In this document: positions 1-64,000 of the stretch, in pieces
Layout: each line of letters begins with the position of its first letter
Numbering within the stretch: position 1 is the first letter of the stretch
NCBI RefSeq assembly: GCF_022458985.1
Contig: NC_061770.1
Span: forward strand, 34,205,599 to 34,269,598
DNA length: 64,000 nucleotides
Direction: 5' to 3'
From: Mugil cephalus
Taxonomy: Eukaryota; Chordata; Actinopteri; Mugiliformes; Mugilidae
Made by a program: the position numbers and the translations under genes
Notes under the pieces: generated by a model
Told to the model about the DNA's origin: nothing
The model's input: only the letters and a program-made list of their open reading frames with translations
Databases searched by the model: none

Positions 1-628
1 GAGGTCTGAGATATCCCAGCCTGCACAGCTATCTCCTTCTGATCTGCTAATGCACTGCAGGGATCAGATGGTAGCCTTTTGTTACCAGATTTTAGTTTTA
101 ACCCTCTGACTTCCACACTAAAAAAATGCGATTAATCGCGATTAAATATCAGTCATTTTTAATTAATCGCATGAACTGCAAACTGAGTATTTTGACATAT
201 TATTAAAATGTTCACATGATTGTACAGATTCATACAACGTAAATACTGAATAATTTAGTAATGTGGTTACAAAATGGGAACAACATGATAAATTTTATTG
301 CATTTTATGGTCTCCTACTAATACTACTACTACAAAAAAAGGTCAACCGTGTGGTTACAATGCCAGTGAAAGGGGTTAAAATCATTATATGCACATAGGC
401 CTGGTTGAGTTACCAAGAGTAAGGTATGTCAGATACACGTCTTGAAGTCACGCATATTTGTCTACTGTATGTTTCTAAGTGTCTACAGCGACCTGTGTTT
501 CCACGGACTACTTTGGTAGTCGAGGCTGCAGAGCTGAATGGAAAAATAATGTCTTAAGAGCAGGCTGGGCTGTCACTCACTCAGAGGCTTTGACATTGAA
601 GCAGAGGACACCTGGTTTGATTCCACAC
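1..628. other. Intergenic, AT-rich; inverted repeat of a dispersed element
   Basis: No gene seen. At 125-175 the sequence holds GCGATTAATCGC and its near mirror TTAATTAATCGC, a foldback typical of a dispersed DNA repeat end. The rest is unremarkable AT-rich DNA. Confidence 0.5.
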
Positions 629-785
629 CAGGGGCGTCACTAGGTTTTTAAGGAGAGGGGAGGCTCAGCCCCACAGGAGGTGAACAGGATGTGAGCTAAC
701 AGCTAACAAAGGCTGAGAATTTATCTCTTGTTATTATTTCAGTCTGTTTTTGAACACATTGCAACAAGTTCCAACAGTAACTATA
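629..785 (+). repeat. Interspersed repeat, copy 1 (second copy at 34783-34930)
   Basis: Shares GGGGCGTCACTAGGTTTT, GGAGGCTCAGCCCC and a following AGAATTTAT-TTGTTATTAT tract with 34783-34930. The class is not identified; both copies lack coding potential. Confidence 0.6.
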
Positions 786-1185
786 GAGGGTGTGCACGTG
801 ATGTCACAGCCAAAAAGTGACATTTGAACATGGAGATTAGCAGCATTAGCTTGAATCAGAGGATTTAATAGCATCTATATTGTAAAATTAATTTTTTTTT
901 AAAAAAAAGGTAAAGAGCTGTTGTACGGGTGACTGAACCAACAGATTTGAAAAGTTACATTATTACAGATATCTGCCAAAGAAAAAACAAAACCATAACT
1001 AACCATAACTTCTAACTCATTCGTTTATTTTTTCTAACAAGGTTTGGGTTGGGTGGGCGGGTCTCAACGACCGACACGATCCCACACGTCCATATTTGGA
1101 GTATCCGCCATTCATAATCCAGTCAGTGACGTCACGATGGGTTTGGGCGTGGCCACTGGCGGCAGTGACGTCAATGCATACCCTC
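786..1185 (+). mobile_element. 400-bp inverted-repeat transposon with relic THAP exon (copy A)
   Basis: Ends in imperfect inverted repeats: GAGGGTGTGCACGTGATGTC at the left, and GAGGGTATGCATTGACGTC when the right end is read in reverse. Inside, at about 910-975, one frame reads KSCCTGD, stop, TNRFEK, then HYYRYLP, recognisable as the start of a THAP domain with TGA in place of its second cysteine codon. Copy B at 27635-28214 has the same ends and the same stop. Non-autonomous. Confidence 0.7.
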
Positions 1186-3370
1186 GATTAATAACTGATA
1201 AACACAGAGGCACTCACAACAGAAAAATTGTTTGCTTTCAGACATTTTGCACAGACTTTACATATGTGACTAAAATGGTCAAGCTCTGAAAAAATGTTAA
1301 TTACTTGAGTTAAATTAAAAATAATTAGTGGAATGGATTAGATAAGGACGCACTGAAGGGGCTCGCTCACTGTGAAGTGAAGAGAAATGGACAGATTTAT
1401 GAATACACTGAAGTGATTATACATAATTTATTTAAACTCTTGTTCTGACCATTTTATATTGACTTTGTCAGCACTCTCTTCCCAAAAAAGGCGGAAAAAA
1501 CAACGATTTTTTTTTTTTTTTACGTTTCCTGAAATGGTTGTATTGCATGTTGTCATGTTGTCTTTACTTTTCTAAATCAGGATGAAAAGCCGATTCCGCC
1601 TGATTCGTGCCTGAGGAGTCACGTGGAGTCGCTATGAGTCATCTCCTCTGCAGCGAGGTTGATGCAAAAGAGGTCGGGTCACCGCGGAACTACGCCCGAT
1701 TTTGGATATTTTTAATAGACAGGACTCATCTCTTTTGTTCTCCTCCACCAACAGACAGCAGCATCAATGTGCTCAAATCACAAAGGTTTAAAATCTGCAG
1801 CTCTGGAGCGGCTTATGTTGAGCAGTACCAGTAGCAGCTGCAGCAGCAGCACCATCTAGTGCCCGTTTCCAGAACAGCAGCAGGGCTTTCAATAACAAAC
1901 ATACACTAACTACAGTTTACAAAGGGAAAATAGTGACAACAGATGCATGCAAATATTCTGGCAACGCCATTGTAGTAATTGAGGCTCATAGATGTTGCAA
2001 TTACACAGTCCTGGTGTATGTAGAGTATATAAAAAGGGCTGAATTATGAAATAAATACTGAAATGCGTTAACTTCAGGCCTCAAAATATCTGGTCATATA
2101 AAACAATCTCCCAACAACAAAATCACTTGGACTGAACTGCTCCAGATTCACAGATTCTTTCAGAAAAAATCATGTCTTTTGCAGCATTCGGAGTCATGTT
2201 AACTTTCTTCCCGGTCTCTGTTTGTATCCATGACCTATCAATGCATGTGGTGCAATAGAAAAATCACATGTATGAGTTGACTTGAGTGTATAAAATAAGC
2301 AAAGTGAAACCATTTTTGTCCCTATTTAAAGGCATTAGACAAATCCCAACCATGATGCATAAACACGCCACCAATCTACACGTTGGTTTTAGTTCCACCC
2401 GCTGCTTCTGAAGCTCGCATCTCTGGTGCGCCTGTCATTTCTGGAGTGGAAACAGGTGTTTGCTGGAAACCAGAGCAGGCAGAGCCTTTCCAGCTGCACT
2501 GCCTCACAGCCCACGGATGACTCAGCCCCTCTTCTCCGGTCCATCTCCATCATCTGCATCCCCTATTAGCTCCCCGGACCTCTCGTTGCCTGGCTCCCAT
2601 TGTCAGCCAAACTCTCAGCCTCTGCCCTAATTTCCGGCTGCGAACCAGAGTGTTTGCCTCAGGTTATGGTGAACAGATAGAAGGGTTTCTTTTAAAAAAA
2701 AAAACATTTGACTTATGTTCAAAGATCATCAGCAAATGGATTTAATCACTGTAACCTATCACGCCTGAGGACATGTGAATAAACTGCGTTGTTGATGATC
2801 ACCAGGCCTCGTTTTCACATGTGTTTTCATGCCATTTTTGGAACCAAACCATTTCTTTTTTGTAACTCTGCCTCCATTTCATGTTGTAGCCCTTGCGTCA
2901 GGATCGTAAGACTGAGGGCGCCACTGTGAGAGTAAAAATATTACGTGATCTAGGTTTGAATCTGCGGGAAACTAGCAAATTTTACTTATATATATTTTAT
3001 ATGTAGTGACATATTGTGACGTGAACAATGCTGGAAAATAAGAATGAAGCAGGGATAGTCTGGAGTCCAGCCAAATTAAATGCGATGAATGAAATCTGGC
3101 TTAATGGAACAAAAGTATTTTGATAAAATAACATGGATGCTCAGTGCCCACAGATGGTATTTGCATATAAGAAGGATGGTCTGACTGGGATTACTGAGGC
3201 TGATCAACAATCTTTTAGCCTAACAATGCATGGGAAGTCAAACAGAGTGACGTAGAGCTGACGTGATCCAATGCAACAGTTCTGCCACAGAATCCCAATA
3301 AAGTCCAGGCATGTACTGACTAAAACACGATCAAAACTCGGTATCATGACGGTATCAAAAATATGTGAAA
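1186..3370. other. Intergenic region without recognised gene
   Basis: Short open frames here have no family features. A GC-moderate, low-repeat block at about 2370-2660 differs from the AT-rich surroundings and could be conserved non-coding DNA. The rest shows only A and T runs. Confidence 0.4.
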
Positions 3371-3377
3371 AAATAAA

Positions 3378-3378
<1 letters not shown>

Positions 3379-3446
<68 letters not shown>
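3379..3446 (+). repeat. Compound microsatellite (TCTA)n(GCCA)n
   Basis: Nine TCTA units run directly into about eight GCCA units; the second motif differs from the first at two positions. Confidence 0.95.
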
Positions 3447-3454
3447 CCTAACTT

Positions 3455-3774
3455 GATGACGTCATGTAGATGCCATCACTATTTGAGAACTAGCCACGCC
3501 CCTTACGGTCGCGGCCACGCGCGTTAGCGTCACCCACCAGCTTCAATATGTCATCTCTCCATTTAAAGATGGCAAGTAGCTTTTATGAAAGAGATTAAGA
3601 CGTATGTGTGTATTATTATTATACTTTTTAAACTGCTGATTCATAAAAAACAAAAAAATCGAAGTGAAGACAAAGGAGCAAACAACGGACAAACGGCCAT
3701 TGTTCAATCACACATCCTAGCAACCGTTACTATGTAAACAAGGTCCGTCTAGCTGCCGACCTCCGACAAGCAAA
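3455..3774 (+). mobile_element. 5' leader of the THAP-DDE element, repeated at 8341-8700
   Basis: This leader shares long matched blocks with 8341-8700, among them CTAGCCACGCCCCTTACGG, CCATTTAAAGATGGCAAGTAG (diverged in the second copy), GAAGACAAAGGAG and ACAAACGG-CATTGT. Repetition of the leader shows that the THAP-DDE gene arose within a mobile element. Confidence 0.65.
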
Positions 3775-6700
3775 ATGGTGAAGCGGTGTGCCCACGGCCT
3801 ATGTAAGTCAGACACTAGATACCCCAACAGTTTGGCCGGGGAGGTCGTGTTCTTTCCCTTCCCGAAGCCGAAGACACAATATGAGCGTTGCCTCAAGTGG
3901 ATCGAGCAGTGCGGGAGACCCCACTCCCAGCTAAACGTCCAGAAAATAAACAAGCACACATACATCTGCTCCAAGGTAAGGCTAGAATGGGCTAAAGCCA
4001 CAGCGATAGCTAGCTAGCTAGCTAACGTCGAGCTATGTGAGGCAAAATGAGCAAGACGCTGAAAAATACAAACCCGTATATCGACGTTACGGTTACTATT
4101 GGGAAATATTAGTGCTTAACTAACGGTATTTAACTTAACGTTAGCTAGCTAGTTAGCTAGTGAGTTCACGTTAGCTAGCTAACTTTAGCTGTTGCTTTAG
4201 GCTTTAGGTCTCAATGCTCTCGCTAACTTACATCAAAGTTGAACATAGCGTCTCAACAGACGGTTAAAACTCACGTTGTTTCTGTTTTTGATGTAGCATT
4301 TTGTAAATGGAAAGCCTACTCCCGAGCATCCGAACCCTGCACGTGCTGTACTAGCGCCGAACCAGCCTGGAGGCTGTCGAAAGACAAGCAAGCAACGGTA
4401 GGCCTACGTTACACGCCAGTAATATTTGATCTGAAGTATTCAACCCGTTAGCACGTGTCATTTAGCCTGACGTTAATGTTATTGCAAATAGAACAAGGTG
4501 ACGCACAATGTAACAGAAGCTAGGTATTTAATCACGTGTAAACGACGTGTACAGACGCAGCTTACGTGTGCAGGAATCCCCCACCTCCAGCACTGACGAT
4601 GCGGAAGAGACTCAACAGCTTGTTGTTGACAGAGGTGAGTGATGGGAACCTTTCAGATTAATAATAGCTTATCAGGCGGGAGTGGAATATCCTGCCCAGT
4701 CCTATTACCTCTGAGTTGTGTTGAATTATAGAATATATTGGCATGATAGCATGATGTTATTATTAGTTTATTTAATTGGGACAATCCACATTAATCAACA
4801 TTGATTCATTATCAATCAGCGTAAGTGAGCCCGACATAGAAGACTTCAAAACAACAATCATGCAGTAGACAATTACAGAACCAAATACAGGTAGACAATG
4901 TCAAAACAAACCAAAACATTAGCCTGAATCGAGTAACGTTTAACATCTTTATCATTTAAAGTGCTAAAAAACTAAAACATATAAAATCTGCTGTGCTTAA
5001 ATCCAGTGTGTTATCTCCTAGTATCAATAAAACCGATGGATTACCTTTTAAAACGATGTTACATTGATATATGTCGCCAGGAACTTGCCGACCACAGATG
5101 GATTTAAGAATATTAATCGATACATCGATGTAGTAGATGAATCGTTACACCAGTAGTTCCTTTACTGGCGCATTCATTCTCTGTTCAGAGGCCAAAACAA
5201 ACTTACAGCAGTGCCAGACACATGAGAATAAAACAAGAATCCCTGTATGTAAGAATAGAACCACTGGTATTTAACATAGTAGTCAAAGAAAAATACACCA
5301 ATCTTGCTTCATCTGTTCCCACTTTGCAACATCAAAGTGTATTCTTTCTAGACCATGACACACCTGTGAGACCAAGCTGCCCCGTGATTTGATATTGTTG
5401 GGCATGGTACACTCTGTGAAGCTCTTCTTAGAAGGGCATTTAATCTCTAAAAGCCCAACAGTCCCTCTTCCCTCCATCATCTATATCTATATCTTTGGGA
5501 ATCCTATAAAACAACTTCCACTTTGTCCCCGATCATTCTGGCATCCTGGGGCCCAACAGCCTCAGGTTGTTTAGTTAGTTGCTCCGACCGAATAGTCAGT
5601 ATAGAAGTACACTTTCCTACCAATATGGCGACTGGGATGGCAGAGCAAACTTGGGCGGGTCGTCTGGTTGGCTCGCAACAAAGTTAACCGATAAACCATT
5701 AACAGTCAAACATTATTGCTTCACAGAGAGTCCCAAGCCACCTCCACTTCCTGGATCCCAGCTGAAAACGGAGCCCGAGGAGGAGCAGAGCACTGAAAAG
5801 GAGAAGAGATTAGAAGAAGAAAAAGACAACATGAAGCTGAAATTGTCTTTAAAAGAAACTGAAATAGAAAGGCTGAAAGCACAAATTAGCACTCTCAAAA
5901 AGAGAACGCTAACACCTGAACTACTGGAAAGCAGCCAAATCCCTGACATGATGGGATACAGTACTGGGTTCACGTATGAACAATTCAACCAGCTGTGCAA
6001 AATATTCGGCTTCCCAAATGATCCACGCAACACTCAAACCAACGTGCTCCTAAACTACAAGTGCAGTGATTGGCAGGTTGCCGAGATGCCGCTCCGTAGC
6101 CAGTTGCTGTTTGTTTTAATGAAACTCCGCAACAACGAAGACCTGAAGAGTCTAGCCTTTCGGTTTAACATAAACATGCAAACAGCGAGTGACATTTTCA
6201 ACTCCTGTATCCGTTATATGTTTGACGTATTGGGTGAATTACCGATTTGGCCTCACCGAGACGTCATTGCGCAGAACATGCCGAAAACCCACAAAGCAGA
6301 CCACCCGTCCACATTCGCGATATTCGTCTGCACGGAGCTGAAAGCGGAAAGGCCAACGTCACTGGACCAAAGCACAAACTCCCTAAAATCTCTAGTTGTC
6401 TGCGACCCCCGTGGCGCTGTGCTTTTTTCATCCGCCCTCTTCGCAGGGTCCACGTCCGACGAGGAGGTAGTCCGACAGTGCGGCATCCTCCCGCTGCTGG
6501 AGAAGCTCATAGAAACCGGCTACCTGCAGAGAGGCGATGGCGTGATGGCCGGTGAAGGCTTTTCCGTAGAGGAAGAGATGCGGGAACTCGGGCTGCGGTT
6601 GAACCCGGCGCCGTTTTCGAGGTCCGAGACGCGAACGACGGCTGGAGATGAGCCGGTGAAGCACGGGGTCCACGTACAGAGGGCCATCGCTAAAATAAAA

Positions 6701-6811
6701 CAGTTCAAGATAGTGTCAGACAGCATTCCTGATACAAGGTTAGAGATCATCAATCACATCTGGTATGTGGTGAGTATGCTTTCCAACTTCCAGCCGCACA
6801 TACTGGAGTAA
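3775..6811 (+). CDS. THAP zinc-finger / DDE_Tnp_4 transposase-derived protein with lost catalytic triad
   Basis: Four exons join in frame: 3775-3975, 4297-4397, 4574-4634, 5729-6811 (482 codons, 481 aa). Residues 1-86 form a THAP DNA-binding domain with C5, C10, W42, C65 and H68 (the CSKHF motif spans the first splice junction). About 138-176 is a charged coiled coil, and about 200-481 matches the DDE_Tnp_4 (PIF/Harbinger-like, ISL2EU-type) nuclease fold, ending in the family-typical LSNFQP. The three positions where this family carries D, D and E read V321 (FVCTE), G396 (MAGEGF) and Q438 (HVQRAI). The segment after AERP is also shorter than usual. The frame is otherwise open for over 1 kb with intact splice sites, and AATAAA lies at 6962. 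It is either a decaying transposon copy or a domesticated DNA-binding protein; nuclease activity is not expected. Family comparison is from memory. Confidence 0.8.
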
Positions 6812-6961
6812 GGGACAGTGGTAGCATCATGTGGAAGGTGCTGTAGAGATACAGATTTCTGGATACTATGTGGCTCAGTCCCTGTTTCATCTTTAATGTG
6901 TAGGCCTGTTTTTTTATATTGTAAGGACCATTTAGAGTTCGTAAATGTCTATTTTTGTTTA

Positions 6962-6967
6962 AATAAA
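6962..6967 (+). terminator. Candidate polyadenylation signal of the THAP-DDE gene
   Basis: An AATAAA hexamer lies about 150 bases after the TAA stop of the THAP-DDE reading frame, a usual distance for a 3' end. No other hexamer lies between the stop and this one. Confidence 0.45.
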
Positions 6968-7067
6968 CCCATGGGGAAAAGTCTTATCTCCAATGGCAGG
7001 TAGTGCTGCTTTATTCTGACTGGCTTGTTTGAATTTTCAATAGACCCCTACACAGTTTGTAAATAAT

Positions 7068-7430
7068 GTGACGTTTTTTGAGGGGCGGGGCTTAACCGGA
7101 TGCAACACATCTCAAACACTATAGCTTGTAAACGCCAGTTAGCATATTTCAATGGACTGTTTTGGCAAGAATGGACAAGGAAAATGAATATTTTAGAGAA
7201 TATACCAATAAACTCACTCTCCAAGGCCATGAGTGTTTTCACTGACCCCTACACTCTCACTCACTGGATGGACAATTTCACCAAAAAAGGACACCAAGGA
7301 CGCCATGAAGGAGTCTATAGTATAGTGGCTTGGACCACACCCACCACTGTGTACTTCTTACGTCCTACCTGTGCATCCAACACTCCTGTCCTCAACTCTG
7401 TCCTGTACCACATACATTCAAAGGTGAGTG
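7068..7430 (+). other. Unassigned open frame downstream of the THAP-DDE gene
   Basis: An open frame from about 7100 ends near a donor-like AAAG|GTGAGTGT at 7422. It could be a remnant of a second transposon-encoded protein, but the translation matches nothing I recognise, so no gene is claimed. Near 7080 is a GAGGGGCGGGGCTTA tract resembling, in reverse, the element leader's GCCACGCCCC. Confidence 0.2.
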
Positions 7431-7864
7431 TCACTGTCTATCGTGTTACACAATAGACATGACTATATTCAGAACCATGTGACTGTGGAGTAGTTGCTAG
7501 TTGCTGCTACTGCAACATTAGACATACAACCTTACATCCATGGACCTGTGTAACAGGCTACACTCTGATGTAGCAGTACTTACAGACACAGGGGTAAAGG
7601 ACTTTTCAGATTGAAACAGGAAGCGGTCAACGCACAGAAGTAAAACGAGCTGTCAAAATAAAAGAGGAACCGATAGGGAAAGAGACGCAAAAAAATTATA
7701 ACTAGAACATGTTCAAAACTCCATGTTATGTGAAAATCTATATATTAGTTATTCTGCGCTTTCATCTGGATGATTGTTTGGTCCAAAACATCTACACTGG
7801 GATAAAAAAAATCACAAATGAAGACTAACGATCAAATATGACTTAGTTTGAATGTCAATGGACA

Positions 7865-7903
7865 TCTATCTATCTATCTATCTATCCGTCCATCCATCCA
7901 TCC
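7865..7903 (+). repeat. Microsatellite (CTAT)n(CATC)n
   Basis: About six CTAT units followed by CATC units. It directly precedes the CTAG-rich minisatellite. Confidence 0.9.
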
Positions 7904-7929
7904 CCAGGGACCTATCCTACATTCGATCC

Positions 7930-8250
7930 TTCATCTTAATCCTAGCCCTATTATCCTGTCCTTGATTATGTCCTATCCCTAACCCTAGCCTTATCCTCCT
8001 ATCCAATTTGAGGCCTAGCCTAAGAATAATATCCGATTTGATCTCTAGTCCTAGAATCCTGGATTTGATCCCTAGTCCTAGAATCCTGAATGTGATCCCT
8101 AGTCCTAGAATCCTGAATGTGATCCTTAGCCTTAGATTCCAATACTGGATTTGATCCCTAGTCCTAGAATCCTGAATGTGATCCCTAGTCCTAGAATCCT
8201 GAATGTGATCCTTAGCCTTAGATTCCAATACTGGATTTGATCCCTAGCCT
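7930..8250 (+). repeat. CTAG-rich minisatellite with an 86-bp higher-order unit
   Basis: The core unit is 27 bp (TGATCCCTAGTCCTAGAATC plus CTGAATG), with a 32-bp variant. The arrangement 27+27+32 = 86 bp occurs twice in a row (8066-8151 and 8152-8237) without a difference that I can see. More diverged units precede it from about 7930. A minus-strand open frame across it is only a by-product of the 27-bp period. Confidence 0.92.
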
Positions 8251-8340
8251 CTGATCCCGGTTAAGGATCAATAAGAAGGTACTTGGGAAATGGATCCTGG
8301 ATGGATCATTAAAGTCTGTCTAGAACCGGGTCCTATCTAA

Positions 8341-8700
8341 AAACTTTTTGATGACGCCATTATGGCGTCATCAGTATTTGACTACTAGCCACGCCCCTTA
8401 CGGCCATGCCTATGCAGTTGGCGTAACCCAGCTGGATGTCATCTCCCCGTTTAAAGATAGCAAGTGGCTTTTATAAAAGACATCAATATGTTTGTGGATG
8501 TTATTATTATTACACTCTTTAATTCGCCGATTAATAAATATAATTCAAAGAGAAGACAAAGGAGCCAAACAACACAAACGGTCATTGTCCGATCATACAT
8601 CTACCTTTCCCTTCCCGAAGCCGGAAACATAACGCGAGTGGTCCACGAGATTAAAACGTATGTGCATATTATTATATTTTTAATTGCTTAATTAATCTGT
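8341..8700 (+). mobile_element. Deleted second copy of the THAP element's 5' part
   Basis: Matches 3455-3760, then jumps to a piece of exon 1 (TTTCCCTTCCCGAAGCCG, corresponding to 3853-3872), skipping the start codon region. After this it repeats its own ACGTATGTG-ATTATTAT segment. It begins with a perfect 11-bp palindrome arm pair at 8350-8372. No coding capacity remains. Confidence 0.65.
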
Positions 8701-8764
8701 CGAGTCAGTAGTTATAGTAAATGTTTTTTTTCCCCTACTATTTAGGAGGTTGCTTTTATTCTGA

Positions 8765-8900
8765 AACTGTACCCGGAAGTGTGAAGTGTTGCCACTGGTG
8801 GCGGAACAAACAAGGACTTTGAGATTAGCTGCCTGTCAGACACCGTGGAGGAGACTCACCGTCCCGCTTTCTGCTGGATCCCCTCCGCTGCACACCACGA
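8765..8900 (+). promoter_or_regulatory. Probable aco1 promoter and 5' non-coding exon
   Basis: A locally GC-richer stretch ends in a good donor (CACGA|GTGAGTAC at 8900/8901). A 3' splice site (TTCTTCTAG|TACTTTG at 11635/11636) lies 26 bases before the aco1 ATG, so an upstream non-coding exon must exist, and this is the best candidate. The exon's 5' limit cannot be set from sequence, and no TATA box is apparent. The link to aco1 is inference from position and splice signals. Confidence 0.4.
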
Positions 8901-9059
8901 GTGAGTACATCACCTCCGAAGACATTTGGTCAAACGTCCCGTTAAACCGTGTCCTCGACCTGCGCGTTAGTGTTTTTTTTTTTTTTTTACTGAGCCGGAC
9001 GTCCTGCGCTTTGTGTACATGTTTGACGAGGAAGCTAATGCTAACAACGTAGGCCAAGT

Positions 9060-10556
9060 GGCAGGGCTGGGAAATATGAATGAAGAGGAGGATGAGGTTG
9101 GTTAGAAGACTCGGGAATAAAATACCACATTAAAATGTATATGTTAAGATTAGAATATGAGCAGAATTAAAGAAGAGAAAATAATATTTAGTAAGATTAG
9201 AAAACTGCTTGGTCACAGTAGCTTATTGCTCTTAAAAACACAAGCAAAAAAGATAAAGTACGAATAAAATACAAGTATTAACTAGTAAAATAAAATAGAA
9301 AATGGTTCAAGCAACATATGCAAAGAAGTATCATTCTGAACAAATTTACAAAAATCGATCAAATGTTCTCCAGTTTAAAATAAGCTGTAAGACGTTGTTT
9401 ATTTATGCCACATATGGGAAACGTCCTGGTCACAGTAGTTGATAAGAAGATAAACCAAAAAACATGAGCATTCACAACATGAATTTATTGCAAAAAATAA
9501 AGAAAATTAAAAGTATAAATACATGCTGTGTGTATAGAGCGGTGGTAATTAAAACTGCTGAAGTTGGTGATTAATTGCAAGACAATAAAAAAAAATCTGC
9601 AAAAAAGCAGATTAGAAAAGTTTAGATATTAAACTGGGAGAAGTTACTTAAGCAAACTACAAAAGTTAACATTCAGATTCAACTTGTTGTAGATCTGACA
9701 CTCAGTCCCACAGAGGTAATTATAACCTGAGACAGTATTGTCAGTGGCAGGTTCCCCTTCAGCCCTAATGTCAGGGTCGCGTTTTGGACTTTTGCACCTG
9801 GTTGGTGCGGTTGGAGGCGTTGCACCGTGTCGTTGCGGCTCAGCGGGCAGCTATGTGGCCGTTCAGGATGTGCAGGCCCGGTCGAGCTGCTCTGTCACCT
9901 TTCACACGGATAACGCTGCTCTCAAGGAAATCACATGCAGGCCGGGACAGATCGCCTGAGCTCGCCCTGTGAGTCTCAGGGGCCTGTGGTTCGTTTAGCT
10001 TCAGATTTCGTCAGATTGCTCGGGGACGTTGAGTTGTGTAAGGTTTGTAAGGCACGGGTTAAAAGTTCACTGACCCACCCCCCCTCCAGCATGCACGCAC
10101 TGCAATTCAAGTTAATCCATTTGTACACTGTGAAAAGGCTGTGGACCAGTTATTAACCCTCTTAGCACCAGAGTCTCATTTAGTCTTAGTCTTCAGAAGA
10201 AAAAGCTTATTAGTCATTTTTGTCTTTCATAGTTTTAATCGACAGAAAGTCTTATCAAACTATTTATTTCAGTATCTGGACATTGCCGTGCAAAAACAAG
10301 ACGTTGCAGCTTGTTATTTATGAGGTTTTGTTAAATTTCCGTGTCGTATTAAACCAGAGAAGTTAATAAGCGTTCGTAATCAGCCATAAAATTTGACCAC
10401 GTTTTGTACTTTGTTCTCTTTTGTCCCGTGACCAGCTGTAGAACGAGTCCACTGAAATACCCGCTATCGTGTTTTTACACAGATTGTGGCGACAGATAGA
10501 GAGTGGAGGGGAGGGGGGTGAAGAAAGACCAGGGAGACTCAGGAGGAGACACATGT
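9060..10556. other. aco1 first intron, no feature recognised
   Basis: AT-rich DNA with one GC-richer patch at about 9730-10000 that has no family match. Apparent open frames there are not supported. Confidence 0.4.
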
Positions 10557-11190
10557 TTAGTGCTGATGTTCTTTCTGATCCGATACCGAGTAAAATTCAG
10601 GCTGGTGTTGGCGATACCGATCCGATACTTTGTGTAAATACACTCTAATGTGTCTGGTGAACATAAAAAAAGAAAGAAGTGTATCTCAAATCATAGCTTC
10701 ATAAAGAAAACAAGACATCAGAGTAATTTATTTATTTACTTTAAACTCTGAAGTACGTTGAGGTAGTGGCCTCATTTACTATATACGAGCTAATACAACA
10801 ACAGAAAAACCAAACAGAGACACAATCATACAGAATATGTACTAAAATACACTAAAAAAAGGAATAAGTAACAGAATAAGACCATTAAACTAAATTATTG
10901 TTTAACTATTAAGAACTACTATAAAATGAAACCTTCCATCTTAACTCTGTCCTCATCATAAAAGCCTCATATTCTATGTTGTGGTTCAGCCTGAGTTTGT
11001 GTTTCACAAGGTTTGTTGTGTTGCTACAACTCAGTGGTTTAGTCACTTTCCACTGTGTTCCTACATTACCTCAAACGACTGAAGTATCGAAAGTATCGAC
11101 GTTTTGATTTGAGAATCGATTTTAGAGCATGAAGACCTGGTATCGGAAGTATCAATATTTCAGTATCGATCTGCACATCACTGTTTTTTG
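10557..11190 (+). mobile_element. Dispersed DNA repeat, long copy (short copy at 26515-26795)
   Basis: Starts TTCTTTCTGATCCGATACCG and ends near AGTATCGATCTGCACATCAC, roughly inverted ends. Its left 230 bp and right 40 bp reappear at 26515-26795 with the middle missing, so the second is an internally deleted derivative. Confidence 0.6.
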
Positions 11191-11661
11191 GAGGAATTTG
11201 TTGTTGGTAAAAATCCAGTTGGTTTTAGAAGCACAACTTCCTCTTTCAGGTTCGTCAGTAGCGCAAACCCTTGTGAGTTAAGCAATTCAAAACCGCGAGC
11301 TTTAACATGTCGATTCTCAAGGGTTAAAAATATTCTTTATTGTTTTCTTTCCTCTTTTTAACCTGTGTTGATAATATCTTGGGTTGCGTTTCACTTTGAG
11401 GATGCCCTGAAAATGAGCTTAATTAGCTAAAGCTGCCGTATTTACTGGCACTTTGTACAGTTGATTAATGAGGAATGACCACGTCACAATAAACCAATAA
11501 AGTTAAATACAGTAAAATGTCTCTCAGCACCCACAGGAGCCTTTAGTCACAGACTAAATCTCTAGATCGTAGTTTCTATGTCATTATTTCACAGTGTTTC
11601 CAACAGGCTCATATTGTTCCTATTTCTTCTTCTAGTACTTTGTACTGAGCCACAGAGGAGG

Positions 11662-21907
<10,246 letters not shown>

Positions 21908-24900
21908 TTAATTTACCTGTAGAGATTTCGTGTAGCGGCTGACTGGACAGCAGCCTCTCTAATAATCCGGTAATTTCCCATTTATTTTTGTATGTATCTC
22001 AAAAGCCATTGACAGCCACTACATTTATAACAATATTCTCATTGTTGAGAATGCTGCTACTAGTCCTGTTTTAAATCAACTGTACACACAATAGTGACAT
22101 TGTGTAATTGTAGATGAGAGGTAAAACATTTTTGGTTCACCTTAGCCAGAGGTCCTCCAGTATTTCATCCTCACAACAGTAGCTAAGTCCTAACTCAAGC
22201 ATTCAGAGATGGCAATACTTTCCTTTTAAGATTTGTGTCTGCACTAATACAGTTTCCTGGGACTTACGTTGGCAAATGAGGGCACAGGTGACGATGCATT
22301 CCAGCTGTTGTTAACGTACTGGTCTACAGATGTCAGTATTGCACCATATAAAGCCGCAGAAGAAGAAGAAGAAGAAGCTGGTTAACGTAGATAAAATAGG
22401 GCTGGTTTCTCTATATAAATATGGACAATGCATCTCTCCTTCCTTGTATGTGAAGCCAAATCATGTACAGCTCCCCCCGGTGGTTAGAGACTGCAGTGTA
22501 GCTCATATAAGTTCCACCTCTTCCATGTTAGTCGATGGGAGATGGGCTAAAAATGAAAACACTAAAATACACGGCAAATAATTTTGTTACAAGAATGGTT
22601 CCTGTTATCTCAGTTTTGATGTATGTTCACGTTGTGTATTTTCTGGATATATATTAAGCTTTAGATATTTGACACTATAGAAACAGCAAGTGACATAATG
22701 ACGACCACCAGTTGCCATGTTGTAAAAAAAAGGAATAAACATTCCACATAAGTTCAGTGTATAATTTGACATTTCCGTATAACTGTGGTGCATAACTGTT
22801 TAATTTTAGGACCAAGTCCTAACACGGAGGGGGTGGAGCTTATGACCTATGCTGCAGCCTCCAACCGCCAGGGGGAGCTCTACTTGCTTTGGCTTCATTT
22901 TTGAGAGACAATTACGCCTCCATATTTACATTTTGTCTATTATGAACAATTAAAATAAGTTCAGTGTGCAACATTTCCTTATATCTGGGGGAGGTAGAGC
23001 AGAGTGTAGTAGGAAGTGTGGGCGGGGCGTCGATAATGTAACTCCGCCCTCACACCGTACTGATGAGACTCTGGCTCCAAACTCGCAACATGGCGTCGCC
23101 CGTATCTCCGGGAAAATGGCGCCGGTTTTACCAATGTGAGGAACTGGGAAACATGTAGTCCATATTTATATACAGTCTATGGTCTTCACTCTTAAAGGAG
23201 CTGTTCCTCCGTCCATCTTTATACTGTCTTTGTTTCAAACCTTTGAGAAACTGGCAATGCATAACACAGTCGTCAGATTATTCACAGTAGCCGTCATAGT
23301 CGTCAGACACAGCTGCAGATACAGAAACATGAGCCCCACGTTGAGGTAAAACAGTGATTCTATGGAAACTATGTTGAGATTGATAATTAATTCGTGTTGA
23401 CAGCAGCTCGTGTCCACGTCAGCATCTAAGGACGGAGCAGAGGGTGTTGAAGGGTGAACTGCATCATGTTAAGTCTGACTGTGAGGTCGTTTTCCTCAGG
23501 ATTGTGTTGAAGGAAATGGTTATTTTGGTGTTGAAGCCATAAATCAGTGTGAAACGTGGAGACTGGAATAAAACAGTTAGCATTTTTCAGTACACCTGAT
23601 TTCTGCCATATTTTTTTTTTGTTTGTTTGTTTTTTAATTTATGCTCGTCTGAATATTTAATTCAAAGCGATGCCTGTTTGTTCTCGTGACATTCCCGCGC
23701 CTCCTCGTCGAACCTGCCTCTCGTCCACGTCGTGCTTCATTGACTGCCTTAATTTTGTCTTTGCTCGGAGACGGTGATCATGGTGATTATAGAGATTGAT
23801 TAACTGAACCGTGTTTTTGTCGAACTCGTCCATTAACAGAATAAAAGGTGATTTTTGGAACCGTTTTCCCTGTCGTTCTTTCAGTTCTTTTTGTGTATTT
23901 TTAGCTGCGTCTTTGGCAGCGCTCTCTGTTGGAATGTGTTTTTGTGATGAATGTGACGAATAGCAGCCTTAAAAATAGCTCCTGAAAGCCTTTTAGTTCC
24001 TTAAATAGGCAGCGGGGCTGAGGGTGAAACATCAGAAGAGTTTGGTGTACGTCTCTCATGTGTCTTCCACTTCCTCTTTTCCGCCACTAGACGGTGACTA
24101 GAGTCTGTTCAGTCACGTTAGATGAACTGAGCCAGTGTTCACTGCTAAAAGGTGGATGTTTTGTTAATAAGCAGAAGTGATGCATCCATTGTTAATATAA
24201 CAATAATAAAAAAATCAGCTGAGCTAAAAAAAAAACCCTCAAAAATTAAACTCTTAAAGCCATTTGGTGCATGCAGCTGCAGAAATAAATTCACTTTACT
24301 TGGTGACTTTATTCGTCCCCAAGGGGAAATTTCTTTGTGACAGTAGCTCGAATAGGTGCAAGGTGTCAAAATTTAAAAATAAAAATAATGAAATAAATAC
24401 AGTAAAGTACGATAGAATATAATGGTATAAGCAAAAACAAAAAGTACAAGACTTGCATTTGTACATATCGACAGGTGTCTTTATCACTTCCCGCTGAGAC
24501 CTGAATTTCTTAGAGCACGTGAGTCACATAAGGAATTTACATTGAATTAACAAGCAAAAAATAAATAAATAAATCCATATTATCCGTATCATTAATCCCA
24601 TTATTCCAATGTAACATGCTAATTTTGTAGATTTTCTTACTTATAATATAATATTATATTTTATTTAAACCTTGTTATTTAATTTTTACCTATATTTCAT
24701 TTTCTATTTTATTTTGATTTTATTTTATTAGACTTTTACCTATATTTAATTTTTATTTTATTTCAACTTTCTTTATTTTACTACATTTTTATTTATGTTT
24801 TAATTTATTTTAACTTTTTTTAAATTTTATTTTATCTTTTTACTTACTACTGTGACCAAGCATTTTCCCTTGTAGATGATTAAAGTCTAAGTTTGTGGTT

Positions 24901-27600
24901 TATATTTACTTGTATTTCTGTGTCTTGCAGATTTGTACATACGCTAATCTGTGATATTTTTTGCAAGTGTTATTCAAGATTGTTGTTTTTTATGTATAAC
25001 TGAGCTATTCATACAATCCCTAGTGGATCAATGAAGTCTAACTTAGGTGACATTATTAAATATTTAAGTAACTAAGGAGATACGCAGCGTTTTAGCAGGA
25101 GGTTTGCTTCTCTGTTTTTTCATCAGATCAAATGTGGGTGGGCCACACAACTTATATTTCCCTGCTTCGCCTTATCAGTTTGGTACATTCATGATGATCT
25201 GATCTGAAGTGGAACGCCACAGGGATGACTTGCAAAAGTAGAAGTAACTGCTATTTTTAATTTTGTGGCGCTGGGACCCACAACTCAACAGCAGGTGGCA
25301 GCAAAGAGCAGAAATTGCAATGGGAAACGACTTGTTGATATTTATAAGTTATCATTCTGTTGTGTCACTTGTCCTGTCCCACTTGACATCAAACTGGGCT
25401 GAATGTGGCCCCATGAACTGAAACGAGTTTGACAGCCCTGATCGAGTCCAAATGTTCCCAAATGTAAGAGACTCTCAGAGGACACATGTCCCTTCAAACC
25501 TGAGCTTGGTACTAATCAAAGAAAGACAGAGTTTTACAGAACAGAAAACAAAAAAACAAACTAAATGTAGTTTAGTTAGTTTAAGTTCCATTGGGACAAG
25601 GTAAGAGCGTTCATGGAGGCGGCCATCTTGTTTTCCGACTTCTGTAACTGGAACGCCGATAACTTGGATGTGACGTCATTCCCAGCTCCGGCCTCCGAGG
25701 TAAAACATGGAAAGCCAAGTCCAAAAGTCTCTTGTCGGTCATAATGTTGGTGTAAGTTTTGTTATGCGTCAGGTGGAGTGGATCGGAAGCTTCTGTGTGC
25801 GTTGAATCATGTCTTCTTGCTTGTACGTTTCCTCCACAGCCTCTAAAAGTGACTGGGGGGGTGGATTGGGGGAGTTTGATGTGAAGGTCCAGATCACCTA
25901 CACAAAAACAACAACACTATTCAGCACTAGGCTGAATTGAGGAAGCTCTGGACATTCAAATGAACACAGGGAAACTCATTTGAATTAGTCAAATCTGTAG
26001 CTAAACTCACCTCACGTCTCTTTAGTTGCAGCATAAAAGCCTGAGTTGTGAGACTTGTTGCGTGGTTGGACTTTACACTAGTGGAGCTGGTCGATATTTG
26101 GATGTTTGCTCTCATCGTATCATCAAAGACAACTCAAAGGCAAAAGCGATGCCCAGTTTAACTTAAACATTTCGTTATGGGTGCAAACATCTTAGAAAAT
26201 TAGCACCGTCATCCATTTATTTTGAAGGTAGAGCAGTCTGTCTGTCCAGATATTATTATTAAGTCTGAGAGTTGTTGAGTGATATGTGATAGAACTTCGT
26301 TTTTGCTGGTTAACAGTGACAGCGTTCGCCTCCAGCTTCCCTCTGTTTTGCCTCCGGGTAACGCCGTGATGTCACGGTGACTCAGGCCAGGAAGGGGTCT
26401 ATATATTTATAAATCACATCTTACAACGCGCTGTAGAGTATTAGTAAATGCTACTGAAAACCACATGACTTATAATAATAGGAAACTTATATGAGGAAAT
26501 GCCCAATAATGATGTTCGATACCATCGATTTCCTTTCTGATCCGATACTGAGTAAAATTCAAGCTGGTATCGGCATACTAATACGATACTAATACTTTGT
26601 GTGAATACGCTCTAATGTGTCTGGTAAACCTAAAAAAAAAAAAAAAAAAAGTAGTGTATTTCAAATCATAGCTTCATAAAGAACACAAAACATCAGAGTA
26701 ATTTATTTATTTTAAACTCTGAAGTATATTGAGTTAGTGGCCTCATTTACTATATAGCCTGGTATCGATATTTCAGTATCGATCCGCACATGCACTAATG
26801 CACAATGAAAGGATGAGGCAGCTGGGAATGATTTTTTTTCTCAGGCATATTCTAAAAAGAAATATGATGGTATATTCATATGCAAAAACTAATGCCCAGG
26901 AATTGATGGTGCATAATTGCATAAACAAAGAAAAAACTCCCCAAATGCAGTGTTGCTAACGCTTTAGAGCATCCACATTTTTTATTTATACCTATTACGA
27001 CAAACCTCTGCAGAGCGAAATGAATGAACAGCCACAATCACAATGGTTCTCTGAGTAATTTATTCAGTAAAAGTCAAATCAAACATATTATGGGTGCTAT
27101 TTGATAAATTAGTTACATAAAATAACAGGGAGGATTCACAGACTACCAGGATCCTCCTCCTCCTCTAGTAATTCATAATTAAACACGTGTCTTTCTTCAG
27201 TCCCCCTGAGTACTACGCTGGGTAAGATACAGTAGTCTGTAGAGTCACATTCACATTCTGAACACTGCTTTAACATTAATAGATTCAAGTCTGCTTCATT
27301 TCGACGACTTCGGACTTTAACGTCTGATACCTGATGCCCCGTTCATTAGACAGCGCTACTTAAACCTGAAATGTGTCGGAATCAGTACAGTACTACAGGA
27401 GTGAGCCTTAAAGGAACATTTTTGCACCATAAACAGCATGATTATCGCAGCCTCGCACAATACGGTCCGTCTGTACTAGTTCCAGTGTTCGCACACGTAC
27501 AAAACCAGCTCAGCCTCCATCTCTAATAACTCTCTCTGTTGTGCAAGTGAACGCGGCAAAAAGTGCACATGGTTTCTCCGATCGGACGGCATCGTGTTGT
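21908..27600. other. Gene-free region downstream of aco1
   Basis: AATAAA hexamers at 22734 and 23567 are possible aco1 3' ends. About 22800-23180 looks like a dispersed repeat ending in TATATACAGTCTATGG. About 23640-23880 is a low-repeat, moderately GC block (possible conserved non-coding DNA). 24540-24840 is AT-rich low-complexity DNA, and 26515-26795 is the short copy of the 10.6-kb repeat. No gene recognised. Confidence 0.45.
26515..26795 (+). mobile_element. Internally deleted copy of the 10557-11190 repeat
   Basis: Left part matches from TTCTGATCCGATACTGAG on, and the right end GGTATCGATATTTCAGTATC follows directly after CATTTACTATATA, where the long copy has about 380 bp more. Confidence 0.65.
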
Positions 27601-27634
27601 CGACACACATTTCACATAAAAAGAGTTTGCAATA

Positions 27635-28214
27635 GAGGGTGTGAACGTGACGTCACAGCTGGCTGAAGTCTCCGTGGTTACGGCCACTGAGCGGCAAAAA
27701 GTTACAGATGAACATGGAGATTAGCAGCATTAGCTTGAATCATAGACTTTAATAGCATCTAAATTGTAAAAAGTGAAGAGCTGTTGTGTGATTGACTGAA
27801 CCACAGATTTGAGTCAGAGTTATATTTTTACATGTATCTGCGAAAAGTAGAAGAAGTAAATGTATCACTGCCCTGTATTTGTTGATGAAGGGCTGTCAGA
27901 TAAATTTGTGGATGTTGTTGTTTTGGCGTAGTTATGGTCAGATGCTACAATATTGTATGGCTAACATTACTGCTCAGTGCAGATCAATAGCGTTAGCATC
28001 TTTGATGTAGCTACATTTATCGTAACTGAAATGACCTAAAACTAACTGAAACTAGCTGATCCATTTTTCCAAATCCAAACTAGTTCGTATGGATCATTGT
28101 CAAGTCCTTCATTTTATCTGATGATCCACATTTTTCTCACTGTATTTACTGATGCATTTCACCATGTTTTTGACACTCAGGGGGGCGTGGCCCCAGGCGT
28201 CAGTGCATACCCTC
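27635..28214 (+). mobile_element. 580-bp inverted-repeat transposon with relic THAP exon (copy B)
   Basis: Left end GAGGGTGTGAACGTGACGTC and right end GCATACCCTC mirror each other and match copy A at 786-1185. The relic at about 27774-27840 reads KSCCVID then TGA, and after one missing base continues in the THAP frame. TA flanks both ends. Confidence 0.7.
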
Positions 28215-28684
28215 TATTTAAAACTGAGAAAGACAACAAAACCGACAAACACGACAGAGAAAACACACATTCTCCCAGTTTGTTTTCATTCTAAAGCACA
28301 GTTTATGCCTCCGCAGGACGTAAGTGGCGTAACCTACGTACGTAGCCTACGGTCTGTGTCTTTTTTGCCAGTCAGATTAATTTGTCGTTCTACTTCCTGC
28401 TTCACTTTCAACAATGGTGACTGAAACTTTCGCAAACATTTTGCATTCGATGAGTCGTAGAAATGTTTGCATCTCCGAACTTCCTCAGTTAACCTTTCGT
28501 TGATGTGTTCCATCTTTGTTGATACAAAACAGCCAATTAAAAAAAAATCATGAGCTGGAGAAGCAGCTGGGAGATTCTCCAGCTCTGGAATTTTTGATTT
28601 AGACTGTCGCCATGACTACGCATAGCTACGCCATCAAATTGACGCAGAAGCATAAACTGCACACAACGCTGACAGTTGTGGTCC

Positions 28685-28716
<32 letters not shown>

Positions 28717-30524
28717 TCTACATGTTGACGTTTCGTCCATGGAAATCCAAGTTGTTCAACTCAAGTTACATTTTGTGCAAAATTTACGGAAAAGTCCAGA
28801 ACAAGCAGCTAAACGTGACAACAAAATAGAAAATGCCAGCAGGACTTCTTTGCATCCATGAATTCTGTGGCTCACATAATGCCCATCATTCACATACAGT
28901 AAGTATGTATACAACAACATAAATGAATATTAGAAAAAGCTAGTTACTAAACACATGTGGAAAGGCTTGGTCTGAATTTGAAGCACTGAGCAACAAAAAC
29001 AGGGTTATTCAGGGTTGCGGGTCCCGGGATCAGAATGTTTAAAAAAGAAGAAGGAAGCAAGAATAATTTCTTCTTTTGCAATTCAGAGCAGGCAAATTAA
29101 TAAACGCTAGCTTCTTCAGTAAGGTTAGCATTCAGCCTACATAGCCAACTATTAAGTTAGCAATTTTCTATGACAGCTAGTTTGTTTGTATCATTTCCTG
29201 TCTTTTTATGAGGCTGCAAAACAACAACTGTTCTTTCTTTTTGTTTATCTTAAATGATTGGTAGAAAATTAAGCAATTAAAATAGCAAGGGATTGCGTTT
29301 TCATGATTAAAACTAATCATTTTGTCGGGATCGTATAAGAATTTTAAAACATGCTTTATGACTTGAATATAATAACAATATTTTATCGAGTGCAAATCTA
29401 TGCAGGAAGTCACTGAAGATAAAGACGCACAGTCACGTCATTTTTGATCAACACTGTTTCCAAACTATGGCTTTTAGTCTGAGGGGTTGCTGATCATCAC
29501 ATGACGTGAAAACAGCAGCCCCCCCCCCCTCCGGCTTTGTCGTCCTCGTTTCATCCACATTCACAAAGCGGGGTCTTAATGCGCGAGCTCTATTGAAGTT
29601 TGTTTGTTTGTTTGTGCAAAACATTAAAAACAAAAGACAGGAATGTGCATCCATGCAAACAGGAGATGTCGCCCCTGCATCGCTAACACACTTTTAACAT
29701 CTAAGTAGTCCCAGTGTTCTAGGAAAAATTGTCAGCAAGACATTGTCTTTCGCTTTTTTTGTTTGTTTGTTTGTTTGTTTGTTTGTTTGTGGTAGTTGTC
29801 CTTTAAGATTTGAATGGGAGCATGGCTTTTGAGCAACAGGAGCGATTTCAAACTGCCCCTTCAAAGTGCTTAAACGGAGGACCGATACGAGCCCTCGGCT
29901 ATTTCTGCACTTCCTCCTGCAAGGCTCACTTGCTGAGACACAGAGAGGAAGTGAGACTTGTGTAAGTCAGAGGAAGAGATGGTACAGTTAACAAAGGTCG
30001 GGGGAAAAGAAGTGGTTAAATTCAGCACGAAACAATGGCTTCAACAGTCCAGAGTTATTGTCCTAGGTCGGGGGAAGGGGAAGTGTAACAGACAAAAACA
30101 AAAGGACCTGACAGCTCACCAGAAACTTATGTAAATGGCCCCACTGACTTCAAAGCCACATGATTAAAACATTACATGAGTTCTCCAAGGTAGCAACAAT
30201 TTGTACTTGAGTGTAGAGTCCCGAGAGGTAGTTATTATCCCCACCACCGCTCAGACATCCTGTTGGAACATGCTGGAGCAGCTCTGGGGAAAGAACTGGC
30301 AAGGACTTTTAATATCCACTCAAGCAGACAGCAGCCACCCTGCAGTGAACTCAGAAGGTAATCCTTTTCGTCTCCTGCTGTCCCCAGTTTCCCTTTATGA
30401 AAGCTTGACTGGACTCACAAAAAAGGGGGGTTGGAGTTGGAGTGGGGTATTGTTTTCTTGTGCGATGGCTCTATGTGCATGTGCAAATCTTCCTTCACAG
30501 TCGAGATGGCGAATGCCGCCGCGA
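28215..30524. other. Intergenic, no gene recognised
   Basis: Contains (AAC)n at 28685-28713, (TTTG)n at 29757-29790 and a block at 28440-28520 that recurs near 51690-51790 (TTAACCTTTC-TCGATGTGTT). Nothing coding is supported. Confidence 0.45.
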
Positions 30525-31661
30525 TTAGTGGCATTTCAGGTGTTTCCTGGGGTGTTCCTTTTCTAGCTGGTCCCTCTGGGGTCCGTAGATGCAGTTGGCG
30601 TGCCAGGAGAACCACATGATGATTGAGACAATGGTGGTCTGGAGGAGGAGCATCACCCCGTAGGTGGAAATGGCGGTCGGCCCAGGTAGGTCGGCGAGGG
30701 TGGCGGGGGGCAGTATCAGGTTCGGGCTGAGCAGGATGGCCCTCACCTCGGCCTTGATCATGTGCAGCTCGTCGAGGATCGACAAAAACGTGCAGCAGTG
30801 GAACCACTGGTGGCTGTGGCCCCAGATGTCGAACCGACCCGGGGCCAGGCGCTCGGGCAGCTTGCTGATGTTGAAGACGGCCGACACCACCAGCCAGAGG
30901 CAGTGGCGGTAGAAGAAGCTGGGCATGGAGGAGGAAGCATCGAAGGACGAGGAGGCGGCAGAATAAGGCGATCTGGTGAGGAGGCGGTAGAAGACCGGCG
31001 TGGAGGAGACGAGGAACGGGAGAAGGAAAACCAAGGTCCGGATGATGTACCGATGCCGCCTCCACCTTTGGCGAGTGTTGCAGCACGATAAGACGCAAAT
31101 GATGGCCACAACGCAAGCGGACGGGATGTAGAAGGTGTCGAAGAACGCTGAGAACTCTGGGATTGCATAGGATGATGACGCCGCAGGTTGGGAGCTCTTG
31201 CGGCCTCCTGTGTCCACTATCCCCGCCCGAGGATGGATGTAGTAGTAGTACGCCAACGAGGACCCAACTGTGTAGGCGCTGATGGTGCCGTAATCCACAA
31301 AGAAGCAAACTTCTCTCACGACCAGAGACATCGAGTTCAGCAGGTGGGCCATGCTGCTAGCCATCAGCAGACAGAACACCCCGATGAAGTAGTTCCACAG
31401 CGGGTAGAAGAACGGAGCATCGCCGTTGGGGGCGCCTTCCCAACCGAACACCTCCACGAAATAGTAAAAGAAAATGAAAACTGGAAGGAAATGTGTCCAG
31501 AAGTTTCCCGTTTCGTTGGTAGGCCTGAAAGCTGACATTAGACATTCCTTCAAGCTGTAGTTTGGGAAGCGGTAGCCGGTTAGGATGAAGTTTTCGGTGA
31601 CCCGGGGCGGTACATCCGTGTACCTCAGAAGAGGCAACGCCTGGCCGCAGTTCAGAATCAT
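30525..31661 (-). CDS. Progestin and adipoQ receptor family protein (PAQR9-like membrane progestin receptor)
   Basis: Single-exon, 378-aa seven-helix membrane protein of the PAQR family; the mPR branch is proposed to bind progestins at the cell surface. Conserved family residues are visible: TNET-NFWTH at 48-57, S102 and H106 (SSMAH), D123 (DYG), and GHSHQWFH at 281-288, with the SKLPERLAPGRFD run just before it. Hydrophobic helices lie at about 55-73, 88-108, 118-138, 176-194, 207-225, 250-266 and 328-352. The basic C-terminal tail is probably cytoplasmic or extracellular depending on mPR topology. Intronless structure, length and the SKxPER and TFLSIxD matches favour PAQR9 over PAQR5/6/7/8, but this ranking is from memory, so no symbol is given. 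A Ser/Ala-rich stretch at 156-165 and 233-246 is unusual. It lies alone between aco1 and the LRR gene and shares no obvious regulation with them. Confidence 0.9.
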   Translation of the reverse strand: MILNCGQALPLLRYTDVPPRVTENFILTGYRFPNYSLKECLMSAFRPTNETGNFWTHFLPVFIFFYYFVEVFGWEGAPNGDAPFFYPLWNYFIGVFCLLMASSMAHLLNSMSLVVREVCFFVDYGTISAYTVGSSLAYYYYIHPRAGIVDTGGRKSSQPAASSSYAIPEFSAFFDTFYIPSACVVAIICVLSCCNTRQRWRRHRYIIRTLVFLLPFLVSSTPVFYRLLTRSPYSAASSSFDASSSMPSFFYRHCLWLVVSAVFNISKLPERLAPGRFDIWGHSHQWFHCCTFLSILDELHMIKAEVRAILLSPNLILPPATLADLPGPTAISTYGVMLLLQTTIVSIIMWFSWHANCIYGPQRDQLEKEHPRKHLKCH

Positions 31662-34080
31662 AATGGAGACAGGTCACTCGGCTAAAAGCTTTAGCTTGAG
31701 TTTCTTTATGAAGCACTTTGTTTTTATTGCTTGGCAGGAGCCAATGAGTGAACTATGAGTGCTTAAGGCATCTAGGCATCTGCCCTAGCTCCTTTCAGAC
31801 CTTTGATCCTACCTTCCACAGACTGCAGACCTCCTGGGCTAATCCAAAGAGCAGAATGACCGACTCCAGACCACTTTCTTGGTTAATATTTGCTTTCCAT
31901 TTCCTCTTTGACCCAAGGCTACTATTCAAAGGTCAGCGGTAGACTCAACTAGAAATGCATAGGACTTAGGCTGCACGGATGATGTGTTGTCATGCATAGT
32001 TGAGCAGCAGCAGCAACAAACACAAATGAAGGTCACTTATTGCAGCGGTACAAGGTTGAACAGTATCCGTGCAGCTGAGATGCGTCCGCTGAGCTCCGTG
32101 GTATGTAGGTCATGCTGGCCATTAGGATTATATCAGGCTCCTGTTCCCTCCTGTTGTTGCAGGTCCCGTATCCTGTTCCCGTATCCAGTTCATTCAGCTC
32201 CCATTCCGCTGCAAAGCAGGCGGCCGGAGAGGAGAAAAAGATCCGCTGCGATTAGTCCTCAAGGTCATTTTTGTAAATAGATAAAATAAAATAAAGCAAT
32301 TTGATTGCGAGTTAACAGCGCCTTTTTGTCGCAGTTTAAAGGCTTGGACGCGGACGAGAGCGCAGTGCACCGTTTGGCTGAAGGCAGCCGGCGAAGCGGT
32401 GAGAAGGACGGGACACTATTTGACAGGCACAAGGTATCCTCACTGTAAAAGAGAGGTTCCTGTTAGGACTTTCAGAATAAAAGCAAATACAATACTCGAG
32501 CTTTGGCTTAGTGATATACTTCATACGATCTATATCTATGCCATGAATTATTATTAAGTTTAATTTTTTATGTCATGGACTGAGGCAGATTAACAAACAA
32601 AATATTAGATTCAACTTTATTGTCATTAAACATGTAGAGGTTCAGCATCTCACCAGAAATGTATGCACCATAAATAGTAGTGGTATAGTAAAGGTTGTTT
32701 TTATAGCATATAAACAATGTTTACAGATGTAAAACCTATGTACAGTACAATATACAAATACACAATGATTTATTGAGGTACTATGAACATGTTATACAGA
32801 CGGATTTCTGCGTTAAATGTAAGGAGAGCGTAAGTAGGAACTATAATTCTGTGCATACAGGTTGTTTAAAGTATATTAATAATATGATCAGATATAAAGT
32901 AGCTTTAACTTTTATTTAACCTTTTTTATTTCTCTGAGTAATTGAACATAAGAACATAAACTCCACGCAAATCCGTTCTTCACAAGGTGACGACCAGGAT
33001 TGAGAAAACCAGCAAAATATTGACTGTATATTAGAATTTGTTTCATTTATTTACTTTTTTTTCTTTTCTTTTTTACAGGTTTTCCTGTAAATTAATTACT
33101 TTGAATTTTTTTCTAATTAAAAAAAAATAAATAAATAAAATTGATGATTCCCCTGTAATATGTTGTATATACACAACATATGCTAGTATAGTTGTATAAT
33201 ACAGGATTAAAACAGTCTATTCACTGTATTAATGTGTAAATATTGTTATTATTTCTCATTCTGGCACCCTTAGACTTACACTTAGATTTAAAACAACCAC
33301 AAAGAAAATTGCTTGGACATAATAAATGAATAAATAAATAAATAACAATAAAAAGAAAAATGAAAAAACTCAGGAGAACCACAAGTAAAAATAAGATCAA
33401 ATAAAATAAGATTAAAATAAAATAAAATATAGTAAAATTAAGTAAAATAAAAATTGTGTAACCAAAGAAAATGTGCAAAATTAGCATATGAACAAATGGA
33501 ATATAGATGATAGTGAGATGCAAAGTGTCCATTAACATGAATAACATGGAGTTATCTGTTAAATCCGTGTGGATTTCTACATTATTTCATTCATATAGTT
33601 TTAGTTACACGGTGCCTCTAGTCGAGCCTTGAGAGCTTTATGTTGAAGGCGCTTCAGCCCCGTTTCCGGCCTCGTTCTCGCTCTCCGCGTGCCTCGAGGC
33701 AGCTGAACTAATTAAAAGCTTCTAACTGTCTGCGTCTTTTTCGCTCCTTCCTGGTGTCAGTGCGGCTCGTAGACGTCGACGCGACAAAACACAGAGAGAA
33801 CAAGGATGAACCCAGACAGAGAGAGAGAGAAAAAGCTTTGCTCCGGTCTCCGTATCTGCTTTAAATGCACAGTCCGTCTCGTTGGGTAATAATCCTGTTA
33901 CTCTGAGGCCCCCCCACCACCACAACCCTTCCCCTCCACCCCTCTACTACCCCCCTCTCCTTTCAGACAGTGTGGGACACAACTTGATTAAATTATGTCA
34001 GAAGAGCCGCTGTGTGGAATTAGCGTTTATTACAAGACCTGATTAATCGATCGATCAATAAACCAATCAATTAATTAATC
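31662..34080. other. Intergenic upstream of the PAQR gene
   Basis: The PAQR promoter presumably lies just above 31661 on the minus strand, but no core element is clear. 32540-33540 is AT-rich. A low-repeat block at 33600-34080 with several ATTA/TAAT cores ends at the microsatellites. Confidence 0.4.
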
Positions 34081-34081
34081 T

Positions 34082-34133
<52 letters not shown>

Positions 34134-34138
34134 TAATT

Positions 34139-34212
<74 letters not shown>

Positions 34213-34213
34213 C
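34081..34213 (+). repeat. Adjacent microsatellites (TTTC)n and (TATC)n
   Basis: About 13 TTTC units (34081-34134), a short spacer, then about 18 TATC units (34140-34213). Confidence 0.95.
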
Positions 34214-34782
34214 TTTCATATTTCTGGTCTGATGTTTCTTAAAGTAACGAGCAAAAGGTACTTAATAATAAAAATAGAATATAATAGAAACAGTGTATAA
34301 TGAGATTGCAGAGCTTCTCCTTTTAAACATGACTAAACCTGCAGCAGAGGTATCAGCCCCACCGCCCTCCCTCTCCACCCTCTACACCCTCCAGCCATGG
34401 CTGCGGTGGCCAGATGGCCAGGAAGTCTCTGAGGCAGCTATTCAGGCAGGGTGGGGTGCGGGAGGCAGGACTCTCTTTCCAAGCCCTTGAGGAATAAGAA
34501 GCAGGCCAGGCTTCAGAGAGAGGGAGTGAGCCCCAGCATGCCTTTTTAATTAAGGCTGGAAGATGTAAGAGTTATGGAGCCGCGCCTTCAGCTGCTCATT
34601 GTGATAACATGCACATAAAAGAGAACGGACTTTAACCCTTACATCATGTCAAAATGTTTTAAAAGTGCATTTTTCCTTTTACTATGTTGGTAAATTCTGA
34701 AAATCTCTACAAAAAAGAAAAGAAAGTGACATGTGTTGCGTAAACCTGCCAGTAACGTTGGTGCGCGCCTATGGATCATAGC

Positions 34783-34930
34783 AGGGGCGTCACTAGGTTT
34801 TAAGGACAGGGAGGCTCAGCCCCCAGAGATCCGCACAGAAACGTCACAAACAGCTGAAAAAGACTAAGAATTTATTTATTGTTATTATTTTTTTAAGCAC
34901 ATAGCAACAACAAACACAAGACCCAACAGT
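34783..34930 (+). repeat. Interspersed repeat, copy 2 of 629-785
   Basis: Same blocks as the first copy: GGGGCGTCACTAGGTTTT and GGAGGCTCAGCCCC. Confidence 0.6.
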
Positions 34931-35588
34931 TACTATTAATAACTCATCAACTTTAGCCTTTTGGCCGAATAAATAACATTTAACACAGCGCTAACGGTTA
35001 GATATTTAGATATGTGGATGATAAACATTGTTTTTTTTTTGAGCCATGGGTTCATTTTGACCCGCTAACACAAAAGACGAAGGCACATTTCTAACACGTT
35101 ATAACAGTCCAAGGACCACTGTATCCATGGAAACGTTATACTCACTAGAACATGGTTATGGTCTTCATTACATTCAGATCTAACTGGGATCTATTATGTG
35201 GAAGGAAGTTATGCAGAAAATGTTTAAAACGCCCTCAGCGACTCTTTGGCTACACCAGGAATGTCTGGATACTCTAACAGTCGTTTTCTCTCCTCCTTTC
35301 TTTCTTTCTTTCTTTCTTTCTTTTAGGAGCAATAAAGTTATATTTCATTGCGTAAAAAAAGGCACGTTGCAACTCAGCTGTTGCCTGACGGCTCATGTTG
35401 TTTGGCAGAGAGGTCAGAATTTTATATTCCACGCCCGTGAAAAGAATGAACTCTTATCTTTATAGGAGAGAAACAAAAAAAAAAAAACTCAAAGGTAACA
35501 GAGAATGAGGCAATAACGAGGATGCACATGCATCAGTCACACCTTATAATCTAGGAGCATTCCTGCACAGTCATGAGAACATGAGTTT

Positions 35589-36022
35589 ACACCGCTCAGC
35601 CAAAACATTATGACCACCTTTCTAATATTGTGTAGTCTACCTTGTGTGTCCAAACCAGGTGTGACTCACCAGAGAATGGACATGGGTCTTCTGAGGGGTC
35701 CTGGGGTGTCTGAGAACAGGTTAGTGGCGGGAGGTAGGTGTGGGCAATACTGGGAATTTATATATCGATCCAATACCAGGGCTAGTATCGCCGTCGATAC
35801 TGATACTTCTAACTTGGAATGTCATGATCATTGAATAACTTTGTCATTTTGAATTTAGAGAAACTGGAACAAAAGTATCGATTCCATCGCGCTAGTATCA
35901 ATCCGATATCGATACGGGGCCTTGGTATCAATACTATCGATACTACCCTTGGTATCGATACTATCGATATTTAGATTGATACGTGAATTTGGAGGCCAGG
36001 TCAACACCTTGTGCTGTTCTTC
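35589..36022 (-). mobile_element. ATCAGCC-type MITE, reverse copy with an ATCGATAC-rich insert
   Basis: The reversed right end is ACACCGCTCAGCCAAAACAT, and family interior reappears at 35990-36022. Between them, 35740-35980 is a dense run of TATCGATAC-like motifs from another repeat. Confidence 0.55.
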
Positions 36023-37253
36023 ATATGTTGTTTTTATTTTTTAGTTATTTGTTGAAGCTGAAGTGTCTCATTTATCTTTTTTATTTTGTCCCTGTTGAGA
36101 CATTTCTCTCTCTCACGCCACCAACGTAGTAAACAAAGACAATAAAAGATACTGATTTATGACATGTTGACATGTTATTGTTGTGTTTTTTTTTTTTTTT
36201 TTCTATTGTGGAGGGGGAAGTTCCTGTAATTAGACCGATATGGAGTGTTGGTATGCACCCAACAAACTGGGCTGGTTTCTTGATGCAAGGGAAGGCTGTG
36301 GGAGTCACCGACAGACCGTTAGCATCTTTTAGCTGTGTCAGGACTTATAATAGTAATTTGGGGTTACACATTGATGTTTTAGTCCCATTTTATTTGATGT
36401 CATAAGAGACGTCGTCAGTGTCATGAAGCTGTAACACGTGTCTGACTGTCTGACGTCTCTCGGATGAGGCCTTGTGGTCCATTCAAACACTGAAACACCA
36501 ACTTTTGGCCACACTAGTTCCTCAGAGTCTTTCACAGGGAGCTGTTTAGAGACCCAGCTTTTAAAAACAGAAGAAGGGAGGGAGGAAGGGGGGCCAATGA
36601 AAGAACACCCAGTACCAAAGCGGAGCATAGAAGGGAGTCACGCACCAGCAGAGGAAGGAACTGAGATAAGATAAAGCGTAGAGGTGATATGAAAACAGAA
36701 GAAAATGAAAGTTTGGGCGGAGGGTGGTGAGGAGTTGTCATGAGTCAACAGGAAGGAAACAATGAGTGGAAACTGCTAACGTTTCACAAGGAAGATAGAG
36801 AGAGATAGAGCTTCTGTGAGCTCTCTTGGCTCACCCACCCGGCTGCTGTGGTTACTTGTGGTGCAGTTCTCATCTTGAAGCAGTTTCTTCGCAGCGAAGC
36901 GAAGCTAAGCTAAGCTACGCTTCCCGTAAAGTAAACCGAATCAGCCGGTCTGCTCCGGCCTCAAAGCGGTGGGGACATAATTAGTGTCATGTCAGCTAGT
37001 ATAATATTACCATTTTAGCTCAGAACAGGAAGTGAAACTCCAAATATGTACAGGACTTGTGGGTATAAATGTCCTTCGAGACAGTGAAAATAAGACGTGA
37101 ATCAGCCGATAAACAATGAGTGGAACGGGCCGGTCCTAGAGCCAGGTTGCTAAGTGACAACTCAATGCCATTTGGTTAAGTCCACAACAAACCAGTTTGG
37201 CCTTTAGTGACAGTTTGGAGAGAAAAGCAGAAACAGGAGCATCAAGGAGTCGA

Positions 37254-38067
37254 ACCCGATCAGCCACAACATTATGACCACTGACAGGAGAAGTAAATTA
37301 CATTTAAAACCACCTTGTGACAATTCAATGTTCTGCTGGGAAACTTTTGGACCTGGCATTCATTCATGTGGATGTTACTTAGTCATGTGGCCCCCACCTA
37401 GACCAGACCAGACCAGACCAGACACCCCCACCCCACACACAAAAGCAGTTTAGGAACATGAAGAGCAGCACGTATTGTTGACCTGGCCTCCAAATTGACT
37501 AGAACCCAAACTGATCAAGTATCTGTGGGATGATCCAACATAGAGGCCCTTCTCCCAACCCATAGGATCAAAAAGACCCCCGCTACTAACAACATCCTGC
37601 TACCAGACACCACAGGACGCCCTCAGAGGACCCATGTCCGTTCTCTAATGAGTCACAGCTGTTTAGGAAGGTGGTCATAATGTTATGCCTGATTACTGTA
37701 TAATAAATAGACTGTTATTTTTGTTCGTGCCTAATGAGTGTTGATCTGAAGCAGCTTTCTTGTCGTAGTCTGTGAAGATTCAGATCATGGTATATATCCA
37801 AAAACAATAACTATAAAGTAGCAGTCCCCAGACAAGCGATAAATTACATCCTAGAAGTGAAATGCAAATACAATGCAGGTCAAGCAGAGGACACACAGTA
37901 GTGCACATTCAAAAACCAACGCAGCACAGAAAAGCATCTATCAAACATGGAGTTGCCCATTAGAGCAAAACACAAAACCTTCCCTGGTAGTATCACAACC
38001 ACAAGCACATGCAGAGGGGGCACAATATTAAGAAGGTGGTCATAATCTTATGCCTGATCGGTGTATG
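37254..38067 (+). mobile_element. ATCAGCC-type MITE, complete ends, extended
   Basis: Left end ACCCGATCAGCCACAACATT. A family-type right end occurs at about 37670-37695 and again at 38035-38067 (GGTCATAATCTTATGCCTGA-TCGGTGTA), so a second insertion or duplication has lengthened the copy. Confidence 0.6.
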
Positions 38068-38216
38068 TTCATAGACGTAACACATCCGTACAAGATCTAA
38101 AAAAATCTTCCCAATAGTTGTCTTGAAATTATTATATTCATGTCTTTTCATGCTCACTGAACCGGAAAATAATGCACCGGACATCTAAATGAGTTTTATC
38201 TTTAATATGATTCATA

Positions 38217-38218
<2 letters not shown>

Positions 38219-38271
<53 letters not shown>
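38219..38271 (+). repeat. Microsatellite (AC)n
   Basis: About 26 AC units, followed by short (TA)n runs near 38285 and 38365. Confidence 0.95.
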
Positions 38272-38276
<5 letters not shown>

Positions 38277-38530
38277 ATGCACATATATATATTATCAGAC
38301 ACAAACAGATAATGTGATGTCGTCACAAGCAGAGGCAGAGCACAGGATGCATTTGTTTGTTTGTATATATATATATATAATTCTGTATAATCTGTATAAT
38401 GTCTCCAGCGTTGCATAGAAGTGGTGGCTTTAATGCACAGGTTTTAAACATAGGGCCTGCGGGTCCAAAAGTGGCCCATCTGAGGGTCTAATCTGGGCCG
38501 CAGCATAAATTTGCAAAGTGTAAAAATTAC

Positions 38531-38912
38531 TTAAAGGGATACACCACCTCTATGTGAAACTTCAGCAAATTCCCCAGAGCTGGATAAGTGAGAAGCGTTT
38601 TTAAAGCTGTTAGCTTTAGCTTAGCATAGCCGCTGTAAGAGTGTGTTGACTTTTCCAAATTAGCTCTTGTGACCTGCACATTCACATCGAGTGCAAATGT
38701 TGATGCAACAAATTCTTGAGTTTATTTGTCAATTTTGCGAATGACTGACTAATTGACTACTCTACATTACAGCGCCTATGCTAAGCTAAAGCTAACACCT
38801 GCACTGCTGGATTAGGACGATGTCTGGACCGATTTAAAAACGCCTTTTTCTCACCTATCCAACGGGAAATACGGTGAGTAAATTGCACATAGGGGTGGCG
38901 TATCCCTTTAAA
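38531..38912 (+). mobile_element. 382-bp foldback MITE flanked by TTAA
   Basis: TTAA flanks both ends. Left terminus AGGGATACACCACCTCTATG; right terminus read in reverse AGGGATACGCCACCCCTATG. The inverted similarity continues for over 80 bp. TTAA target duplications point to a piggyBac-like mover, as inference. Confidence 0.75.
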
Positions 38913-39138
38913 ATTTTCAATGAAAATAACTTGTATTCCTACAAATTGCACAAATCTTTCTCAAGAAAAGTCATTTTCTTGAAAGGATATTTTATTAAGT
39001 GTAATAAACACAATTTATTTGCTCTTTTTGGTTCTAAAACAAATGGAAAAAGGTTATTTATGAGTTTATTATGTTTTGTGTTACTGTTCCAACCCCTTTG
39101 AGATCAAATGTATGTGGCCCTCAAACTCTCAAACTGCT

Positions 39139-41730
<2,592 letters not shown>

Positions 41731-42194
41731 GACCACAAAATAAATAAATAAATAAAAAAAACCTTCTGTTCCTCTTAGTGACGAAGATTAGAAGTCAGAT
41801 GACTACACCATGATCAGACCTTAAAGAAAAATGAAAAAGTCAACAAAGCCATGATGTTTTAAGGATTTTTAAGCGGAGCAGCTCATTAGAAAATGACACA
41901 TTTAATTCTACAGACTTATAACATATAATAAATATGAGTCTACATGTTACAGCAAACTTTTGGATTAATGTTTTCCTATTCTTCCAAAAGTGTGAGGGCA
42001 TTGACTGAAAATACTGGGATACTGCGTTACTTTGGAATTCATATTATAATTCAGTGAAAACATCATTAATTCATTTAAAGTTCAGTCTGAAATCCTTTCT
42101 AATACATCACGACTCATAACAGCCTCCTTTTACACATATTCTTTCCTTTTACCTGCATTTTTACACTAATTATTTGAGTTATAAGGCACATACC

Positions 42195-42226
<32 letters not shown>

Positions 42227-42326
42227 TGTTTATTTGGTGGGGGAGGTACCTTGAATAAGCCCTTTTTTTTTAATTTTTTTTTTTGTTGTTGTTGTTTTAT
42301 CTCTCCACATCTGCTCGGGCTTCCAG

Positions 42327-42416
42327 ATCTATCGGTTTGGGGAGTATCCGACGCCTCTACATGACGTCAACTATACCTTCAGCTCCATTCGGCCTGCAGG
42401 TCCAGTTCATGGTTAG
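42327..42416 (+). CDS. Possible terminal coding exon of an unidentified plus-strand gene (29 codons plus stop)
   Basis: A pyrimidine-rich tract ends in CTTCCAG|ATC, followed by an open frame starting IYRFGEYPTPLHDVNYTF and ending at TAG 42416. AATAAA follows at 42455-42460. The composition is protein-like and unlike the AT-rich DNA around it. No partner exon was recognised upstream, so it may equally be an exon relic or a retrocopy fragment. I do not recognise the peptide. Confidence 0.3.
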   Translation: MYRFGEYPTPLHDVNYTFSSIRPAGPVHG

Positions 42417-44333
42417 ACAACACAAGTTTAATTTATGTTTGGAAGAGATTGCTCAATAAAGTTTTTATTTATAATTTTTAATTTTGCACAAAATGCAAAA
42501 AATACGATGACAGCACATGATTCATAAAAAAAAAAAAAAAAAAAGTATTACAATGACAAATTAATTCCTTCTGTCTTAATGTGATGCTAATGTTATGCAT
42601 GTGAATATGCTCAATTTGTACAGCTCACATGCCTGGACACTTAGCAAATGATCCATTTCTTTCAGCAGTGGTGGTGAAATAATATAAACCCATCTAACTC
42701 TTCAAATATAAGCTGAATTGGGCCAAATGTTAAAATCAAGAAATATAGCCTGACATTTTAAATCAATACAGATGAATGTTCCAGTTTTAACAGGGACTTA
42801 AAAGATTAAAATCCTCAAAATGATTGAATTTGGTAGTTTTAAAAATCTCAAAAACATATTAATCAGTTAAGTTTGATAGCGGTTTTTGGACATGGACGTT
42901 TTTGTTTTTGTCAACTAAGGTCATAAGAGGTAAGTAAGTTGTAAATCTGATGCTACACAAATGCACAATAATATAACAATAAACCCCAGCCTCCTGACAT
43001 TGGTTTTATGGATAATAACTTTTTTTCCCTAAACAAAAAAAAAACAAACAAACAAAAAAAAAAAACTGTGACTTTAAGTAATCAAACTGGCATTTAAAGG
43101 GTAAAAATCCTCAAAATGATGGAATTTTTGGTAGTTTTGTGAAGTGCTGAAGTGGTTTAAGAGATTTATGCAGTAAAAAATCAGTTTCTATAGCAGTTTT
43201 TTGACATTTTTGTCCTCTGAGGTTACAAGAGGGTAGTAATTTTTTCTGTGTTCTGTTGACCTGTTAGAATTATTTTATTTTTTAATTTCACAATCTGTGT
43301 AGAGATAGACTTTTTTGTGCCATATGCAGCCAACACAACCAGATGAAGAGGAAACGTTTGCCCAAATGGACAAAAATGTCCCTAAGGCCTGAGGGCTTAA
43401 TTAAATTAAGCACGGTTTGCTGTTTGAACTTAATGAAATAAGGAAGTAGTTGACTCAGTATTTTGGCACTTCGACTATGTGCTACATTATGTGTAGACTG
43501 TGGCTCGGCTGCAGAATTTGCTTTCCCCGGCTAAAACACTGAAATCTTGTGAAACACGTTGCATCAGTTCAGTTCAGGTCACAAGCTGGGCCAGTCTGGG
43601 TTTGGTTCTGGGCCACATGTGGCCCGTGGGCCGGTAATTGAATAGCTCCACTTTAAATTCTGCAAATAACAGTTGTTCTCAGTTGTGACGTTATGGTTGT
43701 TTTCACCGTACTCGGTAAAATGTGGGTCCTGGAGACTCTAAGTGCAAGTAGGAACTAGTTTAGTAAAACTAATGCTACTGTGAAAATTTTAGCTAAGTCC
43801 TGAACTTTACATGTGAACGACTGAGGCCGAACATAAAGCTGGCTCCAGGCTGTACAGCAAAAATCCACGAATATTTCAAATTCACCCTCTACATTTAGCG
43901 AAACGCGGTTTCAGATATACATAGTCTTAATGCGCATGCATAGGAGCTGAGCTTTTAGCGGGACTCACCGAGCTGCTGAGGATCCTCTGAGAACTGGTCT
44001 CAACTCAAATGAAAGGTCCTCTTTCATAGCCTCGGCTGTAGATCACATGATGGGGATAATCACATCTACCGCTCAGCCTTGTGGTTCACAGGACCCACTG
44101 GCCTACATCTGAACAACCCTCTGTGCAGCGTTGAGTTCTCAAAACGGGTGAAAGAATGTTGTTTTGCTCATCCCAGTCTCCTGAATGACATTAACTCTGT
44201 AATGTGAGCTTGTTTTCATGTTGTTTTTCCCTGTTTACACGGCCAATAAGCATGTTTGCGAAGGGAATAAACGCAGCCGGCACCCGATTCACCCTCCAGT
44301 TTATTCATCTTTGAAGAAACGATGAGAGTGACT

Positions 44334-44345
44334 TTTATTTTTATT
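44334..44345 (-). terminator. Candidate frem1 polyadenylation signal
   Basis: Read on the minus strand, AATAAA occurs about 420 bases after the frem1 TGA at 44762, within a short AT-rich tract. It is the nearest convincing hexamer, but usage cannot be judged from sequence. Confidence 0.3.
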
Positions 44346-44761
44346 GTAACAGAAGTCAAAAAACATGGTTGGGTTCTGCCCTGGGGCGCTGTTTGTGCAT
44401 TCCTCCCATCGAAGCCTCATTTACAGTGACTTTTCCTATATGGTATCTTTGATTTAACATAAATTAATCCAGGAATATTTACAGTGTAAGCACAATATAC
44501 ATTAAAACAAAGTGTCATTTGAATGTGTAGGAGCATCATTTCATTTGTGTTTGGCTCAGTTGTCAAACCCCGTTCATCCAAGTTCCCTTAATGTGGTCGA
44601 ATCTGGGCCTCTAAGACACTAAATACATATGGAACATTACTTTCAGTGGTTAATTTGAATAAATGCAGCTTAAACAAGCACCACAAACATTTCCAGCACA
44701 ACTTCCCACTATCTCCTCTTGGAGCGTCATCCATTTTAAAAAACACTCCTTCCTCTTGTTT

Positions 44762-45098
44762 TCACACCGAGCACACAAACCGATGGCCCCTGCTCGTCTT
44801 GCAGTCCCTGATTTGCCACTTCGCCCTCCTCCACACCAGCACGCACTTCTTGCCTCCCTTGATTTTGGACCGAGGGGGCGCCTTCCTCCAGTTGGTGTAG
44901 CCGACCGGCTCGCCGCCCGCCCACTCCCAGCGTCCTCGACCCTCCCTGTCATTCAGGCCTGGTGGAGTAAGAGAATGATTAGTCATTTCATTTTCAAGAA
45001 AAGACAATATGAATGATCCTTAATTGTGAAGATTTGGAGACACACAAGGCTCCACCGTCTACATGTTTTCATGTTTTTATATAAAAGCATTTATATAT

Positions 45099-45163
<65 letters not shown>

Positions 45164-48100
45164 TAGTGTTATTGTAGGACGTCAGAAAACTGTTTTACTT
45201 TTGGGAATTTTTTCAAAATTTTTCCTAACCCTAAAATTCTCATGGAGAATATTAGAAAATTTGTTACGTAAACATGTATTTTGAGCATTAGAACATAAGT
45301 CTTCAACAGGGGGTCGTAATTTCTTTAGTTGATTAGACATTTTTTTGTATATTTTTAGAATTTTCCCTCACAAATTTAAATTTCTTTAAATATACATTAA
45401 CATGAATCCAACATATTTTAGTAAAGGGATAAGGGATAGTTTAATATTAAGTGAAAAAATATATATTTATAAATAGCACTAGGCCGAGTTTAATGTGCAC
45501 ATATAGTAGGTAGGGGGTCCCTACTTAATCTCTCCATCAGTTTTGGGATCCTTGGCCTAAAAAATGTTGAGTTTTATTGTAAGACGTCAGAAAACCATTT
45601 TACTTTTGTGAAATTTAGAAATTTTCTTTACCCTTAAGTTGTAAGCAAATGTAAACATATATTTAGAGCATTTGAACATATAAGAGCTGATTCAGGCCCT
45701 TGTCAACATTATCACGTTAGACAACATTAGGACACTTCTTCATGGTTCCTAATAGATCAGTTCTGCTCAGAGTTCATGCAGAGGTGGACCAAGTGGACCA
45801 GATTTGACAAGGATTTGACCTGAGAACGTTTCCTTGATCTACTTTGATTGGCTGAATGAAAACCAAATGCTTTTAAACCTCACTGAGAGGAACAGGGATG
45901 CAATTTAAAAATGTGATGATGTTACCACATATGGTTCCTTGCCCCATAAAGGGTTATGGTACAGTAAAATGTATAGACAGTAAACATCCTGCTAAACTGT
46001 GGTGTCGGTGGCAGCAGAGCTAGAATGAGAGACCAGGATTGCAATACTTTTACATCATGGGTGTCAAACACCAAACTCAAAATTTTTAATTTGGAGGCCA
46101 TATACAGCCGAATTTGATCTACTTTTTTACTTTTTTCATATTTTTGAGGACCCCCAAATTAAGACAATTTTCTTGAAAATTAGCAGTTATTTTGCAGCAG
46201 TTTTTGCACTTTTTAGATTCATCCCACGGGCCAGATAGGACCATCTGGGTGGCTGGTTTTGGACCACGGGCCGTATGTTTGAGACCTCTTTTCTTAAAGT
46301 GATAAAGGAAACTGACATTATGCTGTAAAATCCCATGAAGCAAAACATTACGACAACATTTAAAATACCGTATCAAACATAAAGCTTTCAGTTATTCAGT
46401 AAAAGCTAATTGTATGATGTATAAAAGGTTCCAGTGAGTTAAAGGTCACTCATTATTTGTGTCTAATATTCAAGATAATACACCACAACATTTCAAGTGA
46501 CAAATAATCTTTATACCCACCTATCCAGAATGGTTTTCTCCCACTGAAGTCCCACAGCCAGTCCATGTCGACTTTAGAGAGTACACTCGCGAGGGTTCCT
46601 TTGTATCTGACATCGAAAAGAAAGAAAAAACAATAAAGAGAAGCTTGTGTTTGCCTTTTAAAGGATTTATGAAGAAGAATTATGTAGCATAAATGAGATT
46701 ATGCGAATGCCATGAATGCCTCACAATGTCTCTCTAAGCCAAGCCTTTTGTTTTACCATAATCAGTGTTTGTAAAATAATAAAACATGTAGAGCTGTACC
46801 TTTCCCTGCAGGCCCTGTTGGCTGTGCTCCACGTGACCTTACGCTCAGCGCTGAGGATGTAACAATGGCCGCCGTGAAAGGTCCAGCCCTGAGGACACGT
46901 CTGAGCGCTCACCATCTGTGTTTCAAGGAGACATTTGTGGGTGAACAATAACTAATTGGACATGAAGATAATCATTTAAGGTAACACTGTGCCCACTGAT
47001 TACAAAATGTGTATATCTCCATGATTGCTCCCTTGAAATCCATAACTCTGCTTTAAAATTTAATTTATAAATCTAAATTAGTTTTGTAACAAGCAAACAA
47101 TCTTCTCAGGTGCAGGAAACCGAACGAAAATCAAATTCGGTCACTTGGAAATATTGCCGACTTTTTAATTGCAGATGGGAAAAAAAAGTGATACCTGATC
47201 TGTTGGGGCCCAAGGTTTCCAGGAGACACCGTTGCAGTGATAGAGCTGATTGGCGGTTTGGTTGAAGTGAAGGAATCCCATCAGTTCTGGAAGACAGGGC
47301 TTGGGGGTGGAGTTATCTGGTGGAGCCTGGGAGATGAAAATAAAACAATGATAGTTAAAGTAAAGACTATCATTTGCTACTGGCTAGTAAAATAAGACCA
47401 ACCACCTTTCCAACCAGGATTTGAACAAAATGCCTAATTTGTGAAATAAGGGAATCACATGGGAGCTCAAATGTAAGAATTTATCTCCTCTGATTTGCAG
47501 TTAAGGGTTTTTAATACTTACATATCCTTTCGCCGGTCCAGTTTTCAGAGGCCTTGCATGCTTTCTTGGAGGATCCGGTCTGGATTTAGCTTCCATCGCT
47601 GACATCTGCTGCAGCGCCCCCCTGCTGACCACCTGGATGTTTGCCTTTCTGCCCTTTCTGGAGGGGGAGGTCTCATCTTCTACTTGCATTTGCATAATGC
47701 CATGATACTGGAGTTGAAGAGATATTAGAAGTTAAGACTTTTTTTGAACTTAGAAAATATCATCCTGTTGTCATCTGCTGCTACTTACGGTGTAAACTAA
47801 GTCTGTCCCATTATGGAAAACCGATGATGGCGCAATCTGAAACGCAAAAAAAAAAAAGAAAAATGGTGCAAGGCAGAGTTAAAATGGAAGAGACTAAAGA
47901 TGAAATCAAATGCTTGGTTGACACTCACTGATTTTGGATTGCCCACGACTCTGAGTTTCTTTTTTGGGAGGCTTGAATCCGGCACGGGGATGCCGTCTCC
48001 ACGTGTCCAGATGACGGATTCTGTGCCGAGGGGAAGTTTCTCGAGCTGGATGGAGCCATGTTGGGGGTACGTGTCAGACCGGATCTCTTTTCCTCCAAGC

Positions 48101-51100
48101 ACAGGAGCCCTCTGATCCTGGTTTAACCTGCACTGACCTGTGGTGGATTTGAGTTTCATCTCTTTGGATAAAACAGCCATTTTTGTGGGAAAAACACATC
48201 ACTACATTTTTTTTTTTGTTACCTCTTCCTGAGTCCCTGATGGTGAGTTGAGCCTTGCTAATGCTGCCAATTACAGCGCCTACAGGTGACACCAGCAGCA
48301 CTTCAAACGTCTCCTCAGCCTCCTCGAGGTGATCTTGGACGATCTCAGTTTGCCAGCTCCGCTTTGACACTCCTAGAATCAATCAAGGACCAACACAGTG
48401 ATGTCAGACAACTTCTGGTTTGGGGCGAAGCAGAGTATCACTTCAGTTTGAGTCTAAAACTGTATATGCGGGAAACATAAGACAGCGCTCAACGAAACTC
48501 TAAGGTAAGATTGAGACTATAATGTTTCACAAGTCATATTTAACTTCATCTTCATTCTAATTGTTGGCGATCATTGTCGTTATGTGGCTGCTTTGGTGTG
48601 GGAACGTAACGCTAAGCTAGGCATGCTAAGCTGCAGGCTAACAAGCAGCAGCTTAACCAATAGACTGAATATGAAAGGCTGGAGTGGGGGACAGTTTTTG
48701 TGCAGTCTGTGCATGTTTCCCAAAAGGAATTTTGGGAGTAGCTGGGGGAGGCACTGTGTGAATTCCATTTCAAATTTGAGAACACCGCTCACTGAGATAG
48801 CGGAAGTCGGGACACCTCGGCCCAAACTGGAAGTCATCTGATGTCACATGAAAAGGGTCTATTAAATATATTGAGATCTCTCTTTGTTATGAGATAACAA
48901 GATAAATAACTAGAGATGGCGAGGAAATGGAAAAAAAAATAATAATATGTGAATGCATGGCCGCTTAGGGCTTTGTGTACTATCAAATTGCTTTTTTTGT
49001 ATTAGGGAAATTGCATGGCCTAAAAAAAATTATCAAGGCTATCTTCTTAGACTCTAATGCTGCTAAAGCACAAGTCATTCATATTCCTTAAGAGATTGTA
49101 CAATGGCTATTATATTTTATTATTTGTAACTTTTACACTAAATACGCTGCAGTAGCACAAATCCCAACTGATTCACTTCCATGAAGAATGCAGTATCATG
49201 CCAGCTCTCCTCTAATAATAAAAACCTACCTGGATCAAACTGAATGAGTGACGAAGGGTTTAGGATGAAATCTTTTCCCGCGGCTGCCGTCGCCTCCTTT
49301 ACCTGCACAGAAACATGTCACAGGGCACACGTTGAGAAACCGAACTCCTCAGATGTCCACAGTCTGAGTCACAGCTCATCAGTTTCAGCAACAAAAACAC
49401 TTGCTGACCTTTAAGGTGATATACGACGACTCTGCCAAGTTCCCCTTTCGGATGACGTCCAGCCCGATAGCTCCCTGCTCCTCGCACGCAGAGTACTCGG
49501 GCTGAGACAACTCCACACTGGACCACCTGAACTCAAGCCTGCAAAGACAAGCAGGTCAAGCCTGGGGGAAGCCACAAAATAAAAACAGTGTATTATTCCT
49601 TTTTTCCTCACATGTGAGAGGGCCCTGTGTTGCCCAGAGGATCAGACACTCTGAACTCCAGGCTGTCTGAGAGAGTCTCCTTGTCCGGATTGATGACATA
49701 GACGATGGTTCTTTTGTTCAGCTCTACCTGAGGGAAGCGCTGAGGCGCAAATCTACCTGCAAAGACCAACGTTTTTTTTGTTTTTTTTTTGACGTAAAAC
49801 TGCAGCAAAGACTTTAACAAAACTCTTCACCCCACCTGTAGTGATGTTCTCCAGGTACCCAAAGTAAGGTGGACGAACGATGCAGAATATCAGTTCTTCG
49901 TCCCTACTGTCGCCGTCCCGGGCCTTCAGCTCACGAGAAGACAGAAAAATACCAAACCGGCCGTCGGCTAAAAGCTCTGCCTTCCAGAGTGGGAGCAGCT
50001 TCACGACCTCCGGAGGCGACTTATCCAAAGGCTTGATCTGAAATTGAAGACAGGCTTGGTTACCACGAGCATTATGTTAAAGAAAGTGGTTTCTCATGTG
50101 GCCTGGTACACGGACAGTTAAAAAGCTTCTACGAGGAAACATCTGAGGCTAGAAAAGAGAAATATCCACAGTTACATCCCTTCTTTTTTTCCCCACATAT
50201 TTTCTGTTTAAGATTTGCAGGACAAAATCAATTAAAACAAACATACACACACACACACACACAAAAAAAAACAAAAAAGACAAAAAAGTCAGTTACAAGG
50301 GCTAGTGGTGCAATGGATAACGCGTCGGACTACGGATCAGAAGATTCCAGGTTTGACTCCTGGCTAGCTCGCTAGAGCTTTTCTATGAAAAATAGTCGTG
50401 TGGCAAAAGCAACAAGTATTGCTCACGGTCTGACTGCACCAAAATAAATAAATACACTAATTCCTTGATTTTTTCAATTTTTTTTAAAAAAAAGAAGGCA
50501 GAGAAGAGAAATTTATTTTTTTTGAGGGATTTATAGCTTTTTATAGTTTTCTTACACTGCATGGAGACATAATTGAGTTACATCAGCCTATAGCCCTGCG
50601 TGCCCTGAAACCATAGAGGTGCAGGACTTCACTTTGCAGAGAAAAATGGGACAACACTGAAGACTTCCACAGTGTTACACTAAAAAAAAAAGACAAAAAA
50701 ATAAGTTATTTACAAGGGCTAGTGGCGCAATGGATAACGCGTCTGACTACGGATCAGAAGATTCTAGGTTCGACTCCTGGCTAGCTCGCTTTAACTGTAA
50801 TTTCTCCATAAAATGTACAAAATATTTGTCAGTTAAAGATCGCAAGTTGTTGTCTTGGATTAGCAATGGCCGATCTTCTTTGAGGTAAGATCTTTTTATC
50901 TCAAGTTTAAAAAAACAAAAACGAAAACCATCTGATAGTAGCAAAACAACCATCTTTATATCTCTGGATAACAACATTTAAAAAGCAGGAACCTCTGCTC
51001 TCTCTGGTATAATTTAGCAAAAGTCACTTAAATTCCCCTACTCCACTGTGTATTAATAATGGAAATTAAAAGGTTACTATTTGATAATTGCTTAATCTTG

Positions 51101-54100
51101 TTAAATTAGCTTCTTTTGGAAAAGAGACAGGGGAATGATGATGATGTACATCTCTTTTATCGCCTACCTGAATAGTAAAGAACACAGGCTCCGTGTGCAG
51201 ACGCCCATCCAACAGGAAGCCTCGATTAGTACTGTCAGAGGCCGTAAAGGCGAATCGGTCGATCTGTGATGGTCCCCCATCGTGTTTGTACGCCACTGCT
51301 AGCTCCTTCAAATCTCTCTGAGTGAAGTTTGAACCGGCGGTCAGTGCGGTACTGGCTACGACCAGTTTGCCGTACTGTGGGGGCTGCAGGAGGACAAAGG
51401 TCAGGGCACCGGGTGGGGTGTCGGGGTCAGACATGGACAGACAGTCGGGGCCCAGGATCATGGAAGAACCTTGTGGGACAGTGAGCCCCTTGTTGGAGGA
51501 CAGAGACGGCAGGACACGGTCCACCATTTCCACCCCGACCTCAAAACTCCCATTTCTGCTCATTTTGCCATTGCTCACAACAAACCTGTGAAAATATGCA
51601 ACAGACTGGGTATTAGGGTATTGTCTGACCTGATGTGATACTTTCTGATGTGAACTGATTTAAAACTTTCCCCAAACAGGAATTTCACCAAACACAAGTC
51701 GTACAGATCTTCGTATTTCCAAACCTCCTCAATTAACCTTTCCTCGATGTGTTACATCTTTATTGATCCAAAACACTCAATTGGAAAATTACCAAGATGG
51801 ACAAAAAGACAGAAATAGTAGTAGTAGCAGAAACACGCTATTGCCAAGGGTTAGAGTTAGGGTTAGGCGAACATTGCTGGGGAGGTGTACGTCAGGCTAC
51901 GGTGTTAGAGTTTGCGTCTAAACCGCCTTTTAGGGTTGGGCTTAGGGTTTATCTTAATGTTTCATGACAGGAATGTGAACAATGCACAAACATTGCACTG
52001 CTGTAAACATGCATTGACAAAAAAAAAAGCAAAGACTCACTGAAAGGTTTCCGTGGACGCGCTGGCTTGGTTGTCGTGCACGTAAGCGACGAGGTTCGCT
52101 GCTATGTCCATCTGGCTGAAGGTGGAGATGACCAGTCCGGGATGCTTGATGTACTCTATGTGTCCGTGAGCCGGTGGGTGGGTGACGACGTACAAAAGCT
52201 CCTCTGGCTTATCGGTGCCGTCCGTGGCCAGAAGAACATCTGTGGTGAGAATGACGCGGTCGCCTCGGCTGACGTTCACAGGTTTCACGAAAATGGCAAT
52301 GTTTCCTGAAAGCACAATTAAATAATTAAATATTAGGTTATATTTAGGATTTCACGAGCATACACAGAATAGTCATAACATTATGATCAGCCATGTCCTG
52401 TCCTATGGGTCCTTTGTGCCACTTTCAAGAAGTTTGGCCAGTTTGGCCAATGTCAATGTGGCTTGCACCGATCCTTTGCCTATCCTCAAATATTTCTCAA
52501 ACCTCGACACACCTACTAATAATCAATCCCTTTATCGGAGTGGTCACAAAGTTTTGACTCCTAATAAATAGACAGTTTCATCAAAAAATTCAAGGATTTC
52601 CTACCTTTTTCTAGATCCTTCACAGAAATCTGGAAGTGCTGTGGAGGTGATTGATTCTTTCCATCAAGCAGGTGGAAGACGAAGAAATCCTGCATTTTAG
52701 CCGGGTGGACGCCTGTGTGCATGTAACGTAGAAGGTTCATGTCCACCATCTCCTGGGTGCAGTTTTCCCCGGCTGTCAGAGTCACCCAGTAGTGACGTTC
52801 CTGAGACGGGATTAGTTGGAGTTAGTGGGACTTGTTTAAGTCATAAAGGAATCTTAAGGCAACGAAATGCTTTAAGATCTAACATCTGGATGTTTTTTTT
52901 TTTTTTTTTTTTTTAAATGTCCTGTAAACAAGTGTTTTTAGCCCATTTTGCTTTCCAGGCCACCTGCAACCTTTAATATCAGGCAGTTATTTACAATTTA
53001 CTGCATGCTATAAGAGTGTGATAACCTTCCAGGAGGCGAGGTGCAACTAAAATTACCATAATGCCACCGTATTGGCGGTAAAATGCAATATGCTTTCAGA
53101 AACAGAATTTTTCCACAAACTGTGACATAATTATTGTAATCCAAAGTATGTTTCGGGGGCACATTTGTTTTTTAAAGGGGTTAAAGTTGTGCTTAAGGGT
53201 TAGGAAGCAGTCATGGTTAAAAGCAACAATGCTAACTGTCACTTTAAAGGACATCCCATGCTGTGTTGACCCATTCATCCAACCCAGTGTCATCATTCTT
53301 TACCCCTGCCATCATCACTACAGCCACCAGAGGGTGGTGTTACTTGACTGTTGGACACAAATGGTTTTGAGGCATACTGTCATGAATGAATGAAAATATT
53401 TTGTACAATGTGTCAGAAAACGACAGTTTATTGGGTTCAAATGGAGGATTTGGAGAGGGGTTATACTACAATATGAAAGGTATGTATGTATTCAAAACTT
53501 TATGGCTCTGCACAAACCTTAAGCTGAAGAAGTCCCTGGGTCGGGACACTCTCAAAGATATACAAGACATCTGAAGAGGGGCTGTCGTTGTCCTCTGCAA
53601 ATAGCGTAACGCTGGATATAAGCCTGGTTTCCCCCGGCTCCACCTGTAGTCCAAGGTTCCTGGAGGGCACACCATTGACTCAAGGTTTACCTTTAAATTT
53701 CTTTTCCAGATTTTGTGATGACTTAACAAGAAAAAGATACTTGATCAGACAAAAGATACTTGTTAAGATACTTAACAAGAAAAACAAACAATGAAATGAT
53801 GGCATTCGCCTGACCTGATGACACGAGGCTCCTCGTCATTCACTGGCAGCACCTTGACCATCACCTGTCTGTGGAGCTGGTGTCTGCCATCAGTCAGCTT
53901 GATGGTAAAACTGTCCTCCATGCTCTCAGAGTCATCATGCATGTACATCAGATCCATACCTGTGGGATACAGATGATAGTAATTCATTTGACTTATTGGT
54001 GGATGTACTACAAGCTCATTACAAGCTCTTAGGATACTACAGTACAATATCGCTGTTGTACTCTTCAGTTGCTGATATCACAGCAACAGATGAGAAGGGT

Positions 54101-57100
54101 CGGACTGTAAGATGCTGTAAGTCAATGTTAGAAATATTGCAGGGCGTTAATGAGTGAGATTTAGAGAGACTTGAGTCACTTTGAGTCGAAATGACTTCCT
54201 GAAGAATGGAAATGAAATGGGACGTTAGGTGGACATTTCATTTTAAAGCCACAAATTTCTCTTGCACTGTTCTGGCCTATGTACTAAACTAGACTGTCAA
54301 TCTTAATACACTGATTAGTTTATAAGAAGCATGTAAATATACACCAATCAGCCATAACATTACAACCACTGACATTGTAGATTAAGTAAATAATATTGAC
54401 TATGCTGTGACAATTCAATGTTCTTCTGGCAAACTGTTGGATCTGGCAGACATGTAGCACAAACCTAGACCAGACCAGGCACCCCCTCCCCACAGCAATG
54501 ACACTCCTTGATGGCAACAGGATGCAACTTGACACAAGAACAAAAACGGTTTAGGAACAACTCAAAAAACATGAAGAAAAACACAAGGTATTGACCTGGC
54601 CTCTCAGGATCCCAAACTGATCAAGTATTTGTGACACGATCCACCATTGAGACCCCTCCCCTCAACCCAAAGGCCCCCCACTAAAAACATCCTGTTGCCT
54701 GACACCAGAGGACACCCTCAGAAAGCCCATGTCCATTTTCTTATGAGTCATAATGTTGCATCTGATCGGTGTAAATTTCTTAAAGTTGCTGATGGTAAAA
54801 GCCGATAACATCACTGCTTTAATACTGACATGGGAAAAGTACCATTTGTAAGATCTGTCATGGTGAAATCAACCACAGGGGATTGAAGACCGGCTTCACG
54901 TCTCCTGCCGACTGGCTTCCCACTGATGTGGTTGACGATGCTGCCGTGCTGAGGAGGTCTGACAATGCTGAAAATCAGGCTGTTCTTGGGGATGTCCAAG
55001 TCTATCGCGTGCAACACCGACAGGTCCAGCTGCTTCATGTCTCCTTCTTGTACCTCATCACACAGGGAAGTGAGTGAACATACGGTCGCATACTTGCACA
55101 AAGTCAGAGGGGAATGTTGCGAGACTTACTGTGATGTTGCGAGCCACAAACTCTGGAACCTCGTCGTTTGTCGGGTTGATGATGATGTAGAAGGGGACGT
55201 GGGCAGAGCTGTGTTTACCGTCTGACACACAGAGCATGAACTGGTCGGCTGTGGGCTCCATCCTTTGGTGTCTGGACTGCACGTAGTTAATGTGACCCTC
55301 AATGATGTTGTTGTATGAAAAAGAAGCTGCAGAAAACGCACATGTGAGAAGATATTTACTTTTTTTTTATTGGTGGCTTAATGTACAGTACAATAATGTA
55401 CATTGTGGTGAATACCTATGCTGATGCCTGTGTTGCTTTTCTCAAAGCCAGGACTGGGAAGGACATTTTCAATGTAGCCAAACTGGGGTGGAGAAATCAG
55501 ATTGACCACCAGCTCATCCAGGACTGTGTCCACGTCAGAGGCTTTCAGATGAGACGTAGTAATTGGGGCAGTCCCACCTTCATCCACCATGAAGATGTCC
55601 CCTGCACATGAGAATAGGATAAATAATTCCTTTGAAATCCCTTTAAATGACCAGTTTATTGCATATATTGGTGTCTTATTAAGTTCTCGAGCCTATTCTT
55701 GGTTTCTAGGCTTCTTTAGACAAGAGGACCTGCACCCTATGTACATTAGTTATTGTCCTAAAAAGGTAGCTGAATTAGAAATTGCCCACCTGTAGCTAGT
55801 GAAGGGGCTTGGCTGTCGACAGGAAACACCGTGATCTGGAGGTCGTACACGGGAAGCTGAGCCGTGCCTCTGGTCCTGATGGGGTTCCCTCCACCGCAGC
55901 ATAAAGCCGAGGTCTCTGTGTCCCCATCGGAAATGACAAAGGTGATGGTGTCATGGCGAGGGGACAGTCCAATCTCCAATCCTAGGAAAGCAATCACAGA
56001 AAGCATTTTTAAACCTAGATCAGACCAGGCATCCTGACCCCATAGCAATAGGAACAACTCAAAAAACTGCTGTTTTGGATGGAGAAGTTAGACCTACACA
56101 ATATTAGGAAGGTGGTCATTTTTTTATATCTGGTTGGTGTATTAGCGCTGGCATTTTGCACATATTATACTAAGTGATTGTGAGGAATTTGTGAGGAATT
56201 TGGTGTACGTGTCATTGATTAACAGTGTGGAAAATACTCTTAATTTCTTTATGAGAATCTAAATATCAGCACAAAAAAGTTGGAGCCAGGATTTGGTTAG
56301 CCAAGCTTAGAATAAAGGCTAGCTGCAAGGTTGTCCTCGAACTACCTCCTCTGGTATCTAACCTGTGTGTTTGTAGGTGATGATCCCTGCGGTGATGTCT
56401 GCCTGGACGAAGCGGTCAACCACAACACCACTTCGCAGCACCACGCCATGATACGGCTGCCGGGCAATCAAGAAGACCAGGCTGCCATTGTCGCTGTCTG
56501 CATCAGTAGCGTAGATGTACTCTGCTGTGATGACTATTTCCTGTCCCTCTGCACAGCTCAGAACTGGTTTCAGATCAGCTACCACTACTGGGACTTCATC
56601 GTTGATAAGTGTTACCTGGAAATAAAAAGGAAGTCAGGGCAGAAGCCTCCAGTTATGAAAAAATTTACATCATTACTATGTCTTTTGTGACTTGTAGGCT
56701 CCAAACTGGAAAATGGTAAATTATCAGCAGAATGCAGCTCGTTGGCTACTGCTGATTCAGTAGATTTCCTCAAATGACAGTAATTACCTTCACGTGCAGG
56801 ACAAAATTGAACGCATTGGTGCCATCGGTTGCAATGAATTCAATGTGGTCCTCTGTGGTTTCTGAGCTGTCATGATTATACCTGCATGAACAAATAAATG
56901 TATAAAAGTGGTGACAAAATTTATACAGTGAAATTAGGCAGTAACAAAACACTTAGGGACCAATTTAGGGAAATATCTGTTTCGATTTGCTGGACCATTT
57001 ATTTGTTTTTATTCGTTTTAAATGTGGAGTCCTTCAAGGTTTCATTCTGGGTCCTCTTTTATTTTCTCTCTCTTAATGTGTCAAATGTCAAAAATTAATT

Positions 57101-57667
57101 TTGAAATGACTGATGCTGGATGTCTGACCTAACTTTAAGGCTTTTCAGATCTTGCAGGGTAAAGGTTTGGCCTGGTTTTAGATGTTGGCCACCCAGCTGC
57201 AGAGCACCGTGCTGTGGTTCTCCCTGAAGCTCCACCCGAATGGCGTCTTCACCAGAATCTACATCCGACACCAGTAAGTGTTCAGGGCCGAGCCAGCACT
57301 CCCCTCCTTCATCTACAGACAATGGGTTTGTGATAACCTGAAACACAACGCACCCACACTTTTTCTACATTTCCACTATTAAGAAACAAGATAAGAATTA
57401 GGATGTTTTTATTTGTACCTGTGGTGGTTGGTTGTCCACTGGTACCACAGTGACGTTAAAGCAGATCCCGGTGATAGTTTTACCCAGGTGGTTGGTAACA
57501 GAGAGAACAAACTGGATATGCTGGGGGTACGGACCGATGTCCATGATTGGAGGCATGTAGGCTACTTTCATGAAGTTCACGGCATGCTGGAAACAAAAAG
57601 TTTCAAGATGGTCAATGTTATTCACTTCTCCTGTCAGTGGTCATGATATTGTGGCTGATCGGTGTAT

Positions 57668-57702
<35 letters not shown>

Positions 57703-60700
57703 AAGAAAAAAACATTTACTTGTGTGAAGAGCCTCAGCACTGGTGCATTGGAGTCCTTGGTGAATTTAGGTATGCTGTCGACAAGGAACAACCTCCCTGC
57801 ATCTGGACTCCTGCCCATTAGAAAAAAACAAGGCGTAGTTCAAACCGAATGTTTTCCCACAGGGTGATTTTCGAAGGCAAATGTGTAGTAACCTGTGAGG
57901 ACTGGTATAGAAAGGCGGAGTGGTAACGGTGTATGTCAGCTCGCTGTCTGGCGACTCCTGATCTACAAAGTGAAGCTGCTGCCGCGTTATATGAACCACT
58001 TCAGTTTCTTTGATCACAAGACACCGACTGGACCCGGGAACCTCTTTAGGTGGTTGGTCTGGAACTGGTTCTATGTGCACCATCACCACCTGAAGACACC
58101 GTTACATTGCCTGAGAAACTGCATAAAGCTCAAAAATGTAAAGTATTTCAGAAGTTGGTTACTACTACTACTACCCACTTGTGGCTCTGAGAGGTTTGGG
58201 GGATCATGGAAATCCGACAGCACCACCTCAAAGGAATCATCGAACACCTCGTTCCCAAGGTGTCGATAGAAGACGATCGACTGAGACAGGTCCTTCTGCA
58301 GAAAGTGGCTGACAGGATAACCTGGATTAAGACCAACAAATGACATGGATAAAATATAAAGAGATGCTTATCTAGGTGTAATATATTCATTGTGGAGTGT
58401 TTCACCAAAAGGACTGAATTTCAGGTCCCGGTGCTGCATCCAGCTACTACTGACCTGTGAGCCCTGGTCCTGGGATCTTCATGACCTCTCCTGCCTGTGG
58501 GGGGCGGGTAATGTTATAGAGGATGTAATCGTCGCTGGAGTCCATGTCTGAGGCCTGGAGGGTGGAGCCCCTCAACAGAGTCATGTGGCCCTCAGAGACC
58601 TCCAGCAGCATGTTGGTGATGAGGAAAGGAGGGCTGTCGTCCTTAGGAAGGACCTTAATGGGGAACTTGTGTCGGGTCTGATGGCGGCCGTCGGTGATGC
58701 GAAAGATGATGAAGTCCTTGGTGGAGTCACTGTCGTCGTGGTGATAGCGAACCACGCCCTCTTTGATGTCTTTGACTGTGAACATGAAGCCTTTTCCACC
58801 TGAAGTTGCCATCAAACAAACGAATATAAAAACATATATTACTGTATGTTTACTGGGATAGGCTCCAGCACCTTGCGACCCTAGTTAGGATAAGCAGTGT
58901 TAGAAGAAGAGATTATGAGATTTTATGTTTTATTGTATATAATAAGATAAATTGTCCTCAGTATACAAAACATGTAACTAACTCAAGCAACAGGATGATG
59001 AATTTGCTTTAATTCTGGAAAGAAGGTGAAATAGCTAGCCGAGCATTCCTCCAAGGTAGCAGAATCCAACTGTACTACCAAGTGTACTAATTAGCCAATA
59101 AAGGGCCAAAAAGGATTTCTTGGTCCAGAGCAATAACAATTTACAATCATCAGAGATTTTCCTCTTTTATTTTAAGCCAAGTTTTTCTAGAGCTTGAGGA
59201 TGCTAGTGATAGACATCTATTTTATGCAATTGATAGATTTTTTCTACTACCACTGATTCCAGTCCTTAGTGGCGCTGACCGCTAAAAGCTAAAACACAAT
59301 TTGCTATACCCTCAAAAGGCAGATGAAACCATATAGAATCAAGTCTATACGTGACTGTATACAGTTTTGCCGCAGTACCTCTGACAGTCAGCCGTCCATG
59401 CTGAAGGCCATCCACCGTGATGAGACGAACAGCGTTCAAATTGTCGTTGTCCACTATCTGGAACTGCTCCCATGTTATCGGACGAGACTGACCCTCTAAC
59501 AGGCTGAGACCTACAAGACAGAATGTTCTTAGAAAACGACTAGGCTAAAGTTATGTATCAATCATATCCAAAAATGTTAAAGGAAGGCAACTGGATTTGT
59601 AGAATTTCTTTAAGATATTTAACCCAAGTCTTCAGTTTCTAAAGGACTGGTCGAGGATATGGGGTTTAAATAGGAACATCTGTGAGATTTACCCAGCAAT
59701 GGGTACCCTGGGTAATCAGGGTATTCATCAAATGAATATATAACAAACTAAATTGCCTCTTTAATAGGACTTTGTTAACATACCCATGTTCCAGGAGACT
59801 CTGGGTGCATTTGTGTCAGCATTCCTTACTGACATGTGAACAGTCATTGACGGGCTCTTCTCAAAGAAAAAATCGTGAACCTCAAACTCGACCTGTAAAG
59901 AAAAATACGGTCTTTAAGATGCCTATGACAACACAGAATGTATTATAATAAAGGGACGACCTACCTCGTAATTCCTACGTTGGGTTTGCGAGGAGTTCGG
60001 AGGTTGATACCCAATGAGCATGTCATTGAGATCAAACCACGTAAAAGAGGAGATTGGGCGTGTGTGGTCGGACAAGTGCGTGATGAACCCATCCACTGGA
60101 GGTTTAGTGATGTTAAAAACCAAAAGGTGCTTAGGAGTTTCCTCATCTTCGGCATCCAACGTAGCAGTGGACATGGGTGTTAGGATGAACTGGTCTACTT
60201 CCAGGATAAACATAGACATGAAGGATGGTTTAGGAGGCTGGTTGGGCATGGCACCAATGATCCGAACTGGGATCCAGGCCTGTTCGGACTACAAGGTATA
60301 AAAAAATGTCTTAGTACCAAACTAAGATTGTAACAAACGTATGCCGATAAAACATGGGTTGACAAAGGAAGTAGTTTTACTTAAAAGATAAAATATAAGA
60401 CTGAGCTACTTACCTTATATATGCTGCCACTTCTAATGTCCTTGAGGTCCAGTCTGATTGCGATGTAGTCTATGTCTGGAGATGGAGGCTGTATGTGCTG
60501 ATACCGTAGCCCCATCATCAGGAAGTCATCACAGGAAATCTTGGTGAACTTCACTAGTTTCAGACCCTTCAGACAATCCTCAGATTTACACATCGCTCTG
60601 GCTTTATTATCTGAATAATGAAACAACCATATTAATACACTTGACTGTGACTTATAAATGACATCTTGTTGTGGCTGAAATTGTTAAGTTAAAGTCCACT

Positions 60701-63283
60701 TTCCAATTTTTGGATTACTGTAAATTATGTATAAATATGTAATATTATGTGACACAATTTCAAATACCCCAAATTTTCTCTTACTCATTTTCATTTTCAA
60801 AGCCTTTGGAGTCTGCTTTCAAGCTATAAACCTCCCAACCACAGAGTTGTTTTCATTGGTCCATGGGTCTGTGTTAACCAGTTATTAGTTCTGGCAAAAA
60901 AAATCCTTGGACATTTGTCCTTGCATCAAGACTCATGTTTATCATTTACCCTAAAATGAAGGTTGGCAGAGTTTGAAAATCAAACCAATCAATCATTACG
61001 TTTTAATGTAGCAAAACTTGATCTAGTACTATGAATAGTGAAACATACTCTAGCTATCCTATAAATATGAACAAATCTCAGCTGAACTGCACCTTGAAAG
61101 CAGAACAAACAGCAAAGAGTTCACTGTGGGTAGAGGATGACCACAATGGTTGGAGGTGACGGAAAGGTGAAAGCGACCACCAGATAACCACCATTTACAA
61201 CTGTGCACATCTACAGCACTTCAAACCTTGAGGTTGATGGGCTACAACATCTGAGACTGAGGTGAGTGCAACCTCAGATTGTAAAAAAAATAGCTTGAGC
61301 CTACTTAGTATACTCTTGAGTAGGCTCAGGAATCAGAATTTAGAACCAGTTTCATAAATTACCCAGCTGTTGACGCAGGGGAATGAAGCTCTCTGGCTCG
61401 TCTCCTCTCTTGGTGGCTTTCTCCGGCTCTCCGGTGACCAGCTGTCCATGGGCTGGCAGGTGGGAGTCATGGCTACTTAGGTGAACACTGCATTCCAGGG
61501 TAGACCTCCTTTCATAGTGGAAGGACACCACGTTGCCATCGACAGGATCGGAGAGGCTGTAGAACTCATGAACCTCAAGGAACTTGGGCCCCAGCTTGAT
61601 GATACTGCATTCTGGTTCCATGATGTCCACGTGAAGAGAAAACACCTCCATGTGCGTCTCTGTCTCTGTGAACCTGGCCCAAATCACAAAACAATTCAGT
61701 TTTAGCATGAAGTATTATGCATAAATGTGATGTTAGTTCCACTGAAGACAAAGAATAAAATTAATATCTGACTTCTTCTGGTGTTGTACCTGTATAAGCG
61801 AAGCTTGACGGTGTCCTCCTTTAACAATGGACAGCCGTTGTGGACGTACTTCACCTCATCAGCCAGGTAATGGCAGTCAAACACCTAAAGAAAATAAACA
61901 CACAAATCTGTATCACAAACATATTTCAAACATCTGGATCCTGAACGTGAGGAAACAACCTGGCCAGATGTAAAATTTAGGATATTTGTAGATTTGCCAG
62001 TTTATCGATAACGATAATTAATAATGTCTTCATTAACTGATCAGGCATAACATTATGCCAACTGAAAGGAGAAGTATATAACATTGACCATCTCATGACA
62101 ATTCAGTGTTCTACTGGAAAACTTTTGGACCTGGCATTCATTGGTGTGGATGGATGGATGGACCAGACCAGACACCCCACCCCATAGCAATGACACTCTT
62201 CCCAGCAAGATACAGCCTGACCTGGCCTCCAAATTCACTAGACTGTGGGATGATCATTGTAATTTTCAACATGTTTGTACAACAACATAATTTTAGTATT
62301 TGGGGTAAAGTTGCCAAAAATAAATTAATCCCAACCCCCAAAAGGTCTCAAAATTACATATGAGGTATAGCAAGTATTCAAATATAGTGACTCTTACCAA
62401 AAGTCTCTGTCTCAATAAGAGCTTGGTGGTTAGATATGGGGAATGTTAGAATATCAAACTAAGTTAAAGTAAAAGTATAACTTATACTTATTCACTCAAA
62501 TATAGTGAGGCGATGCCTTTAATACTGTTGCAAAGGGACAGTTTAAAGTTTCAGCCTAAACTTTTCTCAACAGCAAAGAGCTGCTTTGGGACACTCTGTG
62601 GTTTGACTGTATCTGTCAGCACAGAGTTATTAGAGAGGAGACAGCCGGTCTACCTGCACAACAAAGGGACAGGTATGGAGCCGACTTCTCTTTCCCGAAA
62701 ATCTTAGAGAGCTACCATATAAAAATTAAGGAATTACATGCATAACTGACAACACAGCATTACTGAAATGACGTTGTAGGGCTGTAGATTTACGCCACTT
62801 GACAGTCTTGTACTTTATCTCACTGTATGAATTAAAGAAAAAAGTATATCACAAAATGGACAGAAGCCTATTAGGACGCTGAAAAATAAATGAGTTACAA
62901 CCCATCGTAGAGCTCTTGTCATTATTACCACAACTCCAGTGATATATTAGGTGGTTTCCTTCATGTTAGCCGTCATGCAAGTGAAATGTGTGCGTTTAAA
63001 CCGTACACCGTTGCTGTACTTGTGCATTAAGGTTTTTTTTTTCCATTACCTCAGGCATGAGCTTTCCCACTCGTTGAGTTATGGGCTCGTTCAACACCAC
63101 CTCCACCTTGCAGGCGTCCTTCTGGTGGGGAATATGGAACTGCAGGTCACCCTCCTGAAGGTAGGCCGACTGACCCCGCTTCACCTTTAAACCTTTGTTG
63201 ACTTTCACAAGAGAGGAAGAAGCCATTCCCAGTAGAAGCACTGGGAGGAACGTCCAGGCCAGAGTTTGACGACGCGAACCCAT
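44762..63283 (-). CDS. frem1: FREM1 (FRAS1-related extracellular matrix protein 1), complete 36-exon coding sequence
   Basis: Secreted basement-membrane protein; in mammals it works with FRAS1 and FREM2 in epidermal-dermal adhesion. Exons, 5' to 3' on the minus strand: 63050-63283, 61790-61884, 61363-61673, 60414-60610, 59965-60288, 59784-59892, 59379-59510, 58455-58799, 58179-58321, 57893-58089, 57720-57810, 57419-57586, 57129-57337, 56788-56881, 56363-56615, 55790-55981, 55416-55601, 55130-55326, 54843-55053, 53815-53959, 53518-53659, 52605-52800, 52041-52305, 51168-51585, 49836-50037, 49612-49756, 49409-49538, 49230-49302, 48223-48372, 47929-48137, 47789-47836, 47522-47707, 47195-47326, 46800-46915, 46521-46606, 44762-44958. 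They sum to 2176 codons (2175 aa; human about 2179). Signal peptide about 1-24; RGD at 199-201; CSPG/NG2-type repeats about 280-1730 (recurring RPPxxG and YxHD motifs); Calx-beta about 1735-1851; C-type lectin domain about 2044-2175. The lectin domain separates FREM1 from FREM2, FREM3 and FRAS1. Confidence 0.97.
45101..45157 (+). repeat. Microsatellite (TA)n
   Basis: About 28 TA units in the last frem1 intron. Confidence 0.95.
45681..45958 (+). mobile_element. Uninterrupted copy of the 20681-21737 repeat
   Basis: Begins TAAGAGCTGATTCA and ends GTTCCTTGCCCCATA, in line with the outer parts of the aco1-intron copy. It reads straight through where the 808-bp insertion sits there. In the last frem1 intron. 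Confidence 0.65.
50299..50371 (+). tRNA. tRNA-Arg(ACG), copy 1, diverged
   Basis: 73-nt cloverleaf with a 7-bp acceptor stem (GGGCTAG with CTAGCTC, one G-U pair), discriminator G and anticodon loop CTACGGA (anticodon ACG). Relative to copy 2 it has G at position 29 facing A in the anticodon stem, and TTTGACT in the T loop, so the conserved C56 is T. A TTTT run follows a few bases downstream. It lies antisense in the frem1 intron between exons 24 and 25. It may be a decaying copy. Confidence 0.8.
50716..50788 (+). tRNA. tRNA-Arg(ACG), copy 2
   Basis: 73-nt cloverleaf, same acceptor stem as copy 1, anticodon stem TCTGA with TCAGA fully paired, loop CTACGGA (anticodon ACG, read as inosine-CG for CGN arginine codons), and T loop TTCGACT intact. 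One T-stem pair is U-G. It starts 417 bases after copy 1, and both are preceded by a similar A-rich run ending in TTACAAG, so the pair arose by local duplication. No TTTT follows within the first 20 bases, so transcription termination is uncertain. Confidence 0.88.
54341..54773 (+). mobile_element. ATCAGCC-type MITE, complete copy in frem1 intron
   Basis: Left end ACACCAATCAGCCATAACAT and right end GTTGCATCTGATCGGTGTA enclose about 430 bp. Confidence 0.75.
56005..56143 (+). mobile_element. ATCAGCC-type MITE, right part in frem1 intron
   Basis: Family interior from CCTAGATCAGACCAGGCATC to a degraded right end GGTTGGTGTA. Confidence 0.5.
57628..57702 (-). mobile_element. MITE end fragment plus poly-A run in frem1 intron
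   Basis: CTCCTGTCAGTGGTCATGAT and GGCTGATCGGTGTA form the reversed left terminus only. A run of about 31 A residues follows, separating it from exon 11 by a few bases. Confidence 0.55.
62035..62262 (+). mobile_element. ATCAGCC-type MITE, internally deleted
   Basis: Left end ACTGATCAGGCATAACATTA, family interior with a local GGAT repeat, no right terminus. In the frem1 first intron. Confidence 0.6.
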
Positions 63284-63749
63284 TGCCGTCGGTCACAAGC
63301 CAATGTCCTGCAGAGTCTATATGGACTGGTTTCAGAAACACCCTCTCGTTTGGGAATTTAGTGAGCTAAAGTTTGCCTTTCTTGAGAAGAAGCTATACTT
63401 TCCTCTGGTTGCATAATGATTCTGCAGCATGTGGCTGGGATCTTATCCCAGGATCAATCAGGAGCTGTGGAGGAAATTAAAAAGATATTAGTCCTTCTAT
63501 CCTACAACCCTATCCTACCTCACCCTAACCCTACAACGTTCTATCCTAGATCTCTGCAGCATATAACAAAGTGCACAAAGGAAATTAAAGAAAAACATCA
63601 CAGAAGCAGTTCAAACAAAAGAGCAGAGTCTTTGCTACAAGAAGAGGTTGCACTTCGACAATAAAATCTTCTAGGGAGCGGTAACTCAAAAATAATAATA
63701 AGCATTTGATACAAGGTATTTAACCAACTGAGGTAGATACTACTGTATT
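63284..63749. promoter_or_regulatory. Upstream region of frem1, core promoter not resolved
   Basis: The minus-strand ATG at 63283 sits in non-repetitive DNA for about 130 bases, then short CCTATCC/CCCTAACCC motifs. A promoter is expected here, but I see no clear TATA box or CpG cluster. Confidence 0.3.
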
Positions 63750-64000
63750 TACACTGATCAGCCACATCATTATGACCACTGATAGGAGAAGTAAGTAACG
63801 TTGCCGATCTTGTGACAATTCAGTGTTCTGCTGAGAAACTTTCAGACCTGGCATTCATTGGTGTGGATTTTACTTAGACGTGTAGCACCCACTTAAACCA
63901 GACCAGACACCCCCCACACCCCATAGCAATGGCACTCCTTGATGGCAGCAGCTTAACAGTTTAGGAACAAATCACATAACATGAAGAACAGCACAAGGTG
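63750..64000 (+). mobile_element. ATCAGCC-type MITE, cut by the window end
   Basis: Left end ACACTGATCAGCCACATCAT followed by the family interior to the last base. Confidence 0.65.

Follow-up and report, generated by a model that had tools for sequence, protein, structure and literature searches.

A THAP/HTH/DDE_Tnp_4 transposase gene lacking all three catalytic acids in Mugil cephalus, a candidate domesticated DNA-binding protein

A transposase gene that is open over its full length and lacks its catalytic acids raises the question of whether the host has kept it or whether it is a dead copy that has yet to decay. Such a gene lies in a 64,000-nucleotide stretch of the Mugil cephalus genome (contig NC_061770.1, positions 34,205,599 to 34,269,598; hereafter the window). 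It is a probable four-exon gene on the plus strand, at positions 3775-6811 of the window, and its protein combines THAP, HTH_Tnp_4 and DDE_Tnp_4 domains. Frames with what we take to be aconitase motifs run on the same strand at 13.3-19.5 kb, which makes a location beside aco1 plausible. The parts of the gene in the preferred splice model are as follows.

3775-3975, plus strand: exon 1, THAP zinc finger (C5, C10, C65); donor AAG/gtaagg; holds a 6-nt in-frame stretch
4297-4397, plus strand: exon 2, end of the THAP domain (H68, HFVNGKPTPEHPNP); three other copies share its start only
4561-4634, plus strand: exon 3, predicted acidic linker ESPTSSTDDAEETQQLVVDR, placed by splice-site enumeration; earlier start 4574
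5727-6811, plus strand: exon 4, with a probable coiled coil (by eye), HTH_Tnp_4, DDE_Tnp_4 and the stop; no other genomic DNA copy found
6086-6232, plus strand: HTH_Tnp_4 domain (Pfam, residues 241-289 of the 481-residue model)
6329-6787, plus strand: DDE_Tnp_4 domain (Pfam, residues 322-474 of the 481-residue model)

The initial annotation described a frame running open through four exons, with a THAP finger and a coiled coil. Translation and Pfam bear this out, the coiled coil being recognised by eye only. The frame at 5729-6811 is open, and the stop-to-stop interval around it (5579-6811, 410 codons) is the longest open frame in the window. With the splice sites first proposed, an open protein of 481 residues is obtained, in which THAP (residues 5-76, 36.4 bits), HTH_Tnp_4 (38.8 bits) and DDE_Tnp_4 (69.6 bits) all score over the Pfam cut-off. 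Residues C5, C10, C65 and H68 match the C2CH set by what we take to be its spacing rule. Structural modeling was uninformative: AlphaFold2, run without an alignment on 5879-6808, returned an unusable model (mean pLDDT 34.1, pTM 0.23), and the single match among solved structures (E = 0.32) is not meaningful.

The splice sites required some revision. The proposed acceptors at 4574 and 5729 do give an open protein, but exon 3 is better started at 4561 and exon 4 at 5727, in each case the upstream of the two acceptors compared. These choices yield 486 residues and turn the linker into the acidic sequence ESPTSSTDDAEETQQLVVDR; on this ground we infer that the corrected model is the better one. The two acceptors of exon 4 overlap (cttcacag), 5727 being the upstream and 5729 the second, and a start of exon 3 at 4555 is likewise open. 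It could be argued that the frame is intact in appearance only, and that the true splicing of exons 2-4 breaks the message so that no full-length protein is made. Enumeration of AG/GT sites produced 163 open combinations among those tried, so an open linker is cheap and weak evidence, and the initial model works only if splicing passes over the first of the overlapping acceptors and takes the second. Against this, the upstream-acceptor model is open with a plausible linker, the donors AAG/gtaagg and GAG/gtgagt agree with the usual consensus, and exon 4 by itself comprises 360 open codons. We consider a broken message unlikely.

The catalytic columns were read directly from the codons and compared with relatives in the same genome.

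6326-6328, plus strand: GTC, coding Val where all 8 aligned relatives have Asp (first catalytic column)
6551-6553, plus strand: GGT, coding Gly where 5 of the 8 aligned relatives have Asp (second catalytic column)
6677-6679, plus strand: CAG, coding Gln where Glu stands in 5 of the 6 relatives covered (third catalytic column)

These residues are V321, G396 and Q438 in the 481-residue model and V326, G401 and Q443 in the 486-residue model, and both the codons and the alignment uphold the earlier reading of V, G and Q at the three DDE positions. When exon 4 was searched as protein against the genome (635 Mb in 24 contigs, the window lying on contig C1), nine relatives were recovered at 29-33% identity, with all 18 candidates scored. 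Eight of them make up the alignment; L053, which has a TGA within its frame, was omitted. The triad is complete (D,D,E) in L051 and L052, and reads D,D,R in L050, D,E,E in L054, D,N,E in L055 and D,S,E in L056; L057 and L058 have D,D with the third column not covered, and L053, outside the alignment, has D,E,E. The non-consensus residues of the aligned relatives are thus N, E and S in the second column and R in the third. Among the genes readable at all three columns, the window gene alone has lost all three acids. Long frames with damaged triads are not rare in this genome.

The DDE core of the window gene is also altered in length, always in frame: relative to the other genes, up to 9 residues are missing after RPTSLD, following the first catalytic strand, and 9 are added before GDGVMAGEGF, ahead of the second catalytic strand. 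Together with a 6-nt difference in exon 1, every coding length change seen in the gene keeps the frame, which counts in favor of retention. A THAP match lies upstream within 6 kb and in the same orientation in 8 of the 9 relatives (L058 has none), indicating that the THAP and DDE architecture is a family trait. No relative of exon 4 was found in viral contigs, prokaryote genomes or phages, nor by a motif scan of the viral contigs.

Several of the relatives merit mention in their own right. L051, L052 and L055 are close THAP/DDE_Tnp_4 copies with the DDE exon open over about 250 codons. L050, L054 and L056 are long open THAP/DDE_Tnp_4 frames of 350, 492 and 477 residues, each damaged at one catalytic column, and are candidates for retained host genes. 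They resemble the window gene in frame length, upstream THAP match and damaged triad, but depart at one catalytic column each. Their identity to the window protein is 28, 26 and 24% across the whole alignment and 30-31% within the stretch that matches. With such single-loss frames, the order in which the catalytic residues went could be tested by comparing species.

How many copies of the gene exist depends on which part is considered. Exon 4 searched as DNA returned one candidate, itself, in a search that skips very common words. In contrast, region 3453-3975 gave 44 further matches with 40 of 174 candidates scored, which assigns the first part of the gene to a dispersed repeat family. One match is in the window, from 8348 on; the other 43 represent 38 places when neighboring pieces are merged by our own count, again with 40 of 174 candidates scored. 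'Single copy' is therefore true of exon 4 only, and the THAP exon is repetitive. The sequence around the family boundary divides as follows.

3453-3689, plus strand: sequence ahead of the family-shared part; a second copy seen in the window from 8348 on (40 of 174 candidates scored)
3690-3774, plus strand: start of the family-shared part and 5' UTR; 22 of the 43 outside matches begin at 3690
8348-8680, plus strand: decayed duplicate, a copy of 3453-3716 followed by an exon 1 scrap at 8605-8632 that includes the 6-nt stretch

All 43 outside matches fall within 3686-3975, and 27 of them start within 3686-3691. Immediately ahead of the 3690 point, several of the fetched copies have in common a GC-rich stretch that the window lacks, so 3690 marks a point of divergence and not necessarily the true end of the element.

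The dispersed copies are in poor condition. Twelve copies of exon 1 were fetched (L059-L070): all 12 contain stops, a length change breaks the frame in 11, and the ATG is altered in 4. Their deviation from the column majority is 7-16%, compared with 12% for the window copy, which has no stop, no frame-breaking length change and an unchanged ATG. Six in-frame bases of the window exon are missing in all 12 and present in the scrap at 8605-8632. Five copies were extended into intron 1, and the window can be aligned there with four; in the three of the four that run as far as exon 2, similarity fades shortly past the beginning of that exon. L071, the only copy read about 1.5 kb further, shows no DDE exon. 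These copies look like short deletion derivatives. L069, a member of the THAP-exon family, carries its 5' part twice in tandem (positions 1-396). Many near-identical copies with an intact DDE, which the initial annotation had named as one of the observations that would tell against domestication, did not turn up: exon 4 stands alone as DNA and its protein relatives are distant.

A short-lived function within the element could also account for this pattern. The gene could encode a catalytically dead, transposon-encoded repressor that prevents movement by occupying the ends of the element; selection against an active relative would have preserved it temporarily, and the dispersed short copies would be its former binding targets. 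The intact DNA-binding part and lost catalytic part would fit, as would the survival of the element's first part at 38 outside places (40 of 174 candidates scored), the early loss of similarity in exon 2 of three copies and the missing DDE exon of L071. No active relative is visible, though, and the nearest DDE relatives are at most 33% identical; we regard a repressor as improbable.

The more serious alternative is a fairly young dead copy that lost its acids by chance, has not yet acquired a stop or frameshift, and has no host function. We hold this to be possible, if less than probable, and its weight depends on the age of the window copy. The piece at 8348, which runs into the family part and then into the scrap of exon 1, differs from the 3453-3716 region at 55 of 251 sites (K2P 0.262) and by 5 indels. 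It is most simply explained by a local duplication that followed the insertion, although this dating is not secure. If it is correct, half of the K2P, or 0.131 per lineage, would be a lower bound on the age of the window copy. At d = 0.131, a neutral frame of 486 codons would have no stop with P = 0.0024, and neither stop nor frameshift with P = 1.1e-6 at 0.05 indels per substitution or 2.2e-9 at 0.09, the rate seen in the duplicate itself. At 5% divergence the corresponding chance is 4.4e-3 to 4.0e-4, which is not negligible, so the argument from frame survival rests on the date.

Intron 1 gives a compatible distance. The window differs from four usable copies by 0.227-0.255, and these four differ from one another by 0.187-0.255; the intron of L060, at about 0.5 from the others, was treated as unrelated sequence and left out. 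The duplicate and the intron both indicate about 0.13 substitutions per site, which speaks against a young copy, as does the failure to find a sibling with the DDE exon at the DNA level. Part of the intron divergence may nevertheless be older than the insertion. Region 3453-3689 could be the own end of a rare subfamily rather than flank, in which case the 8348 piece would be a separate insertion; the date weakens on that reading, or if the region has unscored copies. With only 40 of 174 candidates scored, and with family copies that differ upstream of 3690, the dating by the duplicate is less firm than the distance alone would imply.

Two further observations may be read in favor of youth. The 81-bp 5' UTR differs from the family majority at 4 sites, 1 of them private, which suggests either a younger copy or a conserved leader. 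CpG is not depleted: observed/expected values are 1.03 for the DDE part, 1.13 for intron 1 and 1.20 for the duplicate, as against 0.11 in 6812-7050; among the relatives it is 0.24-0.33 in 6 of 9 and 0.58-0.88 in the other 3. This fits either youth or a hypomethylated site. The duplicate has decayed and is still rich in CpG, so hypomethylation of the site may explain these values better than youth.

The initial annotation had reasoned that random decay should show stops before the loss of exactly these three residues. This was examined by simulating neutral decay of the present sequence and multiplying the chance that the frame stays open by the chance that all three named codons suffer a missense change. 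For d of at least 0.05 the joint chance is 7.6e-6 or less at 0.05 indels per substitution, and lower with 0.1 indels, in line with that reasoning and contrary to a dead copy. Larger values occur at d = 0.01 (8.4e-5) and d = 0.03 (9.3e-6), each resting on one simulated hit in 4000. The codons were named for their catalytic role, and are thus not sites chosen after the fact. The gene itself was picked for being intact, which favors the dead-copy explanation, as does the finding that an open frame taken alone has a fair chance of surviving 3-5% divergence (probability 4e-4 to 3.8e-2).

Direct measures of constraint are mixed. Relative to the majority, the window exon 1 has 14 synonymous differences over 40.0 sites and 9 nonsynonymous over 152.0 (ratio 0.17), while the 12 copies pooled have 83 over 452 and 184 over 1708 (ratio 0.59). 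The difference is significant when all exon 1 changes are counted (Fisher P = 0.0054) and falls to P = 0.079 for private changes (6 synonymous and 6 nonsynonymous in the window, 35 and 112 in the others). The majority reference was drawn from decayed copies, one of which, L063, has a ratio of 0.20, nearly as low as that of the window. We take the exon 1 test as suggestive, not decisive; part of the window divergence may predate insertion and reflect selection on the element itself. Of 53 residues conserved in the family, 33 are retained in the window gene, which counts against retention by the host: the more divergent relatives retain similar shares (from 24 of 45 up to 36 of 53), and the tight group of L051, L052 and L055 retains more, 82-86%.

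On balance, we favor the reading of a transposase-derived host gene beside aco1 that has lost catalysis and is kept by selection, and give it about an even chance; it is not proven. The earlier suggestion of a domesticated DNA-binding protein is strengthened by the open DDE exon, for which no other DNA copy was found, by the decay of all 12 fetched THAP-exon copies and by the low chance probabilities, and is tempered by the repetitive exon 1, the insecure dating, the young-looking 5' UTR and the P of 0.079. Under domestication, a Harbinger-like (ISL2EU-type) gene for a THAP/HTH/DDE_Tnp_4 transposase would have inserted upstream of aco1; the element would then have lost its mobility, and the gene would have been retained by the host with a product unable to cut DNA. 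Purifying selection would have acted on it after insertion, and the gene would be spliced and expressed. The THAP zinc finger and the HTH would bind DNA, the probable coiled coil would pair subunits and the remodeled RNase-H-like core would serve as a scaffold, so that the whole protein could act as a sequence-specific DNA-binding regulator. That this regulator acts on the short copies its own ancestor left dispersed in the genome (up to 174 candidate places with the element's first part and THAP exon, 40 scored) is a speculative extension, which we judge very doubtful. If true, a single domesticated THAP/HTH protein encoded next to aco1 could govern a network whose sites had been spread by transposition.

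Known systems provide useful comparisons. ISL2EU elements, of the PHIS or Harbinger-like superfamily, encode a transposase with THAP, HTH and DDE domains, and are marked by a second ORF with a YqaJ exonuclease, TIRs that start with GG and an AT target-site duplication (PMC4482050); they are present in several teleosts (PMC9179366). The window protein resembles the ISL2EU transposase in carrying all three domains over the Pfam cut-off, but lacks its intact DDE triad, having V, G and Q instead. None of 12 inverted-repeat pairs in 2900-9100 flanks the gene, a search that weak or gapped repeats could escape, and no YqaJ partner was recognised beside it, where the adjacent ORF was checked. For want of TIRs and a YqaJ partner, we file the protein as ISL2EU-derived and not the locus as a member.

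The domesticated Kolobok genes of Xenopus are the closest parallel in terms of what was lost and kept: 19 of 24 clustered genes have lost the DDE residues and all 24 retain the THAP C2CH (PMC6004289). Like the window gene, these non-repetitive genes often combine a lost DDE with a C2CH THAP finger, and homologous loci and dN/dS are reported for them (PMC6004289). By the domain content of the window gene, they belong to a different superfamily. The HTH_Tnp_4 and DDE_Tnp_4 matches point to Harbinger-like elements rather than Kolobok, which is characterised by THAP, DDE and H2CH motifs and a TTAA site. The insect PIF/Harbinger host genes, in the report that also gives the usual criteria for transposase domestication, have no TIRs or near copies, and their orthologues and dN/dS are known (PMC9710019). 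The window gene shares with them a related DDE transposase origin and resembles them in that no TIRs, and for exon 4 as DNA no near copies, were found; THAP does not appear in the text of that report, and some of the insect genes have a co-domesticated MADF partner (PMC9710019). THAP factors derived from transposable elements are known across animals (PMC10027918). No such fish gene is reported in the titles and abstract openings covered, which leave out most subscription journals. Loss of catalysis with retention of DNA binding is a recurrent path from transposase to regulator, and, should orthologues confirm selection, the window gene would add an example in fish that descends from THAP/DDE_Tnp_4 (ISL2EU-type) transposases.

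The surroundings of the gene contain other features. Just downstream, a dispersed repeat of very high abundance occupies 7040-7294 (2271 first-look candidates, of which 40 were scored); its longer matches among those 40 are 77-91% identical, and its ends are fairly sharp. Among the 40 of 2271 candidates scored, no match extended into 6812-7024. ORF 7082-7453 was considered as the beginning of the element's own YqaJ gene, a reading that was not upheld, since the ORF has no Pfam match and lies mostly within the abundant repeat. Between the THAP gene and aco1, a tandem array with 27- and 86-base units occupies 8000-8250. Farther along, two tRNA genes (50299-50371 and 50716-50788) sit amid long minus-strand frames, which we presume, by resemblance, to belong to a large extracellular-matrix gene.
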